64,000 bases of DNA, from positions 1 through 64,000 of IMG/VR virus record IMGVR_UViG_3300034175_000063; one strand, given 5' to 3'. Each line of letters begins with the position of its first letter. Within the stretch, counting starts at the first letter, position 1. The notes under the pieces are model-generated. The model saw nothing but the letters and a program-made list of their open reading frames with translations. It was not told the origin of the DNA and ran no database searches. Shown in pieces: positions 1-64,000 of the stretch. A program made the position numbers and the translations under genes. This DNA comes from a virus.

Positions 1-144
1 GAACTATGCAGCTCCGAGACAGTCTTTCCGGGGTCGCATGAGAAGTGTGAACCGAAACCGGTGAAACTTCTAAACCGATAACCTAACTGGTCGAAAAGTC
101 GATTTTTCTACTATATCCAACCGGTAAACCAACGAGGAAATACC
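1..144 (+). promoter_or_regulatory. Leader region before the first gene
   Basis: The first reading frame is open from base 1 to a TAA at 79-81, so the last 26 codons of an upstream gene may be cut by the window edge; this cannot be confirmed. From 82 to 144 the DNA is AT-richer than its surroundings. TACTAT at 109-114 resembles a sigma-70 -10 box, but no good -35 is visible. TCGA-AAAG-TCGA (91-102) followed by five T could be a weak hairpin. AACCGGT occurs twice (56-62 and 119-125). GAGGAAA at 134-140 is the ribosome binding site of the next gene. Confidence 0.35.
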
Positions 145-519
145 ATGACCGTCCGCAAGCTGACCGACGCCCAGAAAGCGGCTGTCGTTACCATTTATAC
201 ATCGAATATCCGTCCTTCAAGCATCCAGCACCTGGCTGCCGTCCTGGGCGTGAGCACCCGCACCATCGGCCGCGTCATCGAAGAAGCCGGTGTCACCGCT
301 TCCAAGAAGCTGCATGTCGGCGAGGCCGCGGACGTGATGCGTCTGCTGTACAAGCACAAGATCACGATCGACCAGCTGGAGAGCCTGCTCTCCCACATCC
401 CGGTCGACACCATCAAGCTGCTGACCCAGAAAAAGGCCAGCCGCAAATCCCCAACCGGGCACAACGGTAAGCAGACGCTGCTGCCGTTGAACCTTCCAAC
501 CTCCCTGGAGTTGCATTAA
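145..519 (+). CDS. Small helix-turn-helix protein
   Basis: A 124-residue protein. Residues about 24-50 (from PSSIQHLAAVLGVS to the RTIGRVIEEAGV stretch) have the pattern of a helix-turn-helix as in resolvase/transposase-type DNA-binding domains, so it may bind DNA as a phage regulator. The C-terminal part is basic and shows no recognised domain. The start is supported by a GAGGAAA site 4 bases upstream. The next gene starts directly after its TAA, so the two are probably translationally coupled. The DNA target is unknown, and a structural role cannot be excluded. Confidence 0.75.
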   Translation: MTVRKLTDAQKAAVVTIYTSNIRPSSIQHLAAVLGVSTRTIGRVIEEAGVTASKKLHVGEAADVMRLLYKHKITIDQLESLLSHIPVDTIKLLTQKKASRKSPTGHNGKQTLLPLNLPTSLELH

Positions 520-879
520 ATGAACATCAAACCTGAAAACGTCGCAATCGCCCTGATCCAGCTCGATGGCCTGATCGCCGGCGTTGAATCGAACTCGAGC
601 ATCCCTGTGCAGCTCAGCGAACTGAAGATGCTGCGTGCCCTGCTGGGCGGCAAATACGACGCACCGACCGGCTATACCGGCAGCGGTGTGCCAGCCGTGC
701 AACCTGCGCTCCGCGCAGTGAGTATGGGCCTCTTCCCTACCATGGGAAGCCTGCAGCAGGTCGTCGACCTGGCTTACAGCCAACTGCCGATTCAATCCCC
801 CAACGCCATCAACGCATTGCTGATGACCTACCACAACACCTTGCTGGATCAAGTCGCCAGCTGCAAACCAGGAGCATAA
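520..879 (+). CDS. Hypothetical protein
   Basis: A 119-residue protein whose ATG directly follows the stop of the upstream gene (TAAATG), which suggests coupled translation. No domain is recognised. It is mildly hydrophobic and helical, with no signal peptide and no cysteine cluster (one Cys near the end). It ends 2 bases before the AAA+ ATPase gene, so the three genes form one unit. The function is unknown; the position suggests an adaptor or partner of the ATPase, but that is inference. Confidence 0.7.
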   Translation: MNIKPENVAIALIQLDGLIAGVESNSSIPVQLSELKMLRALLGGKYDAPTGYTGSGVPAVQPALRAVSMGLFPTMGSLQQVVDLAYSQLPIQSPNAINALLMTYHNTLLDQVASCKPGA

Positions 880-881
880 GC

Positions 882-1682
882 ATGTCCACCGAGAGCATCA
901 ACAAGATCAAGCGCATCATCGAAATCTACCTGGCCAGCGAAGGCGAAGTCCGCCCGCATTGCATCGTCACGGGTCCATCCGGCTCCGGCAAGAGCCACAA
1001 CATCGAAGCCCTGTGCACCGAACTGGATGTGCCCCTGGTGCAGATCAACGCGGCCGGCCTGACCAAGGAAGGCACAGCCGGAAACTCGCTTAGCAAAGCC
1101 CTGGCTCCCCTGGTTGCCTACGGCGGCCGCGCGGTGGTCTGCTTCGTCGACGAGTTCGACAAGCTGTTCATCAGCGGCAATTCCAACTCGGCCCTGGCCC
1201 ACGAGACAACGAACGGCGTGCAAAACGAGTTCTTGAAGGTGCTCGAAGGCGTGGCCACGATCTCGGCCGACTATGGCAAGTACCACACGATCAAGAGCGA
1301 CAATGTGCTCTTCATCTTCGCCGGCGCCTTCAACGGCGAGCAGGACATCGACCTGGACCGCCTGCGTGAAATGGGGATCAAGACCGAATTTCTGGGCCGC
1401 GTTGGCTTGGTCTACGGCATGGAAAAGGTCACGCTCGAAGGGCTGCACAACATTCTGGTCAAGAGCCCACTGCTGGGCAAGTACCTGGAGCTGCACGACG
1501 GCGTGAAGAAAGAGACAGTCGTTGATGCTGTCATGGCTGTTCTGACCGCTAACTACGAGAAGAACGACCTTGGTGTGCGCATGGTCACCACTTTGCTGCA
1601 TCAATACTTCATCGAAGGCTCGTTGACCAAGAAAGAAGCGGTCAAGACCATGTTCCAACGCAAGTTGGCCATGCCTGCGTAA
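882..1682 (+). CDS. AAA+ ATPase
   Basis: A 266-residue ATPase. It shows a Walker A motif GPSGSGKS (residues 31-38), a Walker B strand CFVDEFDKLF with D90-E91, and a following asparagine-containing strand (residues about 145-150) that could be sensor 1. The fold is close to ClpX/RuvB-type AAA+ proteins with a short C-terminal helical lid; there is no N-terminal substrate domain. Such phage proteins remodel protein or nucleoprotein complexes, but the substrate is unknown. A second MoxR-like ATPase at 4616 and a metallopeptidase-VWA protein at 9171 lie in the same transcription unit. Its stop overlaps the start of the next small gene. Confidence 0.85.
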   Translation: MSTESINKIKRIIEIYLASEGEVRPHCIVTGPSGSGKSHNIEALCTELDVPLVQINAAGLTKEGTAGNSLSKALAPLVAYGGRAVVCFVDEFDKLFISGNSNSALAHETTNGVQNEFLKVLEGVATISADYGKYHTIKSDNVLFIFAGAFNGEQDIDLDRLREMGIKTEFLGRVGLVYGMEKVTLEGLHNILVKSPLLGKYLELHDGVKKETVVDAVMAVLTANYEKNDLGVRMVTTLLHQYFIEGSLTKKEAVKTMFQRKLAMPA

Positions 1683-1849
1683 TGGCTGACGCTGATCTAA
1701 CATCGACCAAGTTCGATAGTCGCATCAAACAGCTTGAACGGAAGATAAAGCACACTCCAGAGGAGTGGGCTGAACTCAAGTCGCTTCATGCGCGTCGAAT
1801 CCGTTACAAGAAGATGCTTAGCTTGGTCGTTCCTCATAAGGATCGCTGA
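1682..1849 (+). CDS. Small basic helical protein, tandem copy 1
   Basis: A 55-residue ORF whose ATG overlaps the TAA of the AAA+ gene by one base, so it is probably coupled. The product is strongly basic and helical and ends with KKMLSLVVPHKDR. The next ORF ends with a related EKMLSLVLPKPQ stretch, so the two look like a diverged duplication. No known domain is seen. A short basic helical peptide could bind nucleic acid or act as a cofactor of the adjacent ATPase; this is inference. The start is set by the overlap. Confidence 0.65.
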   Translation: MADADLTSTKFDSRIKQLERKIKHTPEEWAELKSLHARRIRYKKMLSLVVPHKDR

Positions 1850-1851
1850 AC

Positions 1852-2028
1852 ATGGGCATACCAACGCTCCCCAACGAAGTAAACGGCTCGATACAGCATC
1901 TGCTGCGTCGAGGTGTCAAACAAACCCGCAGTAGCCGACTCAAGCGGCTACTCAAGGTCCAGAAGCGGCAAGAGAAAATGCTGAGCCTGGTCCTACCCAA
2001 ACCTCAAAGGAAATCTCCGTGGAACTGA
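1852..2028 (+). CDS. Small basic helical protein, tandem copy 2
   Basis: A 58-residue ORF that starts 2 bases after the previous stop and overlaps the GTG of the next gene by 10 bases. It is rich in Arg, Lys and Leu and shares the KMLSLVxP core with the preceding ORF. The related sequence in the same frame phase and the packed arrangement support both as real genes. The function is unknown. The last codons contain the AAAGGA ribosome binding site of the downstream gene, so its end may be shaped by that signal. Confidence 0.6.
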   Translation: MGIPTLPNEVNGSIQHLLRRGVKQTRSSRLKRLLKVQKRQEKMLSLVLPKPQRKSPWN

Positions 2029-4124
2029 TCTTCAAACCTTTCGCCGCTGCAGTGGCAGCCCAATTCGCATTGATGTCCAAGCACGAGCTGTTTACCGTCA
2101 AGCTCGACGGCGACACCCTGTATGACGCCTACCTGGCAGCCTTCCCGGCCGGCACCAATCCGATCTTCCGCGAGCGCACCGAGCACGACTGCAGCTGCTG
2201 CAAGAATTTCATCCGCAACATTGGCAACGTGGTCGCCATCATCGACGGCAAAGTCGTCACGGTATGGGACGTCGTAGGCGAGATGCAGGTAGCCTACGCC
2301 CAGGTGGCCGGCACGCTGGCCGAACTGGTTCGCAACGCCGAGATCGACACGATCTACCGCACCAGCGAGAAATCGTATGGCGCCGAGTCGAGCAAGGAAC
2401 TGCGTGACGACGGCACGGTGAAATCCTGGAACCACTTCTATGGCAAGATCGACGCCAAGCACTATGCTCCGGATCCAGGCGCCCAGCGTGGCGTCTACAC
2501 GGCCGCCAAGGACGTCTTCAAGCGCGGCCTGACCGAACTGAAGAAGGAAGCCATGGAGCTCACCAGCAGCCTCATAGGCGACAAGCTGCTGTACCGCGGC
2601 GAAGAGCACCTGCCGGCCCTGCTGGCTTTCTTCAAGCTGCACACCAAGTTCAACGACCTGACGACCGACGTGCAACGCAACGTGTTCATCATGTCGAACG
2701 CACTGGCGCCGGCGAGCCGCTTCCGCAACACGGTGATCGGCTCGCTGATCATCGACCTGAGCGATGGCATGCCGATGGAAAAGGCTGTGGCCAGCTTCGA
2801 GAAGAAGGTCGCCCCGGAGAACTACAAGCGCCCGACTGCCCTGGTCACCCAGAAGCAGAAGGACGATGCGTTCGCAGCGATTGTGGCCATGGGCCTCGAA
2901 GACAGCCTGCAGCGTCGCTATGCCAACATCACCGACATCACGATCAACAACGTGCTGTGGGCGAACGGCGACGTCAAGCCAGTGATGAAAGGTGGCCTGG
3001 CCAATATCTTCGACACCATCAGCACCACTGCCGATGCAGCCGTGGTCGACAGCAGCATGGCCAACGACATCAGCATCGAAGACTTCATGGCCACGGTACT
3101 GCCGAAGGCCAAGGGCATCGAGATGCTGGTCACCAACCGCCATCTGTCGAACTTCGTCAGCCTCACGGCGCCGACCAAGCCGAACACGGCCGGCAACAAC
3201 GAACCGATCCCGGTGCTGTTCAAGTGGCCGAATGACTTCGCCTGGTCCTACGATGGCAACATCGCCGACTCGGCCCTGCGCCAGCAGGTGGCCAGCAAGG
3301 GCGGCCGTGTCGATGGCGTACTGCGTTTCAGCCACACCTGGAACCATGCCGAGCGCAATGCATCGCTGATGGACCTGCACGTCTTCATGCCGGGCAGCAC
3401 CCATAGCGAAGCGGCAGGTCACCACACAAATGCCTCTGGCCAGCGTGTAGGCTGGGACAACCGTGACGACCGGATTTCTGGTGGTAAGCAGGACGTGGAC
3501 TACACCGAAGCAGCACCAGTCGGCTACGTCCCTGTCGAGAACATCACGTTCCCCGACATGGCCCGCTTGAAGGATGGTCAGTACACCTTCAAGATCCAGA
3601 ACTGGTCGTTCCGCAGCCCGACCCTCGGTGGCTTCAAAGCCGAGATCGAGTTCGCCGGCCAGATCTTTGAATACGACCACCCGAAGCCGCTCCGTAACAA
3701 GGAGTGGGTGACGTTGGCCGTGGCCACGCTGAAGGATGGCGTCTTCACGATCGAGCACAAGCATCCTGTGGGCTCATCGAGCCAGAAGAAGTGGGGCATC
3801 TCCACGGAACGCATGGTCAAGGTCGACACCGTGATGCTCAGCCCGAATCACTGGGATGGCAACGCCGTCGGCAACAAGCACTACATGTTCATGCTGGCCG
3901 ACTGCAAAAATCCGGATGCCACTCGTGGCATCTACAACGAGTTTTTGAACCCCAAGCTCGAAGTGCACCGCAAGGTGTTCGAGCTGCTGGGTGACAAGAC
4001 GCAGTGCCCACCGGTGGATGACCAGCTCTCCGGCCTGGGTTTCAGCTCCACCAAGCGCGATAGCGTGCTGGTCGTAGTTCAGATCAGCGAGAAGCATCGC
4101 AAAGCCTACAACATCATCTTCTAA
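2019..4124 (+). CDS. Large conserved-type phage protein of unknown function
   Basis: A 701-residue protein starting at a GTG that follows an AAGGA site with 7-base spacing. Near residues 50-62 it has an EHDCSCCKNFIRN segment, a Cys/His cluster that could hold a metal. The middle is helical and the last 250 residues look beta-rich with Gly-Asp-Asn turns. No ATPase, nuclease or protease motif was recognised. I recall proteins with a similar HDCSCCKxFIR segment in other phages and bacteria, all uncharacterised. Its position between two AAA+ genes suggests it is a substrate or scaffold of a chaperone-like complex; this is inference. Confidence 0.85.
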   Translation: MELIFKPFAAAVAAQFALMSKHELFTVKLDGDTLYDAYLAAFPAGTNPIFRERTEHDCSCCKNFIRNIGNVVAIIDGKVVTVWDVVGEMQVAYAQVAGTLAELVRNAEIDTIYRTSEKSYGAESSKELRDDGTVKSWNHFYGKIDAKHYAPDPGAQRGVYTAAKDVFKRGLTELKKEAMELTSSLIGDKLLYRGEEHLPALLAFFKLHTKFNDLTTDVQRNVFIMSNALAPASRFRNTVIGSLIIDLSDGMPMEKAVASFEKKVAPENYKRPTALVTQKQKDDAFAAIVAMGLEDSLQRRYANITDITINNVLWANGDVKPVMKGGLANIFDTISTTADAAVVDSSMANDISIEDFMATVLPKAKGIEMLVTNRHLSNFVSLTAPTKPNTAGNNEPIPVLFKWPNDFAWSYDGNIADSALRQQVASKGGRVDGVLRFSHTWNHAERNASLMDLHVFMPGSTHSEAAGHHTNASGQRVGWDNRDDRISGGKQDVDYTEAAPVGYVPVENITFPDMARLKDGQYTFKIQNWSFRSPTLGGFKAEIEFAGQIFEYDHPKPLRNKEWVTLAVATLKDGVFTIEHKHPVGSSSQKKWGISTERMVKVDTVMLSPNHWDGNAVGNKHYMFMLADCKNPDATRGIYNEFLNPKLEVHRKVFELLGDKTQCPPVDDQLSGLGFSSTKRDSVLVVVQISEKHRKAYNIIF

Positions 4125-4137
4125 AGGAAGAAAACAC

Positions 4138-4551
4138 ATGAGCACCGACATCAACATCTTTGAACTGGCTTCGCGCCAGAAGACCCGATTTGAAACCATT
4201 CGCGGCAACATCTCCAGCGAACAGCTGTGGGATCTGCCACTGACCAGCAAGTCGGGTATCGACCTCGATACGATCGGCCAGGTTGTTGTGGCCCAGCTCG
4301 AATCAACGACTACCCGTTCGCTCGTCAACGCGGCGCCTCACCCGCGTGAAGCGGATCTGAACCTGCAGTTGGCCCTGATTAAGCACGTCATCGCGTACAA
4401 GCAGGAAGCGAATGCTGCGGCCTTGGCTAAATCCAAGAAGACCGAAGAGCGTAACCGCCTCATCGAGCTGCTGGGCAAGAAGCAGGACGCGGCGCTCGAG
4501 CAGTTGTCCGAAGCGGAAATCAAGGCCAAGCTGGCGGCCCTCGACGACTAA
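4138..4551 (+). CDS. Hypothetical helical protein
   Basis: A 137-residue protein preceded by a good AAGGAAG site and lying 13 bases after the 701-residue gene. It is predominantly helical, with a charged C-terminal half (Lys/Glu-rich, residues about 85-137) that could form a coiled coil. There is no known domain or signal peptide. It closes a transcription segment that ends in the hairpin at 4568-4597. The function is unknown; it is probably a partner of the neighbouring large protein or ATPase. Confidence 0.7.
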   Translation: MSTDINIFELASRQKTRFETIRGNISSEQLWDLPLTSKSGIDLDTIGQVVVAQLESTTTRSLVNAAPHPREADLNLQLALIKHVIAYKQEANAAALAKSKKTEERNRLIELLGKKQDAALEQLSEAEIKAKLAALDD

Positions 4552-4567
4552 CATCGTCATCACCCAC

Positions 4568-4597
4568 GCATAGAGCCTGTACCTACGGGCTCTATGC
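4568..4597 (+). terminator. Stem-loop between operon segments
   Basis: A perfect 10-bp inverted repeat: GCATAGAGCC (4568-4577) pairs with GGCTCTATGC (4588-4597) around a 10-base loop. No T-tract follows, so it is either a weak or attenuating terminator or an RNA-processing/stability element before the MoxR-like gene. Confidence 0.5.
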
Positions 4598-4615
4598 AAT
4601 CAGGAGCACTACCTC

Positions 4616-5728
4616 ATGGCTAAGAACCAAGCCCCCGACGTCGGGGCAAACCCACGCTTGCGCGTGAAAATCAGTCAGGCCGTCCGCATGGTCACCAAAG
4701 CCATCTCGTGCAAATTGGTGCCCATGATTCACGGCTCGCCGGCTATCGGAAAGTCCGGCATCGTGCACCAGATCGCAAAGGATTACAACCTGATGCTGAT
4801 CGACCTGCGTTTGAGCCAGTGCGACCCTACCGACCTGCTGGGCTTCCCACAGATCCTGGCCGCTATCAACCGCGCGGGCTACACGCCGATGGAAACATTC
4901 CCCATCGCCGGCGACGCCTATCCACTCAAGCTGGACAAGGAAGGCAAAGAAATTCTGGCTGCCGATGGGCGTCCGGAACGCTACTCCGGCTGGCTGCTGT
5001 TCCTCGACGAGTTCAACTCAGCGAGCGTGGCAGTGCAAGCTGCGGCCTACAAGATCGTTCTCGATCGCATGGTCGGCAAGTACCATCTGCATGAGAAGGT
5101 GGCCGTGGTCTGTGCGGGTAACCTGGAAACCGACGGCGCCATCGTTGAGCAAATGAGCACTGCACTGCAGTCGCGCATTCTGCACCTCGAACTCATGGTC
5201 GACTTGCCGGAATGGATCCGCTGGGCCGGCCCTGCCGGCATCGACTACCGCATCCAGAGCTATCTGGAATCGCAGCCGTCGGCGTTGTATTCGTTCCGTC
5301 CGGATCACAGCGATCGCACCTACAGCTCGCCGCGTACCTGGGAATTCGCCAACCGCATCATCAACAAGTACGACGTCAAGGACGAAGACGCCTTGCCGAT
5401 GTTGAGCGGTTGTATCACCGAAGGTGTGGCCCGGCCATTCCTGACGTTCTGCGACATCTTCGACAAGCTGCCGTCGATCCACGACATCCTGATGTCGCCG
5501 AAAAGCATTCGTGTTCCCGGCGAGCCGAGCATCCTGTTCGCCATGTGCGGCAGTATCGCCCACCATGCCACGATGGTGAACATCGGCGGCCTGCTCGACT
5601 ACATCAAACGCATGCCCCTGGAATTCCAGGTCGTGTGTGTTCGGATGACCCTGGCCCGCAACACCTCCATGGTCAATGATGCAGACATGCAGAAGTGGCT
5701 GGCCATGCACGCTGAAGAGCTGTTCTAA
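4616..5728 (+). CDS. MoxR-like AAA+ ATPase
   Basis: A 370-residue ATPase of the MoxR/dynein-related type. Walker A is HGSPAIGKSG (residues 39-48, Lys46) and Walker B is LLFLDEFN with D131-E132. A following CAGNLETDG stretch fits sensor 1 (Asn). MoxR proteins typically work with a VWA-domain partner, and such a partner is encoded at 9171 in the same direction. N4-like phages carry a comparable ATPase/VWA pair. They are thought to remodel or mature a target protein complex in the cytoplasm; the target is unknown. AGGAG lies 10 bases before the ATG. Confidence 0.88.
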   Translation: MAKNQAPDVGANPRLRVKISQAVRMVTKAISCKLVPMIHGSPAIGKSGIVHQIAKDYNLMLIDLRLSQCDPTDLLGFPQILAAINRAGYTPMETFPIAGDAYPLKLDKEGKEILAADGRPERYSGWLLFLDEFNSASVAVQAAAYKIVLDRMVGKYHLHEKVAVVCAGNLETDGAIVEQMSTALQSRILHLELMVDLPEWIRWAGPAGIDYRIQSYLESQPSALYSFRPDHSDRTYSSPRTWEFANRIINKYDVKDEDALPMLSGCITEGVARPFLTFCDIFDKLPSIHDILMSPKSIRVPGEPSILFAMCGSIAHHATMVNIGGLLDYIKRMPLEFQVVCVRMTLARNTSMVNDADMQKWLAMHAEELF

Positions 5729-5748
5729 GCTGCACCGTTTTACCAACC

Positions 5749-5762
5749 GGGGCTTCGGCCCC
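5749..5762 (+). terminator. UUCG-capped hairpin
   Basis: GGGGC-TTCG-GCCCC gives a 5-bp stem with the very stable UUCG tetraloop, 20 bases after the MoxR-like gene. Only a short AT stretch follows, so termination would be partial. Confidence 0.45.
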
Positions 5763-5798
5763 ATTCATCGCAGTACCCACCCTGAAAGAAGAACCACC

Positions 5799-6200
5799 AT
5801 GAAAAAATCCTTCGCATTTTTCGCATCCGTCCTGATGATCCTGTCGTTGTCGATGGGGCTCACCGCTTGCGGTAAGCAAACCGTCGAACAGCGTGTCTCC
5901 GCCAACATCAAGGACGGTGTGCACGCGCTGACCAGCGAAGAGCGTCAGCTGGCCGAGACGAACGCCAAGCAGTTTTACAACCGTTCGTTCCCAAACGGCA
6001 CCGACGTGGCCGGCGAGCTCACCACGGCCAAAGGTATGTTCCTCGATTGCCGCCCATCGGACAGCAATGCCAACGGCATGGTTACCTGCCACGGCATCAT
6101 GCCCAAGATGAAAGGTGGCTTCGACGACAAGTCCACCCGTTACTGCGGCTACCGTCCTGAACTGGTCGGCTGCAGCGACGAAGACACCGTTCCAAAGTAA
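5799..6200 (+). CDS. Predicted lipoprotein
   Basis: A 133-residue protein. The ATG at 5799 is chosen because it opens a classic lipoprotein signal: MKK, a hydrophobic core, then the lipobox LTAC with Cys at residue 24. AAAGAAGAA upstream serves as ribosome binding site. The mature part is about 110 residues with four further Cys (a CRP, a TCHG, a YCGY and a GCS context) that could form disulfides in the periplasm. The protein would be anchored in the inner or outer membrane of a Gram-negative host. Phage lipoproteins of this kind sometimes block superinfection or modify the envelope; the role here is unknown. Confidence 0.8.
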   Translation: MKKSFAFFASVLMILSLSMGLTACGKQTVEQRVSANIKDGVHALTSEERQLAETNAKQFYNRSFPNGTDVAGELTTAKGMFLDCRPSDSNANGMVTCHGIMPKMKGGFDDKSTRYCGYRPELVGCSDEDTVPK

Positions 6201-6207
6201 GACGGCC

Positions 6208-6570
6208 ATGGCCAAGAAAAAGCCAGAAGAAAAGAAGCCGTGGAGCCTCACGCAAGAGGAGATCGCGTCGATCACCAACGAGGAATTTATCCGCGGAACA
6301 TCGCGGCTGCTGCCTCCGGTCGACGAGATCCCCAAAGCGTTCTGGGACGGCAACGTGTACACCAGGATCGTTGAGGCCATGTACGTCGGCGCCAAGCCGG
6401 AGCATGCCCAGATTGACTTCCTTCCTGGCTTCGTCAACGACGGCACATCGCTGGCACGGGTCACCATGGCCCATGTCCGTGATATGCAGGCCGACTACGA
6501 CCACCGCATCGCGGGTGTCGGCTACATGATCTCCAAGATCGTTCACGTCACAATCATCATCAACAAGTAA
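6208..6570 (+). CDS. Hypothetical protein
   Basis: A 120-residue protein. The ATG at 6208 is preferred over an upstream in-frame ATG because the latter lies inside the lipoprotein gene. The N-terminus is Lys/Glu-rich (MAKKKPEEKKP) and the last 20 residues are hydrophobic beta-like (VGYMISKIVHVTIIINK). No known family is recognised. It starts 7 bases after the lipoprotein gene and is likely in the same transcript. Confidence 0.65.
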   Translation: MAKKKPEEKKPWSLTQEEIASITNEEFIRGTSRLLPPVDEIPKAFWDGNVYTRIVEAMYVGAKPEHAQIDFLPGFVNDGTSLARVTMAHVRDMQADYDHRIAGVGYMISKIVHVTIIINK

Positions 6571-6578
6571 GGGCATCC

Positions 6579-6956
6579 ATGATCCACGCTCACCCACTCT
6601 CACTCGGCGCCAGGCACGTAGAAGGGGTCATCGAAAAACTGCTCGATCGCATCACCCCTGTCCTCGTGGTTGCACCACTGGGAGAGTGCTGGGTGTGGGT
6701 CGCTCGTACCAATCGCAACGGCTACGGCCGTATGCATTACGAGGGCAGCGAGAAGATGGCCCACCGGCTGTGCTACGAAGCATGCGTCGGGCCGATCCCG
6801 GAGGGTCACCTTCTCGATCACCTTTGCCGTACCCGCTGTTGCATCAATCCGGCTCACCTGGAGCCGGTAACACACAGCGTCAACACCCTGCGGGGCCAGG
6901 CCAAATTATTTGGCCGTGACCTACATCCATTCACCCTTGAGGAAATCACAGCATGA
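6579..6956 (+). CDS. HNH endonuclease (HNH_3-like)
   Basis: A 125-residue HNH nuclease. An N-terminal GECWVWVARTNRNGYGR segment precedes the core LLDHLCRTRCCINPAHLEPV (residues about 73-92), whose DH, CC and NPxHL residues match the HNH_3 type found in phage homing enzymes. It would cut DNA with a metal ion at the His. It is free-standing: no intron or split gene surrounds it. Its TGA overlaps the next ATG (ATGA). It may be a selfish mobile gene inserted in the small-gene region, or a nicking enzyme used in DNA metabolism. Confidence 0.88.
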   Translation: MIHAHPLSLGARHVEGVIEKLLDRITPVLVVAPLGECWVWVARTNRNGYGRMHYEGSEKMAHRLCYEACVGPIPEGHLLDHLCRTRCCINPAHLEPVTHSVNTLRGQAKLFGRDLHPFTLEEITA

Positions 6957-7246
6957 GCATCGAAGACATCCCTGAGCGTCGCAAGACCCCAGACGAGAAC
7001 GCACGCGCACTCGTCGGCATTCGTGCAGCGATCACCAACTACTACCTGGACCTGGACGCTCGCAAACACGGCAGCGTTGCAATGGACCTGGCCTTCAGCA
7101 AGATCGAGCGTATCCTCGGCATGAGCTGGGAAGACCACAAAGAAACCGTGCGTGAAGTCACGCAGCTGGCGCCGAACAAAGCCATGGAACTGCACAATAT
7201 GTTTCAGGACACCCTGATGACCACTGCCTACCGTGGAGCGAAATAG
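6953..7246 (+). CDS. Hypothetical protein
   Basis: A 97-residue acidic-to-neutral helical protein that overlaps the HNH gene by ATGA, indicating coupled translation. Nothing in it is recognised: no motif, membrane segment or Cys. It is followed 3 bases later by another small gene. It is part of a run of short accessory genes (6208-9114) typical of phage host-takeover regions. Confidence 0.65.
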   Translation: MSIEDIPERRKTPDENARALVGIRAAITNYYLDLDARKHGSVAMDLAFSKIERILGMSWEDHKETVREVTQLAPNKAMELHNMFQDTLMTTAYRGAK

Positions 7247-7249
7247 ACC

Positions 7250-7447
7250 ATGGCCCACCTGCTCTCCTACACCAGTGGGGTCGTGGGGCATGGCCTGTCG
7301 AATGACCTGGACACCGCAATAGACCAGGCGATTGACCGCTGTACCGAAATGGGTATGGGCGCCAACATCCTCAACCGATCCACCTCCGTTGTCCTCGCCG
7401 TCATCACCCCGACCAGCGAGGGCTTTAAAGCCAAGAAAATGGAGTAA
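7250..7447 (+). CDS. Small hypothetical protein
   Basis: A 65-residue protein 3 bases after the previous stop, with the next gene starting 4 bases after its end. One Cys is present and the central helix is amphipathic (NDLDTAIDQAIDRCTEMG). It has no recognised domain. The tight packing on both sides supports it being a real gene. Confidence 0.6.
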   Translation: MAHLLSYTSGVVGHGLSNDLDTAIDQAIDRCTEMGMGANILNRSTSVVLAVITPTSEGFKAKKME

Positions 7448-7451
7448 CACC

Positions 7452-7742
7452 ATGTCCGAACGCACCATCGTCACCACGTATTACGGCCCGTCGGCCGGCC
7501 GCGGCAAACAGAAGCCAAAGATCAAAGTCACCCGCGGATCCCGCATCGGTGAGTGCCTGCCGAACGTCACCCGCATGCTCACCCAGAATCTGAAGGGTGA
7601 TGCTGTGGTAGCCGAGGTGCACGATGAGATGTTCGGCGAGCTGCTGCTCGTTGTCACCTACTTCCCCGGCGAAAAGCTGCAGGTCACCTTCGAGCAGGAC
7701 GTCACCCGGCCCGTGTGCATCATCACTGGCTTGGAGGACTGA
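7452..7742 (+). CDS. Hypothetical protein
   Basis: A 96-residue protein. The ATG at 7452 is preferred because it follows GGAG and the previous stop, while the longer in-frame form overlaps the upstream gene by more than 100 bases. It is predicted to be a compact alpha/beta protein with a basic N-terminal GRGKQKPKIKVTRGS stretch that could contact nucleic acid. No family is recognised. The next gene begins 2 bases after its end. Confidence 0.65.
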   Translation: MSERTIVTTYYGPSAGRGKQKPKIKVTRGSRIGECLPNVTRMLTQNLKGDAVVAEVHDEMFGELLLVVTYFPGEKLQVTFEQDVTRPVCIITGLED

Positions 7743-7744
7743 TC

Positions 7745-8113
7745 ATGACAACCGATGACACCCTCGACTTCGATGTGAATGACCTTCATGTCGACACCTT
7801 CCGCGCGCCGGGTCAGGGAGGCTGGTCCACGAAACCGGAAACCGTGGTGCGTATCACCCACATGCCTTCGCGCTTCTCGATAACCGAGGGCGACGATCGC
7901 AGCCAGCACCGCAACAAGGTAGAAGCCCTCCGCAAACTTCGTATCATCAAGGCATTCTGCCCTGAAGTTTTTGAATCCCCACCACCCCCCAAGTTCCCTG
8001 ATCACGCGGCCCTCCGCAAAGCATGGGACGACTACCGTGGCGACGCCGAGCTGACGCTTGACGATGCCTTCATCTTCGCTGCTGGCTACATTGCCGGCGC
8101 CTCTAACAAATAG
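7745..8113 (+). CDS. Class I release-factor-domain protein lacking the GGQ glutamine
   Basis: A 122-residue protein. Residues 14-65 match the catalytic domain of peptide chain release factors (RF1/ArfB type): the strand before the loop, then PETVVRITHMPS (31-42), then the signature DDRSQHRNKVEALRKL (50-65). In working factors the loop reads GGQ and hydrolyses peptidyl-tRNA in the ribosome. Here the loop is GQGGWSTK (23-30), with Trp27 where Gln is expected and one residue fewer after it. So it probably binds ribosomes or a rescue site without normal hydrolysis; that is inference. The C-terminal 57 residues are unlike RF tails. The start is set by a near-overlap with the previous gene. Confidence 0.72.
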   Translation: MTTDDTLDFDVNDLHVDTFRAPGQGGWSTKPETVVRITHMPSRFSITEGDDRSQHRNKVEALRKLRIIKAFCPEVFESPPPPKFPDHAALRKAWDDYRGDAELTLDDAFIFAAGYIAGASNK

Positions 8114-8123
8114 GAGCATCATC

Positions 8124-8285
8124 ATGAAAAAAGTATTCACCATCCTGGCCCTGGCCACCTTGACCGCTTGCGCATCGACCCCGATGACGCCGGCCGAACT
8201 GGCTGCATCGCACGCTCGTGAAGAGCAGCGTAACGCCATCGAGCAGGACAAGCGCGCCTTGACCATGCCTTCGTCGGTCTTCTAA
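8124..8285 (+). CDS. Small lipoprotein
   Basis: A 53-residue predicted lipoprotein. The signal MKKVFTILALATLTAC ends in the lipobox LTAC with Cys16, and TAGGAG lies upstream. The mature chain of about 38 residues is highly charged and helical, like small phage-encoded entry-exclusion or envelope peptides. It is the second lipoprotein of this operon. A Rho-independent terminator follows at 8315. Confidence 0.75.
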   Translation: MKKVFTILALATLTACASTPMTPAELAASHAREEQRNAIEQDKRALTMPSSVF

Positions 8286-8314
8286 GACAGTAAGCACTTA
8301 CTAACCCCCAAACT

Positions 8315-8334
8315 GGCCGCTGATGCGGCCTTTT
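8315..8334 (+). terminator. Rho-independent terminator
   Basis: GGCCGC (8315-8320) and GCGGCC (8325-8330) form a 6-bp GC stem with a TGAT loop, followed by TTTT. It ends the segment after the small lipoprotein gene. Confidence 0.75.
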
Positions 8335-8353
8335 CCATTTATGGAGCTGCACA

Positions 8354-8653
8354 ATGTACGGTACACATCTCACCTGGTTCCAGCGTTTCCTGCAACGCTT
8401 CCAAATCACCCCTGTTCAGATGGCCAAGGCCGAGCTCAAAGACGCTGAACTGGCTGCACTTCAAAGTGTTTCCATGGCAGAATATGCCGATCTCCGGATG
8501 CAGACGCACAAACTCACGGCCGACTACCACGAAGGCCGTGCTGAGCGTTTGCGCGAGTACCTGAAAAACCATGACCGCGACGAAGACGAAGAACGTCCGC
8601 GTGTCTCCATCGTCCAGGCCATGTTCCCTGGTGAGCACCACCCAGGCTACTGA
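8354..8653 (+). CDS. Hypothetical helical protein
   Basis: A 99-residue protein with GGAG 9 bases before its ATG, directly after a terminator, so it may begin a new transcript or be read by leak-through. It is highly charged and helical. Residues about 20-85 contain many Glu/Arg/Lys pairs consistent with a helical hairpin. There is no known motif and the function is unknown. Confidence 0.65.
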   Translation: MYGTHLTWFQRFLQRFQITPVQMAKAELKDAELAALQSVSMAEYADLRMQTHKLTADYHEGRAERLREYLKNHDRDEDEERPRVSIVQAMFPGEHHPGY

Positions 8654-8655
8654 TC

Positions 8656-9114
8656 ATGGGCGATCGTACCTGGGCCAAATTGTACGTGCCCACGGAATTG
8701 ACCGGGGCAGTACAGGCAATATTCAATGAAGCCAGCAATGAAGAGGAAATCGGCGATGGCTTGTCAGAACTTTCGTATGACGAGATGAACTATGGCAACC
8801 TTCCGGATGGTGTGCAAGACAAGCTGACTGCAGCTGGCGTGCCTTTCGATTGGGAGTGGGGCGACGGTGGTGATTATGGTGGCGGTCAGCTGCATATTCG
8901 CTTCACCGAAACTGGTGAATTGCATCTGCGTGAAGTGTACAACGTTAATCAAAATCCGAATCTGGAAGCACTGCTAGACCGGATCGACCAACCTGATGAA
9001 TTGGTACAGTTCATCAAAGATCACGCGAACAAGGTGACAACGCTCTCCTGGTACAACCAGGTTGAATACGGCAAACGCTACCGCATGCGGCAGCTAGTGT
9101 TACCCACTAAATAA
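8656..9114 (+). CDS. Hypothetical acidic protein
   Basis: A 152-residue acidic protein 2 bases after the previous gene. A Gly/Asp/Trp-rich stretch, DWEWGDGGDYGGG (residues about 69-81), sits between helical parts. The codon use is visibly more AT-tolerant than in its neighbours (many GAA, AAT, TTG), which hints at a different origin. Strong net negative charge raises the possibility of a DNA-mimic or inhibitor protein, but no family is recognised. A GC-rich hairpin (GCGCG-TCGC-CGCGC, 9116-9129) follows the stop. Confidence 0.65.
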   Translation: MGDRTWAKLYVPTELTGAVQAIFNEASNEEEIGDGLSELSYDEMNYGNLPDGVQDKLTAAGVPFDWEWGDGGDYGGGQLHIRFTETGELHLREVYNVNQNPNLEALLDRIDQPDELVQFIKDHANKVTTLSWYNQVEYGKRYRMRQLVLPTK

Positions 9115-9170
9115 GGCGCGTCGCCGCGCTTGGCGAACCTGCAGTTACATCCAACAACCCAGAGGAAATT

Positions 9171-10379
9171 ATGCGTTTACCTTATGACCAGATCGACCGC
9201 TCAGTGCCGGTCGACTACCCAGCACTCAACAAGCTGCTCGACAAGGCCAAAGTAGCGTTGATGGTCAATGCGAACAGTGCGTTTTTCACGACGATCTTGT
9301 TCAGCATGAAATTCATGTGGGACGAGAGCTGCAAAACCGCATGGACCACCGGTCTGCGGCTGGGTTTCTCCCCACATTTCTTCCTCTGGCTTACCCCGGA
9401 GGAGCGTGTGTTTGTCCTGGTGCACGAGTGCTGCCACCCGGCCTACATGCACATCGACCCGTTCCGCAAAGGTGTCCGTAACCACTACACCTGGAACAGC
9501 GCCGGAGATCATGTTATCAACCTGATGCAGATAGCTCAGGGCTACGTCATGCCACCGATCGGCTTGGCTGATCCGCGCTTCGCCGGCATGGCTACCGAGC
9601 AGGTCTACAACACCTTGATGGCAGAACAAGCTCAGGGCTCGCCGGCGCCGGACCTTGGCGACATGGAAGACATTCGGGATCCAGGTGATGAGGCCGGCCC
9701 CGACGGCAACAAGATGAAGAAGGAAGACGTCAAGCGTGCGCTCGATGACATCCTCATCCGGGCACAGGTTGAGTCACGCATGCAAGGCGACGCACCTGGA
9801 TCCATTCCCGGTGAGATCGAGCTCTATCTCGACAAGCTGCTCAATCCGAAACTGCCATGGCAGCAGATCCTGCGCAAGTGGCTCAAGGAGCTGGGCAAGT
9901 ACGACTACAGCTTCAAGAAGCCCAACCGTCGTTTCTTCCCGCAGTATTACCTGCCGTCGTTGTGGAGCGAAGGCGCCATGGTCGACTTCCAGGCATGGGT
10001 CGACATCTCCGGATCGGAAACCGATGAGGACTTCCTGCGTTTCATCTCCGAGCTGCACGGCATCTTGAAGATGATGATGCCCAAGAAGATCGAGCTCGGC
10101 CAGTTCGATACCTGCATCAAGTCGATCACCACGGTGAAAAACGTGATGGACCTGGCCAACGTAAAATTTCACGGCCGTGGCGGCACGCGCATCACTGATG
10201 TGCTTGACCACATCGAGAAGACCAAGCCGAAAGTGGCCATGATCTTCAGCGATGGAGGCTTCCATCACGATCGCACCGGTGTCAAAGGTGTCAACGTGCT
10301 CTGGATGATCCACGACAACCCGAACTGGACCGCGCCTTTCGGCAAGGTCGTCCACTACAACACGTTCGACAAGGACTGA
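9171..10379 (+). CDS. Metallopeptidase-like protein with VWA domain
   Basis: A 402-residue protein of the DUF2201 type. The N-terminal part carries the zinc-peptidase motif HECCH (residues 85-89; HExxH) in a VFVLVHECCHPAYMH context. The C-terminal part is a von Willebrand A-like domain with the MIDAS motif D278-I-S-G-S282. Such proteins pair with MoxR AAA+ ATPases, and one is encoded at 4616. N4-like phages carry a VWA protein of this kind. Whether it cleaves protein or only binds metal is not known. AGAGGAAATT provides the ribosome binding site. The linker (about 155-205) is acidic. Confidence 0.85.
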   Translation: MRLPYDQIDRSVPVDYPALNKLLDKAKVALMVNANSAFFTTILFSMKFMWDESCKTAWTTGLRLGFSPHFFLWLTPEERVFVLVHECCHPAYMHIDPFRKGVRNHYTWNSAGDHVINLMQIAQGYVMPPIGLADPRFAGMATEQVYNTLMAEQAQGSPAPDLGDMEDIRDPGDEAGPDGNKMKKEDVKRALDDILIRAQVESRMQGDAPGSIPGEIELYLDKLLNPKLPWQQILRKWLKELGKYDYSFKKPNRRFFPQYYLPSLWSEGAMVDFQAWVDISGSETDEDFLRFISELHGILKMMMPKKIELGQFDTCIKSITTVKNVMDLANVKFHGRGGTRITDVLDHIEKTKPKVAMIFSDGGFHHDRTGVKGVNVLWMIHDNPNWTAPFGKVVHYNTFDKD

Positions 10380-10381
10380 AA

Positions 10382-10720
10382 ATGACCACCCTCAACACCA
10401 AAGACCTGAAGCCGGGCGACGTCATTCGTCTCCCTGGCTTTATCTACGCGACGCCGTATGGCTTCATCACCCATGCTGGCCACGCCATGCCCGACTGGAT
10501 CGTGATCGGCGAACACGAGATCGTCTTCACCATACCGGAAGGCTTCAACGCCGTCGCGGCTGCGGTGGCCATGGTCGACAACGCCATGGAAAAAGAGCGT
10601 GCCGAGCACACCCAAAAGATGCAGCAGCTGGCTGAGAAAAAAGCCGAGCTCCTGCAGATCACCTACGAAGGCGCCCAGGTACTGGACGCCGAAATGATTT
10701 TCGAGGACAAAACAAAATGA
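10382..10720 (+). CDS. Hypothetical protein
   Basis: A 112-residue protein 2 bases after the VWA gene, overlapping the helicase start by ATGA. The N-terminal half is beta-like (LKPGDVIRLPGFIYATPYGF) and resembles a small barrel. The C-terminal half is a long charged helix (residues about 62-105), possibly a coiled coil. No family is recognised. Placement between the VWA and helicase genes gives no clear role. Confidence 0.65.
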   Translation: MTTLNTKDLKPGDVIRLPGFIYATPYGFITHAGHAMPDWIVIGEHEIVFTIPEGFNAVAAAVAMVDNAMEKERAEHTQKMQQLAEKKAELLQITYEGAQVLDAEMIFEDKTK

Positions 10721-12045
10721 CCACTTTCGATCCCAATCGTTTCGACGATGACGAAGAGGAATTCATCAGCGACGTGCCAGATATACCACCTGTGCCGGCC
10801 GCCATCCCCTTCGCATTGAGCGATGATCAGGAGGCGGCCAAGGAAATGTTCGTCAATTTCCTGCTCAACCCGGAAGAGCAGGTGCTGGTCCTGCAGGGTT
10901 ACGCCGGCACGGGCAAGTCCACGCTGGTGAAGACCCTCATGGACAACATGCCCAAGTACCTGAAGATGGCCAGGGTAGTCAACCCGTCCATGTTCGAGTA
11001 CCAGGTGCAGCTGACGGCCACGACCAACAAGGCGGCCGAGGCACTGGCCCAGATTACTGGCATGGAAGTGCGGACCATTCACAGCTTTCTTGGCTTGCGC
11101 GTGGTGAAGGATCCACGTACCGGCCAGAGCGAGCTGTTCCCGCGCGATCACACGCCCGAGTTTGGCTACATCCTGATCATCGACGAAGCCAGCATGATCG
11201 ACAGCAAGCTGTTGAGCATCATCTTCGACAAGACGACGAACTGCAAGATCATGTTCATCGGCGATCCTGCCCAGCTGCCACCGGTCAAGTACACGACCAC
11301 GCCGGTGTTCAATGCCGGCTTCAAGACAGCCAGGCTGGAAAAGGTCATGCGTCAGGCCGAAGGCAATCCGATCATTCAGCTGGCCACGCAGTTCCGCGAG
11401 ACAGTCACCACCGGGATCTGGACCAAGTTCAAGCCCGACGGCCACCACATCGTCCACATGGACCGCAGCGATTTTGAAGACCTCATCATCGCCGAGTTCA
11501 CGCGGTCGGACTGGCGCCACCGTGACAGCAAGGTGCTGGGCTGGCGCAATGAGACGGTGCTGAACTACAATCACGCGATCAACAAGCAGATCTCGGGGAC
11601 GCCGCATTTCGCCGAGGGCGATTATGCAGTCTGCAACAAGTACGTTCAGTGTGGGAAGAACGGCATCAAGACGGATCAGATGGTCTACATCACCACGATC
11701 GAGCCCGATGTTGAATACAAGGGCGTTGTCGGTAACTGGGTGACGTTGGACTACATGAACCGTGTGTTCTTCCCCCGCTCGCTGGCCGCCAAGAACGAAC
11801 GCATCAAGCAGGCCAAGGCCCACGACGAGATCAGCTTGCTGATGGAGATCGAGGACCGCTGGATCGACTTGCGTGCGGCCTTCGCCCAAACCATCAACAA
11901 GAGCCAGGGCAGCACCTACGACAAGGTGTTCATCGACCTCGATGACGTGGCCCGCTGCAACCTGGGTGACCAGATTGCCCGCCTCATGTATGTCGGCGTG
12001 TCGCGTGCCCGGTACTTTGTCTACCTGACGGGGGACTTTGGATAA
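10717..12045 (+). CDS. SF1 DNA helicase, Dda/RecD2-like
   Basis: A 442-residue superfamily 1B helicase. Motif I is GYAGTGKST (61-69), motif Ia covers the TATTNKAAEAL region, motif II is IIDEASMID, motif III is FIGDPAQLPPV, a TINKSQGSTYDKV stretch fits motif V, and RLMYVGVSRAR is motif VI. It would move 5' to 3' on single-stranded DNA using ATP, like T4 Dda and the N4 helicase, and help start or restart replication. The length matches Dda (about 440). The first 25 residues are acidic and outside the motor. It is tightly packed between small genes and ends one base into the next ATG. Confidence 0.93.
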   Translation: MTTFDPNRFDDDEEEFISDVPDIPPVPAAIPFALSDDQEAAKEMFVNFLLNPEEQVLVLQGYAGTGKSTLVKTLMDNMPKYLKMARVVNPSMFEYQVQLTATTNKAAEALAQITGMEVRTIHSFLGLRVVKDPRTGQSELFPRDHTPEFGYILIIDEASMIDSKLLSIIFDKTTNCKIMFIGDPAQLPPVKYTTTPVFNAGFKTARLEKVMRQAEGNPIIQLATQFRETVTTGIWTKFKPDGHHIVHMDRSDFEDLIIAEFTRSDWRHRDSKVLGWRNETVLNYNHAINKQISGTPHFAEGDYAVCNKYVQCGKNGIKTDQMVYITTIEPDVEYKGVVGNWVTLDYMNRVFFPRSLAAKNERIKQAKAHDEISLLMEIEDRWIDLRAAFAQTINKSQGSTYDKVFIDLDDVARCNLGDQIARLMYVGVSRARYFVYLTGDFG

Positions 12046-12488
12046 TGGCCAACGTGACCCCACCGATCTGCCCGTACTGCCAGGCAGCTTCGGTGCCGGC
12101 CACCGGGAAGGAGATCTACCCGCACAGGCGTGACCTGTTCGAGAAACGCTTCTTCTGGTGCGTCCCATGTGATGCCTATGTCGGCACTCACAATCGCACC
12201 GGCGAGCCGTTCGGCACCTTGGCCAACGCCTACCTCCGGAAGCTCCGCAGTCTCGCCCATGCCACCTTCGACCGCTTATGGAAAGAGGAGGGCTACGACC
12301 GCACCGCAGCCTACCTCATGCTCGCACAAGGGATGAACATCCCCTTTGAGAGCTGCCATATCGCCATGTTCAACAACGCCGATTGTCGGCGTGCCGTTGA
12401 TCTGGTCAACTCGAAGGAGATTTACCGCTATGACCCTCAACGCCAGGCTCGACCCCAAGACGAAGCAGGCCATCAAGAGAAATCTTGA
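12045..12488 (+). CDS. DUF3268-type zinc-finger protein
   Basis: A 147-residue protein matching the zinc-finger-containing DUF3268 pattern as I recall it. It has an N-terminal CPYC pair (residues about 7-10), an IYPHRRDL segment, a second CVPC pair before DAYVG, then GTLANAYLRKLR and a C-terminal half ending in CHIAMFNNADCRR. The two CxxC pairs should bind one zinc. The family is common in phages; its role is unknown but it often sits among replication genes, as here. Its start overlaps the helicase stop by one base, and its last 59 bases overlap the next gene. Confidence 0.82.
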   Translation: MANVTPPICPYCQAASVPATGKEIYPHRRDLFEKRFFWCVPCDAYVGTHNRTGEPFGTLANAYLRKLRSLAHATFDRLWKEEGYDRTAAYLMLAQGMNIPFESCHIAMFNNADCRRAVDLVNSKEIYRYDPQRQARPQDEAGHQEKS

Positions 12489-12954
12489 AGGCACGATTTA
12501 CGATAACACCCGGCGCCGGGAGCAGACCAAGCTGCAGGCCATCAGCACCAAGAACATGGTGCTGTGCCAGTTCCCGCACAACTCGTTCAGCTACAAGGGC
12601 GAGTATTACAATTTCGAGCCGGAACCCTTGCGCTACAAGAATCAACGCCTCATGGCCGAGCTTCAACCGCTCATGGACGCCTGGCTGGCCGACAAGAAGC
12701 ACGTCGAGTTCACCGAGGCGCCCTTCATCAACGGCCTGTTCAACAAAGTGCTCAACACCAGCAACAGCATTGAAGATTATCTCCTGCTGCTGCCTGAGTG
12801 CATGCACCGGTCCATCCGAATCCTGGAGCTGCCGGCCGAGGCCATGCTGCCCCGCGAGCTGAGCGACGATCGGGTAACCGAGTTCAAGAACGCCCACGCC
12901 GACTGGATCCTGATGCTGAAGAAGCGGATGATCCTCGACCTGGTAACCACGTAG
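12430..12954 (+). CDS. Hypothetical protein overlapping the DUF3268 gene
   Basis: A 174-residue protein. The ATG at 12430 follows GAAGGAGA, a strong site, so this start is chosen although it lies 59 bases inside the upstream gene. The protein is helical, with a basic N-terminus (KTKQAIKRNLEG) and a hydrophobic C-terminal segment. It has no recognised domain. It immediately precedes the DNA polymerase gene (12 bases), so it could be a polymerase accessory factor; this is guilt by position only. Confidence 0.7.
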   Translation: MTLNARLDPKTKQAIKRNLEGTIYDNTRRREQTKLQAISTKNMVLCQFPHNSFSYKGEYYNFEPEPLRYKNQRLMAELQPLMDAWLADKKHVEFTEAPFINGLFNKVLNTSNSIEDYLLLLPECMHRSIRILELPAEAMLPRELSDDRVTEFKNAHADWILMLKKRMILDLVTT

Positions 12955-12966
12955 AAAGGAAGCACA

Positions 12967-15663
12967 ATGCGTCACCATTTATTCGAGCCGTCGGTTGACG
13001 GCAACTACCGCGTCGCTCTGCTCATGAAAGGCACCGCCTTCAAGAAGGACGAGTTGCAAAAAAACTACGTTTCAAAGTTGGCCGCGCACGGTTTAACATC
13101 GAATAACGTTGTCGCTTTCACATTGGAGTACAATTCGCTTGGGAAGGCTCCTGTGAAGCATATCAAGGAATACCTTGAGTTGCTGCTTCCGGAGCTGAAC
13201 TCCCTCAAAACCGAGTACCTCTATTGCTCGGACAGCAACTTCTTCAAGGTGCTGGTCGGCCAAACCAAGGCTGACATCCACGCTGGCTACGTCCTCCCCT
13301 GCAGTATCAAGGGCTTCGAGCACATGAAAGTCGTGCTGGGCCTGAACTACAACCAGCTGATCTACGACCCATCCCTGTCCGTCCGGCTCGATGCCAGCTT
13401 GTTTGCCCTGGCTTCCCACGCCGTCGGCAGCTATGCAGCCCCCGGCACCGGGATCATCCAGCAGGCAATCTACCCAGAAGCCCTCAGTTCGATCCAGGCG
13501 ACCTTAAACGCCCTGCACGACTACCCAGTGCTGGCCGCGGACATCGAAGCCTTCTCGCTGCGTTTTAACGAGGCTGGCATCGGTACGATCGCTTTCGCCC
13601 CCGACATGGGCCGGTTTGTCGCCTTCGCTTGCGACTACAAGCCCAACACCATGGCTCTGGCTGGCGTAGCGGGCCAGGAGGAGCGTCGCAAGGAGCACGG
13701 CAGGTTCGTGCCCAACCCGGCCGTCCGGGCCGCCCTGAAGGCGTTTTTCACGTCCTACAAGGGCCGTCTGATCTGGCATAGCGCCGGCTACGACGTCAAA
13801 GTGATCATTTACACCCTCTGGATGAATGGTCCGGACGATACGGCCGGTCTGCTTGAGGGACTGGAAATCATGTACCGGTTGGAAGGTCATGGCATCGACG
13901 ACACCAAGATCATCACCTACCTGGCCACAAACTCCACTGCGGGCAACACCCTGGGCCTGAAAGCCAATGCCCAAGAGTTCGCCGGCAACTGGGGCAAGGA
14001 AGACATCAAGGACATCAAGCTGATCCCGCTCCCCGAGCTGCTGCAGTACAACGGGGTGGACTGCTTGTCGACCAACTTCGTCCATGCCAAGTATTGGGGC
14101 CGCATGGTCGCTGACCAGCAGCTGGACCTGTATCACGACTTCATGCTGCCGAGCCAGAAGGTGATCACCCAGATCGAGCTGACCGGCATGCCGATGAGCC
14201 GGGCCAAGATCGACGAGATCGAGGTCAAGCTGACCGCCATCGACACCGCCTTCCAGGCGGTTGTACGCAAGCAGCCGATCGTCGCCAGGTTTGAAGCCTG
14301 GAAGACGGACCAGTTGTGGCAGAAGGACTACGAGGAACGCCGCGACAAAGCCAAGAATCCTGACAAGATCCTGCCGAAGGACCGGGCCGCATTCCCGCAG
14401 CACGTTTTCAATCCGGGCTCGGGGCCGCAGCTGCAGATCCTGCTGTACGACATGCTCGGGCTGCCAGTGGTGGACACCACCGAGACTGGTCTGCCGTCCA
14501 CCGGCGAAGATACCCTGACCAAGCTGCTCGATCACCCGATCGGTGTGGCCAACAAGGCACTGATCGAAGCATTGATCGGTATCAGCCAGGTCAGCACCAT
14601 CCTGTCCACGTTCGTGCCGGCATTCAAGCGGGCCATCGACCGTGACGGCAGCGGCATCGTCTGGCTCCACGGGAACTTCAACGTGGGTGGGACAGTCTCG
14701 GGCCGGCTCAGCTCATCCGATCCGAACCTGCAGAACATCCCAGCGAAGAGCATCTTCGCCAAGCTGATCAAGGAAGCCTTCATGGGTCCGGCCGGATGGG
14801 TCTTCGCCGGCGCCGACTTCAACTCGCTTGAGGACATGATCTCGGCCTTGACCACCAAGGATCCAAACAAGCTGAAGGTCTACACCGACGGCTTCGATGG
14901 ACACTGCCTGCGCGCGGCGTACTACTACCGTGACCAGCTGATGCACATCGACGTGAACGATCCAGTGTCGGTGAACAGCATCAAGAAGACGCACGAGGAT
15001 CTGCGTCAGGAATCGAAGATCCCTACCTTCGCCCTGACGTACCAAGGCACCTACCACACCCTGATGAAAAATCTGGGCTGGCCACAGGAGAAGGCTCAAC
15101 GCATCGAGCTCAACTACCACCAGATGTATGTGGTGTCCGACCAGTATGTGCAAGGCAAGCTGAAGGATGCAACCGTCACCGGCTACGTTACCGTGGCCTT
15201 CGGCCTGCGTGTCCGGACGCCGCTGCTGGGCCAGACGATCTGGGGTGCAGCACGCACCCCATACCAGGCCGCGGCCGAAGGTCGCACTGCCGGCAACGCG
15301 CTCGGCCAGTCCTACTGCATGTTGACCAGCCGATCCATGATCGACTTCATGCAGAAAGTCTGGAAGTCGCCGTACCGGCTCGACATCAAGCCATGCGCAA
15401 TGATCCACGACGCCAACTATGTGCTGTTCCGGGAAGATCCGGTCATCGCAGAATGGGTGAACCGTGAGCTGATCATCAGCATGCAATGGCAGAAGCTGCC
15501 GGAGATCCAGCACCCGACCGTGAAGCTCGGCGCCGCGCTGGAGATCTTCTGGCCAAGCTGGGCAAACGCCATCACCTTGCCGAACGGTGCCACTGCCGAC
15601 GAGATCGTGGCCGTGTGCGTCAAGGCCAAGCACGACTACCTCAATCCGAAACCGAAACCATAG
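12967..15663 (+). CDS. Family A DNA polymerase with 3'-5' exonuclease
   Basis: An 898-residue replicative polymerase. Exonuclease motifs: D192-I-E194 (Exo I), a WHSAGYD segment (Exo II), and Y361-NGV-D365 (Exo III). Polymerase motifs: A at GADFNSLEDMI (D617), B around R680-QES-K684, and C at I-H814-D815-A816-N. In most PolA enzymes motif C ends HDE; here Ala replaces Glu. The first 180 residues are an extra N-terminal region, so the protein is longer than the T7 enzyme (about 700). It should copy the phage genome together with the helicase, primase and SSB-like protein. AAGGAAGC lies before the ATG. Confidence 0.95.
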   Translation: MRHHLFEPSVDGNYRVALLMKGTAFKKDELQKNYVSKLAAHGLTSNNVVAFTLEYNSLGKAPVKHIKEYLELLLPELNSLKTEYLYCSDSNFFKVLVGQTKADIHAGYVLPCSIKGFEHMKVVLGLNYNQLIYDPSLSVRLDASLFALASHAVGSYAAPGTGIIQQAIYPEALSSIQATLNALHDYPVLAADIEAFSLRFNEAGIGTIAFAPDMGRFVAFACDYKPNTMALAGVAGQEERRKEHGRFVPNPAVRAALKAFFTSYKGRLIWHSAGYDVKVIIYTLWMNGPDDTAGLLEGLEIMYRLEGHGIDDTKIITYLATNSTAGNTLGLKANAQEFAGNWGKEDIKDIKLIPLPELLQYNGVDCLSTNFVHAKYWGRMVADQQLDLYHDFMLPSQKVITQIELTGMPMSRAKIDEIEVKLTAIDTAFQAVVRKQPIVARFEAWKTDQLWQKDYEERRDKAKNPDKILPKDRAAFPQHVFNPGSGPQLQILLYDMLGLPVVDTTETGLPSTGEDTLTKLLDHPIGVANKALIEALIGISQVSTILSTFVPAFKRAIDRDGSGIVWLHGNFNVGGTVSGRLSSSDPNLQNIPAKSIFAKLIKEAFMGPAGWVFAGADFNSLEDMISALTTKDPNKLKVYTDGFDGHCLRAAYYYRDQLMHIDVNDPVSVNSIKKTHEDLRQESKIPTFALTYQGTYHTLMKNLGWPQEKAQRIELNYHQMYVVSDQYVQGKLKDATVTGYVTVAFGLRVRTPLLGQTIWGAARTPYQAAAEGRTAGNALGQSYCMLTSRSMIDFMQKVWKSPYRLDIKPCAMIHDANYVLFREDPVIAEWVNRELIISMQWQKLPEIQHPTVKLGAALEIFWPSWANAITLPNGATADEIVAVCVKAKHDYLNPKPKP

Positions 15664-15671
15664 GAGGCCAC

Positions 15672-15881
15672 ATGGCCAGTTACACAATGATCGTCACGTT
15701 CGACGCTAACAACGTCGACATGGCCCTGGCCGTGCAGTCCGAGATATACAACGGCATGCAGGATGCAATCGACAGTGGCGAGATCGAAGGCGTGGAGTTC
15801 TTCACGACTGAAGAGCCCATGGTCAAGTGCAAGCGTCCCCCGGAAGGGGTTGATCCATTTCCACCAGAGGTGAAAGCATGA
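15672..15881 (+). CDS. Small hypothetical protein
   Basis: A 69-residue protein. The ATG at 15672 follows a near-perfect AGGAGG, which decides the start against a longer in-frame form inside the polymerase gene. It is acidic and alpha/beta, with no known domain. It overlaps the next gene by ATGA. This four-gene string of short proteins sits between polymerase and rIIA. Confidence 0.65.
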   Translation: MASYTMIVTFDANNVDMALAVQSEIYNGMQDAIDSGEIEGVEFFTTEEPMVKCKRPPEGVDPFPPEVKA

Positions 15882-16129
15882 TTCAACTGAGTTTGGTCCC
15901 CGAAGAGGATCTCACCATCGACGGCCGCGCCGTCATCGAAGATCAGGATGGCAACATGGTAGCCCTGGTTGAAGAGCGCAAGGATGCAGTCGAGATCGTG
16001 AACGCATGCCGCGTCTACGATTCCTGGCTGAAGACCATGCTGTGGATCCATAACAACCCCGGCGTACATCAGAACAATATTCGTACCCAGGTGGCGGCCG
16101 ACCTGAAGGAAGCGGGCCTACTACCATGA
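15878..16129 (+). CDS. Small hypothetical protein
   Basis: An 83-residue acidic protein, start-stop overlapped on both sides (ATGA at 15878 and 16126). The C-terminal half (VHQNNIRTQVAADLKEAG) looks like a small helical domain that could be a winged-helix remnant. No family is recognised. Confidence 0.6.
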   Translation: MIQLSLVPEEDLTIDGRAVIEDQDGNMVALVEERKDAVEIVNACRVYDSWLKTMLWIHNNPGVHQNNIRTQVAADLKEAGLLP

Positions 16130-16404
16130 AGACCTTCGCCACCAAAATCAATGACATCCCTTGCACGGTTGTGGTCACGCATTACGCGCCGGCCATTCCG
16201 GACAAGGTGTCTGGTCCCATGGAAGACGCCGAGGAGGGTAGCGACGTCGAGTTCGAGTTTTATCTGCTCGACGATCGCAACATCCGCGCCCCCTGGCTTT
16301 ACCGCCAGGTCACCGAAGCAGATTTCAATCGCATCCTGGATGAGTTTGAAATCACCCTGCTGGAAGAGAAGCACCTTTACGGAGCTGACGACCATGACCG
16401 ATAA
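16126..16404 (+). CDS. Small hypothetical protein
   Basis: A 92-residue acidic protein coupled to the gene before it and overlapping the next start by 11 bases. It is a mixed alpha/beta sequence with one Cys and no motif. Function unknown. Confidence 0.6.
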   Translation: MKTFATKINDIPCTVVVTHYAPAIPDKVSGPMEDAEEGSDVEFEFYLLDDRNIRAPWLYRQVTEADFNRILDEFEITLLEEKHLYGADDHDR

Positions 16405-16633
16405 AAACTGCACCATCTGCAACAAGCCGATCGTCCTCGTGCCGTCGGCAGCCGAACGTGCTGCCAAAGACCTGGCCGGCAAATCGGCCAGCTATTACAC
16501 CAGCCTGTTCACCACCCACAGTGAATGTGCTGTAGCGCAGCGTAGTGAACAAGCCCGCCAGCTCATGGTTTCAGGCCAACACAAGGCGGCCAACTACGTT
16601 CATCCACACCTCAATACCGACTCACTCGAATAG
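16394..16633 (+). CDS. Small putative zinc-binding protein
   Basis: A 79-residue protein. The ATG at 16394 is chosen because it opens MTDKNCTICNKP, a CxxC half-site, completed by HSEC about 35 residues later. Together C-x2-C and H-x2-C could hold one zinc. The upstream in-frame extension lies entirely in the previous gene and has no ribosome binding site. The role is unknown; small zinc proteins in phages often bind host RNA polymerase or nucleic acid. Confidence 0.65.
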   Translation: MTDKNCTICNKPIVLVPSAAERAAKDLAGKSASYYTSLFTTHSECAVAQRSEQARQLMVSGQHKAANYVHPHLNTDSLE

Positions 16634-16644
16634 AAGGAATCACC

Positions 16645-19113
16645 ATGCAAGTTGCACACCAACAGGACCACATCACCCACGCTGTTATCGGAGGCGCGGC
16701 AACCATCGACTTCGGTATCAGCAGCAGCGCCGAGTTCTTCAACATCCTGTCCAGCACGCTGTACAAGGACCAGATCCTCGCCGTGGTGCGTGAAGTCCTG
16801 TGCAACGCATGGGATGCCCACATCGAAGCCGGCATCATCGACCGTGCGGTCGAGATCACCCTGCTCGAAGACAAGTTCACCATCCGTGACTTCGGCACCG
16901 GTATTCACCGCAATGACATGGGCCAGATCTACGGCACCTATGGCAACAGCACGAAGAAGAACGACGGTCAGCAGACGGGCGGCTTCGGCCTCGGCTGCAA
17001 AGCACCGTTCGCCTACACCGACCACTTCGAGGTGATCTCCCACCACGACGGCGTACGCACGATCTACAACCTGAGCAAGTCGTCGGCCGCCGCCCGCGGC
17101 AAGCCGGGCATCGTCCCGATCGCTTCGTTCCCAACGACGGAATCGGGCCTGCAGGTGTCGATCGACATCCACAACGCCACCGACTTCAAACGCTTCCAGC
17201 GTCTCGTGCGTCGTATCGCTCGCAATGGCGACATGAACATGAAGGTGAACGGCGATCAGATCAGCAAGCTCGGCTTCGACACCGTTGAATCGAACTACCT
17301 GATCACGCTGGACCAGCAGCAAGAAATCATGGACGCCGATGGCCAACGTATCATGGTCCGCTACGGCAATGTGATCTACCCGGTTGACCGGGCCGGCTCC
17401 ATTTCTCTTGGCTTCGACCAGGTGGTCGGTCACCTCGACAAGCTGAAGGTCGGCCACAGCCGTTCGTACTCGATCATCTTCCAGGCACCGCCGCACTCCA
17501 TCTCGGTCACCCCGAGCCGGGAATCGCTGTCGATGCAAGAGCACACCGTTGCAACGCTGAACGGTTTGTTTGCTGGCTTCATGGAAGAGGTCAATGGTGG
17601 CTTCGTTCCGGCCTGTCACGCCTACGCGGAAATGGCAGTAAAGATGGCCGTGGCCCAAACCATGCGCAAAGATCTGCTGTCGCGCGAATGTAAGCTGCCG
17701 TACGTCATGGACAAAAGCACGCCGAACAAGATCAGTGATTTGGTGACCATGGCACGTCGCTACATGGAGTCGAACTACCCAAGTGGTTTGGCCTTCCGCA
17801 AGAAGGACATCACCTGGCGCCTCGAAGGCATGGCCGCGTCTGGCCAGCTGGACCGTGGCATGGTGCAGACCTTCATGCGTGAGCTGGCCAACGTGACGAC
17901 GACGAAGAACTGCGACGAGTGGGACTTCCCGAAAGAGCAGCGGACCATGTGGCTGCAGCGGCACGTCATCGCCCCGATCATCAACAAGATGGGCAAGGCT
18001 GGCATCGACTACACCCGGCTGTACGTTCTCGACAAAGAGGACACGCGGGTGCCGGACAACTACTACTACAAGGACAAGGAGCCAATCGCTTTGGCCACTG
18101 ACGCTCGGCCAATGCATTTGTTCAACACGCTGCCGTACATGCGCAAGATCGTGGTGGTCAGCACCTCGGCGAAGGGTATCCATGATCGCGCCAAGCGGCA
18201 TGATGTGCTCAAGACCCTGGGCACCGAGCATGGCTACCTGTTCTTCAAAGCCAGCATGAAAAAGAAGGAGCGTGAAACGGAGCTCGCCTTCTTCAAGGCA
18301 CTCGGCATGGTCGTGGTCGACCTCACATTCCGTCAGGAGTGGGAAGCTTCACCATCGCGCTCGAGCGGTCCCCGCAAACCAGCAAGGAAAGGATTGCCGT
18401 CACTGAAAGCGATGAAGCTGAGCGATGGCTCGGTCGACACGCAGCAGGTTAAGCAGGACACCGTTCTGCGTATCGTTAATCCGGAATTCTCGGTGTGCGT
18501 GTCACTGCGCAAAGAGAACCCCTCCAGCATGCTGGGCCGGTTCGATGGCAAGTGCACGTCGCACATCATTGACTTATGGGGCGACAAAGGCGTCATCATC
18601 AACAACTCAACGTTGCATGAGAAGGCCATCAAGGCCGGCGCCATGGAGCTCGAAGCCTATGTGGAAAAGAAGGTCGTTGAAGTCATGCTCAACAGCCCAC
18701 GGATCCTCGAATACTGGGCTTTTGATCGTCAACGTGCGTGTGACCACTTCACGGTTTATAGCGATGAGGCGGCCGAGATGATCAAGGTCGTCTACAACAG
18801 TGAGCTGCTGCGCAACCAGTTCCAGCTGGTGAACAACCTCACCGACGACGAGAAGAAGATCATCCCGTTGTACCGTACGTTGCAGCAGCTGCAGCGTTAT
18901 GGCCTGTCGGCCGAAATGAAGGCGGTTGAAAAACTGCTGGCCGACGTGCCGATTGATCCTCTCAACGGTGTGCTCATCGAGAAGTTCCGGCACCCTAATC
19001 CGCTGCTTGCGGTGTTTGATAAAAAAGCCCTTACCCGCATGCTGCGCAAGGCTAGTCCTACCAGCCCACAAATCATAAAGATGACCCAGATCCTGGCCAT
19101 CGCCCTTAACTAA
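16645..19113 (+). CDS. rIIA-like: rIIA-like GHKL ATPase
   Basis: An 822-residue protein with a Bergerat (GHKL) ATP-binding fold. The N-box is VLCNAWDAH (N54, D57), the G1 box is D82-FGTG86, and the G2 box is GGFGLGCKAPFAY from residue 112. Only the first third is clearly catalytic; the rest is unassigned. T4 rIIA is a membrane-associated protein needed against exclusion by host prophages, and N4-like phages have relatives. It is followed 9 bases later by an rIIB-like gene, which supports the pairing. The biochemical activity of rIIA remains unclear, so the call is to the family. AGAAGGAAT is upstream. Confidence 0.87.
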   Translation: MQVAHQQDHITHAVIGGAATIDFGISSSAEFFNILSSTLYKDQILAVVREVLCNAWDAHIEAGIIDRAVEITLLEDKFTIRDFGTGIHRNDMGQIYGTYGNSTKKNDGQQTGGFGLGCKAPFAYTDHFEVISHHDGVRTIYNLSKSSAAARGKPGIVPIASFPTTESGLQVSIDIHNATDFKRFQRLVRRIARNGDMNMKVNGDQISKLGFDTVESNYLITLDQQQEIMDADGQRIMVRYGNVIYPVDRAGSISLGFDQVVGHLDKLKVGHSRSYSIIFQAPPHSISVTPSRESLSMQEHTVATLNGLFAGFMEEVNGGFVPACHAYAEMAVKMAVAQTMRKDLLSRECKLPYVMDKSTPNKISDLVTMARRYMESNYPSGLAFRKKDITWRLEGMAASGQLDRGMVQTFMRELANVTTTKNCDEWDFPKEQRTMWLQRHVIAPIINKMGKAGIDYTRLYVLDKEDTRVPDNYYYKDKEPIALATDARPMHLFNTLPYMRKIVVVSTSAKGIHDRAKRHDVLKTLGTEHGYLFFKASMKKKERETELAFFKALGMVVVDLTFRQEWEASPSRSSGPRKPARKGLPSLKAMKLSDGSVDTQQVKQDTVLRIVNPEFSVCVSLRKENPSSMLGRFDGKCTSHIIDLWGDKGVIINNSTLHEKAIKAGAMELEAYVEKKVVEVMLNSPRILEYWAFDRQRACDHFTVYSDEAAEMIKVVYNSELLRNQFQLVNNLTDDEKKIIPLYRTLQQLQRYGLSAEMKAVEKLLADVPIDPLNGVLIEKFRHPNPLLAVFDKKALTRMLRKASPTSPQIIKMTQILAIALN

Positions 19114-19122
19114 GGAAACCCC

Positions 19123-21645
19123 ATGAATCATAAAACAATCCGCGTCGTTGCCGCGGTAGTGGATACGCGCAACCTCACGCTGTACAAAGAGGACGGCACC
19201 ACCGTCGTCATCGCTCAAGGTGATGTACGCCTGCGCAAGATCGTCGAACAGGCAGCACCACAGCTGGTCCGCAATGGCTGGGCCGACGTCGACATCAGCC
19301 AGCCCGAAGAACCTTCCTATGCGGACTTTGAAAAGGAGGGCAGCGGTGCTGTGAAATTCTTTCGCATCGCCAAGTCGAAGTTGAAGCAGCTTTTTGCTGC
19401 TGAACCTGCTCCTGTCGACATGACGCCGGTGCCACCGTTGTCCATCGGTCCCGTGCCTGTGTCGGCTTCGCCGACGGCACTTCCCGATGTCCTGCCGGTG
19501 ACCCCAGCTGCTCTTACCACGGCGGCTGCACACCTGGAAATCATGCAGGCCAACGCCGACATGATCAGCGATACGCTGGGCGTGGCCCGTCAGAACTGGG
19601 TCAATGTGGTGGCAGCCGTTGCTGCGGCGCCTGGTGCTGACATCACGCCGGCACCGGTGGTGACCTCCAGCCCGTTCCCAGGTGTTGGCCAGGATGGTGA
19701 TCCACAGGTGGATGACGAGCCAGAAGAAGAGGTCATCCAGCATGAACCTTCCGAGCCGGCCGTCAAGCACACCATGAACGTCGTCAACGAAATCCTGAAG
19801 CACGCCGTCCCGGTGAGCTCGCCGGAATTCCACGAAGAGACGGTGGCCAAGCAGGGCAACGTGGTGGAAGAATCGGGTAGCACCGACAAAGGCCACGGCG
19901 ACGACAGCAAGCCCGACACCATCATCGCAGTGGTGGATGGCAAGGTGATCCCCGGTATGGAACGCATCAAGACGCAGTTCGGTCGTGCAGCGAAGCTGGG
20001 CAGCACTGCCGGCGTCGAAGCATTCCTGAAGCGCCTGGCGTCCACCATCGAAGCCCGGTCGCACTCGGTTGAAGACCTGCTCAAGTTCCTAGAGCGGGCC
20101 GATCTGCCGATCGCCGACGACGGCAGCATCCTGATCTACAAGGTGCTACGCAAGAACAGCACCACCGGCAAGTACGTGGACTGTCACACCCGCAAGGTGG
20201 AACAGTTCGTCGGCGCCTACGTATGCATGGATCCGTCGCTGGTCGACCACAACCGCAACAACGAGTGCAGCAATGGACTCCACGTCGCGCGCCGTGGTTA
20301 CATTCGCAGCTTCAGCGGCGATGTGTGCGTGTTGGCCAAGCTGGCACCGGAAGATGTCATCACAATTCCGGTCTACGACGCCAACAAGATGCGTGTCTGC
20401 GGCTACCACATCATCGCTGAGCTTTCCCAGGCCCAGTACCAGCGTCTGCGGGAGAACCTGCCGATCACCAACACCGAAGACGGGCAGAAGTTGCTCGCCC
20501 AGATGATGGCCGGCAATCACATCCGTCGCACACATGAAGTCCGTATCACGGGCGGCATGGGTGAAGGCGTGAAGACCACGGAGATCCCGGAACGCAAGGT
20601 CACCATGGCCGACATTCCAGCCTCCCTGGTTTCGGCAGCCGCCGACGCTATCGAGATCTTCGGTGACGACGAGCTCGAGCACTTCGCAGCACAGCAACGC
20701 GCAAGCGAGGCCGTGCCGGCGCCGGTGTCCGATATCCAGAATCGCGTGTTCGCCATCGTGCACGAGCAACTGGGTGTGGAGCTGGACGACATTGAGCTCG
20801 ACTCGAACTTGTCGAGCGATCTTGGTGCTGACTCGCTGGACGAAGTGGAACTGGTGATGTGCATTGAAGACGAATTCAATGTGGAGATCCCCGATGAAGC
20901 CGCTGAAAGCGTCAACACCGTGGGCGACATCATCACCTACATCGAAAAGCGTCTTGGTGTGGTGCCTGCTGCACCGGTACACACGCCGGTCAAGCCGGCC
21001 CCCGTGCTGGCAGTAGCATTGTCCAACCCGGATGGTCCGCAGTCCGACACCCCAACCGATCCATTGGACGTGGTGAAGACCGTGGCCAAGGTGACCGAAG
21101 AGGTACAGCTCTCCCGCAAGGAGCAGGCAAAGGCTCTGTACGACGCCTGGAACACCGCAGCTGACGCCGACAAGGCTGACCGCTACGCAGCCCTGCTGGC
21201 ATTCAAAAAGGCCGCCAAGAAGGGCTGGGACGTGCTGGGGATCCCTGATCCCACGGTGAAGGTAAAAGGGACCGTCAAGGTTGCCCTGGCGCCGAAGCCG
21301 AACACCACGCCAAAGCTGTTCCCTGCAGTCGAGGAAGTGAAGCCAAAGCCAGCTCACGCTGATGCTGTGGCCAAGCTCGATCGCAAGGTGGTGAAAGGCG
21401 ACAAGAGCTTGCCAGTGGCGTCCAAGACCCCTCCGATGCCGAAGGTACAGCCCCCGGCTGAAACCAGCAAGGAAGATGGGCCGCCGAAGATGCGTATCGC
21501 CAAGCTGCTGGCCATTGGCCTGGACAGTGCCGGCATCGCAGCATCCGTGCTGGCCATCAAGAAGTCAGCGAAGAAGAGCTGGGAGATCCTGGGTGTATCC
21601 GAAGCCCAGGTCGCCGAGATCTTGAAGCAGACCGGGAAGTCCTAA
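19123..21645 (+). CDS. rIIB-like: rIIB-like protein with embedded acyl carrier protein domain
   Basis: An 840-residue multidomain protein. Residues 1-60 form an unassigned beta-rich domain; about 90-230 are Pro/Ala-rich linker. Residues about 265-480, including HSVEDLLKF (from 314) and a NECSNGLHVARRGY segment, match the rIIB-like family. Residues 537-612 are a complete acyl carrier protein domain with the GADSLDEVELVM motif; Ser571 is the expected 4'-phosphopantetheine site. The C-terminus carries two copies of a KKxAKKxWxxLG motif (about 694-706 and 812-824). An ACP inside a phage rII-type protein is unexpected. The frame is open throughout, so this is a true fusion in the sequence. Cargo and role are unknown. 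Confidence 0.85.
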   Translation: MNHKTIRVVAAVVDTRNLTLYKEDGTTVVIAQGDVRLRKIVEQAAPQLVRNGWADVDISQPEEPSYADFEKEGSGAVKFFRIAKSKLKQLFAAEPAPVDMTPVPPLSIGPVPVSASPTALPDVLPVTPAALTTAAAHLEIMQANADMISDTLGVARQNWVNVVAAVAAAPGADITPAPVVTSSPFPGVGQDGDPQVDDEPEEEVIQHEPSEPAVKHTMNVVNEILKHAVPVSSPEFHEETVAKQGNVVEESGSTDKGHGDDSKPDTIIAVVDGKVIPGMERIKTQFGRAAKLGSTAGVEAFLKRLASTIEARSHSVEDLLKFLERADLPIADDGSILIYKVLRKNSTTGKYVDCHTRKVEQFVGAYVCMDPSLVDHNRNNECSNGLHVARRGYIRSFSGDVCVLAKLAPEDVITIPVYDANKMRVCGYHIIAELSQAQYQRLRENLPITNTEDGQKLLAQMMAGNHIRRTHEVRITGGMGEGVKTTEIPERKVTMADIPASLVSAAADAIEIFGDDELEHFAAQQRASEAVPAPVSDIQNRVFAIVHEQLGVELDDIELDSNLSSDLGADSLDEVELVMCIEDEFNVEIPDEAAESVNTVGDIITYIEKRLGVVPAAPVHTPVKPAPVLAVALSNPDGPQSDTPTDPLDVVKTVAKVTEEVQLSRKEQAKALYDAWNTAADADKADRYAALLAFKKAAKKGWDVLGIPDPTVKVKGTVKVALAPKPNTTPKLFPAVEEVKPKPAHADAVAKLDRKVVKGDKSLPVASKTPPMPKVQPPAETSKEDGPPKMRIAKLLAIGLDSAGIAASVLAIKKSAKKSWEILGVSEAQVAEILKQTGKS

Positions 21646-21654
21646 AAACAGAAA

Positions 21655-21676
21655 AGCCCCCAGTGTATCGGGGGCT
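21655..21676 (-). terminator. Terminator between convergent operons
   Basis: AGCCCCC (21655-21661) pairs with GGGGGCT (21670-21676) around an 8-base loop. Read leftward the stem is followed by TTTTCTGTTTTT, so it is a strong Rho-independent terminator for the lysis operon. Rightward it lacks a clean T-tract but may also stop transcripts from the rIIB-like gene. Confidence 0.8.
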
Positions 21677-21716
21677 TCGCTGTAGATGGGATCACCTTCC
21701 TTTCGATGGGACGAAA

Positions 21717-21875
21717 TCAGTGGCCTTCGCAAGGGTGTCGGGCATCACGCCCTTCATCATTGCAGTCTGGACAGAACGGTCGGTAGACGGCGCCATTGCC
21801 GCCTTCCGGCCTTTCATCCTCTTCCTTCTTGGCTTGACCGTTGACGACGAGCAGCTGAGCAAGAAAGGACATCAT
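21717..21875 (-). CDS. Small CxxC protein, last gene of the lysis operon
   Basis: A 52-residue ORF. Its ATG overlaps the TGA of the Rz1-like gene (ATGA), and GGAGGT lies 6 bases upstream inside that gene, so translation is well supported. It starts with a short hydrophobic run (MMSFLAQLLVV), has a Gly/Glu-rich middle and ends with PFCPDC plus a later HPCEGH, four possible zinc ligands. No family is recognised. Its location suggests a late-expressed lysis or envelope accessory role, but this is inference. Confidence 0.6.
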   Translation of the reverse strand: MMSFLAQLLVVNGQAKKEEDERPEGGNGAVYRPFCPDCNDEGRDARHPCEGH

Positions 21876-22165
21876 TTTTTACCTCCAGCGAGCGCCGCGG
21901 TGCGGCATTCGTAGTATTGACCGGCTACCCGAGCCAGCATTGTGCTGGTCGTCCCAAACAGATCATCGGATAGGAGAGACAGTTCGGGGCACGCTGCCAC
22001 CACTGTCGCGTCCGGCCCCACCTGCTTTGCCGGAGAGGGCATCGTTGAGCAACCGAAAAGCATCAGGATCATGCTTGCAATCCCGATACACAGGATTGTC
22101 TCGTACGATCGTTTCCACTTTTCCTTGAATGGTGGTATTGCGAACTTTAATTTTTGCAATTTCAC
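21872..22165 (-). CDS. Rz1-like: Rz1-like outer-membrane spanin lipoprotein
   Basis: A 97-residue protein read in a different frame from Rz and overlapping most of it. A GTG at 22165 is preferred over the ATG at 22192 because AAGGAG lies 5 bases before it. A hydrophobic run ILCIGIASMILMLFGC ends in a lipobox-like LFGC with Cys39, followed by a Pro-containing mature part. O-spanins form a bridge with the Rz partner to fuse inner and outer membranes in the last step of lysis. It is longer than lambda Rz1 (mature 40) and runs 91 bases past the end of Rz. The next ORF is coupled by ATGA. Confidence 0.78.
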   Translation of the reverse strand: MKLQKLKFAIPPFKEKWKRSYETILCIGIASMILMLFGCSTMPSPAKQVGPDATVVAACPELSLLSDDLFGTTSTMLARVAGQYYECRTAALAGGKK

Positions 22166-22331
22166 TTGCGGCTCCTTGCCGTGCAATTTCACGAGTATCT
22201 TCGATAGCCTGTTTGATTTCGGCTGCTTTGGCCAATTGGCTGTCCTTACCGACGCCGGTGCCGTACCAGTACGAACCGCCTATCGAAGCCACCCAGATAA
22301 CAACTGCAGCTAACGCTGCCCACGGGTTCAT
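21963..22331 (-). CDS. Rz-like: Rz-like inner-membrane spanin
   Basis: A 122-residue protein. The ATG at 22331 overlaps the lysozyme TGA (ATGA). An N-terminal anchor (PWAALAAVVIWVASIGGSYW, with a short cytoplasmic start) is followed by a charged helical periplasmic domain (residues about 30-75) and a C-terminal tail. This is the layout of i-spanins, which connect through the periplasm to the lipoprotein Rz1. Downstream neighbours in the same operon are Rz1-like and a small CxxC protein. Confidence 0.83.
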   Translation of the reverse strand: MNPWAALAAVVIWVASIGGSYWYGTGVGKDSQLAKAAEIKQAIEDTREIARQGAASEIAKIKVRNTTIQGKVETIVRDNPVYRDCKHDPDAFRLLNDALSGKAGGAGRDSGGSVPRTVSPIR

Positions 22332-22846
22332 TGCGCCCCCATGCAGGTTTTGTAACGAGCCTGCTGGCGCTCCCATACGCCCCAGCATCGTTGATTGGGT
22401 CGACCGTTCACCAAGGTGGAACAGTCGTACCCGCCTGAGAACTTATATGCCAACAGCGCCCCGCAAGCGCCTGCATAGTCGGCCCGCAGGAGCTTGGTCC
22501 GCATGGACGAGCCCGACCAGGCGCCCGTGCCGTATTGGTAGACCCAATCCATGTAGGTGTCGTACTCGACCTGACTGAGCTGCACACCAGGCATCGAGTT
22601 GCGGAAGATGACTTCTTCCTTGGTGATGTGCACCTGGGCGACGCGCAGCGCGCGCACTGGGGTGACCTTCTGACCCATCTGGACCGGCTTGCCGTCTTCC
22701 CAGAAGGTAGAACCGTAGCCAACCGTTGGCCGGTCGTTCTTGGTGGGGATCACAGCACTGTCGGTGAAGCCTTCATGCGACACCAGGCCGATAAAGGCCA
22801 TGGCACTGAGCATGAGGCCGGCGACGGCCATACGTGGTTTACTCAT
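22328..22846 (-). CDS. GH24 lysozyme with N-terminal SAR-type anchor
   Basis: A 172-residue endolysin that cleaves the glycan strands of peptidoglycan. The ATG at 22846 follows AGAGGAG. Residues 6-22 form a weakly hydrophobic Ala/Gly/Met-rich segment typical of signal-anchor-release endolysins, so it can be exported by Sec and released when the membrane is depolarised. The catalytic region is E25 in SHEGF, with T41 in PTVGYGS. A VIPTKND stretch between them matches phage muraminidases I recall from podoviruses. It overlaps holin by 8 bases and Rz by 4. Confidence 0.9.
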   Translation of the reverse strand: MSKPRMAVAGLMLSAMAFIGLVSHEGFTDSAVIPTKNDRPTVGYGSTFWEDGKPVQMGQKVTPVRALRVAQVHITKEEVIFRNSMPGVQLSQVEYDTYMDWVYQYGTGAWSGSSMRTKLLRADYAGACGALLAYKFSGGYDCSTLVNGRPNQRCWGVWERQQARYKTCMGAQ

Positions 22847-23162
22847 CGACAGTCTCCTCTTCAATAACTTCGACCAGCTTGACGCGCTTCTTGGCCGAAG
22901 AGCAGTAGCCCATGCTGGCCAACATCGGTCGGATCATTTTCTTCCACAGGTATTCGCTCAACGCCAGGAGCGACAGGACGAAAGCCAGGAAAGCAGCAGC
23001 ATCGGTCCACGAGCTGATGCCAATGGCTGCCCAAACGAAGCCGATCTTGGCGCCCTGGCTGGCAACCACGTTGACGGTTGTTTCATTGAATTCGGTGCTC
23101 ATAGGCTTCGCTTTAAATGTGGTGGATGACTGGTAACCGTATTTTACCTTGTTCGTAGGCAT
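22839..23162 (-). CDS. Putative holin
   Basis: A protein of 107 residues from the ATG at 23162 (GGAG, 5-base spacing) or 87 from an in-frame ATG at 23102. Two hydrophobic segments, about AKIGFVWAAIGI and AAFLAFVLSLLALSEYLW, precede a basic and then acidic tail (KKRVKLVEVIEEETVDE). This fits class II holins. The extra N-terminal 20 residues carry positive charges, so the two starts could give a holin/antiholin pair as in lambda. The stop overlaps the lysozyme start. Position just before lysozyme supports the call. Confidence 0.75.
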   Translation of the reverse strand: MPTNKVKYGYQSSTTFKAKPMSTEFNETTVNVVASQGAKIGFVWAAIGISSWTDAAAFLAFVLSLLALSEYLWKKMIRPMLASMGYCSSAKKRVKLVEVIEEETVDE

Positions 23163-23223
23163 TATTACTCCGAAGAATGAGTTGTTTAACGGAATTGTTG
23201 GATTCCGCACAGAAAGTACGCGA

Positions 23224-23679
23224 TTATGTCTCGTTGAACTGTTCGCTAACAGACACAAGGCGCTTCACAACTTGATACAGCGCATTCGGTTCCATTCGCC
23301 ACGGCTCATTGATGAGGAGCGCGGCAGCGATTGCTTCGGAGCAGAAATATTTATCGGCGCTATCAGATACGAACCCGATTGTTAGGTGGACATTACCCCA
23401 CAGGTCGTACTTACTACCCTGGTGAACGACGAACCACTGTCGTGCAGCTGGTTCCCACTCAATTGGAAGCTCGATGAAGTCCCAATTGTCACCACCAAGT
23501 TCCATTTCTTTCCACCGAACGCCACCATCAGCAAACGACGATGAGGCACACCAGCCCCCAGGAAAGCACAATTCCACATGGCTGTAAGGCCCACGGCCGC
23601 GGGATCGAACCAGGCGGTTATATACGCCGGCGACGCCGGGCCGTGTGCCCTTATAAAAGGCTATGCGAAAGGTATTCAT
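23224..23679 (-). CDS. Papain-like NlpC/P60-type hydrolase
   Basis: A 151-residue enzyme of the permuted NlpC/P60 (YiiX-like) type. The ATG at 23679 with AAGGAACA upstream is used. A GPYSHVELCF segment provides the catalytic His and a later KYFCSEAIAAALL segment provides the nucleophile Cys, the permuted order (His before Cys). Such enzymes cut amide bonds, for example in peptidoglycan peptides or lipid amides. It lies between tail genes and the lysis cassette, so it could be a tail-associated wall hydrolase or a second lysis enzyme. The substrate cannot be read from the sequence. Confidence 0.78.
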   Translation of the reverse strand: MNTFRIAFYKGTRPGVAGVYNRLVRSRGRGPYSHVELCFPGGWCASSSFADGGVRWKEMELGGDNWDFIELPIEWEPAARQWFVVHQGSKYDLWGNVHLTIGFVSDSADKYFCSEAIAAALLINEPWRMEPNALYQVVKRLVSVSEQFNET

Positions 23680-23687
23680 GCTGTTCC

Positions 23688-24182
23688 TTATGGGGCTGCT
23701 GGGTCCATGATGTTCACGTCTACATACACCGTTTTGTCTACAAAGCCACCTGAGTCCGTGACACGACAATTCATCACGCAGCTGCCGGTAAAACCAAACT
23801 TACCGACGGCGTGGCGTACCTGGCCTGTTGCCGCATTATTAGTGATCAGCGTGAATCCACCAGCATTGCTGATGAACGTCCACAGATAAGTCTTGGCGCT
23901 GCCATTACCACCGGCTGTTACCGCAACTTGTGGATACCAGTTGCCTGTATAAGCAGTGCCAGTAGCATAATCAGTGTCATCCACATCGTATCCAGCCACC
24001 GTCATCGGTGTGTAGGCCGACTTGCCATGCAGCTGCGACATGCTGATGGTTGTGCCGGCGCCCCCGGCGCCAGCCAGAGTGCGAATGCTGGCCAGATTCA
24101 GGTTGATACCGGCCTGGCCAATACCCAGTTCGATCCGAACCTGGTCCATGGAAATGGGGTTGGGGGATGCGGGCAGAGTCAT
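23688..24182 (-). CDS. Tail-associated protein with Ig-like C-terminus
   Basis: A 164-residue protein. The N-terminus (SPNPISMDQVRIELGIG, then a SIRTLAG stretch and TTISMSQLHGKS) matches a short module found in many phage tail proteins as I recall them. The C-terminal 100 residues are beta-rich with Gly/Asn/Thr turns, like an Ig or PKD domain. It would decorate the tail or fibre. Its start overlaps the previous stop by one base (TAATG). Confidence 0.7.
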   Translation of the reverse strand: MTLPASPNPISMDQVRIELGIGQAGINLNLASIRTLAGAGGAGTTISMSQLHGKSAYTPMTVAGYDVDDTDYATGTAYTGNWYPQVAVTAGGNGSAKTYLWTFISNAGGFTLITNNAATGQVRHAVGKFGFTGSCVMNCRVTDSGGFVDKTVYVDVNIMDPAAP

Positions 24183-24838
24183 TAGATCGTCTTCCCAATA
24201 ACGTTAGCCGCGGCCACGATGCGGTTGAACTGTGCTTCAGCCAGCTCGATCGTCTTCGCGTTCGAGATCAGGTACTTGTCCATCCGGAGATCTTCCAGTT
24301 CTTTGTTGGCCTTGCGCAGCTGCGCGGCCTGGCCCAGGATGATGTCGGTGGCCATGCGGTATGGGATCTTGATGTTGTCCGCAAAGCGTTTGATCCAGTC
24401 GTTCGGCACGCCGGCATAGCTGGTTGCCTTATAGCGTTTGGCTTCAGCCTCACGCTCGACATACCCCATCTGGAAGCGCATGGCCCGGCCGATAATCTCC
24501 CCGATCAGGTCATCGACTTGCTTGACCCAGGCAGCACGCCGCTGCGCTTCAGGAAGCGTGGCCATTGGCACCTCCACAGGCGGCAGCAGCTCAGCTTTCC
24601 TGGCTTCAAGCTTGGCGTTCAGCGTCGTGTACACGCTCTGGGCTGCAGCGATCTCGCCGGCCTTGTCCATATAATCGGACTGCGTGTACGGCTCTTCCCT
24701 TTCGGGAAGGGTGCATGGTGTGTGGCAGTGCGCGTCTTCGCGCATGTCACCGTCAATGGCCAGCACGGTGAATTTCAAGGCGAAGAGCCGGCCCTCTACC
24801 AGAGTAGGCTCAACGTTGACGATTTGGTGAAAGATCAT
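24182..24838 (-). CDS. Putative tail fibre assembly or accessory protein
   Basis: A 218-residue protein coupled to the long fibre gene by ATGA. It is mostly helical and charged in the middle (residues about 55-200), with a beta-like N-terminus of about 45 residues containing two Cys and two His. Genes directly after a long fibre often encode chaperones needed for fibre folding; that is the basis of the call. No specific family is recognised. Confidence 0.5.
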   Translation of the reverse strand: MIFHQIVNVEPTLVEGRLFALKFTVLAIDGDMREDAHCHTPCTLPEREEPYTQSDYMDKAGEIAAAQSVYTTLNAKLEARKAELLPPVEVPMATLPEAQRRAAWVKQVDDLIGEIIGRAMRFQMGYVEREAEAKRYKATSYAGVPNDWIKRFADNIKIPYRMATDIILGQAAQLRKANKELEDLRMDKYLISNAKTIELAEAQFNRIVAAANVIGKTI

Positions 24839-27800
24839 TTGGTTGCCTCGTTAATTTGTTTGCGTAGCTCGAGCACGAGCTTCACGCAGTTGTCGATCAC
24901 GCGGTCTTGCTCTTGCAGCCGCAGTTTGAGGTAGCGGATTTCTTCGCTGTGCTCTTCCGACCGGATGGCCAGCTGCACCGTGGCCACAGCCGCGGCGCCG
25001 CCGTAGTTCAGCGTCAAGAACGTCTCGCCGTCGATATTTGGCGTGCCCTCGGATACTGCATGCGGTAGGATCGCTTGCACACCTTGAGCAGACAAACCTA
25101 CCTGGGTGATTTTGCTGTCCAGGCGGTCATATGTGCCGTGCTTCACGCCGGCCCATAAAGCCACGAAGCCCTCTTGCACATCACGCCAGTTGGTCTTCAA
25201 GCGCTCGTCCGAGTAGGCCGTTACGTTGCCATATGCTGTGAAGTTCCCAGAGTGGCTGCAAGTCCAAGCCCATGCATTGTCGTTGACATAAACCCCCATC
25301 GTGCCACCGTCAGACATAAACGTGGCGTTGACGCTAGTGAAGTCGATACCAGCATAGGTGTTCGTCACGCCGGTAACTGAGATAGAACCATAAGAGCCGC
25401 GATTCAGACCAGTAGTACCGATGCGATTAATAGTGTGAGGGAAAGCCGCCAATGTATCCGCGACACGCGCGGAGTCCACACGCACACCGTATGTCCCTGA
25501 ACCATTCCAACCCATCAAGGTTGGATACGACTGCGACCATGGATTCTGTGCATTGATGCTATTGACCGCCGATCCAGAGGGTGAAGTGCTATTTGATGCG
25601 TCAAAAATCACATGGCTGTTGCCATAGTTTTTCCATCGCATCATCGCAGCCACGCCGATATCACCCGCCATATTTGACGGGTCCGTGTACACCAGATTTC
25701 CGCTATATGCGAGGAAGCCGCGCACCGATGCAGCCTGCGTCGACCGATAGTAGTTGTCACCACGTTTGCACATAATCGAGGTCACAGTACCGGCGCCGCC
25801 GTTGATGCCCTCATCAGACATCAGCATGTAGGTGCCGCCCTGGATATAGCCGTTCGCATCCCGCATCACGACTGTACTAGGGCTGGCTGCTACCGACATC
25901 GGCAGATTACCAGCGTGCCACATGTCGTACCAGGTGTTCCAGGTACTGTCGATACCGTTACGGACACGCAAGTGGGGCATACCGCCGTTCTGACCCGTGC
26001 TGCCATAAGCCATCTGATACGAACAGCTACCAGTGCTTGCAGCAGTACCATCCCAAGGTGCAAAGGTCATCACACCCGCATAACTGCCACCTGTACCAGT
26101 AGAGCCAGAGAGTACGAAGTCATAACGAACATGTTTGCCAATGGTCGGTAATTTGGTAGCTGCATCCCGATCACCATCGGCACAAATCAAATTGCCAGCA
26201 GTACCACCGATACTCAGCGCAGCAGCATTGCCAGTCAGGCCAGCACCACTACCTGTGAACACACCTGCTCCGGTCACACTTGCTACGATATTGGAAGCAC
26301 CATCACCAAATTTCGTACCCCCAGTACCCGAATAGAAACCAAGGTACACAGCATATGTACCTGTGGCGGGGTCAATATGTACATTACCATTGGTCGTAGC
26401 AACGCTGGCTGTGGATGGGCCGTATGTCGGCACATTACCGAAAAAGATATTAGCACCCCAGGTAACATTGGGGCCGGTGCTCATACCAGTTGCCGAGTAA
26501 AGCTTGCCGGTAGATGGTGTGAAGTGCAGCTTTGCTGTGTTGTACTGGACTACGTAACCACCACCACCACGATTCATCGTGAGGTATTCAACACCTGCGT
26601 AAGTTTCATCCGTGTTGATCGACACTTTGGCCGCGCCGTCCACGTTCTGGGCAGCGATATTTCCGCTGTCGATCACCGTACGCCAGGCAGTCCATACAGC
26701 CGCATTGCGACCACGGACAGCAATTTGACCAGTACGATAGTCACCGTAAATCTGATGCTGGTAGTCCCCGGAATTGTAGGCTTGGCCATACAGAGCACCG
26801 TCGGTCTGGCCCAGGATATTCATGCCAGTCACATAGGCGATACTATTCACAGTCATGCCGTTACCACCGCCAGTAAGAGCAGCAGTGGCACTTCCATTGA
26901 AGAAGTCGGTAATACCGTGAGCAGACATCGCGGTTGGCTTTGCAGTCAGCCCAGAGAACGGCATCGTGCCGGCCGAAGTAGCATAGGTGGCATTGCCGCT
27001 GATGCTGACCGTACCGCTGCTGTGGGAGATCACACCACCATAATTGAAGAAGAAACCTTCAGTCGCATTGGCGTCGGCACCACCGATGGCCATGTAGACT
27101 GCACCACCCCATGCTGCGTTGCCCGGACGATAGGCGCCGATGCTGATGTGCTGAATATAGCCTTGGCCATTCAGGATCGTGGCACCGTGCATCATTTCGG
27201 TGTAGCTGGCTGAACCGAAAGGCACCGTGGTGTTGGTAAATCCGATCGGTGCGTTGGTGCCGTTCAAGCTGGTGATCGCAGCCACTGACGTGCCGGTGCG
27301 CGTGTTCAACGAACCGGTCATGTTGCCACCAGCCAGCGGCAGCTTTGCAGCCAGGCTGTTCGTCATGGTCGTAGCGAAATTAGCGTCATTGCCCAGGGCA
27401 GTGGCCAGCTCTTTGAGCGTGTCCAGTGCAGCTGGTGAAGCATCTACCAGGGCAGCGACCTTCGCGTCCACGTAGGTGATGTTGGCCTTCAAGTTCAGCG
27501 CGTTTTGCGTGGCCGTGCTTACTGGCTTGGCCAGGTCGGTCGTGTTCTCCACGTTCGGGATACCCAGGCTGGCTAAAGTCTGGTCACCAGTGTTCGAGCC
27601 GGACAACGTGACGATGCCCAGCTTCGTGCGGATCCCCGCGCCGGTTTCGTCACCAGTATTGGTGCCGCTGATCGACGGGATCGCCAGCTTGCTCAGAATC
27701 GTAGCGTTGGTTTCATCGCCAGTATTCGAGCCGGTCAACGCCGTGGCGCCCAGCTTGGTGCGGATACCTGCCGCCGTCTCGTCGCCGGTGTTCACGCCCG

Positions 27801-29508
27801 AGTTGGTGCCGGTGATGTCCGACAGCATGGCCACCGTGCCATCCTTGTCCGGAAAGGTCCAGGTGCGTGCCACCGTGGCCACACTGGTCAGGTAGGACAC
27901 TACCGTGCCGGCCGCATTCTTCAAGGCGATCTTGAAGTTCGACAGTCCTGGGTAGCCGTTGGCCGTATCCTTCTCGGACAGCAGCTGACGCAGGTTGTCG
28001 GCCGTGGCCTGAGCTGTGCTCACTGGCTTGTTGATGTCCGACGTGTTGTCGACATTACCCAGGCCCACATCGGCCTTGGCGCCGGAGGTGGCCACCGATG
28101 CGAGCACCGGTTTATTCTTGATAAAGTCCTTGGCGCCTGCGTCAACCTGAGTCCAATCCGATGGGATCTGACCGGCCAGTGCTTGAGCAGCGGATACCGC
28201 AGCATCAGCAGCCGATTGGGATGCTTCAGCAGCTTTGGTCGTCGCAGTCCCTGCCGAACTGGCAGCAGCAGCTTCCGACAGGTCAGCCGCATCCGCCGAG
28301 GCCAGTGCTTCAGCGGCCTTGGTCGTGGCGGTCGTGGCATGGCCGGCAGCCGTGTTCCGGTAGGCCAGGGCATTTGCTTCTGACGTCGCCGATGCATTCT
28401 GGCTGGCCAGTGCGGCGCCGGCCGATGCAGCAGCGTTCGAGGCCGACAGGATCGCGCTGTTCAGCTGAGCCTGCGACTCTTCATCGTACGGGTGCCACGC
28501 CAGGTCGGATTCCCACTGGTAGATCTTGCCTTCAACGGTGTTCTCGTAGATGGCACCGACCTTCAGCACACCACCGTTGCCGTCCACCGTCGGCGCCACG
28601 GCGAATTTACCGAGGTAGATCTCGTTGAAGGCGAACAGCTGCGAGCTGAGCTGAGCAGCTTTGTCGATGGCCACATCACGAGCGGTGAGGGTCACATCCC
28701 GCGCAGCGACAGTAATGTCCTTGGCGGCGACCGCCGTATTCTTGGCCGAGACAGCCGTAGCTTCGCTGGCAGCAGCTGCATCACGAGCTGCAACGGCAAC
28801 TGCTTCGCTGGCATCCGCATCCAAGGCCGACTGCACCGCAGCCGATGCTTGGGTAATGGCCACGCCAGCCTGGGCCAACGCTTCCGCGGCCGAGATAGCA
28901 GCTGCATTCTTGGAAGCCAAGGAAGCTGCAGCACGATCTTCGGCCAGTAGGGCCGAATCCGATGCCTCATTAGCTTGGGTCAACGCGATATCACGAGCAT
29001 TCACCGCCGTAGCAGCCGCTGCTTGGGCCAGGTTCTGTGCCGTGACAGCCGCGTCGATCACGCCATCAGCGAAGTCGGCCGACAGATCAGCGGCCAGTGC
29101 CGCGGCAACAGCTGTGTCCCGTGCAGCAAGTGTGGCCGCCTTGGCGGTCAGAATCTGCAGCAGGGCCGCTTCGTCATAGGCCACGTCGCCCAATACCGCA
29201 TCATCGTCGACGATCAGGTCTTGCAGACGCACCACCTCATCCGGGTTGTTCAACACCGGGACGTAGAAATGGTAATGCAGGGCCGCTTCGGTAATCGTGT
29301 CGTAGACCGTGACGTGGTAACGAGTGTTGCAGGGCATCAACTCCTGCAGGATTTTGCCGTCCATGCCGGTGATCGCCGTGATCAGGCGTGGCATGATCAC
29401 CCCTGATACTTCTTCCTCGTAGTCGGAGCGCGTAAGACGGATCTCAACACGGGCGAACCCGATAGGAGCCCCTTCAGAGGTCAAGAAGTGGAAAAGAACT
29501 GGGGTCAT
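24835..29508 (-). CDS. Long tail fibre with S74 peptidase chaperone
   Basis: A 1557-residue fibre. Residues about 1-110 are a beta domain that probably docks to the tail. About 120-460 are Ala-rich heptad-like coil. About 560-680 contain repeated NTGDET/NTGDQT units. The middle is a Gly/Thr/Ser-rich receptor-binding beta structure. The last 130 residues are an intramolecular chaperone of the S74 family: a SDERLKTN motif starts it, and a charged coil (EEIRYLKLRLQEQDRV) ends it. S74 domains trimerise the fibre and then cut themselves off at the Ser. It decides host range. Confidence 0.9.
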   Translation of the reverse strand: MTPVLFHFLTSEGAPIGFARVEIRLTRSDYEEEVSGVIMPRLITAITGMDGKILQELMPCNTRYHVTVYDTITEAALHYHFYVPVLNNPDEVVRLQDLIVDDDAVLGDVAYDEAALLQILTAKAATLAARDTAVAAALAADLSADFADGVIDAAVTAQNLAQAAAATAVNARDIALTQANEASDSALLAEDRAAASLASKNAAAISAAEALAQAGVAITQASAAVQSALDADASEAVAVAARDAAAASEATAVSAKNTAVAAKDITVAARDVTLTARDVAIDKAAQLSSQLFAFNEIYLGKFAVAPTVDGNGGVLKVGAIYENTVEGKIYQWESDLAWHPYDEESQAQLNSAILSASNAAASAGAALASQNASATSEANALAYRNTAAGHATTATTKAAEALASADAADLSEAAAASSAGTATTKAAEASQSAADAAVSAAQALAGQIPSDWTQVDAGAKDFIKNKPVLASVATSGAKADVGLGNVDNTSDINKPVSTAQATADNLRQLLSEKDTANGYPGLSNFKIALKNAAGTVVSYLTSVATVARTWTFPDKDGTVAMLSDITGTNSGVNTGDETAAGIRTKLGATALTGSNTGDETNATILSKLAIPSISGTNTGDETGAGIRTKLGIVTLSGSNTGDQTLASLGIPNVENTTDLAKPVSTATQNALNLKANITYVDAKVAALVDASPAALDTLKELATALGNDANFATTMTNSLAAKLPLAGGNMTGSLNTRTGTSVAAITSLNGTNAPIGFTNTTVPFGSASYTEMMHGATILNGQGYIQHISIGAYRPGNAAWGGAVYMAIGGADANATEGFFFNYGGVISHSSGTVSISGNATYATSAGTMPFSGLTAKPTAMSAHGITDFFNGSATAALTGGGNGMTVNSIAYVTGMNILGQTDGALYGQAYNSGDYQHQIYGDYRTGQIAVRGRNAAVWTAWRTVIDSGNIAAQNVDGAAKVSINTDETYAGVEYLTMNRGGGGYVVQYNTAKLHFTPSTGKLYSATGMSTGPNVTWGANIFFGNVPTYGPSTASVATTNGNVHIDPATGTYAVYLGFYSGTGGTKFGDGASNIVASVTGAGVFTGSGAGLTGNAAALSIGGTAGNLICADGDRDAATKLPTIGKHVRYDFVLSGSTGTGGSYAGVMTFAPWDGTAASTGSCSYQMAYGSTGQNGGMPHLRVRNGIDSTWNTWYDMWHAGNLPMSVAASPSTVVMRDANGYIQGGTYMLMSDEGINGGAGTVTSIMCKRGDNYYRSTQAASVRGFLAYSGNLVYTDPSNMAGDIGVAAMMRWKNYGNSHVIFDASNSTSPSGSAVNSINAQNPWSQSYPTLMGWNGSGTYGVRVDSARVADTLAAFPHTINRIGTTGLNRGSYGSISVTGVTNTYAGIDFTSVNATFMSDGGTMGVYVNDNAWAWTCSHSGNFTAYGNVTAYSDERLKTNWRDVQEGFVALWAGVKHGTYDRLDSKITQVGLSAQGVQAILPHAVSEGTPNIDGETFLTLNYGGAAAVATVQLAIRSEEHSEEIRYLKLRLQEQDRVIDNCVKLVLELRKQINEATK

Positions 29509-29568
29509 TCAGGCTCCGTTGAGTAAATTACATGTTGCTATGGGGCATATTGTCCCACAACAACACGA

Positions 29569-30234
29569 TCAATAGTTGGTCACGTCGATAATGATGTGGC
29601 GATTTGGTGAGTAGACCGGCACTGACTGGTCGAAAGCGGACTGATTGGGGTCCATTGCCTGTTCCCAGTGCGACATGAGGATGTTGTTGATGGTGATGCC
29701 CCCAGCAATCTCTCTGATCATCCCCATTGTGATCTTCACGATGTTGTTATTCCCATAATCATGGCCTTCGCTCTCAACCTTGAGCCACTGGTTCATGACG
29801 ACGGCTGCGTATTTACGGTTCACGTTGTAGGTGAAGTTACCTTCACCCACCGGGAAACCAACCATGGCCAGAGGCTTCTGGGCTGCGTCGAAGACCAGGG
29901 TTCCAGCCGCATTGAACACCTGGAAACCAAAATTGGAAGCCACAGGAAGCACTTGACCGAAAATATAGACAGTCACTGTCCGGTTCAACGCAGTTACAGC
30001 AAGCCTGGCTGTACCATTCATACGCCGGATGATCGCGCAATCGGTGTTACTGACGATAGCCGCAATCTCACCACTGCTGATGTCAAAGTCACCGACCCAG
30101 TACGGGACATTGCTGCTCTCTTGCACCTTAATAGGACAGGCCACCGTTAATTTGCGCTTGAACGCAAATTGCGGATACACACCGTCGATCTGGTAACCAC
30201 CAGCCGTGTTGAAGCATTGAAAACCGACAGTCAT
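29569..30234 (-). CDS. Tail-associated hypothetical protein
   Basis: A 221-residue beta-rich protein. The ATG at 30234 is used because it overlaps the previous stop as ATGA. Its N-terminal MTVGFQCFNTAGGYQIDG resembles the start of the next upstream protein (LEIFDAQGVSIFD): both have a hydrophobic strand, an acidic or polar turn, then G and an aromatic or Ile residue. So the two are perhaps diverged relatives. It likely forms part of the distal tail. No family is assigned. Confidence 0.65.
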   Translation of the reverse strand: MTVGFQCFNTAGGYQIDGVYPQFAFKRKLTVACPIKVQESSNVPYWVGDFDISSGEIAAIVSNTDCAIIRRMNGTARLAVTALNRTVTVYIFGQVLPVASNFGFQVFNAAGTLVFDAAQKPLAMVGFPVGEGNFTYNVNRKYAAVVMNQWLKVESEGHDYGNNNIVKITMGMIREIAGGITINNILMSHWEQAMDPNQSAFDQSVPVYSPNRHIIIDVTNY

Positions 30235-30542
30235 CGGACCCCCAAGACGAGTAAACACCCCGGCATACCGATGCCTGGGGAATATGGGTGTCGCACCCAA
30301 GAAACAATGTTCCCGTTGAACGTGCACACCGGATAGGTGTTGTTGTTGATCGTGGCGCCGTAGTAGCTAGGATCCTGCTGAAGCTGGGGAATAGCGAACG
30401 GGACACCCTGATCCAGGCCCACTACCGTGGCTGAGCCGTTCAAAGCACTGGCGTCGATCACACCGATCAGCCGGCCGATCACCGAGGTCGTGTCGAAGAT
30501 CGACACACCCTGGGCATCGAAGATTTCAAGACCCATCCCCAT
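30231..30542 (-). CDS. Small tail-associated hypothetical protein
   Basis: A 103-residue beta-rich protein that starts one base inside the stop of the large tail-tip gene and overlaps the next gene by ATGA. Contents are hydrophobic strands and Gly/Asn turns, with a Cys pair in the last 35 residues. Its position suggests a tail-tip component that is made in a fixed ratio with its neighbours. Confidence 0.65.
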   Translation of the reverse strand: MGMGLEIFDAQGVSIFDTTSVIGRLIGVIDASALNGSATVVGLDQGVPFAIPQLQQDPSYYGATINNNTYPVCTFNGNIVSWVRHPYSPGIGMPGCLLVLGVR

Positions 30543-32197
30543 TACCAGACCCCCATACGGACGCGCAGCACATTGTTACTGTCAAATACCTGCGTCAACC
30601 CGCCAGTCATAAGCGTGCGCGGCACGCCGGCGTAGCCTGGACTGATGTTGATCTGCTTGGCGATGATATTGTCGGCGTCCAGATATGCGACCTTGACCTT
30701 ACCGTTCTCCACGATGAACGAACCCGACTCGTCCCGCAGCTTGCTGAAGGTGAGCTTGTTGATCACTGCTTCGTCGATGAATGTCTCTTGACCCGAGATG
30801 ATGAACGGCTTACGCATGTTGGCGCCGGTTCGACCCACCCAGAACGAGTCCACATCGAAGCCAGCCTGAACAGTTGTGCCGTCGTTGTACGCGCCAAAGC
30901 CGCCAATCAAGCCGTTCACATTGAACTTGACCGTGTACAAAGCACCAATGGCCGTGGTCTTACCGTTCACCGTGTCGATGTTGGTCTGCAGATTCGTCTG
31001 CACTGCAGCGATCTGGCCATTCAACGTAGACTGGGCCGTGGTGATCTGGCCAGATAGCACGTTGTCAGCCGCTGCTCGAGCGTTCGTCTCGGTCTGTACC
31101 GCAGCCGAGATTGCGGATGCCCGAGCTGTAGCTTCACCATTCACTGCCGAAGTAATGGCCGGTCCTACCGTAGCAAACTGCGTGTTGCGCGAAGACGTCT
31201 CAGCACTAACCGCATTGACCCGTGCAGTCGCTTCGGACTCGATCGCTGCCGTGTTCTGGCCAGCCTTGGTAAACAGGGTCGTGATGTCCGAGGCCAGCGC
31301 GCCGTCGGCGTTCGACCGAGCGGTTGCCTCCGACTGGATCGCTGCAGTGATCGCCGTGGTCGTGGCCCCATTGACCACAGCCGTCTTGGCGTAGAGGTCA
31401 GTGATCTGCGTCGCCGTGGCGCCGTCGGCAGTCACACGGGCATCCCGCTCGGTGATGACCGCAGCGTCGGCCTGGTTCACCCGAGTGAACAGCGTGACCA
31501 CATCCGTGGCGATGGCTGTGTCCGCAGCGACCCGCAGGTTTCGTTCTTCGGTTACAGCTGCCACCACACCTGGGCCGACGCCGGCAGCCAGGACGTTGAT
31601 CTGATTAACCAGGGCCGAGTCGCCCTCCGTGCGAGCAGTGGTTTCGTTTTGCACGATGACCATGGCACCTTCGAGCTGGGTGCCCAGCTGAGCGATGACA
31701 CCTTGCAGCAGCTCGTTATCTTCCAGACGGTTCTCGATCTCACCAGTGATCCGGTCGTCGATCGGCTGGATGCGCAGGATCTCCGTCTTCAACGCCATGG
31801 CCAACACACCCATGTCGATCTTGCCTGTCAATTCCTCGATCAGATCCTGAATCAGCGGCCGGGCCAAGGCAGTTGCCGGCCCGATCACCTCACCGTGGGT
31901 GCCGTTGACCGACACGAACTCGATCCAGTAGTAATACCGCAGGCCGACATTCACCTTGTCGTAGAAAAACCCACCGGAAACTTCGGCGTATTTCAGCGAT
32001 TGGTTGAACTCTGGCAAAATACTACGATACAAAATCGTGTACGCCAGTGCGTGTGGGTTGGTCGTTGGATAAGTCCAGTTGACGTCAATCCCGCCGAATG
32101 CTGGCGTGGCTGTTAGCAAACTGACATTATCTGGATCCCCTGGCAACGGGCCGGACCACCCACCTGTACCGCAGACGCCTTCACTTGTGCAAGACAT
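30542..32197 (-). CDS. Tail-tip protein, FN3 domain plus phage J-type C-terminus
   Basis: A 551-residue protein. Residues about 20-110 form a fibronectin type III domain (a VSLLTATPAFGGIDVNWTY strand pattern, then YYYWIEFVSV). Residues about 150-420 are long repeating helix with many ARxxAD/E heptad units (coiled coil). The last 130 residues match the C-terminal DUF1983 region of lambda J-type proteins: a LYTVKFNVNGLIGGFGAYN stretch, then NIIAKQINISPG. J-type proteins bind the receptor. This module is known best from long-tailed phages. GGAGTAATAATG sets the start. Confidence 0.8.
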   Translation of the reverse strand: MSCTSEGVCGTGGWSGPLPGDPDNVSLLTATPAFGGIDVNWTYPTTNPHALAYTILYRSILPEFNQSLKYAEVSGGFFYDKVNVGLRYYYWIEFVSVNGTHGEVIGPATALARPLIQDLIEELTGKIDMGVLAMALKTEILRIQPIDDRITGEIENRLEDNELLQGVIAQLGTQLEGAMVIVQNETTARTEGDSALVNQINVLAAGVGPGVVAAVTEERNLRVAADTAIATDVVTLFTRVNQADAAVITERDARVTADGATATQITDLYAKTAVVNGATTTAITAAIQSEATARSNADGALASDITTLFTKAGQNTAAIESEATARVNAVSAETSSRNTQFATVGPAITSAVNGEATARASAISAAVQTETNARAAADNVLSGQITTAQSTLNGQIAAVQTNLQTNIDTVNGKTTAIGALYTVKFNVNGLIGGFGAYNDGTTVQAGFDVDSFWVGRTGANMRKPFIISGQETFIDEAVINKLTFSKLRDESGSFIVENGKVKVAYLDADNIIAKQINISPGYAGVPRTLMTGGLTQVFDSNNVLRVRMGVW

Positions 32198-32302
32198 TAT
32201 TACTCCATTGCATGTTTATTTTCAGCATTATCGCACTATTCCATACAGGAAACCCACCAACTGAGCAACTTATCGTTGCTTAACAACCATAGAAGGATGC
32301 TC
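32198..32302 (+). promoter_or_regulatory. Divergent intergenic region with hairpin
   Basis: This stretch separates the leftward tail operon from the rightward nucleotide-metabolism operon, so promoters for both are expected. Leftward, GATAAT (complement of 32227-32232) is a possible -10. Rightward, AGCAAC (32264-32269) pairs with GTTGCT (32275-32280) around TTATC, just before the ribosome binding site AAGGA at 32293-32297. No strong -35 was found on either strand. Confidence 0.4.
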
Positions 32303-33280
32303 ATGATCACAATATCGGGCAAGAACGGCATTACAGCGAAGATCCTGGCCCACAGTATCTCGGCGGCAGGTAAGGAAATGGTCACCTGGGAGATTGAATA
32401 CCCCCGGCTGATCCTTGCCGAGCTCAATACCCACCGTCAGCTGTCGCGTAACAGCTACAGCAGCCGTGCAGTACCATTCATGAAGATGCTGGAGCAGTTG
32501 GACGGCGAGCCAGTACGGTTCGGTGCCAATCAAGCCGGTATGCAGGACAAAGGGGAAGATTTTGATGCACTGGTTGACATCGGGCCGACCATGCATATCG
32601 GTCACCCGTTCACGGTCAATCCCCAGACAGCTTGGTTGCGTGCCAAGGAAATGGCCATCAGCATCGCTAAGGCGTTCTTCGACGCCGGCTACCACAAGCA
32701 GGTCTACAACCGTCTGCTCGAATCGTTTCAGATGCAGAAGACCGTCCTCTCGGCCACCGAGGTAGATAATTTCTTCTGGCTTCGTGACGACGATGCTGCG
32801 GACCCGACGATCCGTGAGCTGGCGCGCGTCATGCGTGAAGCCAAGGATGGAAGCACAGCTGCGCGATTGCAGCCGGGCGACTGGCACCTGCCGTATATCG
32901 AATGCTTCGCCGGCGAGTACGCTTTGAGCGACGAAGACTACACCGATGGCAAGTTCATCTCCCTGGAAGACGCCATCAAGGTGTCATGTGCTCGTTGTGC
33001 AGCGGTCAGCTACCGCAATGAGGGCTACGACCTGGCCAAGAGCCTGGAAGTCTACGACCGACTGGTCGGCAGCGAGCGTAAACACGCCTCTGCTTTCGAG
33101 CATCAGGCCACGCCGATGTTGTACAACGACTGCACTGAGCTCGTCGATATGCATCCGATGACGTGGGAAGCCGGCGTCACCCACATGGATCGTAGTCGCA
33201 AATTGTGGTCCGGAAACCTTCAGGGCTGGATCCAGTATCGTAAATTGATACCAGGAGAGTGCTACGAAGCTGTTCACTAA
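32303..33280 (+). CDS. thyX: Flavin-dependent thymidylate synthase
   Basis: A 325-residue ThyX. It makes dTMP from dUMP with FAD, NADPH and methylenetetrahydrofolate, supplying thymidine for phage DNA. The ThyX signature is seen as THRQLSRNSYSSR (residues about 42-54), corresponding to RHRxxSxNxxSxR with Thr in the first position. Conserved RKHASAFEHQATP and NLQGWIQYRKLIPGE segments toward the C-terminus fit the active site and substrate loop. The ATG at 32303 is chosen because AAGGA is 5 bases before it. It is longer than typical bacterial ThyX (about 220-250) but similar to phage versions. Confidence 0.93.
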   Translation: MITISGKNGITAKILAHSISAAGKEMVTWEIEYPRLILAELNTHRQLSRNSYSSRAVPFMKMLEQLDGEPVRFGANQAGMQDKGEDFDALVDIGPTMHIGHPFTVNPQTAWLRAKEMAISIAKAFFDAGYHKQVYNRLLESFQMQKTVLSATEVDNFFWLRDDDAADPTIRELARVMREAKDGSTAARLQPGDWHLPYIECFAGEYALSDEDYTDGKFISLEDAIKVSCARCAAVSYRNEGYDLAKSLEVYDRLVGSERKHASAFEHQATPMLYNDCTELVDMHPMTWEAGVTHMDRSRKLWSGNLQGWIQYRKLIPGECYEAVH

Positions 33281-33326
33281 CACAGTTTTTAAGCAAGGGA
33301 TGTATTTCCGCACGAAAATAAATCTC

Positions 33327-33354
33327 TTGTGCAACATGAAATCTTGGGTACTAT
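33327..33354 (+). promoter_or_regulatory. Possible sigma-70-type promoter
   Basis: TTGTGC (33327-33332) and TACTAT (33349-33354) are separated by 16 bases, upstream of the ribonucleotide reductase gene. Both boxes are imperfect. The same TACTATA heptamer occurs at 109-115. The terminator at 33399 lies between it and the gene, which argues for read-through control. Confidence 0.4.
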
Positions 33355-33398
33355 AGGCGTTCTCCGCAGCACCTTTAGTTACCAAGTAGAAGCACCTT

Positions 33399-33441
33399 GA
33401 GCCGGCCATCCATCATTTCCTGGGGTGGTCGGCTCTTTTTT
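33399..33441 (+). terminator. Rho-independent terminator before the RNR gene
   Basis: GAGCCGGCCA (33399-33408) pairs with TGGTCGGCTC (33426-33435) with one G-T wobble, followed by six T (33436-33441). It ends the ThyX transcript or attenuates RNR expression. Confidence 0.85.
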
Positions 33442-33469
33442 CGTCACCGCAGGAAAGAGAAAGAAAAAT

Positions 33470-36079
33470 ATGCAATCAACCCGTCAAAATACCTGGCGCC
33501 GGCCAGCAACTGTCTCGGCCCGCGTGTATGACAAGGGTATGGGGGAAGCGGTGGCCAACCGCACGGTGAATCGCAAGATCGACCGCCCAACATCCCGTAC
33601 CCAGGTCATCGAAGTCCCGCGGCGCGACGACATCTCGCTCGATGATGAAGTCGCGGCATACTGTAAATCCCACAACCTGAAGATCGCTCCTGGTGCCGAT
33701 GGCTACCATGTCGACAAGGGCGACCAAGAAACCGTTGTCATTACCCTCAACGTCATCGCCGACGTCGAGATCGAGAAGTGGGCCGACGTGGCTCATCGCG
33801 TTGCTTACGGCAATGCCATGCTCGATCCTCGCACCAACTGGGACCGCCGTGCTCCCGATTCCAGCGTCCTGCTGGCTCCCGTAGGCCCATCGGCCTTCAG
33901 TACCGAATTCGACGCAATGCACCACCACTTGCGTCAGGCATCCCTGCTGATGTCCGGCCGCCACCTGCAACATGGTGACGCCAACCAGATCAACCGCAAC
34001 ATGGAGGTGTTCACGAACTGCAGCACCTCGGCCATGTCGTTCCTGGAGTTTTATCTGCTGCTCAACGGCTCCGGCGTTGGCCGCTGCTATGACGACGCCA
34101 TGATGCAAGTCGACTGGCGCCTGATGCCCACCGTGATCTGCACTATCGACGGCCAGCACAAGGACGTTCAAACCGGCGAGATCACTGCCATGAGTAACCG
34201 GGATGCCCGCCATCTCTACGCTCACAAGACCATCCATGAATTCAAGGTTCCGGACAGTCGTGAAGGCTGGGCACAGGGCGCCGAGGTCGTTGAAACGATG
34301 ACCTTCGCCGGCTGCTTCCGCAACGACGTCCTGATCCTGGACTTCAGTGGTGTTCGCCCACGCAATTCCCCGATCGCCGGCATGCAAGATCGTCCGGCCT
34401 CCGGCCCCGGCCCCCTCATGATTGCTATCTCCAAGGTAGCAGCCCTGCGTGACGCCGGCATGGACCCGTGGCGTGCCACGATGTACGCTGACCACTATTA
34501 CGCTGAGTGCGTGCTGGTGGGTGGTGCTCGTCGTGCGGCCCGCATGGCCACCAAGTTCTGGACCGACAAGTCGATCTTCGGCTTCATTGAACTGAAACGT
34601 GGAGGCTTCCTGTGGAGCTCGAACAATTCGGTCATGGTCGACATGGAATTCTGGGATGCGGTCAAGCACGTTGCTGCCCTGATGAAGGTCAACGGCTACG
34701 AGTTGATCGACAAGGGCGGGTTCCACAAACTGATCGGAAAGGACTGCTTCAATGAAACTCAAGTCCATGCCTGGAAAGTATTTCAGGCGGCCTGCGAGGC
34801 TTCATATCACGACGGCACTGGTGAGCCTGGCTTTATCACAGTGGAGCGTCTCACCTGGAACGGTGAAGGCAGCGAAAACCTGCTCGACGGTGAGTTCGCC
34901 GAATCGAAAAAGTACAAGCTGACACCTGAAGCAAAGCAGCTGGCCCGCGTGCTGGCCCAGGTCTGGTCGCGCATGAAGTACAAGGTCATCACCAATCCAT
35001 GCGGTGAGATCGTACTGAACCTGCTGGGCGCCTACTGCGTCATCGCTGATGTGGTGCCATTCCATGCTGGTACGGCTTACGCCAAGCCAGCAAAGGATGC
35101 AGGCGCCCGTGAGTGGATCGCCTACTGGAACAAGGTGGACGCCGACGCAGAAGATGCGTTCAAGGTGGCTGCGCGTGCCCTCATCCGGACCAACCTGATG
35201 GACAGCATGTACGGCAAGGAAGTAGCACGCACCAATCGCATTGGTGTGGGCATGACCGGCCTCCATGAGTATGCGTGGTCCCGTTTCAGCTTCGGCTGGA
35301 AGGATCTGGTCAACGAAAACGTCTCGAAAGAATTCTGGCTGATGCTGTCACGCTTCAAGCGTGCAGTCCAGCGTGAATCAGCCGAGTACGCCAAGATGAT
35401 CGGCGTTGTGTGCCCGCACACTGACACGACCATGAAGCCGGCCGGCACGACATCCAAGCTGTTCGGCCTGACCGAAGGCGCCCACCTGCCATCCATGGGT
35501 GAGTATCTTCGCTGGGTTCAGTTCCGCAACGATGACCCGCTGATCGAAACCTACAAAGCCATGGGCTACCCGATCCGCAAGCTGCAGTCGTATAACGGCA
35601 CCACCATCGTGGGCTTCCCTACCATCCCAACGATCTCCACGTTGGGTATGGGCGACAAGCTGGTATTCGCCGGCGACGCCACTCCCGAAGAGCAGTACCA
35701 GTACCTTCGTCTGCTCGAGAAGTATTGGATCGTCGGCGTGGAAGAAGACGGCGTGACCCCGCTCCGTGACACGGGCAACCAGGTCAGCTACACCCTGAAG
35801 TACAAGCCACAGGACACCGGGTTCCCCGAGTTCATGCGGACCTTGATGGAAGGACAGTCGACCATCCGCTGCTGCAGCGTCATGCCGCAGTCGGACACGT
35901 CGGCCTACGAGTATCTCCCGGAAGAGCCAGTGACCAAAGCTCGCTTCGAGGCCATTGTTGCGGCCATCAAAGCGGACGAGGAAGCCAGCGACGTCCAGGA
36001 AGAAGTTGGCATGGAACACGTCGACTGCGCGTCCGGAGCATGCCCGATTAACTTCGGTGCCAACGTCAAGGACTCGTAA
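33470..36079 (+). CDS. Ribonucleotide reductase, probably class II
   Basis: An 869-residue reductase that turns ribonucleotides into deoxynucleotides. The finger-loop motif N509-P-C511-G-E513 holds the thiyl Cys and its Asn and Glu partners. FTNCSTSA (C184) supplies one redox Cys, and the C-terminal CASGAC pair would recycle the active site. No small-subunit (NrdB) gene lies in the window, and a LLNGSGVGRCYD segment resembles monomeric B12-dependent enzymes, so class II (adenosylcobalamin) is favoured over class I. A partner outside the window cannot be ruled out. AGGAAAG precedes the ATG at 33470. Confidence 0.88.
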   Translation: MQSTRQNTWRRPATVSARVYDKGMGEAVANRTVNRKIDRPTSRTQVIEVPRRDDISLDDEVAAYCKSHNLKIAPGADGYHVDKGDQETVVITLNVIADVEIEKWADVAHRVAYGNAMLDPRTNWDRRAPDSSVLLAPVGPSAFSTEFDAMHHHLRQASLLMSGRHLQHGDANQINRNMEVFTNCSTSAMSFLEFYLLLNGSGVGRCYDDAMMQVDWRLMPTVICTIDGQHKDVQTGEITAMSNRDARHLYAHKTIHEFKVPDSREGWAQGAEVVETMTFAGCFRNDVLILDFSGVRPRNSPIAGMQDRPASGPGPLMIAISKVAALRDAGMDPWRATMYADHYYAECVLVGGARRAARMATKFWTDKSIFGFIELKRGGFLWSSNNSVMVDMEFWDAVKHVAALMKVNGYELIDKGGFHKLIGKDCFNETQVHAWKVFQAACEASYHDGTGEPGFITVERLTWNGEGSENLLDGEFAESKKYKLTPEAKQLARVLAQVWSRMKYKVITNPCGEIVLNLLGAYCVIADVVPFHAGTAYAKPAKDAGAREWIAYWNKVDADAEDAFKVAARALIRTNLMDSMYGKEVARTNRIGVGMTGLHEYAWSRFSFGWKDLVNENVSKEFWLMLSRFKRAVQRESAEYAKMIGVVCPHTDTTMKPAGTTSKLFGLTEGAHLPSMGEYLRWVQFRNDDPLIETYKAMGYPIRKLQSYNGTTIVGFPTIPTISTLGMGDKLVFAGDATPEEQYQYLRLLEKYWIVGVEEDGVTPLRDTGNQVSYTLKYKPQDTGFPEFMRTLMEGQSTIRCCSVMPQSDTSAYEYLPEEPVTKARFEAIVAAIKADEEASDVQEEVGMEHVDCASGACPINFGANVKDS

Positions 36080-36082
36080 ACC

Positions 36083-36622
36083 ATGATCGAAACCTGGCGT
36101 CCCGTGCCCGACTATGAGGGTCTGTATGAGGTGTCCAACCTCGGTCAGATCCGCTCCGTCGGCCGTGATGTCAGCAACAACCGGGGAGGGCTGCGTTACA
36201 TGCCCGACCTGGTGCTGACATCACAGATCAACGCGAAGCGTGGCGGCTATCACAGCGTCACGCTGAGCAAGGACGGGAGCAAGAAAACCGTCTATCTGCA
36301 CCTTATGGTGCTGAGTGTCTTCGTCGGCCCGCGGCCCTCTCCAGAAATGGAGGGATGCCACGGTGACGGCGACCCTGCAAACAACCAGTTGGATAACCTG
36401 CGCTGGGACACACCAGTGAACAACGCAGCCGACCGGAAGCTGCATGGCACCCAGGTCAAGGGTGAAGACAGTAACAAGGCGGTGATCACCGCTGATCAGG
36501 TTCGTGAAATTCGACGGAGAGCAGAAGATGAGTCCTTCACCAGCATTGCAGCCGACCTCGGGATCTCCCGTCAACAAGTCGCCCGCATCGCCCGCGGAGA
36601 ACAGTGGCAGCACGTTGTATAA
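36083..36622 (+). CDS. NUMOD4-HNH homing endonuclease
   Basis: A 179-residue free-standing homing endonuclease. The NUMOD4 motif is EVSNLGQIRSVGR (residues about 14-26). The HNH core follows (EGCHGDGDPANNQLDNLRW, residues about 92-110). The C-terminal quarter (SFTSIAADLGISRQQVARIARG) is a helix-turn-helix for target binding. It starts 3 bases after the RNR gene. Such enzymes spread by cutting intron- or gene-free alleles, and RNR genes are frequent targets; here RNR itself is uninterrupted. Confidence 0.9.
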   Translation: MIETWRPVPDYEGLYEVSNLGQIRSVGRDVSNNRGGLRYMPDLVLTSQINAKRGGYHSVTLSKDGSKKTVYLHLMVLSVFVGPRPSPEMEGCHGDGDPANNQLDNLRWDTPVNNAADRKLHGTQVKGEDSNKAVITADQVREIRRRAEDESFTSIAADLGISRQQVARIARGEQWQHVV

Positions 36623-36642
36623 ACTGTGGCCTGATTTGAAAA

Positions 36643-36664
36643 TTCCACCTATCAATCTGTGGAA
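36643..36664 (+). other. Intergenic hairpin and possible -10 box
   Basis: TTCCAC (36643-36648) and GTGGAA (36659-36664) form a 6-bp stem with a 10-base loop. GATAAT (36673-36678) downstream resembles a -10 box, but no -35 is convincing. CTTTTT at 36684-36689 follows at some distance. It could be a regulatory hairpin for the next gene. Confidence 0.35.
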
Positions 36665-36706
36665 CGCTCCCCGATAATGACAACCTTTTTCCTCACTGGA
36701 TCCTGA

Positions 36707-37183
36707 ATGAATTCCAAAGTCTGCACCTGCAAGAATTGCTTCAACAACGCCATGATCGACCGCGATGTGTGCTTCAATTGCGATCGTGCAGTGACCGGTT
36801 TTACCGGCACGCTGCCCGAGAACAAGACCACCCTGCCTTACCACATCCCTTCGACGATTGCCCGTCCAAGCATCGACAATCCCGAGCGCCACCGTGCATC
36901 CGATCGTTCGCTGGCAGCACGCTATCCCCAGTATTACAAGCCGGTCGGCGACCTCAAGGAAGTCGACGTCTACGCCGTCTGCCAGCTGTTCCCGGTCGAC
37001 GATCCTTCGGGCTGCATCAACCACGCCCGCAAGAAGCTGCTGATCCCCGGTGTCCGCACCGGTGGCAAAAGCATGCGCAAAGATGTTCAGGAAGCGATTG
37101 ATTCTCTCAACCGCTGGATGCAGCTCAACCCTGAGCCGGCCGAGAAGATGAAAGCCATCGACTTGACCCTGCAGCCAAAATAA
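36707..37183 (+). CDS. Zinc-ribbon protein with phage DUF3310-like C-terminus
   Basis: A 158-residue protein. The N-terminus has CTCKNC and CFNC pairs (residues 5-26), a probable zinc ribbon. Residues about 75-145 have a YYKPVGDLKEVDVYAVCQLF start and a DVQEAIDSLNRWMQLN end, similar to the small DUF3310-type domain common in phages. The function is unknown; the zinc ribbon suggests nucleic acid or polymerase binding. A hairpin pair follows at 37192. Confidence 0.7.
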   Translation: MNSKVCTCKNCFNNAMIDRDVCFNCDRAVTGFTGTLPENKTTLPYHIPSTIARPSIDNPERHRASDRSLAARYPQYYKPVGDLKEVDVYAVCQLFPVDDPSGCINHARKKLLIPGVRTGGKSMRKDVQEAIDSLNRWMQLNPEPAEKMKAIDLTLQPK

Positions 37184-37191
37184 AAAAGGAG

Positions 37192-37244
37192 GCGTCGTCC
37201 CGACGCTCTTCCGACAATAACCGGGCCGGTGGCAACACCGCCCC
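37192..37244 (+). promoter_or_regulatory. Tandem hairpins upstream of the nuclease gene
   Basis: The first hairpin has a 6-bp stem GCGTCG/CGACGC and a three-base loop TCC (GGA on the minus strand). After CTTCCGACAAT comes a second hairpin: GGG-c-CGGTG, GCAA loop, CACCG-c-CCC (37223-37244). A very similar pair occurs at 40464-40513. Three-base-loop hairpins with a purine-centred loop on the template strand are the known promoter form of N4 vRNAP, so this may be a promoter; a processing or termination role is the simpler alternative. Confidence 0.45.
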
Positions 37245-37267
37245 TCCCAAATTCTACAAGGTGAATC

Positions 37268-38272
37268 ATGACGCAAGCGCGCTATATCAATACCTCATCC
37301 GTACCCCTGTCGATGGCGGTCTTTCTGGCCACCGACAACTACGACCACGACGAGAAGACCATCTCGGCCACTTCCCTGATCAAGCCCCTGCGTCAGCTCA
37401 TCCTGGGCGGCCGCGTGCCGCAAGAACTCAGCCTGCCTGACCTGGTGGGCATGGTTGCCTCCCGCGTCGGCTCGGCCATCCACGATGGTATCGAACGCAG
37501 CTGGCTGCACAACCACAAGCGCGCCATGGCAGCGTTGGGCTACCCTCAACGCGTCATCGACCTGGTGGTGATCAACCCCACCAAGGAACAGCTGGCCGCC
37601 AACCCGGACCTGATCCCGGTGTACCTGGAACAGCGTGCACAGAAGCAGGTCGGCAACTACCTCGTGTCCGGCAAGTTCGACTTCGTTGGCCAAGGCCGGC
37701 TGGAGGACTTCAAGACCACCGGCACCTACTCGGCCATGTCCGGATCGAACGACGCCAAGTACATCCTGCAGGGCAGCATCTACCGCTGGCTCAACCCCGA
37801 CATCATCACCGATGACGAGATGAGCATCCAGTTCATCTTCACCGACTGGTCGGCGATGCAGGCCCGGCAGAATCCGAATTATCCGCAGAGCCGAATCCAA
37901 GAGCGCAAGCTCAAGCTGCTCAGCATCGAAGAGACGGATCGCTTCGTTCGCCAGAAGCTGTCGGACTTTGATGACCTGGTGGACCAGGACGAAGCGCAGC
38001 TGCCGCTGTGCACGGACGAAGAGCTGTGGCGCACCGAGCCAGTCTTCAAGTGGTACAAAAATCACACCCTGGAAACGGTGGCCTCGGCCGCCAAGTCGAC
38101 CAAGAATTTCGACACCGAGCTCGAAGCTCGCACCCACATGCTGACCATCGGCAAAGGGGCGGGCGTCGTCGTCACCAAACCTGGCCAGGTCAACGCCTGC
38201 AAGTATTGCCCAGGGTTCGCCGTCTGCTCGCAGAAGGATGCACTCATTGCAGCCGGCGACCTGGTACTCTAA
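37268..38272 (+). CDS. RecB/Cas4-like PD-(D/E)XK nuclease
   Basis: A 334-residue nuclease of the RecB family. The region GSAIHDGIE gives the upstream His, GKFDFV the first acidic residue, and RLEDFKTTG (about 138-146) the D/E-x-K core. Near the C-terminus, ACKYCPGFAVC supplies three Cys that, with another residue, could hold an Fe-S cluster as in Cas4/AddB types. N4-like phages keep such an exonuclease next to the primase gene, as here. It would process DNA ends in replication or recombination, or degrade host DNA. AAGGTGA precedes the ATG. Confidence 0.87.
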   Translation: MTQARYINTSSVPLSMAVFLATDNYDHDEKTISATSLIKPLRQLILGGRVPQELSLPDLVGMVASRVGSAIHDGIERSWLHNHKRAMAALGYPQRVIDLVVINPTKEQLAANPDLIPVYLEQRAQKQVGNYLVSGKFDFVGQGRLEDFKTTGTYSAMSGSNDAKYILQGSIYRWLNPDIITDDEMSIQFIFTDWSAMQARQNPNYPQSRIQERKLKLLSIEETDRFVRQKLSDFDDLVDQDEAQLPLCTDEELWRTEPVFKWYKNHTLETVASAAKSTKNFDTELEARTHMLTIGKGAGVVVTKPGQVNACKYCPGFAVCSQKDALIAAGDLVL

Positions 38273-38284
38273 AAGGAATCCCGC

Positions 38285-40450
38285 ATGAAAACCACTGATG
38301 AAATGGCCTTCCATCCGATCTCGGAAAAGCTGGTCGACATCCTGTGCAACAAGACGCAGAACCAGAACCCATTGTTCTTCCGGGTGCTGGTCGGCTACTA
38401 CTTCAGCATGATCGCATCGTCGATGCGCACCACGATCGTTACCCACGACCGCGGCGACATCCCGGTCAACATGTACGCCCTGAACCTGGGCACATCCGGA
38501 TCCGGCAAAGGCTTCTCGACGAACATCATCGAAAACGAAGTCATCAACCGCTTCCGGAATCGCTTTCTTGAAGAAACGTTCCCACTGCTGGCCGAGCAGA
38601 ACCTGCCCAAGCTGGCAGTGAAGCGCGCGGCCCGCAAGAGCGTCGATCCGGAAGAGGAACTCGTTCGCGTGCAGAAGGAATTCGATGAGCTGGGCACTCT
38701 GGTGTTCAGCTTCGACTCCGGCACGCCGGCCGCCATCAAGCAGATGCGGCACAAGCTGCTGATGGCTGATGCCGGCAGCGTCAACCTGCAGATCGACGAG
38801 ATCGGTTCTAACCTGTTGGCCAGCGTCGACGTGCTCAACACCTACCTTGAACTGTACGACGTCGGCCGCATCAAGACGAAGCTGATCAAGAACACGGCGG
38901 AGAACAAGCGCAACGAAGAGATCCCCGGCCAGACGCCCACCAACATGATGTTGTTCGGCACGCCGGCCAAGCTGCTCAACGGCGGCAAGGTCGAGGAAGA
39001 GCTGTACTCGATGCTGGAAACCGGCTACGCACGTCGCTGCTTCTTCGGCTACAGCAAAGCCAGTGACCAACCGAAGAAGCTGACGCCGAAGGAAATCTAC
39101 GACCAGCTGACCGACAAGTCGTCGAACACCTGGATGGAAGACCTGGCCGACCGGCTCGATCAGCTGGCCGACATCATCAACGTCAACAAGCGCCTGGTCA
39201 TGACGCTCGATACATCATTGCTGGTGATCGAGTACAAGACGAAGTGCGAAGAGATGGCCAACCTGCTGCCTGAGCACGAAGAGATCAAGAAAGCCGAGAT
39301 CTCCCACCGCTATTTCAAGGCATTGAAGCTGGCCGGCGCCTACGCCTTCATCGACGATTCGCCGATCCTCACCGACGACCATTTCTACAATGCCGTCAAG
39401 CTGGCCGAGGAATCCGGAGAGGCGTTCGACAAGCTGCTCACCCGTGACCGCAACTACGTCAAGCTGGCCAAGTATCTGGGCTCCGTGCAACGCGAAGTCA
39501 CCCAGGCCGACCTGGTGGAAGACCTGCCGTTTTACCGCGGCGCGTCGGGCCAGAAGACCGAGATGCTGACCCTGGCCACAGCCTGGGGCTACAAGAACAG
39601 CATCATCATCAAGAAGTCGTTCAGCGATGGCATCGAATTCCTGCGGGGCGAAACCCTGAAGGAAAGCCATATCGACAGCATGATCGTGGCCTACAGCTCG
39701 GACATCACCGAGAACTACAGCAACGAGCGTGCCCCGTTCGACAAGCTGTTCAAGCTGACCCAGGCGCCGGGCATGCACTGGACGTCGCACCATCTAGTGG
39801 GCGGCTACCGCAACGAAGAGAATGCGATCCCTGGCTTCAATATGATCGTCATCGACGTTGATGGTACAGCCAACCTGAGCACCGTCAAGATGCTCATGGC
39901 TCAGCACAAGTTCATGATCTACACGACCAAGCGGCACACGGCAATTGAAAACCGTTTCCGCCTGATCATGCCGATCAATTACGAGCTGAAGATGGACGCC
40001 AAGGACTTCAAGGAGTTCATGGCCAACATCTTTGAATGGCTGCCGTTTGAAGTCGACGCGGCGACCAATCAGCGTGCTCGCAAGTGGATGAGCTGTGCCC
40101 AGGCGCTCGACGGTACTGATGGCCATTACGAATACAACGAAGGGGAGATTCTCGACGCCCTGCCGTTCATTCCGAAAACCAGCAAGAACGAAGAGCGTAA
40201 GCAGCTGCTGCAGGACCAGCAGGGCATGGACAACCTGGAACGCTGGGTCATGAACAACATCGGCGACGGCAATCGTAATAACATGCTGCTCCGTTATGCG
40301 ATGATCCTGGTGGATGCCGGCTTCCAAATGGAGCCGATTCGCCAGAAGGTGATGCACCTGAACGAACGCATCGCCGACAAGCTCGACGAAGCCGAGATCA
40401 TGAGCACCATCATGGTGTCCATCGCCAAGGCCATCGCCAAGATGCCATAG
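38285..40450 (+). CDS. Primase/ATPase, N4 gp43-like
   Basis: A 721-residue protein with two parts. The N-terminal half has a Walker A motif GTSGSGKGFS (residues about 75-84) and a Walker B-like LQIDEIG (about 163-169), resembling DUF3987-type ATPases. The C-terminal half has IVIDVDGTANLS and a later RFRLIMPI strand, the D-x-D and basic-strand pattern of archaeo-eukaryotic-type primases. So it probably primes DNA synthesis and may unwind DNA. N4 has a primase of similar size in the same place, between the exonuclease and SSB genes. AAAGGAA is upstream. Confidence 0.82.
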   Translation: MKTTDEMAFHPISEKLVDILCNKTQNQNPLFFRVLVGYYFSMIASSMRTTIVTHDRGDIPVNMYALNLGTSGSGKGFSTNIIENEVINRFRNRFLEETFPLLAEQNLPKLAVKRAARKSVDPEEELVRVQKEFDELGTLVFSFDSGTPAAIKQMRHKLLMADAGSVNLQIDEIGSNLLASVDVLNTYLELYDVGRIKTKLIKNTAENKRNEEIPGQTPTNMMLFGTPAKLLNGGKVEEELYSMLETGYARRCFFGYSKASDQPKKLTPKEIYDQLTDKSSNTWMEDLADRLDQLADIINVNKRLVMTLDTSLLVIEYKTKCEEMANLLPEHEEIKKAEISHRYFKALKLAGAYAFIDDSPILTDDHFYNAVKLAEESGEAFDKLLTRDRNYVKLAKYLGSVQREVTQADLVEDLPFYRGASGQKTEMLTLATAWGYKNSIIIKKSFSDGIEFLRGETLKESHIDSMIVAYSSDITENYSNERAPFDKLFKLTQAPGMHWTSHHLVGGYRNEENAIPGFNMIVIDVDGTANLSTVKMLMAQHKFMIYTTKRHTAIENRFRLIMPINYELKMDAKDFKEFMANIFEWLPFEVDAATNQRARKWMSCAQALDGTDGHYEYNEGEILDALPFIPKTSKNEERKQLLQDQQGMDNLERWVMNNIGDGNRNNMLLRYAMILVDAGFQMEPIRQKVMHLNERIADKLDEAEIMSTIMVSIAKAIAKMP

Positions 40451-40463
40451 TCATAAAGCGCAG

Positions 40464-40478
40464 GCGCCCTCCGGGCGC
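40464..40478 (+). promoter_or_regulatory. Three-base-loop hairpin, second copy
   Basis: GCGCCC (40464-40469), loop TCC, GGGCGC (40473-40478), followed by TTCTTCGACAAT. It has the same stem length, loop and downstream motif as the hairpin at 37192-37206, and it too is followed by a second hairpin. On the minus strand the loop reads GGA. Confidence 0.45.
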
Positions 40479-40492
40479 TTCTTCGACAATCT

Positions 40493-40519
40493 AGCAGGGC
40501 CGTTCGGTCCTGCTTTTTT
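40493..40519 (+). terminator. Rho-independent terminator after the primase gene
   Basis: GCAGGGCC (40494-40501) pairs with GGTCCTGC (40506-40513) around GTTC with one G-T wobble, followed by six T. It ends or attenuates the primase transcript before the RecA-like gene. Confidence 0.85.
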
Positions 40520-40535
40520 CACCTTTGGAGATCCA

Positions 40536-41273
40536 ATGTCCCAACAACAAATCAATGACAACCTCGTGCTCATCGGCGGCAAATCCGCCACGGGCAAGTC
40601 GGCATCATTGCGTCTGCTCGAGAACCCAGAAGGCGTCGCCTACTGCAACTGCGAGAGCGGCAAAAAGCTGCCCTTCAAGTCCAAGTTCCGCGAGTTCGTC
40701 ATCACCGACCCGCTGCAGATCATCGAAGTCTTCGATTGGCTGGAGCAGCCGGAGCAAGCCCGCTATCACACGGTCGTCATCGACACGCTGACCTATCTGC
40801 TCGACATGTACGTCTCGATGTACGTCGCACCGCTGGCCGACGGGCGTGCCGCCTGGGGCCAGTTCGCTCAGTATTTCAAAAACCTGATGCAGCAGAAAGT
40901 CGCGGCCTGCTCGAAGAACGTGATCTTCCTGGCCCACACCCTGGAAACGATGAACGAAGGTGAAATGATCATGGAGACGAAAGTCCCTGTTCAAGGTTCA
41001 CTGAAGAACAACGGCATTGAGTCGTTCTTCTCCTGCGTTCTGTCGACCAAGAAGATGACCATCAAGGCATTGAAGGAGTTCGACAATCCTTTGCTGGTGA
41101 TCACCGAGGAAGAACAGGCTTTGGGGTACAAACATGTATTCCAGACCCGTTTGACCAAAGAAACGAAGGACGAGCGCCTTCGTGGCCCGATGGGCATGTG
41201 GTCGGTGAAGGAAACTTACATCGACAACAATATGCAGCTGGTGTTGAACCGCCTGCACGAATACTACGCTTGA
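40536..41273 (+). CDS. RecA/Sak4-like ATPase
   Basis: A 245-residue single-domain RecA-fold ATPase. Walker A is GGKSATGKSA (residues about 14-23) and Walker B is HTVVIDTLTYL (about 76-86). Size and layout match the Sak4/AAA_24 group of phage proteins that bind single-stranded DNA and assist annealing or recombination. The SSB-like gene follows, a pairing often seen with Sak4. GGAG is 10 bases upstream. It is probably the N4 gp44 counterpart by position, which is inference. Confidence 0.84.
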   Translation: MSQQQINDNLVLIGGKSATGKSASLRLLENPEGVAYCNCESGKKLPFKSKFREFVITDPLQIIEVFDWLEQPEQARYHTVVIDTLTYLLDMYVSMYVAPLADGRAAWGQFAQYFKNLMQQKVAACSKNVIFLAHTLETMNEGEMIMETKVPVQGSLKNNGIESFFSCVLSTKKMTIKALKEFDNPLLVITEEEQALGYKHVFQTRLTKETKDERLRGPMGMWSVKETYIDNNMQLVLNRLHEYYA

Positions 41274-41390
41274 ACCGCGTAGAGTTCTGTAATACACTGT
41301 TCAATTCCACCGAACACCGTTGAGTTGAGCAGAGCTTCACCAGTCTGCAACACCCACCCATTCCCAATTTATTTCTACAAGGAAACACAA

Positions 41391-42161
41391 ATGAACATGC
41401 TCGCAAATCTGAAACTCGCTGACGGCGTTGACGGTGAAGAAAAAGACGTCCTCGGCGGTGGCCGCGGTCCCCTGGAGTCGGACGCATACCCTGCGACGAT
41501 CACCATGGCCTACATGAGCGAATCCGAAGGCGGCGCCACGGCCCTGAACATCACGGCCATGACCGAAGACGGCAAGGAAATTCGCGGCGCCATCTACGTG
41601 ACCTCGGGCCGTGCCAAAGGCCAGAAGACCACGTACGAAAAGGACGGCAAGACCTATCCGCTGCCTGGCTTCCTGCTGGTCAACAGCCTGTGCCAGCTGG
41701 CCACCGGCAAGGAAATCTCGCAGCTGGAAACCGAAGAAAAGGTCATCAAGCTGTACAACTTCGACGCCAAGGCTGAAGTCCCAACCAAGGTGCCTGTCGT
41801 TGTCGAGCTGCTGCAGAAGCAGATCGTCATCGGCCTGCTCAAGCAGACCGTGGACAAGTCGGCCAAGAACGACGCCGGCGTCTACGTGGCCACGGGCGAA
41901 ACCCGCGAAGAGAACGAGATCGACAAGTTCTTCTGCGCGCGTGACGGCTTTGAAAACCTGACGCTGACCGAAGTGAAGACCAAGGCAGCTGGTGGCGAAA
42001 TCGAAAAGCCATTCCACGCCGACTGGGTTGAAAAGAACAAAGGCCAGACCCGCAACAAAGCCAAGGGCGCTGCAGGTGGCGGCACGGCCGGTGCTCCAGG
42101 CAAAGCAGGCGCCGCGGCAGCAGGTGGCACTGCCAAGCCGAAGAGCTCGCTGTTCGGTTAA
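41391..42161 (+). CDS. Single-stranded DNA-binding protein, N4 SSB-like
   Basis: A 256-residue protein at the position of N4 gp45 (SSB). The ATG at 41391 with ACAAGGAAA upstream is chosen. Residues about 1-190 are alpha/beta and would bind single-stranded DNA. About 200-256 are a flexible Ala/Gly/Lys-rich tail ending in KPKSSLFG. N4 SSB acts in replication and recombination and also activates host RNA polymerase at late promoters through its C-terminus. The KPxxSLFG ending recurs in the protein encoded at 43782. Confidence 0.8.
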   Translation: MNMLANLKLADGVDGEEKDVLGGGRGPLESDAYPATITMAYMSESEGGATALNITAMTEDGKEIRGAIYVTSGRAKGQKTTYEKDGKTYPLPGFLLVNSLCQLATGKEISQLETEEKVIKLYNFDAKAEVPTKVPVVVELLQKQIVIGLLKQTVDKSAKNDAGVYVATGETREENEIDKFFCARDGFENLTLTEVKTKAAGGEIEKPFHADWVEKNKGQTRNKAKGAAGGGTAGAPGKAGAAAAGGTAKPKSSLFG

Positions 42162-42207
42162 GCATCAAGAAGCACCCGGCCAGCAATGGCTGGCTGGTAG
42201 TTCAAGG

Positions 42208-42232
42208 TGCCCCAGAATACCGGGGCATTTTT
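42208..42232 (+). terminator. Rho-independent terminator after the SSB-like gene
   Basis: TGCCCC (42208-42213) pairs with GGGGCA (42222-42227) around an 8-base loop, followed by five T. A second hairpin (CCAGC-AATG-GCTGG, 42179-42192) lies just upstream. Confidence 0.85.
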
Positions 42233-42248
42233 CACCCCACGAGGAATC

Positions 42249-42584
42249 ATGGATAACGACCAGAAGACCGAACACGCCATTCAGCGTGCCGGCATGACAG
42301 CCCCCCGTATCACCCCCGATCAGGTCAATGATCTGATGGCTCGCGTCCACATCGACACCACGGTGTTGCCGGGCACGACCACCACGATCGGTTCCGCGAA
42401 CCTGGTCAGCAAGGATGGCAAGCGCACCTTCTGCCTGGCGATCGGCCACTCGGCCTGCGTCAGCCCGGAAAATTTCAGCGCCTCCATCGGTGCCGACATC
42501 GCCACCAGCAAAGCAACGCAGATGGCCAAGGACAAGCTGTGGGAACTCCTCGGCTTCGGCCTGTTCCAGGGGATGGACAAATGA
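42249..42584 (+). CDS. Phage Gp49/66-like protein
   Basis: A 111-residue protein. The ATG at 42249 after ACGAGGAA is used. It shows the pattern of the Gp49-type phage family as I recall it: a PRITPDQVNDLMARV helix, TTVLPGTTTTIGSANL strand, GHSACVSPENFSASIG, then a C-terminal helix ending in KDKLWELLGF. The role is unknown; the family is common near replication genes. It overlaps the next gene by ATGA. Confidence 0.78.
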   Translation: MDNDQKTEHAIQRAGMTAPRITPDQVNDLMARVHIDTTVLPGTTTTIGSANLVSKDGKRTFCLAIGHSACVSPENFSASIGADIATSKATQMAKDKLWELLGFGLFQGMDK

Positions 42585-43177
42585 GCCTGCACCCTACCCG
42601 CCGCCCATTCGAGGCCCGCGTGATCGCAGAAAAATCCGAGCTCGACGTCCGCCTGTTCTCTCTGGAACAGTTCTTCCTGAGCGACCAGTTCACCAAGGTC
42701 GACGAACCAGAACAGTGGCGCTTGAAGCGTCAGTTCACGGCCATGGCCGAATACGCCAAGATCCTGGGCGAACGTATTGCAGCGTTCACCCCGGTTGAAC
42801 CGGTCACCAATCTCGACAACCCTGGCCCGCGTGGCCATGAGAAGTCGATCCCGGTGACCGAGCTCAATCCGGAACTGGCCGGCACGGCGTTGTTCAAGGA
42901 AGAAGTCCCGATCGGCGCCAAGCCAATCGAAGACATCGACACCTTCGCCATGATGGTCGACCAGTGGCACGGTAAGTGTATGGAGCAGGGCAACCGCCTG
43001 CTCGAGATCCCTGAAGGCACCGAGGTGACCGTTGAAAACCATGCGGAGCCGGGCAAGGTCATCCAGATGAACCTGGACGGCCCCTACCTACATGTGTTCC
43101 GTGTCGGCGTCGAGTCGGCCCTGAACGTGTTCAAGGATCTCCCTTTCGGCGCCAGCCTGGAAGACGCACCGCAATGA
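42581..43177 (+). CDS. Hypothetical phage protein
   Basis: A 198-residue protein coupled by ATGA to the gene before and after it. Residues about 8-65 are a helical domain seen in many phage proteins as I recall it (EKSELDVRLFSLEQFF, then a MAEYAKILGERI helix). The remainder is unassigned and acidic. No enzymatic motif is seen. Confidence 0.68.
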   Translation: MSLHPTRRPFEARVIAEKSELDVRLFSLEQFFLSDQFTKVDEPEQWRLKRQFTAMAEYAKILGERIAAFTPVEPVTNLDNPGPRGHEKSIPVTELNPELAGTALFKEEVPIGAKPIEDIDTFAMMVDQWHGKCMEQGNRLLEIPEGTEVTVENHAEPGKVIQMNLDGPYLHVFRVGVESALNVFKDLPFGASLEDAPQ

Positions 43178-43749
43178 GCCTGATCCGCGTGGTCGGCTTC
43201 GACCCATCACTGCGGAATTGGGGTGTGGCCAAGGGCAACATCGACATGGAAAAGGGCGTTCTCGTCCTCGATCATGTCGACGTCATCCAGCCCAGTCTTC
43301 CCACCGGCAAGCAGGTTCGTCAGAACTCGCTGGACCTGGAGGCAGCCAACCAGCTCGCATCCATGGCCCTGAGCTTCGCAAAGGGCGCCCAGGCGATCTT
43401 TGTCGAAGTCCCGGTAGGAAGTCAGTCCGCTCGCGCGATGGCCTCCTATGGCATCTGTGTGGGCGTCCTGGGGGCATTGCGGGCCACAGGCATTCCCTTC
43501 TTCGAGGTCACCCCGACCGAGGTGAAGCTGATTGCACGAAATCGCAATGCCACCAAGCTCGAGATGATCGAGTGGGCAATGGCCCAGCACCCTGAAGCAC
43601 CCTGGCCGATGTTCAAGCAGAACGGCGTCGTTCAGGTGAGCCAGGCAAAGGCCGAACACATGGCCGATGCCACCGCCGCCATTTATGCCGGCGTCCGCAC
43701 CACCAGCTTCAAACAGTCGCTGCATCTGATGCAATTCAGGTCAGCATAA
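43174..43749 (+). CDS. RuvC-like Holliday junction resolvase
   Basis: A 191-residue nuclease of the RuvC fold. The first acidic residue is in GFDPSLRNWG (D9). The second is in AIFVEVPVG (E about 75). The C-terminal Asp comes from EHMADATAA (D about 163), giving the D-E-D set of RuvC enzymes. It should cut branched DNA before packaging or in recombination. The start overlaps the previous stop by ATGA. It is the only resolvase seen in the window. Confidence 0.87.
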   Translation: MSLIRVVGFDPSLRNWGVAKGNIDMEKGVLVLDHVDVIQPSLPTGKQVRQNSLDLEAANQLASMALSFAKGAQAIFVEVPVGSQSARAMASYGICVGVLGALRATGIPFFEVTPTEVKLIARNRNATKLEMIEWAMAQHPEAPWPMFKQNGVVQVSQAKAEHMADATAAIYAGVRTTSFKQSLHLMQFRSA

Positions 43750-43781
43750 TTTAATCGCAGCACCGTCCTAAAGAGAGTCTC

Positions 43782-44378
43782 ATGAACATTACCCTCAAAC
43801 AAGCTGACATCGAAAAGGCAGTTCGCCTGTACATCGAGCGTCAGGGCTTCCACCTGCTGAACAAAACCCTGTCCATCGACTTCTCGATGGGTCGCGGTGA
43901 GAACGGCTTGTCGGCGATCCTGACCATCGAAGACGCGGTGACCATCCCTGGCTACACCGACCAGACCGATCCGGTTGCTGGTATCAGCGCCGGCCCTTCG
44001 GCTGCAGTGCAAGCTCTGGCCGCGGCCGTCAGCCTGCCGGCAACCGAAACGGTCAAGCCGACCCAGCCTGAAGGGCTGACCAAGCGCGCAGCCGATCAGG
44101 TCATCCTGCCAGGCGGCGGTGAAGTCAAGCCAATGCTGAAAGCAGCGGCCGATCCGGATCCTGTCGCGGTTGTCGTTGACGAAGTGGTCGAAGTGGCCAA
44201 GGTCGCACCGGCCACGCTGGCTGAAGTCGCTGAAGCCGGCATCGCCGTTGCTGCAGTGGCCACGCAGGAAACCGAAGCGGCCGCGGCTGCTCCAGTTGCT
44301 GAAGCCAAGGTTGCTGAAGCTGCTCCAGCTCCAGTCGCCGAAGCACAAGCGAAACCGACCACCTCGCTGTTCGGTTAA
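43782..44378 (+). CDS. Ala-rich protein with SLFG tail
   Basis: A 198-residue protein with AAAGAGAG upstream. Residues 1-55 form a small alpha/beta domain (KQADIEKAVRLYIERQGF start). The rest is Ala/Val/Glu/Pro-rich and probably disordered, ending KPTTSLFG, almost the same ending as the SSB-like protein. The shared tail suggests both bind the same partner, for example a polymerase or helicase. No family is recognised. Confidence 0.7.
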   Translation: MNITLKQADIEKAVRLYIERQGFHLLNKTLSIDFSMGRGENGLSAILTIEDAVTIPGYTDQTDPVAGISAGPSAAVQALAAAVSLPATETVKPTQPEGLTKRAADQVILPGGGEVKPMLKAAADPDPVAVVVDEVVEVAKVAPATLAEVAEAGIAVAAVATQETEAAAAAPVAEAKVAEAAPAPVAEAQAKPTTSLFG

Positions 44379-44384
44379 TCGCCC

Positions 44385-44561
44385 ATGAATGTCCTCAAGT
44401 GGTTTGGCTGCGTCATTGCAGCCATCCTCTTGGTGGCAATCGTGATTGGCGTATATGCGTTCATCCACATCATCATCGCGGTCGTGACCGTGGTGTTCCT
44501 GGTGTGGATGGCTGCCATCGGCATTCGCGCTTACTTCAAGAGCCGACCGCGTAAAATGTAA
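44385..44561 (+). CDS. Small membrane protein
   Basis: A 58-residue protein 6 bases after the previous stop. Two hydrophobic helices (about residues 9-29 and 31-48) are joined by a short HII turn; the C-terminus is basic (FKSRPRKM). It could be an inner-membrane peptide that acts as an antiholin, an exclusion factor or an envelope modifier. No ribosome binding site is strong; translation may be coupled to the preceding gene. Confidence 0.62.
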   Translation: MNVLKWFGCVIAAILLVAIVIGVYAFIHIIIAVVTVVFLVWMAAIGIRAYFKSRPRKM

Positions 44562-44565
44562 TTCG

Positions 44566-45310
44566 CTGCCCACCACCCAGATAGGCTGGGGGCAGATTCA
44601 ACAGGATGGGGCACATCTACCTTCAAAAGACCGAAGGGCACGGGCGGGAACCCATTGTGGCGTGCTCCACCCTGTTGATGCAGGTCTTGTTAGTCGGCTG
44701 GACGACAATCCGTCCGTGAGTTCTTGTAACCTGGTGTGAAGCCGGGGAACAGCCACTTCACCTACGAGGTTCTGATCTGAAACGCTTGTGACCCCTGATA
44801 CGGGCATGGTTTAGCGCATCCATAAAACAGAGCATCAACACGTTAAGCAGCCCCGCGTCAGTGGGCAGCACCAACACCCGAGCGCCGGGACGGAGTAGGC
44901 CAGGAAATTTGTGGCCGAAACGTAGTCCCGCTACCTGTAGTCAAGGCAGGTCGCTCCGGTGTTGGAGATGGTGTAAGGCGCAAGCTGGCTGCGATGAAAG
45001 ACCTGGGCTATTCCCCAGCGTGAAATAAGCACGTCCAGAGGACCGGGTTCGATTCCCGGTATTCAACTAGAGGTATGCGGTTCGAGTCCGCTCGCTGGCC
45101 GAGATTAGGTAAATGCCATAGGGGTTCGAGTCCCCTTGCCCGGTAGCTTTATGCTTTACGGGACACGGGTGGGAGGCGGCTTGTAGTAGAATCACCGAGC
45201 AGCGGACAAGTCCAGTCCATCGTGAGGGTAGGCCAGCTGGCATCCCAAGCAATAGCGTAAACAAGACCGTGGGGAGGGTGCAACATAGTTCCACGTTAAG
45301 CTACAGTGCA
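44566..45310 (+). ncRNA. Putative giant structured RNA
   Basis: About 745 bases between convergent genes with no credible ORF on either strand but dense folding. Seen directly: a nested hairpin at 44566-44595; a 16-bp stem (one mismatch, one wobble) pairing 44599-44614 with 44662-44677 and enclosing a further hairpin (44620-44637); CAGGT/ACCTG (44681-44685 with 44729-44733) enclosing GGACG/CGTCC (44700-44715); GTGAAG/CTTCAC (44736-44761); CGGGAC/GTCCCG (44886-44930); ACCTG/CAGGT (44933-44951); CTCC/GGAG (44954-44967). Three T-arm-like hairpins lie at 45043-45136, and a terminator follows. The strand is inferred from the upstream operon. It resembles the GOLLD and ROOL phage RNAs in size and setting, but identity is unproven. 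Confidence 0.72.
45043..45136 (+). other. Three tRNA T-arm-like hairpins
   Basis: Hairpin 1 (45043-45059) is CCGGG, loop TTCGATT, CCCGG. Hairpin 2 (45077-45091) is GCGG, loop TTCGAGT, CCGC. Hairpin 3 (45120-45136) is AGGGG, loop TTCGAGT, CCCCT. Each has the 7-base T-loop of tRNA. The gaps of 17 and 28 bases are too short for whole tRNAs, and no normal D-arm, anticodon arm or CCA end was found. They are probably part of the structured RNA or relics of tRNA genes. Confidence 0.65.
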
Positions 45311-45315
45311 TCATT

Positions 45316-45353
45316 AAAGCCCCGGTCCTCCTCACAGAGTCCGGGGCTTTTCT
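45316..45353. terminator. Bidirectional Rho-independent terminator
   Basis: AAAGCCCCGG (45316-45325) pairs with CCGGGGCTTT (45341-45350) around a 15-base loop. T-rich runs flank it on both strands, so it ends the rightward RNA and the leftward vRNAP gene, whose stop is at 45356. Confidence 0.9.
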
Positions 45354-45355
45354 CA

Positions 45356-48300
45356 TTACTGCCCGTTGTACACCGCCGTGGTGAATGGTCCGGTCAGCAG
45401 GCCCACCGTGGTCACCGAATCCAACGAGCCGAAGTAGCTCAGCGCGCCGGCGTTAAACGGATTGCCGAAGTGGTGGATGAAGCTCGAGTCCATCACCGTC
45501 GGCTGGTCCCCCAACATGTGCTCGGCCGCCATCAAGGCGAGTACCCGGCCAGGCGAGTCCTTATAAATACGTGCAAGCACCTTCTGGATGCGAACATAGT
45601 ATTTCGAGAACATGATCAACCCCGTGTCATTAGCGTACTGGATTTTCCGGTGCGTCGGGACGTCGTAGTTGATGAACGCTTCGGAAGCGCGCTGCACAGC
45701 TTGCTCATGGGTCATCGACTTGACGTCATGCTGGTACAGCGTGTACCGGGCCAGGAAGTCACTGATCTGCGTTGCGTAGCTCATCATCTTGTATGGCGCC
45801 GTGCTGTGGTGCATGGTGAGCAGCTGCACGCCTTTCAGGATGTGTGGGTTCACACCTTCGATGAAGCCGTCGACCTTTTCGTCGAACCGCGACTTGTACG
45901 AGTAGATGTCCTCATCGACGCCCACATCCTCAACGATGGTCGGCATCAGGCCGGCGTCGATCAGCGGACGGATCGGGTTGCGGGCCAGGCTGTCTTCCAA
46001 GCGTTGGATCAGGTAGGCGGCTTTGCTCGCATTCATGCCAGGTTCAAAGTGACCGATCGTCTGCTGGTGCTTCAAGGCGAACAGCTTGGCATTGTCCTGC
46101 TTGTATTCCCAGGCCGACTTGAACGCCACACGATGGCTGTCGAAGATCTGCTTCGGCGACACGCCCATCAAGAAAAGCTGCGACCAGTTCGACCGCAGGT
46201 TGCCCGTCATGGTCGACCACGATTTGACCACCAGGTTGGCCTTCGTCTCCTTGACGATCGCCTGCCAGATGTCTTCGGACTGGCGAGCACGCAGCTGGGC
46301 CTTGTCCTTGAAGGCATAGCTCATGATCTCGACGAACATGTTTTCGACGAAGCTGCGCTGTGCCTTTTCCTTTTCAAACACCGTGCCGATGCTGAGCTTG
46401 CGATAGCCGAAGTTCATGTCGAGGATGTCGTTGCGGACCAGCATGCCATCCTTGCCGAACAGGCTCTTGGCCAGCTGCTGGGTATCCCGCGGCAGCATGT
46501 CCCAGATTTCACGCAGCTGCGGATCAGCCGACGTCGGGCCGACCTGCAGATAGGCTTCCGGATGATCGGCAAAGTCCAGCTTGTACTGTTCGTGCAGAGC
46601 CTTGATGGCGTTGGCGTTCTGCACTTTCGACGCTACCTTGTCGAACGTGTTGCCGGCCATCGAGCCCAGCAGGTGATCGGTACGGTTGTCCCGGTTCAGC
46701 AGCTTGTCCTTGACGACGTTGCTCATCATGTAGCGGTAGTTGGTCACGTCACCGTTCGGGTTTAGCACTGGTGCCATGTGGGCTTCCTTGACCGCTGTTG
46801 GATCGAAGCCAGTACCAGTGAACATGCTTTGAATGGCCGGACGCTTACCGATCCGGATCGCTGCCATGTTCATCGCGTTCTGCTGGCCAGCCACCGATAC
46901 AGGGTGAGCACCGGTGATGACCTGGCTACCCTTGGCTTTGGAATCGGTCGTGCTGATGATGCCCGAGTTCCATTGTTTCAGGCCGCCGTCACGCAGCGAG
47001 TAGATCCGCTTTTGGTCAGATACCGGGTCCGCTGCGTCGCGCGGCAGGTAGCCGGGCATTGCCGTGTAACCTTTCTTGACCAGCTCGATACCCTCATCAT
47101 CGGTGGCCATCACCACCGTCATGTAGGGATCGTAAATCTCCGGGACGTAGCCTTTCATCTGCAGGGCTTCACTGTCCGAGAACAACTTGTCCTTGCTCTC
47201 GGCCTGCAATGCCGTGTGGGTCTTCATGATCATCTCGATGCCATGGCCACCGTCGGTGCGTGCTGCTTCAGCGGCAAACACCTCGGACAACATCTTCATG
47301 TCGACCCGGCTGGCGTACTTCAGCGCGTAGAGCGAAGCCAGACGATCAATGATCGGGGCGGCAGCCAGAGCCTGGGCCGGCGTGACACTCATGCCCGTGC
47401 CATACAGGCGGGCGATGTTCCCGGCGTTCATCAGCTGGTGGGCCGTGGCCACGCGGCTGGTGGCCATGAAGTAGCCCAGCCCTTTCGCCGAGTTGATGTA
47501 GAACCGGTTCATCTTGCCACCGGCAACGAGCTGAGCTTCATGCGAGTCGATCTCCGTCTGCAGGTCACTCGTGCTGTTGACCAGGTTCTGCAGCTGGGCC
47601 ACCGTGTAGGTGCCGAGCAGGGACTGCATGTCACCACGCAGGACCACCGCGGTGAGTGCTTTCTTCTGGTCGTCGGTCAGATCCTCACCTGCATTGACGA
47701 AGGATCCCGATACCGCTTTCGAGATGTTCGAGATGGTGTCCTTGCGGATACCCTCCAAGTGCTTGGTGCCACGCAGCAGGAAGTGGTAGACCTTGTTCAT
47801 GTCGGTTGCACCGCGTACTTCGTTCATCAGCGATGCTGCAACGCCGAGCTGGCCGGTCATCGTCTTGTCGCGCAAGCGAAGGTAGGCATCCATGATGGCG
47901 TCGACGCGATCGCCGGCAACCGCCGACATGACATTGCCACCCAGCTTCACGAAGGCGTTACCGCTGTTCTGGAAGAAGGGCTTCTTGCCGAAGGCTTCCA
48001 CCGCCGCGCGCACCGAGTCGCTCATGTCTTCGGCCGTGTCGGCGATGCGGTTCAGCGTCTGCGAGGCGCCGGACGTGATCCGGTTGTGACGCTTGGCTTC
48101 GATCTCGACCATCTGCTTGACCAGGGCGTTCAGCTTCTTGTCAGCCATCTGGCCGCGGAAGGTCTTCGTCAGGCGGCCGGCCACCCAGCTCATGATCGTG
48201 TTGAAGATCTTGTTGAGCCGTTCGTTGAAACCCATGCTTGGATTGTTCGTGGCGCCGGTGGCAGTGTGAAACTGCAGTTGCTCGCGGAAGCCAGAATGCA

Positions 48301-51300
48301 CCAGGCCCAGGGCGGCAAAGCGGCTCATGTAATCGGACTTGCCGGTGGCATCCTGCTTGATGGCGAAGACGAAATCGTAGAGTGCCTTGGCCTGATCCTT
48401 TTCGATCTGGGTGGCCGTGGTCCAGTCGCCCTTGTGGAAGGATTCGACCGTCAGCTTGGCCCGGACCTCGTTGTAGAGGCGGGTCATTTCCTTGTAGGCG
48501 ACCGTCATCACACCGTCGTTGTGCGACAGTGCAGTGCGCATCGTGGCTTCTACCTGCTCCAGGACGAAAGCTTCCTGATCGGTGAAACCGAAACCAGCAG
48601 CCAGAGACTCGGATGCGAACGGGGCCACGCCGGTGCTCAGTGCATCAGCGTAGACATCCAGCGGATCCTGTGCGGTCTGCTCCATGAGAGCGGCCTTGAA
48701 GGAACCGAAGGGACCATACACCGACTTCACCAGCGTTGACAACAGCCCTTGCAGGTGCGTGCTGTGTTCAGCCGAGATCTGGGCGCCGTTGTTCGACTGG
48801 GCCAGCGCAGCGTAGATGTCCAGGGTCGACAGGTCACGCACGTTTGCGGCGCCAGGCGTCGAGATGGCCAGGGTTACCGGGCCGGCTGCTGCCGGTTTGT
48901 TTTGCTGCGCTGCCTGCTCGAACAAGCCAGACACATTCGACAAGAACGTGGTCATACCGCTGCTCATTGCAGCGTTGGGACGACCGAAGAACAGAGCTGT
49001 AATCTTGTCGATAAATGCGGCCATTGCCGTGATCAGGCGGTTGCCACCGGTCTTCGACGTGTAGCTGATGGCGGCCATTACATCGTTCTGGAACTCAGCG
49101 TTGGTCATGCCGTAGGCAATGAACTCGTCCAGGTTCTCAAAGACACGGGAGTAATACGCGATGCGGTCTGGCGACTCGCTGCTGGCCACGTATTGCTTGG
49201 CCATTTCCATCAACGCTTCGAGCTCTTCGACCAGCTTCAGTGCATCACTGGTATAGGGCTTGGCCGGCTTCTCTCCTTCGTTGTTAATGATCTCACCATC
49301 GCGGATCGCCTGCTCAGCGCGCGTCGTCTGCACCAATGCAGCGTGCACCATCTCGTGCAGCAGTACCTCGTTGTCGAGGCCCGAGTACACAAAGTCGTCG
49401 GACATCACGTAGATGGCTTGGTTTTCAATGCCGTCAGCTACGTTTATATACATGCCGCGGGCATTCTGGCTGATCTCGTGGTGGATCAGGTCAGCCGGTA
49501 CGGTGTCCTTGGTGATGTATTTCACCACCATGTTGCCGGCGACAGTGCGCTCCAGCTGTGACAGCAGCTTCATGCTAAAGTCGTCCTTCATGGTCTTGCG
49601 CAGCAGGGCCACCACTTCCTTGACGGTTTGATTCGGCTTGGCCTTAAATGCTGCGGTTAGCTTAGGATCATAACGGCCGAGAGGCTTGCCCAGTTGAGCA
49701 ACTGGGTTGGCGTTCACCGGCTTGGTTTCCATCTCCGGGTCGGCTTTCGCTGCTCCCTTTTTCTCTTTGGCCGGGCGGCTGGCCATCTCAGCCTTGATCG
49801 CTGCTTCCAGCTTATCTGACACCGAGGTGAGGGCCGAGCGGTCGACGTCTGAAACACCGACCTCAAGCGCCGAGCGCAGCGAGGCCGCCGAGGAACGGTG
49901 GGAAGACTCGACAGCGAAGGCACCACCCTCCATCGCATATTGATTCACCGCCGTCATGGTCGACATCGTGTCCAGCTTCATGCTGTCGGCACGATAGGCC
50001 ATGCTCTGGGCCAGCTCAGCCTGCAGGTACAGCACGCCTTCAGGTGGGACATCGTGCTTCTCAGCGAAGGTCACCAGCGACTTGGCCAGCTTGGCCATGG
50101 TCGCATCCGATACCTTGCCGGCCGCCAGCATAGCATTCAGTCCACGCACCGTGCGCAGCAGAGCGTTCTTCACCTCGTTCGCCGGCGAGTAGTTCAGCAT
50201 GGTGTCCCAGGTCGCTTCGTTCATGCGACGTGCTGTCTCAACGATGCCGCCGACACCGTGACCCTGTGCATCGTGGATGTTGAGGGCTTGGCCATCGACG
50301 TTCGCACGCACCGAGATAGCCGAGTCGGCCGAGTGCATCGACACTGGGACCATGGCCACACCTGGGCCGGCTGGCGTTGTCTCATAGCCGTGCACCTGGG
50401 TGCTCTTGCTACCATCTTCAAATGGCTGGCCGAACTTCACCACATTCTGGTAGGTGTCCTTGTCCGAGAGCTTGCGCTCGGCTTTGGCCACCATGATGCC
50501 TGCCTCCAGGTCTTTCGATTCTTGGGACATCGGCGTGTTCATCACCGGCAGCAGGGCGGCCGTCTGCTTGCGCAGTTCAACTTCCTGAGCGTTGGTGAGA
50601 TCGTGGATCGGCACACCGGTCTTCGGATTCACTGCCATCTTGCCGTCGGCGACCAGCTGCGTGATCATCTCTTCGCGCATGCCCTGGTACACAGCGTTGT
50701 AGACTTCAAACGTCAGCTGTGCTGTCTTGTTGAACTCGGTACGTTGGGCGATGAAGACCTCGAAGTCCTGCTTCATGGTTTCTTCCACGGCCACGCCGAG
50801 CGAGTCCTTGAAGGCGCCCTTGAGTGTCTTGATCTGCTGGCTGGTGAACTCGTGTTCCATCAGGTCGATGTTGGTCGGCAGCCGCACACCCATCACCTCC
50901 AGGTGCAGCAGGATTTCGCCTGGTGTCATCTCGCCTTCTTCAATCGCCGTGTAGATCGAGTCGACGAAGTTGTCGGCCATCGAGTCCACTGCGTTGTTCA
51001 CCGACGAACCGAAGACCATCGCGGTCAGCGGGGTCTTGATGATGTTCCGGCCTGCCTTTTGCACGACGCCTTTGCTGTCGGCCAGCTCGCCAGTGAAGGC
51101 GTAGATCGAAGCCATGAGCTCAGGATCCAGGTTGGCAGCATTGATCGCCTGCGTCATGTGCAGGGCCGTGTTCTCGTACAGATCGAAGTTCTCCGGCGCG
51201 TCGCGCCAGGTGTTGTATTCGATATGGTCGTTGCCTTGCTCGAAGAAGCCACCGCGGTTCAGTAGGGCGTACATCTCCTTGACCGTGTTGGCCGCGCCCA

Positions 51301-54300
51301 GCAGCAGATGCGACAGCATCGGGCCGTTGGTCACACCGTCCACCTCGGCCATCATCTGCGTGGTGAACTCGGTGGCGCCGGCCTTCTTGGCCACTGTCAT
51401 CTGGGCCATGGCCATCAGCGCATCAAGCGAGTGCATGTCCTCACCACCAGCCTTCACGCCGGCCACCAGCACTGCCTGATCGTTCTCGGACAGCACACCG
51501 CTTTCGGTGCCGGTCAGCGACTTAACGAGCACGGCCACGGCTGCTTTGATCTCTGGCTTGGCGACCAGCTTGTTGAAGTCGGCGAGGGCTTTTTCCTTGC
51601 TCTTCTTGTCGGTCTTGACGCCCAGTCCTTCTGCAACGCGCAGCTTGAAATTCGTCATGGCTGCGGTATCGCCGAAGGCAATCTTCGTTTCCCAGGCCGA
51701 ACGGTACAGCATGTGACGGTGGATCTTGCTGGTCTGTGGATTGATCATGTTCGTGGCGATACCGACACGCTGCTGCATCCAGACAGAGTGTTCAAAGTAC
51801 ATGGCCGCGTCACTACCGACTTCACCGACGTAGTTCATGAACCGCTCGAGCTCGCGTGCCAGGCCATCATTCTTGGCCTGCAGGGACTTGCGGCGGCTCT
51901 TGTGCACGACCTTGTTCGGGTCTTCCTGACCTGCGATCTGCAGCATGGTGTCCGGGGACACCTGGCCGGCCAGGTTGAACATGTCGGCCCGGACATAGCT
52001 CGCCTCGGCGTCATCACGACGCACCTGCTCAGCCAGCTCCGAAGGGATGGCCATGCTGGTGTTGCGGGTGGTCTTCTGCTTCGATTCCACCGGTGACGAC
52101 GACGGCGCCTTCAGTGCCGGCTCCACGCCGAACAGCTTGTCGAGGATCCCGTTCGTTCCCTTGTTGGCTTGGAAAATCGCTTCGGCCTGCTCACCGAGTT
52201 TGCCATCGGCACGGGCCAGCTTCAGGAAGTAGAACTTCGCATTGGTCTGGGTTTTGTCGCTCTTCGTCAGTTCAGCCATTTCCTGGCCGGTGATCGTGTT
52301 GCGGGTCAGGATACCCTGGTCCAGCAGCAGCTTCATGGCATGGGCACCGATCGACGCTTCCAGATCGGCCTGCAGGTTACGCGGAGCGGAAGCCAAGGAT
52401 TTAAGACCAAGGGCCGCAACAATCCGCTGGCCGAGTGCATTGGCCACGATGTTCTGACGTACGCCGATGTGCTCCAGTGCGTTGTATTCAAGCGTCGACA
52501 CCGGTGCAGATTCATCCCGACCGAGGATGGCATTGATGTCTTCCTTGGTGTTGAGCTCCGGACGTGTGGCCGCTTCAGCGACCCAGCTAAATGCACCGTA
52601 GGCGATTGCCGTCATGGTGTTCTCATCGAGCTTGCCGTCGGCGTTCATCAGGAACTGGATCGGGTCTTCAAAACCGTAGCCGGGATTGCCCTTCCGCAGG
52701 TTGGCCGTGATGTTACCGGCCCATGCCGTGGCCGTGGCCAGGAAGGTTTTCAGTACCAGCTTTTGCTCATCGCTTGGGGCTTCCTTCGACGACAGGAATT
52801 CCGACAGCTTGAAGCCTTCGGCCTTGTTCTTCCATGCCGAGAGGAAGTCGACCAGCTTAGCCAGCGGACGCTGGGTGCCGGTGTCTTCATTGCCGGCCGA
52901 CTGGACGAAGTGTGCCCCGACCAGGTTCTGTTCCTGGTATGGCAGCGAGGTGTCATGTGCGACGTCGAAGACGGTGAGCGTGGTGGTCTTTTCCTTGACC
53001 TCCTGGGTCGCCGCAGCTTCAGGCGTGGCCGTCTCTGCAGCGGGCGCTGGGTTCGCTTCGCTCACCGCTGGCTGCTCGACTGCTGCCGCCTTCGCTGCTG
53101 CTTCCCGTGCCTCACGTTGGGCTTTGGATTTGGCCAGGTTGTCAGCGACACGCTGGTCCTTGTCGTTGCCGGCCAGGACGTTTTTCTTCGGCTCGGCCGA
53201 TGCCTCATTATTTGCATCTGGTGCAGATTTCTTGCGTGACTCGATCACGTAGCCCGACTTGTCGGCTTTGCGTGTGGCCTTCAGGCTCTCACCCAGGAAG
53301 TTGTCGTATAGATACTTCTCCGCTTCCAGCGACGTGGCGAATTCCTTGCCGACGTGGACGACTTTTTCTTTCTTCTCAGACTTAGGGGGAGCTTCAGCGG
53401 TGGGGAGTTCAGCTGGTACAGCTGGACGTGCGGTGTCCTCCTCAATTTCTGGGGTACTGATATTACCGGAGGGTACATTGTCTTGCTTGGAGGATTCGGA
53501 TTGTACGCCAAATTTCAAAGATGTGGCGGAATTCATTTCGGTATGGGTGGCACGCAACGCTTTCGCCTCGTTGGCGATCTCGTTGACCAGGCGCCCGGAG
53601 TTCAGGGCCAGGCCGCCGTTGGCACGGAGATCCTTTTCCTTGAAGGTGCCAGGCGGGTGGGATTCCCATTTCTTGTCCGTCTTGTTGTAGACGATCTGGG
53701 CGCCCATACCGTAGTCGGCCATGGCCTCGCGGGCGGTGGCTGCCTTGTCTTCGTGGTTGATGGCGAACGTCTCCAGCCCGGTCATGGCACGGTCGGCCGA
53801 CACCTGGCTGTTCGAGGCGATCGCTGCTGCGATGCGCGAGCGGTATTGCGAGATGCCGACGTTCTTGGCAGAGCCAAACAACACCTCTTGCGACACCTTC
53901 GACTGGGTAGACAGGGCGTTCTCGGCCTGACGAGCATCGCTGAACACGCGAAGATGCGCACGCTGCGAATCCGTCAGCGAGTTGGTGGTGTCATCAGCCA
54001 GCTGCAACGCTGCTGTGTGGGACAGAGCATCCGGCTGCGACATCGACAGGTTCACCAGTCGGGTAGCAGCGGTGTTGTCGGCCGCTGCTGCGGTGACCAG
54101 CGTGCCTACTTCTTCCGGCGTGGCCACTGCCTCATTGGCGTTGACCAGTCCACCCATGAAGTTGCGGCCGGCTGAGAGCTGGCGATCCAGAGCGGACAGC
54201 ACAGCACGCGACTTGCTCGCTGCCTGGGTGTCGGTGGCGTCAGCCAGCACATCCTTCCAGCCGTCGCGGAAGTCCTGCAGTTCGGCGATCTTGACCGCAT

Positions 54301-55726
54301 CGGTAGTCTTGGCGATCTCCGTCTCGTAGAAGCTGACCTTGGCTTTCGCCTCGGCGACGCTGGCCGGCGAGAAAGTATCGGCATCGTTCTGTGCCTTGGC
54401 ATGCTGTTCTTCGATCTGGGACAGCAGCTCGCCGGCGCGCTTCAGGTTCTCGGCTTTGATTTCCGGGGTCGTTTCCGGACGCATGGCGTGGGCAACCAGC
54501 ACACCCATGCCGCGGGAGAGGTCGTAGTCACGGCTCTTCGGATCCACGAAGCTGGTAATGTCGTTGCTGGCCACTGCAGCAGCGACCCGTTGACGAGTCT
54601 CAGCAGTGGTCACACGCTCTTGAGTTTCCTTGGCCACGGTGTTCGCGCTCTTGTGCAGCGAACCCATGCCGACGCCCATGGCAGTACCTGCCACCAGGCC
54701 GGCGCCTGCGGCATTGCCGACGCCCTTCATGTAATCTTCCTCGCCCATGGCGATGTTCGTGAAGAACTGCTCCTGTGCCGACTGCGGGAGCTCTTCGGTC
54801 ACGCCTTCAGAGAAGCCTTCCTTCCCGATCTTGGCCAGCTTCGAGCCCTTCAGCGTACGTGCACCGGTGGCGATGTCGGTTGCTGCATCACCGAACACTT
54901 TGTTCGAGACAGCACCGATGGCGGCGGTGGTAGCACCAGCGGCCAAGGCCGGCAGAGCATAGTCCTCGTATTCACGGCCAGCGGCCTGTGCCTTATCAGC
55001 GACCGTACCAGCTGCTTGAGCACCTTCAACACCTGCACCAATGGCCGACAGGCGGAAACCAGCAGCCTCAATAGCTGCCTTTGCAGCGGCGCCACCGGCT
55101 TCAGTGCTCAGGGCAGCCGTTTCGGCCATGCCTACACGGCCGGCTGCGATCGCAGCTTCACTGGCCAGACGTCCTTCGACGGTTGCCATGGCGGCCTTGG
55201 CCGCGATACCACGCGCGGCAGCACCGGCCACACCCATACCGGCCAGCATGGCAGGCAGGGATTCGGTCACGGTGCCCAGGATCGAGCGAGGATTGGCCAG
55301 CGAGGTCAGCACGGTGTCGCTGAAGCCTTCGGCTTCGGCTACCTTCTGATCGGAAGCTTTCTGTGCAGCACTCAGGTGTTCACCCAACGCTTCGTTGGTG
55401 GCAGCTGGATCGTAGCCGATGGCACGCATACCCTCGCCGACGGCACCACCAGTGGCCAAACTACCCAGGCCAACCACCGAAGCACCCAGGTTCACCACAC
55501 CTTGACCCAGCTTGATGCCGACGTCACCGACCGTACCCACCAGGTCAGTTTGACGAACTTCCGGGTTGGCGTTACGCAGCATCCGCTCTTTGAGCGAAGT
55601 CTGGTACACCGAGTCCAGTGCAGCCATCTTGGTCTGACGGGCAGCAGTAATCTCGGCCATCTTCTGGTCGAGCAGTTCTTCGCTGGCTTTAGGCGCAGAT
55701 GGGCTGGTGTAGACTGGATTGGTCAT
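45356..55726 (-). CDS. Virion-encapsulated RNA polymerase (vRNAP), N4 gp50-like
   Basis: A protein of 3456 residues, close to N4 vRNAP (about 3500). It is packed in the head and ejected to transcribe early genes. The central third shows single-subunit RNA polymerase motifs: a T/DxxGR-like element SKIHR (R1337), motif A EVDGVTNGP (D1463), motif B R1560-NII-K1564 with F1572-G1573, and motif C H1818-D1819-A-Q. Their spacing (126, 101, 255) is close to N4 (about 135, 111, 281). Motif B has Phe where N4 and T7 have Tyr. Past the core is a zinc-peptidase-like HEMVH (2124-2128). The N-terminus is Ala/Gly-rich. The ATG at 55726 follows AGGAA. Confidence 0.9.
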   Translation of the reverse strand: MTNPVYTSPSAPKASEELLDQKMAEITAARQTKMAALDSVYQTSLKERMLRNANPEVRQTDLVGTVGDVGIKLGQGVVNLGASVVGLGSLATGGAVGEGMRAIGYDPAATNEALGEHLSAAQKASDQKVAEAEGFSDTVLTSLANPRSILGTVTESLPAMLAGMGVAGAAARGIAAKAAMATVEGRLASEAAIAAGRVGMAETAALSTEAGGAAAKAAIEAAGFRLSAIGAGVEGAQAAGTVADKAQAAGREYEDYALPALAAGATTAAIGAVSNKVFGDAATDIATGARTLKGSKLAKIGKEGFSEGVTEELPQSAQEQFFTNIAMGEEDYMKGVGNAAGAGLVAGTAMGVGMGSLHKSANTVAKETQERVTTAETRQRVAAAVASNDITSFVDPKSRDYDLSRGMGVLVAHAMRPETTPEIKAENLKRAGELLSQIEEQHAKAQNDADTFSPASVAEAKAKVSFYETEIAKTTDAVKIAELQDFRDGWKDVLADATDTQAASKSRAVLSALDRQLSAGRNFMGGLVNANEAVATPEEVGTLVTAAAADNTAATRLVNLSMSQPDALSHTAALQLADDTTNSLTDSQRAHLRVFSDARQAENALSTQSKVSQEVLFGSAKNVGISQYRSRIAAAIASNSQVSADRAMTGLETFAINHEDKAATAREAMADYGMGAQIVYNKTDKKWESHPPGTFKEKDLRANGGLALNSGRLVNEIANEAKALRATHTEMNSATSLKFGVQSESSKQDNVPSGNISTPEIEEDTARPAVPAELPTAEAPPKSEKKEKVVHVGKEFATSLEAEKYLYDNFLGESLKATRKADKSGYVIESRKKSAPDANNEASAEPKKNVLAGNDKDQRVADNLAKSKAQREAREAAAKAAAVEQPAVSEANPAPAAETATPEAAATQEVKEKTTTLTVFDVAHDTSLPYQEQNLVGAHFVQSAGNEDTGTQRPLAKLVDFLSAWKNKAEGFKLSEFLSSKEAPSDEQKLVLKTFLATATAWAGNITANLRKGNPGYGFEDPIQFLMNADGKLDENTMTAIAYGAFSWVAEAATRPELNTKEDINAILGRDESAPVSTLEYNALEHIGVRQNIVANALGQRIVAALGLKSLASAPRNLQADLEASIGAHAMKLLLDQGILTRNTITGQEMAELTKSDKTQTNAKFYFLKLARADGKLGEQAEAIFQANKGTNGILDKLFGVEPALKAPSSSPVESKQKTTRNTSMAIPSELAEQVRRDDAEASYVRADMFNLAGQVSPDTMLQIAGQEDPNKVVHKSRRKSLQAKNDGLARELERFMNYVGEVGSDAAMYFEHSVWMQQRVGIATNMINPQTSKIHRHMLYRSAWETKIAFGDTAAMTNFKLRVAEGLGVKTDKKSKEKALADFNKLVAKPEIKAAVAVLVKSLTGTESGVLSENDQAVLVAGVKAGGEDMHSLDALMAMAQMTVAKKAGATEFTTQMMAEVDGVTNGPMLSHLLLGAANTVKEMYALLNRGGFFEQGNDHIEYNTWRDAPENFDLYENTALHMTQAINAANLDPELMASIYAFTGELADSKGVVQKAGRNIIKTPLTAMVFGSSVNNAVDSMADNFVDSIYTAIEEGEMTPGEILLHLEVMGVRLPTNIDLMEHEFTSQQIKTLKGAFKDSLGVAVEETMKQDFEVFIAQRTEFNKTAQLTFEVYNAVYQGMREEMITQLVADGKMAVNPKTGVPIHDLTNAQEVELRKQTAALLPVMNTPMSQESKDLEAGIMVAKAERKLSDKDTYQNVVKFGQPFEDGSKSTQVHGYETTPAGPGVAMVPVSMHSADSAISVRANVDGQALNIHDAQGHGVGGIVETARRMNEATWDTMLNYSPANEVKNALLRTVRGLNAMLAAGKVSDATMAKLAKSLVTFAEKHDVPPEGVLYLQAELAQSMAYRADSMKLDTMSTMTAVNQYAMEGGAFAVESSHRSSAASLRSALEVGVSDVDRSALTSVSDKLEAAIKAEMASRPAKEKKGAAKADPEMETKPVNANPVAQLGKPLGRYDPKLTAAFKAKPNQTVKEVVALLRKTMKDDFSMKLLSQLERTVAGNMVVKYITKDTVPADLIHHEISQNARGMYINVADGIENQAIYVMSDDFVYSGLDNEVLLHEMVHAALVQTTRAEQAIRDGEIINNEGEKPAKPYTSDALKLVEELEALMEMAKQYVASSESPDRIAYYSRVFENLDEFIAYGMTNAEFQNDVMAAISYTSKTGGNRLITAMAAFIDKITALFFGRPNAAMSSGMTTFLSNVSGLFEQAAQQNKPAAAGPVTLAISTPGAANVRDLSTLDIYAALAQSNNGAQISAEHSTHLQGLLSTLVKSVYGPFGSFKAALMEQTAQDPLDVYADALSTGVAPFASESLAAGFGFTDQEAFVLEQVEATMRTALSHNDGVMTVAYKEMTRLYNEVRAKLTVESFHKGDWTTATQIEKDQAKALYDFVFAIKQDATGKSDYMSRFAALGLVHSGFREQLQFHTATGATNNPSMGFNERLNKIFNTIMSWVAGRLTKTFRGQMADKKLNALVKQMVEIEAKRHNRITSGASQTLNRIADTAEDMSDSVRAAVEAFGKKPFFQNSGNAFVKLGGNVMSAVAGDRVDAIMDAYLRLRDKTMTGQLGVAASLMNEVRGATDMNKVYHFLLRGTKHLEGIRKDTISNISKAVSGSFVNAGEDLTDDQKKALTAVVLRGDMQSLLGTYTVAQLQNLVNSTSDLQTEIDSHEAQLVAGGKMNRFYINSAKGLGYFMATSRVATAHQLMNAGNIARLYGTGMSVTPAQALAAAPIIDRLASLYALKYASRVDMKMLSEVFAAEAARTDGGHGIEMIMKTHTALQAESKDKLFSDSEALQMKGYVPEIYDPYMTVVMATDDEGIELVKKGYTAMPGYLPRDAADPVSDQKRIYSLRDGGLKQWNSGIISTTDSKAKGSQVITGAHPVSVAGQQNAMNMAAIRIGKRPAIQSMFTGTGFDPTAVKEAHMAPVLNPNGDVTNYRYMMSNVVKDKLLNRDNRTDHLLGSMAGNTFDKVASKVQNANAIKALHEQYKLDFADHPEAYLQVGPTSADPQLREIWDMLPRDTQQLAKSLFGKDGMLVRNDILDMNFGYRKLSIGTVFEKEKAQRSFVENMFVEIMSYAFKDKAQLRARQSEDIWQAIVKETKANLVVKSWSTMTGNLRSNWSQLFLMGVSPKQIFDSHRVAFKSAWEYKQDNAKLFALKHQQTIGHFEPGMNASKAAYLIQRLEDSLARNPIRPLIDAGLMPTIVEDVGVDEDIYSYKSRFDEKVDGFIEGVNPHILKGVQLLTMHHSTAPYKMMSYATQISDFLARYTLYQHDVKSMTHEQAVQRASEAFINYDVPTHRKIQYANDTGLIMFSKYYVRIQKVLARIYKDSPGRVLALMAAEHMLGDQPTVMDSSFIHHFGNPFNAGALSYFGSLDSVTTVGLLTGPFTTAVYNGQ

Positions 55727-55756
55727 GGTATTCCTGGTTGATTCGGGTGAGAGCCC

Positions 55757-55797
55757 ATTATATACAAGTTGCACTGGGTCAAGTAGTCTTGACCCAG
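55757..55797 (-). promoter_or_regulatory. Promoter-like boxes and perfect palindrome before vRNAP
   Basis: Leftward, a perfect TATAAT (complement of 55757-55762) stands 14 bases after TTGACC (complement of 55777-55782). The TTGACC sits in a perfect 10-bp inverted repeat CTGGGTCAAG-TAGT-CTTGACCCAG (55774-55797). The palindrome may be an operator overlapping a -35, or the terminator of the gene upstream; the T-tract is poor. The 14-base spacer is short for sigma-70. Confidence 0.5.
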
Positions 55798-55804
55798 ATT
55801 TACT

Positions 55805-57319
55805 TTACAAACCGGCTTCTTTTCGTGCTTCGCGGACTTGCTTCTGCTGTGCACGGGTCAAGACGCCGGATTCTTCCTTGTCGTCGATCCAGTTGAGAGC
55901 CTTCTGGATATCAGCACGCGGAGCACCACGCTTGAGCATGCCGACGGTGGCATCGAAGTTCTCGGTGACATCCGCAACACGGGCAGCCTGTGCTTGTTCA
56001 CGGCGGTTCGGGTTCGAGCCAGCAGCCATGTCGGCCTTCAGCTTGAACTCGTTGACTACCGCGTCCTTGCGACGCTGCTCTTCCACCGATGCCTGACGCA
56101 GCCGGGCCTCACGGTCCACTGGGGCCGGTTGTACCGGGGCTGCTGGCTGTGCCGGCGCCGCTTCTGCTGGTGCAGCTGCTGGACGATTGCCACGGAGGTT
56201 GCCATACAGACCAGCCTCGTTTACCTTCATCCGGTCACGGAGGCGGCCGGCTTGGCCTTCCAGGGCCAGGCTTCGTGCTTCCAAGGCTTTCGCCTGCAGA
56301 GCCGAACCACCCGACAACGCATCAGCAGTGTCGTTGACTTCACCACGAATGTGGCTGTCACTGCGCCACCAGCGTTGGTATGTACCCATCACCGAGGAGA
56401 GCGCATCCGACGTCAGCATGTTCGGATTTTTGATCTTCATTTCGTTGAAGGCCAAATAGGCAGAACGCTTGGCGGCCGCATCCGTCATTTTACCGATCTC
56501 ATCGACGATAACCTTGGTGCCTTCAGCCGATGCAGCCGACATCTTCGACACTTCACCGATCTTGGAGATCGTTTCACCGTACAGCTGCTCCAGCTTGTTC
56601 TGCTGGTCGAGTGCCTGGGTACGCTGATTCAAAGCCAGATTGCCTTGAGCGATACGCACCTGTGCCGAAGAGTTGGCCAACTGCCCTTCAGCCATACGTT
56701 GACCGTGTGCCATGTTCTTCAGGTTGGCTTCATGCGTCGACTGGCTGCGGACCCAGCCCTTCTTCTCTTCGTCCCACACCTGATCTTCATGGGTGTTGGT
56801 ACGCAGGAATCCTTCCAGCTCGGAGCCGTGCTTGCCGCCCAAGGCAGCGTACTCAGCACGATACTTCTCGATGAGCTCAGGATTCTTGGCTTGCACCGCC
56901 GACTTGAACTTGTCCATGACCGGTGCGGTCTTCTCGTTCAGCATGGCGTTGTTGAAGTCGACACCCATCTTGACCTGCTTGTAACGCGAGTCGAGCAAGC
57001 CTTCCGCGGCGCCGCGCACCTGATCATGATTGATGGCGTTGCCATAGCCGGCCTTGAGCTGGTCTACTGCACCACTGGCGATCGCTGCCTGCAGTTCTTC
57101 CGGCGTCTTGCCCAGCTGACCCAGCTTGTTCAGGAAATCCTGGGTGTTGTTGGTCTTGATGGCCACGTCATTCTTGGCCTGGATGTCTTCGCTCTTGCCG
57201 ATCTGCGCTTGCACGCCGTCGAAGGCACCATTCAGGCTGCGTTGGGCCGAGTCCATTGCACGCCAGGCGGTACTTGCATCCGCCTGATTTACGTTCTGCC
57301 AAGTAATTGGTTGACCCAT
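55805..57319 (-). CDS. Virion ejection-protein candidate
   Basis: A 504-residue protein. It is highly helical: residues about 20-330 are Gln/Ala/Glu/Lys-rich coil, followed by an Ala/Pro-rich linker (about 395-420) and a charged C-terminus. No catalytic motif is seen. It lies directly upstream of vRNAP, where N4 encodes proteins ejected with the polymerase. The long coil and lack of signal fit an internal head protein that travels into the host. The exact N4 counterpart is not identified. Confidence 0.68.
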   Translation of the reverse strand: MGQPITWQNVNQADASTAWRAMDSAQRSLNGAFDGVQAQIGKSEDIQAKNDVAIKTNNTQDFLNKLGQLGKTPEELQAAIASGAVDQLKAGYGNAINHDQVRGAAEGLLDSRYKQVKMGVDFNNAMLNEKTAPVMDKFKSAVQAKNPELIEKYRAEYAALGGKHGSELEGFLRTNTHEDQVWDEEKKGWVRSQSTHEANLKNMAHGQRMAEGQLANSSAQVRIAQGNLALNQRTQALDQQNKLEQLYGETISKIGEVSKMSAASAEGTKVIVDEIGKMTDAAAKRSAYLAFNEMKIKNPNMLTSDALSSVMGTYQRWWRSDSHIRGEVNDTADALSGGSALQAKALEARSLALEGQAGRLRDRMKVNEAGLYGNLRGNRPAAAPAEAAPAQPAAPVQPAPVDREARLRQASVEEQRRKDAVVNEFKLKADMAAGSNPNRREQAQAARVADVTENFDATVGMLKRGAPRADIQKALNWIDDKEESGVLTRAQQKQVREARKEAGL

Positions 57320-57320
57320 A

Positions 57321-57791
57321 TTAGATCCCGTTCTTCTTCATGTAGTCGCCGACCGACTGGTAGGCGCTTGGATTGCTGGCCACGCGGGCTCGCTGGCGGT
57401 CTTCGAGCTGCGAGTTCACGGTTTTCTGCTGGGCACCGAAGTTCAGTTCAAACTGCTTCTTCGATTGGGCCAGCTGATCCTTGGCCAGGCCATACTGCTT
57501 CATACCCATCCAGGCGTTGCCCAGTCCTTGCAGCACGCCGATGGCCGTGCCGCCCCAGCCTTGGGTGGTGACACCGTTCTCGGTCGAGCCAAGGAAACCG
57601 GAGTCCTTGCCCCAGCTCTTGAGGCTGTCGAACATGCCACCACCGCCACCGATCGTGCCATTGCCCGACGAAGCGAAGTCGATGCCGGCCAGTGCCGGAT
57701 TTTGCAGCGATCCCAGGTAATCAGTACCGCCGAATTGCGATTGTTGGAATACTGGCGACGTGCCACCATTCCACAAATTAGGTGTTCCCAT
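57321..57791 (-). CDS. Small internal virion protein candidate
   Basis: A 156-residue protein. Residues 1-60 are Gly/Ser/Asn-rich and flexible. Residues about 60-95 contain GTAIGVLQGLGNAWMGMKQYG, a hydrophobic amphipathic helix, then a charged helix (LAKDQLAQSKKQFELNF). This is the layout of small internal core proteins of podoviruses that insert into the host membrane (for example T7 gp14, as an analogy). GGAGAAAA sets the start. It overlaps the stop of the previous gene by 14 bases. Confidence 0.65.
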   Translation of the reverse strand: MGTPNLWNGGTSPVFQQSQFGGTDYLGSLQNPALAGIDFASSGNGTIGGGGGMFDSLKSWGKDSGFLGSTENGVTTQGWGGTAIGVLQGLGNAWMGMKQYGLAKDQLAQSKKQFELNFGAQQKTVNSQLEDRQRARVASNPSAYQSVGDYMKKNGI

Positions 57792-60024
57792 AAAAATTTT
57801 CTCCTAGAGTTTGTGTGAGGGTAGGCAGTGTGAGCTGAACATCGCAATACGACGAGATCGCATCATTACCAATAGGCCCAATGTTACCGGAATGCACGGT
57901 TCGTTGATAGAAGTCATGAGCGGTTTCACCGAAAATAATGATCGGATCTACACGAATACTGCCATTTAGGAGGGCTTGAGCATCCTTCAACCGCTGTTCT
58001 TCGTGAGTCACGAAGGTTTTGAATGACTCAGCTTCCTTCTGGAGCAGCTCCATCGAGTTCTGGACGTTCTCCTGGATACCCGAGGTGATGCCTGTGCTCA
58101 GCTGCAGCAACTCCGATGCCCACGGCGCTCCGGCGATCGACCCTGCATCAAATGCCTGGTAGGCGCCGTACAGCGCAGCGATGATGGCCACGATGATGGC
58201 GATCTTGATGCCTACCGCTTTCACGAACAGCTTGATGATGTACGCCATCAGCAACTGCTGGAGGATCTTCATCAGGATTGCGTAGACCACCGCTAGGATG
58301 GCCGCCGTTGTACCGATGGCCACCGCCGCAATGAGCAGTTTGATGGTCGAACCCCACGACAGAATGGTGATGATGATGGCCACAATGATCATCAGGTACT
58401 TGAACCAGCCCTGCTGATACCACTTGATCTCTTGGACCACCCGGCTGTTGAAAATGTAATGCAACGACCGGGCGTACAGCGTCTCACGTTGGGGGATCGA
58501 GTAATGCATGGTGATCGACCGATCAATCGGGATCAGCAGGAACTCATCGTTCTCATCAGCGGTCACGTTGTATTCGTTGTAAATATGGTACACCTGACGT
58601 AGGTTGATGATCCGCACCTCTTCGTACACGGTCGCCGAGATCTGCTTCCGATAGAAGTGGTACTTCACCTTGGTCGTCCACGTCTCCGGCAGACCGGTCT
58701 GGGCATTCTTGCCCGTCTCAACCTGGTCCTCATTGCCCCACCCCATCGCATAGGTGCCGACGGCGCCGATGTTACCCGGCGTCTTCACCTTGAAAATGTT
58801 CCGGAAACCGAGGCCCATCTTGAACTTGGCATCCTGGATGATCGTTTGAGCATCGAATACGGAGCTATCGAGCGCCTTCCAGATGAATCCATCTGGCTTC
58901 TTCACGATCGGCTTCAGCGTTCCACCGGTGACAGCATACTGGGCCGAGAAATACTCGAACAGGTAGCGCATCTCCAGCTGCTCTGTCGTCACGGCCGGCA
59001 CGCACATCATCATCATGGCTTGCTCGATGTGCTGGATGTCCGGGTTCTCGTGGATCGCGTCCGTCACATCCTGATAGTTCATGTTCAGGTACTTGGCCAG
59101 CTTCACGCTGGTCTTGTACTGGGCCGATTCCTTGTCGACGTCGACACGCTCCTTGTTGAACCGGAAGTAAAGCCAAGGGAAATAGCTGCCCGTGTTCTCA
59201 TACGTCGGCTTGTACATCACGTCGATGGTCGGGTGACCGCCCGAATCATCCTGGTATGACCAGTACGCCGGCACGCCGTTGCGGGTGTACTTCACCTGGT
59301 AGTAGCTGGCCGAGTCATCGACAGCTGCGATCGTGATGTTGAACTTGTCGGTCTGCACCACGCCGGCCGCGTCCGTCCAGCAGTATTCCACCCGCAGGTA
59401 GTCGCTGTTCACGGTCGCATCGACCTCGAATGGGCTCACCATGCGAAGCTTGCCGGTTTCCCAAGTCTGTCCTGGACGATCGGGGCTCGGGCCGGCCGAC
59501 GGCTGGATGCCCCACTGGGACAGCGAACCATTCTCCATTTCGGCCAAGGTGGCATCAGCCACCACGACGATCATGTCCTTCAGGAAGACTGGCCGGCCTT
59601 TGGCCGTGCTCAAGGCACCCAGCTGATTGGTGATCGGGTTATACCCGTGCACCGCCATGAGCTGTGTCCAACCGTAATGCAGGTTGTTGAAGGCGCCGTA
59701 GTGGAAGTAATCCACGGTCACCGGGCCACCGGCCGCGGCTTCGATGATGCCCATCACCACTGGCTTGCTGGTCTGGGTGCTCACGTTGGTCGCCTTCGGC
59801 AAACCATTGACGTAAGCACGCTTGCCATATTCGTAGTACCGATGCGCACGCAGGCCAATAGCCGAGGTCAGCTCCTCCATGGCGTGTTCGATCATCTGCT
59901 CGTCCGATTCCACCAGCGATTTCATCGCTCCGGTGAGAATCGAATCCGGCAGGGCACTATCCTCAATCACTCGTGTGATGGACGTGGCCACGTATGTCTT
60001 GTACTTGCTGCTGAATAAACCCAC
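57778..60024 (-). CDS. Large virion protein with membrane-segment cluster
   Basis: A 748-residue protein from a GTG at 60024 (AGGAGA 4 bases upstream). Residues 1-530 are soluble alpha/beta. About 542-625 hold three or four strongly hydrophobic segments (a WFKYLMIIVAIIITIL run, then AAILAVVYAILMKILQQLL, then KIAIIVAIIAALYGAY). The rest is helical. In N4 a protein of similar position and kind (gp52 region) is ejected into the host, so this one may form the membrane channel for genome or vRNAP entry. This is a positional inference. Confidence 0.72.
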   Translation of the reverse strand: MGLFSSKYKTYVATSITRVIEDSALPDSILTGAMKSLVESDEQMIEHAMEELTSAIGLRAHRYYEYGKRAYVNGLPKATNVSTQTSKPVVMGIIEAAAGGPVTVDYFHYGAFNNLHYGWTQLMAVHGYNPITNQLGALSTAKGRPVFLKDMIVVVADATLAEMENGSLSQWGIQPSAGPSPDRPGQTWETGKLRMVSPFEVDATVNSDYLRVEYCWTDAAGVVQTDKFNITIAAVDDSASYYQVKYTRNGVPAYWSYQDDSGGHPTIDVMYKPTYENTGSYFPWLYFRFNKERVDVDKESAQYKTSVKLAKYLNMNYQDVTDAIHENPDIQHIEQAMMMMCVPAVTTEQLEMRYLFEYFSAQYAVTGGTLKPIVKKPDGFIWKALDSSVFDAQTIIQDAKFKMGLGFRNIFKVKTPGNIGAVGTYAMGWGNEDQVETGKNAQTGLPETWTTKVKYHFYRKQISATVYEEVRIINLRQVYHIYNEYNVTADENDEFLLIPIDRSITMHYSIPQRETLYARSLHYIFNSRVVQEIKWYQQGWFKYLMIIVAIIITILSWGSTIKLLIAAVAIGTTAAILAVVYAILMKILQQLLMAYIIKLFVKAVGIKIAIIVAIIAALYGAYQAFDAGSIAGAPWASELLQLSTGITSGIQENVQNSMELLQKEAESFKTFVTHEEQRLKDAQALLNGSIRVDPIIIFGETAHDFYQRTVHSGNIGPIGNDAISSYCDVQLTLPTLTQTLGENFYGNT

Positions 60025-60040
60025 GACATCTCCTGCAGAT

Positions 60041-60070
60041 AAAAAGAAGGGGGACCACTCGGCCCCCCTT
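60041..60070 (-). terminator. Terminator between head and ejection genes
   Basis: AAGGGGG (60047-60053) pairs with CCCCCTT (60064-60070) around a 10-base loop. Leftward it is followed by CTTTTT (complement of 60041-60046). It ends or thins the transcript coming from the head genes. Confidence 0.8.
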
Positions 60071-60087
60071 GTCTGGTGTGACGCTAG

Positions 60088-60837
60088 TTAGGCGCCGACA
60101 CCGATGAGCAGCTTGTTCACTGCTCGGCCCACCGCCGAGTCGTTCAGCATGTTGGTGTTGTCGGCCACCGTGGCTTCGTCCGTCATTCGACGTGCATTCC
60201 AGGTGTCGACCATCACCTTCGCTGCTTTCTGCTCAGCGTCGCGCGTGAAGCCCTCGGTCTGAGCGGTGTACAGCGCCTTCTGCTTGCCGATCACGCTGTT
60301 GGCATCCACACCGAGCTCCAGTACCTGGGCCTTTTCGGTTGCCGTCTTCTGAATCAGCAGCTGGATCTCAGCCGTGGTCTTCAGGTTGGTGTTCACCAGC
60401 AGGTCATACTCAGCTTCGAGCTTGCACTTCTGGGCCGTCAGGACCGTACCTTCGATGACCGAGTTCAGCGTTTGCTGGGTGGTCAGCGCGGTTTGTGCCG
60501 TGATCTGCAACACTTCAGCTGCGATCTTGGCCTTGCCGGCTTCGAGGATTTCACGCTCGATATTCGCCTTCAGCACTTCGACTTCGGCCAGGATAATTTG
60601 CTGGGCGAGCAGTTGAGCTTGCAGGGCAACTTGACGCTTCTGTACCACGAAGGCCATCGAGTTGGCCAGAACCTGGTCCAACGCACCCAGATAGACCGTG
60701 GCGTATTCTGGACCCTTGATCCGACCCTTGTTGAATTCGAGTTCCAGATGGGACTTCATCGAAGCCATCAGTTTGTCGAACACGCCATCCCCGGAGGGGA
60801 GGCCAGTGGTCAGTTCAGTGAGTGGAATTTCAGTCAT
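60088..60837 (-). CDS. Head protein, N4 gp53/gp54 region
   Basis: A 249-residue protein. Long continuous helices dominate (Gln/Ala/Glu/Lys-rich, residues about 60-180), with no Cys and no enzymatic motif. It is placed between the capsid-adjacent gene and the large membrane-cluster protein. N4 has head-tail or core proteins here. The extended helical nature fits a connector or core component. Specific assignment is not possible from the sequence alone. Confidence 0.66.
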   Translation of the reverse strand: MTEIPLTELTTGLPSGDGVFDKLMASMKSHLELEFNKGRIKGPEYATVYLGALDQVLANSMAFVVQKRQVALQAQLLAQQIILAEVEVLKANIEREILEAGKAKIAAEVLQITAQTALTTQQTLNSVIEGTVLTAQKCKLEAEYDLLVNTNLKTTAEIQLLIQKTATEKAQVLELGVDANSVIGKQKALYTAQTEGFTRDAEQKAAKVMVDTWNARRMTDEATVADNTNMLNDSAVGRAVNKLLIGVGA

Positions 60838-60869
60838 GTTCTATCCGAGTGAGTTGAGTAGACCGACGC

Positions 60870-61673
<804 letters not shown>

Positions 61674-61722
61674 GATGGTCCTATGAATGAGGTTCAGCGT
61701 TGTTCGTTGAGACTGAGTTCAG

Positions 61723-61746
61723 AAAAGGGAGGGGTTTCCCCCTCCC
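61723..61746 (-). terminator. Terminator after the major capsid gene
   Basis: GGGAGGGG (61727-61734) pairs with CCCCTCCC (61739-61746), loop TTTC (GAAA on the transcribed strand). Leftward it is followed by TTTT (complement of 61723-61726). A leaky terminator here would make capsid the most abundant product. Confidence 0.8.
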
Positions 61747-61754
61747 CCTGGCTA

Positions 61755-62930
61755 TTACAGCTTGGCCGCGGTCTTGATCAGGGCGATACGCTCAGGGCGC
61801 AGGGCCATGAAACCGTAGTACCACTTGATCGACATGAAGCCGGTTTCGCCGTACGGGTCGTTGCGATCGGCCGTCTCGTCACCCGGCTTCTTGTGGGTGA
61901 TCTTGAACTTCACGGTCTTGCCGTCGGTTTGGAAACCGATGGTGGTGAACGACTCGTCGCCGACAACCAGCAGCGGGAAGACGTCGTACTTGTTCGCCGT
62001 CTCGTAGCAGGTTGCGTCAGCCGAAGCGTCGGCGCCAGCGCCAGCCCACTTCATCATTTCCGGCACGATGACGATGCGGAACTTGTCCACGGCGCCCTCT
62101 TCGCCCAGCACGGTGTTACCACCAGCTGCATACTTCTCGACCGAGATGTAGGCCGGCTCGTTGTGCAGGTCTTTCATGGCGCGGAAGGTCGGGATCATTT
62201 CCGAACCGGCGTACATGATGCGAGCTGCAGGCAGCACGCGGGTGTCGACCAGACGGGTGCCGGTGATCACGGTCGTGTGCTTCGGCGTGCGGTTGTTGTC
62301 GAGGTCGATCGACAGGCGCATCAGGTCAGTGTACGACACGATGTCGTCGCCGCCGACGGTGACGTTCGACACGGCGTTACCAGCGAACTTCACGGTGCCA
62401 GCGTTGTTGATCAGGTCGATCTGCAGCGCATCTTCGGTGATTTCGTTCGCACCGTTGATCATCTCGCGGTTGACGTGCTGGAGCAGGTCAGCGTCCGAGT
62501 CGAAGTCCACCGATTCCTGGGTGTATTCGTCGAAGAAACCGAACTTCTCGAAGGTGCCTTCGATGGTCTTGCGCTTGAAGCCGACGCGGTTGACGCGGCC
62601 GCCAGTTTCGGACAGCACAGGCATCTTGCCCGAGATGGTGCCGATGTCCTTGGACGAACCGTACAGGTTGCCGTTGGCGATCACTGCACCAGCGGCGTTC
62701 AAGCCCTGGTCGTTGATGTTGGCGTCGTCGAGCAGCGGCAAGTAGTGATACTTGACGATTTTCTTGCCCATGTTCTTAGGCATGGACGTGACGTCGGCCA
62801 GCTGCGTGAAGAACTGCAGCTTGCGTGCTTCGATCAGTGCCTGCTTCTGGAAATACTGATCCATCAGCTGTGGGCTCATGGTCGACAGGTTGCCTGGGGC
62901 GTTACCGCCGTTATATTGACGTGCAGTCAT
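61755..62930 (-). CDS. Major capsid protein, N4 gp56-like
   Basis: A 391-residue capsid protein of the HK97 fold, N4-gp56 type. The N-terminal helix (LMDQYFQKQALIEARKLQFF), a KKIVKYHYLPL strand and the C-terminal SIKWYYGFMALRPERIALIKT strand-helix match how the family looks. It builds the icosahedral head. It lies between the scaffold-like gene and the capsid-adjacent gene, as in N4. AAAGG precedes the ATG, and a strong terminator follows. The length agrees with N4 gp56 (about 400). Confidence 0.92.
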   Translation of the reverse strand: MTARQYNGGNAPGNLSTMSPQLMDQYFQKQALIEARKLQFFTQLADVTSMPKNMGKKIVKYHYLPLLDDANINDQGLNAAGAVIANGNLYGSSKDIGTISGKMPVLSETGGRVNRVGFKRKTIEGTFEKFGFFDEYTQESVDFDSDADLLQHVNREMINGANEITEDALQIDLINNAGTVKFAGNAVSNVTVGGDDIVSYTDLMRLSIDLDNNRTPKHTTVITGTRLVDTRVLPAARIMYAGSEMIPTFRAMKDLHNEPAYISVEKYAAGGNTVLGEEGAVDKFRIVIVPEMMKWAGAGADASADATCYETANKYDVFPLLVVGDESFTTIGFQTDGKTVKFKITHKKPGDETADRNDPYGETGFMSIKWYYGFMALRPERIALIKTAAKL

Positions 62931-62967
62931 GGTGATACCTTTCAGTGTGTATATAAAGTGGGTTGGT

Positions 62968-64000
62968 TCAGAACTTAAATTGCTTCATGTCGTCATCCGA
63001 CATGGCCAGAGGGTTAAAGTCGGCTGGAACCGAGTTGCCCGCTGGAGCAGCAGCCTTGGTGCCGCTTGCTTGGCGCCGCTTGTCTTTCAGCTTGTCGTCT
63101 TCCACCTGCTTAGGTTTTGGTGGCACGATTACTGGCGCCGTGGCTTTGGTTTCCTTCTTCGACTGGGAGCTACCCGGTGTCAGATGGTTGAACCCGCCGC
63201 GCGCGTTGATCGCATCACCCACTTTCTGATAGGCTTGGAGGTCGGACAGACCCTTCAGTCGGCCAAAGGTACGCTCGCTTTCGATTTCCGCCGCTACGAT
63301 ATCGAAGATCCCGACGCTGATGTGGTCGTTGATCAGTCGAATCACCTGCGGATTCTCAGCTACTTCACTCTTGGACGACTTGTCCCACTGGTTGGCTACC
63401 ACATCCAATGTCCGTGCGTAGTGCTCGCTGCCTTTGATGTCGGCGAGAACTTCGTCCAGTTCCATTGACTGATCGTCAACCGTGTGGTTGCCAGGCTTGT
63501 ACTCGCTGGCTTTGGCCGCGGACAGATCCAGAGGATCCATCTTGCGATCAAGAATTAACTTGTTGATGGCGTTGGTGTCGCCCTTGTGCAGGTCGATGAG
63601 GAAGCCCAGCTGGGATTCGTCCATCAAGCCAGCACCCTCGAGCATCTTCACCAGCTTCAGGCTCGGCTTCAGGCCGGCCATCTTCTTGTTGTAGTTGGCG
63701 CCCATCTGCATCAGCTGGATGGCGTCATCGACGCTCTTCACTGTGATGTCACGGCCATTGGCCTTGAATGGAGCAGTCAACCGCTCATATGCTGCTTTGT
63801 AGTCGATGGCGCCGCTCTCGTCCTTGGCGTCTTCGACGCCGGACTTCGCTTTGCCATCGCCTTCGTCCTTTACTTCTTCTTTCTTGCCGTCGGCAGCTGC
63901 GGCTTTATCGTCGGCAGCTTTGCCGTCCGTGCCTGCAGCAGCTTTGTCTGCCGCACTCGCCGCATCTGCAGCACGGCTTGCCACATCAGCCGCCTTGTCG
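62968..64000 (-). CDS. Putative scaffold protein, 5' end cut by the window
   Basis: At least 344 residues; the frame stays open to the window edge at 64000, so the true start is outside. A GTG at 63984 is an internal possibility only. The visible N-terminal part is Ala/Lys/Asp-rich (residues about 1-55, AADKAAAGTDG-like). The middle has long helices and the end is charged, ending in MSDDDMKQFKF. A highly charged helical protein directly upstream of the capsid gene is typical of a scaffold. It corresponds in place to N4 gp57. Confidence 0.72.
   Translation of the reverse strand, partial: DKAADVASRAADAASAADKAAAGTDGKAADDKAAAADGKKEEVKDEGDGKAKSGVEDAKDESGAIDYKAAYERLTAPFKANGRDITVKSVDDAIQLMQMGANYNKKMAGLKPSLKLVKMLEGAGLMDESQLGFLIDLHKGDTNAINKLILDRKMDPLDLSAAKASEYKPGNHTVDDQSMELDEVLADIKGSEHYARTLDVVANQWDKSSKSEVAENPQVIRLINDHISVGIFDIVAAEIESERTFGRLKGLSDLQAYQKVGDAINARGGFNHLTPGSSQSKKETKATAPVIVPPKPKQVEDDKLKDKRRQASGTKAAAPAGNSVPADFNPLAMSDDDMKQFKF

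What the first reader, a model, noticed from the sequence alone, without database searches (positions are those of the whole stretch)
44566..45310. A 745-base, densely folded non-coding stretch: candidate giant phage RNA
No credible gene occupies it, yet it holds at least nine helices, including a 16-bp long-range stem (44599-44614 with 44662-44677), and ends in a strong terminator. Size, phage setting, tRNA-like elements and convergent flanking genes recall the GOLLD and ROOL RNAs. I cannot say whether it belongs to either family or is new.
Basis: partly seen in the sequence, partly recalled or inferred. Interest (0 to 1): 0.85.

Follow-up and report, generated by a model that had tools for sequence, protein, structure and literature searches.

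The report
Modular tRNA-mimicking RNA in a phage
A stretch of a bacterial virus genome that looks empty of genes appears to encode a large structured RNA built from interchangeable parts, one of them a tRNA look-alike conserved in otherwise unrelated phages and absent from the public RNA family catalogue.

Summary
The stretch is non-coding and, by comparative evidence, an RNA locus, though no transcript was tested. Folding energy is not the proof: 200-nt pieces fold only slightly better than control pieces of the window. The proof is a ~119-nt element at 45065-45183 (+), "module B": a tRNA-type T-arm, UCGYU, a covarying helix (GRYC/GRYC), a near-invariant D-loop-like core GAGAYUWGGUARA, and a second T-arm. 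B recurs in about 20 distinct sequences from phages of ~50 to >400 kb and in one of 84,980 bacterial species genomes. A covariance model built without the window finds it at 70 bits, E=8e-18; the helices show many double changes. A 5' hairpin, "module A" (44566-44595), recurs in 12 more phage sequences, often next to tRNA genes. A 3' domain (45195-45263) is shared with the nearest relative. Modules occur in different combinations and orders. In related Littlefixvirus phages the same place holds a tRNA gene and odd tRNA-like bodies.

It is not GOLLD, ROOL or any Rfam family. Most likely it is a modular RNA grown in a phage tRNA-array site that imitates the tRNA elbow to engage tRNA-binding factors; the target is unknown.

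The parts
44566..44595 (+). Module A: 5' hairpin CUGCCC-ACCA-CCCAG-AUAGG-CUGGG-GGCAG, 4 nt after the stop codon of the 58-aa gene
   Evidence: Same motif with changing outer stem in L005, L040 and ten further phage loci
44599..44614 (+). 5' strand of long-range stem S1
   Evidence: Pairs with 44662-44677, 15 of 16 positions; L005 folds into the same topology with other bases
44662..44677 (+). 3' strand of long-range stem S1
45042..45060 (+). Extra T-arm-like hairpin ACCGGG-UUCGAUU-CCCGGU, not part of module B
   Evidence: Sequence; partial model match at 45037-45058, 14.8 bits
45065..45183 (+). Module B: the conserved T-arm / D-loop-like core / T-arm element
   Evidence: R2 model built without the window: 70.4 bits, E=8e-18
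45077..45091 (+). T-arm 1 of module B (GCGG-UUCGAGU-CCGC)
   Evidence: Stem covaries across the family: 4 of 5 pairs with double changes
45097..45100 (+). 5' strand of helix P (GGCC)
   Evidence: 100% paired, 3 of 4 pairs with double changes in the 14-member alignment; also found by RNAalifold unaided
45101..45113 (+). Near-invariant core GAGAUUAGGUAAA (family GAGAYUWGGUARA), resembles a tRNA D-loop
45120..45136 (+). T-arm 2 of module B (AGGGG-UUCGAGU-CCCCU)
45139..45162 (+). Variable hairpin inside module B
   Evidence: Folding; inference
45178..45181 (+). 3' strand of helix P (GGCU; 3 Watson-Crick pairs and one G.U)
   Evidence: Assigned by model R2
45195..45263 (+). Module C: conserved 3' domain
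   Evidence: 78% over 69 nt with L005, E=3e-13; 2 compensatory pairs
45316..45351 (+). Intrinsic terminator AAAGCCCCGG...CCGGGGCUUUU
   Evidence: Sequence and fold

Best explanation
The 44566-45351 stretch (+ strand) encodes a roughly 0.75-kb structured RNA at the 3' end of a rightward gene cluster of an N4-like (Schitoviridae-type) phage. It sits in a place that holds a tRNA gene and tRNA-like bodies in related phages. Shown by computation: it is mosaic. Module A, module B and module C each recur in other phages, in other combinations and orders, and A, the T-arms and helix P of B keep their pairing while the bases change. Inferred: the RNA is transcribed with the upstream genes and ends at the terminator; the T-loop UUCRANY of B docks with the GG of GAGAYUWGGUARA as G18/G19 dock with T-loop residues in tRNA, making a tRNA elbow without an anticodon; host tRNA-handling enzymes (RNase P or Z, T-loop modifiers) may process and modify it; its job is to occupy a tRNA-elbow-binding factor during infection. 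The target could be a host tRNA enzyme, the ribosome or a tRNA-cutting defence nuclease, and remains open.
For: Module B: independent BLAST matches in Rosemountvirus, Loughboroughvirus and Xylophilus phage Lumi; pattern hits in phages of ~50 to >400 kb with near-constant spacing. The held-out model finds the window at 70 bits, and unused members at 39-68 bits, while real tRNAs stay at or below about 17. Covariation: T-arm 1 and helix P 100% paired with double changes in 7 of 9 pairs, slid controls far lower. Near-absent from bacterial genomes: 1 of 84,980. tRNA-array setting: B directly follows a tRNA in L012, L017 and L029; A lies next to tRNA genes in L058, L059, L061, L063, L064/L066 and L065; Littlefixvirus carries tRNA-Arg plus tRNA bodies with odd anticodon arms in the same place. 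Elbow geometry (A58-G18-G57-G19-C56 stack) and its recognition by RNase P, RNase Z, ribosome and modifying enzymes: PMC4810234. A tRNA-like RNA domain as competitive inhibitor of an anticodon nuclease has been suggested for YrlA (PMC7790460).
Against: No transcript, modification or binding data. L005, the nearest relative, has A and C but no B (best score 9.6 bits), so B is not needed for the locus. In isolation B's unconstrained fold is 2-5 kcal/mol better than folds with the T-arms and P imposed. In the window P is short and includes a G.U pair. The D-loop/T-loop contact is inferred from sequence only.
Confidence: 0.45

Rival explanations
1. It is a decayed tRNA array: pseudo-tRNA fragments left over after tRNA loss, without function.
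For: T-arms are the best-preserved piece of tRNAs; the orthologous place in Littlefixvirus holds a tRNA; no intact tRNA is left here.
Against: Decay would not conserve the non-tRNA core GAGAYUWGGUARA, the spacing and the covarying helix P across unrelated phages, nor a 22-nt stretch of module A identical in two unrelated phages.
Confidence: 0.1
2. It is a GOLLD/ROOL-like scaffold: an unrelated-in-sequence giant RNA that self-assembles into a multimer, with T-arm/D-loop contacts acting between molecules.
For: Similar size, phage origin and tRNA-island setting; GOLLD and ROOL form RNA-only nanocages of unknown function (PMC12286853).
Against: No Rfam match; modules are shuffled and some stand alone between tRNAs (L029, L065), which does not suit a fixed assembly.
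Confidence: 0.15
3. The modules are cis-acting processing or stability signals: T-arm hairpins recruit tRNA-processing enzymes to cut a polycistronic transcript and protect its 3' end.
For: A and B often abut tRNA genes in arrays; the RNA directly follows an ORF in the window and in L005.
Against: Does not explain the conserved core and helix P, or why whole 500-850 nt non-coding stretches persist without tRNAs (window, L040, Rosemountvirus).
Confidence: 0.2
4. B recognises tRNA rather than imitating it: two T-loops form an interdigitated tRNA-elbow-binding surface as in RNase P, T-boxes and the L1 stalk.
For: Two T-loops close together in every member; such motifs bind tRNA elbows in three unrelated RNAs (PMC4810234).
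Against: B's T-arms look like true tRNA T-arms (4-5 bp, 7-nt UUCRANY loops, each on its own stem), whereas the known recognisers use interdigitated pentanucleotide T-loops.
Confidence: 0.1

Closest known systems
GOLLD and ROOL RNAs
   Same: Large structured phage RNAs often near tRNA islands; [quoted passage not shown]
   Different: No covariance-model match; T-arms and the GAGAYUWGGUARA module define this one; module order varies
Phage T4 species 1 and 2 RNAs (rnaC, rnaD)
   Same: Stable phage RNAs in a tRNA cluster; rnaC carries a T-arm
   Different: R1 sees only the single T-arm of rnaC (12 bits); no core or second T-arm
YrlA (bacterial Y RNA) tRNA-like domain
   Same: Non-coding RNA with a tRNA-like domain; suggested competitor for a tRNA-binding enzyme (PMC7790460)
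   Different: No Rfam match; B is phage-borne and has two T-arms; a Ro/Rsr-binding stem was not looked for in detail
tmRNA
   Same: tRNA-like domain whose D-loop lacks a normal D-stem (general knowledge)
   Different: No ARAGORN or Rfam tmRNA match

Membership tests
GOLLD | Match to the Rfam covariance model | tested here: not met
   No hit at gathering score nor at E<=10
GOLLD | Self-assembly into an RNA nanocage | not testable with these tools
   Needs cryo-EM or native gels
ROOL | Match to the Rfam covariance model | tested here: not met
tRNA | Complete cloverleaf with anticodon | tested here: not met
   ARAGORN: 0 in the window; no Rfam tRNA hit
tmRNA | tRNA-like domain plus tag reading frame | tested here: not met
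YrlA | Match to an Rfam Y-RNA family | tested here: not met
   No Y-RNA family reported or 97
T4 species 1 RNA (rnaC) | Shares module B | tested here: not met
   T4 record: only single T-arms or partial matches, about 14 bits or less
Module B family (defined here) | T-arm 1, core GAGAYUWGGUARA, T-arm 2, helix P in that order | tested here: met
   Held-out model R2, 70.4 bits over positions 1-115 of 115
Module A family (defined here) | CCAC-NNN-CCAG-AUAGG(N)-CUGG hairpin with covarying outer stem | tested here: met
   13 loci; outer pairs 3-5 paired in 13, 10 and 12 of 13 with 3-4 pair types

The most novel reading that the evidence does not exclude
Phages carry an unrecognised, exchangeable kit of anticodon-less tRNA-mimic RNA modules (A, B, C and others), strung into long RNAs or between tRNA genes, that act in trans as decoys for tRNA-binding host factors such as tRNA-cutting defence nucleases; this locus is a tRNA-free example.
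Probability: 0.25. Interest if true: 0.9.

Novelty: new variant of a known kind. Interest (0 to 1): 0.72.

Why it matters
It adds a covariation-supported, nearly phage-exclusive RNA element to the small set of large phage RNAs without known function, and ties them to tRNA mimicry. Members occur in isolated phages (Rosemountvirus and Loughboroughvirus of Salmonella and E. coli, Xylophilus phage Lumi), so the role of structured RNAs in phage tRNA arrays becomes directly testable. It also shows that stretches annotated as empty or as tiny hypothetical proteins in more than 50 sequenced phages contain this RNA element.

Tried and rejected
Rfam at gathering score and at relaxed E-values for the window and for module B of L021: chance hits only. 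A coding explanation. Folding energy as proof: rejected after controls. T4 rnaC/rnaD as members: rejected. sigma-70 promoter in front of the RNA: none found; phage-polymerase promoters are not covered by that scan. Plasmid homologues: none. Strict pattern for module C in viral contigs: only L005, so C rests on two sequences. A taxon-wide model search of bacterial genomes could not be started. Literature searches for tRNA-mimic phage RNAs, T-loop RNAs and tRNA-array RNAs found no description of this element; most subscription journals are not covered. Pattern hits L018, L020, L023/L037 and L039, and L045-L051, lie outside the family and were discarded.

Full report
OBSERVATION. The stretch lies between the 58-aa ORF 44385-44561 (+) and the virion RNA polymerase gene 45356-55774 (-; PHROG 'virion RNA polymerase', E=1e-218) in a 77,648-base virus record. 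It has no credible protein, no ARAGORN tRNA or tmRNA and no Rfam family. The claimed long stem exists, with 15 of 16 positions paired. A terminator follows at 45316-45351. Energy alone is not convincing: 200-nt pieces average z -1.05 (+) and -0.95 (-) against -0.74 for 70 control pieces of the same window.

RELATED SEQUENCES. BLAST of the region found a 43-nt match at 91-93% in Rosemountvirus phages, and a shorter query added Loughboroughvirus SA173 and Xylophilus phage Lumi. All hold a T-arm, CGCTGRCCGAGAYTWGGTARA and, except where the second loop is altered, a second T-arm. Degenerate-pattern scans of IMG/VR found the element in about 20 distinct sequences from phages of ~50 to >400 kb; relaxing the pattern added almost no true members. 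Only one of 84,980 bacterial and archaeal species genomes had it.

MODULE B. T-arm 1 (4-5 bp, loop UUCRANY), UCGYU, helix P (5' strand), the core GAGAYUWGGUARA, 1-12 nt, T-arm 2, one or two variable hairpins, helix P (3' strand). In 22 members P is paired in 88 of 88 cells; shuffles reached at most 81, with the caveat that P's 3' strand was chosen for complementarity. In the 14-member MAFFT alignment, T-arm 1 and P are 100% paired, with double changes in 4 of 5 and 3 of 4 pairs; slid controls of the whole structure fall from 89% to 28-55% paired. RNAalifold found T-arm 1 and P unaided. Ten members add a covarying hairpin with loop GAAAGA right after P. Model R2, built without the window, hits 45065-45183 at 70.4 bits (E=8e-18), and the unused L030, L011, L010, L015, L007, L002 and L012 at 40-68 bits; tRNA genes score about 17 or less.

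MODULES A AND C AND THEIR SHUFFLING. A (44566-44595) is at the 5' end here and in L005, but at the 3' end of the 850-nt non-coding stretch of L040, a 49-kb contig. A pattern scan found it in eleven more contigs, either next to tRNA genes or just before a terminator. Its outer stem varies with pairing kept. C (45195-45263) is shared only with L005. L005, the nearest relative by the flanking 198-aa protein (45% identity), has A and C but lacks B; between them it has the GAAAGA hairpin and a tRNA-like module that L040 also has. Window, L005 and L040 thus share modules pairwise, in different order. In Rosemountvirus and its kin a long hairpin lies 5' of B in L002 but 3' of B in L010.

SETTING. In jumbo and other phages B directly follows a tRNA gene (L012, L017, L029). 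In Littlefixvirus the space after the virion RNA polymerase gene holds tRNA-Arg(UCU) and further tRNA bodies whose anticodon arm is short or replaced by a long structured insert (L008, L070); Luzseptimavirus and phCDa have only about 15 nt there. The place is therefore a tRNA-array site that has been emptied, filled or remodelled.

MECHANISM. Shown: conserved, covarying, T-arm-bearing RNA modules in a mosaic locus. From established knowledge (PMC4810234): in tRNA, G18 and G19 of the D-loop interlock with T-loop residues, and the exposed G19-C56 pair is the handle used by RNase P, RNase Z, modification enzymes and the ribosome. Inferred: the AG-AYUW-GG-U-A core is the D-loop counterpart and T-arm 1 (whose loop is the better conserved) its partner, so B presents an elbow without an anticodon; the long RNA strings such handles together. 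The most economical function is to occupy a tRNA-binding factor. [quoted passage not shown]

COMPARISON. It works most like a tRNA mimic and is organised most like the large phage RNAs GOLLD and ROOL (PMC12286853), but fails their covariance-model test. T4 species 1 RNA is the closest historical analogue, a stable RNA with a T-arm in a tRNA cluster, but lacks module B.

LIMITS. No expression data. Module C rests on two sequences. In the window, P contains a G.U pair, and an unconstrained fold of B alone is 2-5 kcal/mol lower. The docking and the function are inferences.

Noticed in passing
L070 4185-4300 (-) and L008 5160-5380 (-): Littlefixvirus phages carry tRNA bodies (acceptor, D-arm, T-arm) whose anticodon arm is replaced by a short or long structured insert; ARAGORN misses them. 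They look like anticodon-less tRNA mimics.
   Followed up: partly
L053 1501-1573, L054 1501-1577, L055 1501-1572, L056 1450-1530; L040 7726-7799 (-); L005 about 7990-8085: Another tRNA-like module (acceptor GGUGGUG/CACCACC, T-arm GCCGG-UUGCGAC-CCGGC, no usable anticodon) shared by Achromobacter Steinhofvirus, Variovorax phage VAC_51, L040 and L005.
   Followed up: partly
L040, L057, L060, L061: A long hairpin module CACACGCAUGGCGAUU...AGUCGCCAGCCGUGUGG recurs in arrays with module A and tRNAs.
   Followed up: partly
L002 2399-2524 and 2744-2890; L003 2372-2524 and 2687-2791: Tiny 'hypothetical proteins' annotated inside the Rosemountvirus RNA region (fHyEco03_gp58/gp59 and KE25 counterparts) are probably mis-annotations of the RNA.
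   Followed up: no
record behind L012 (G002), 22462-22538: A jumbo phage has a second, diverged module B (32 bits).
   Followed up: no
L043 4981-5015 (-): The single bacterial-genome hit for module B is on a Sphingopyxis metagenome-assembled contig; whether it is a prophage or a binned phage was not checked.
   Followed up: no
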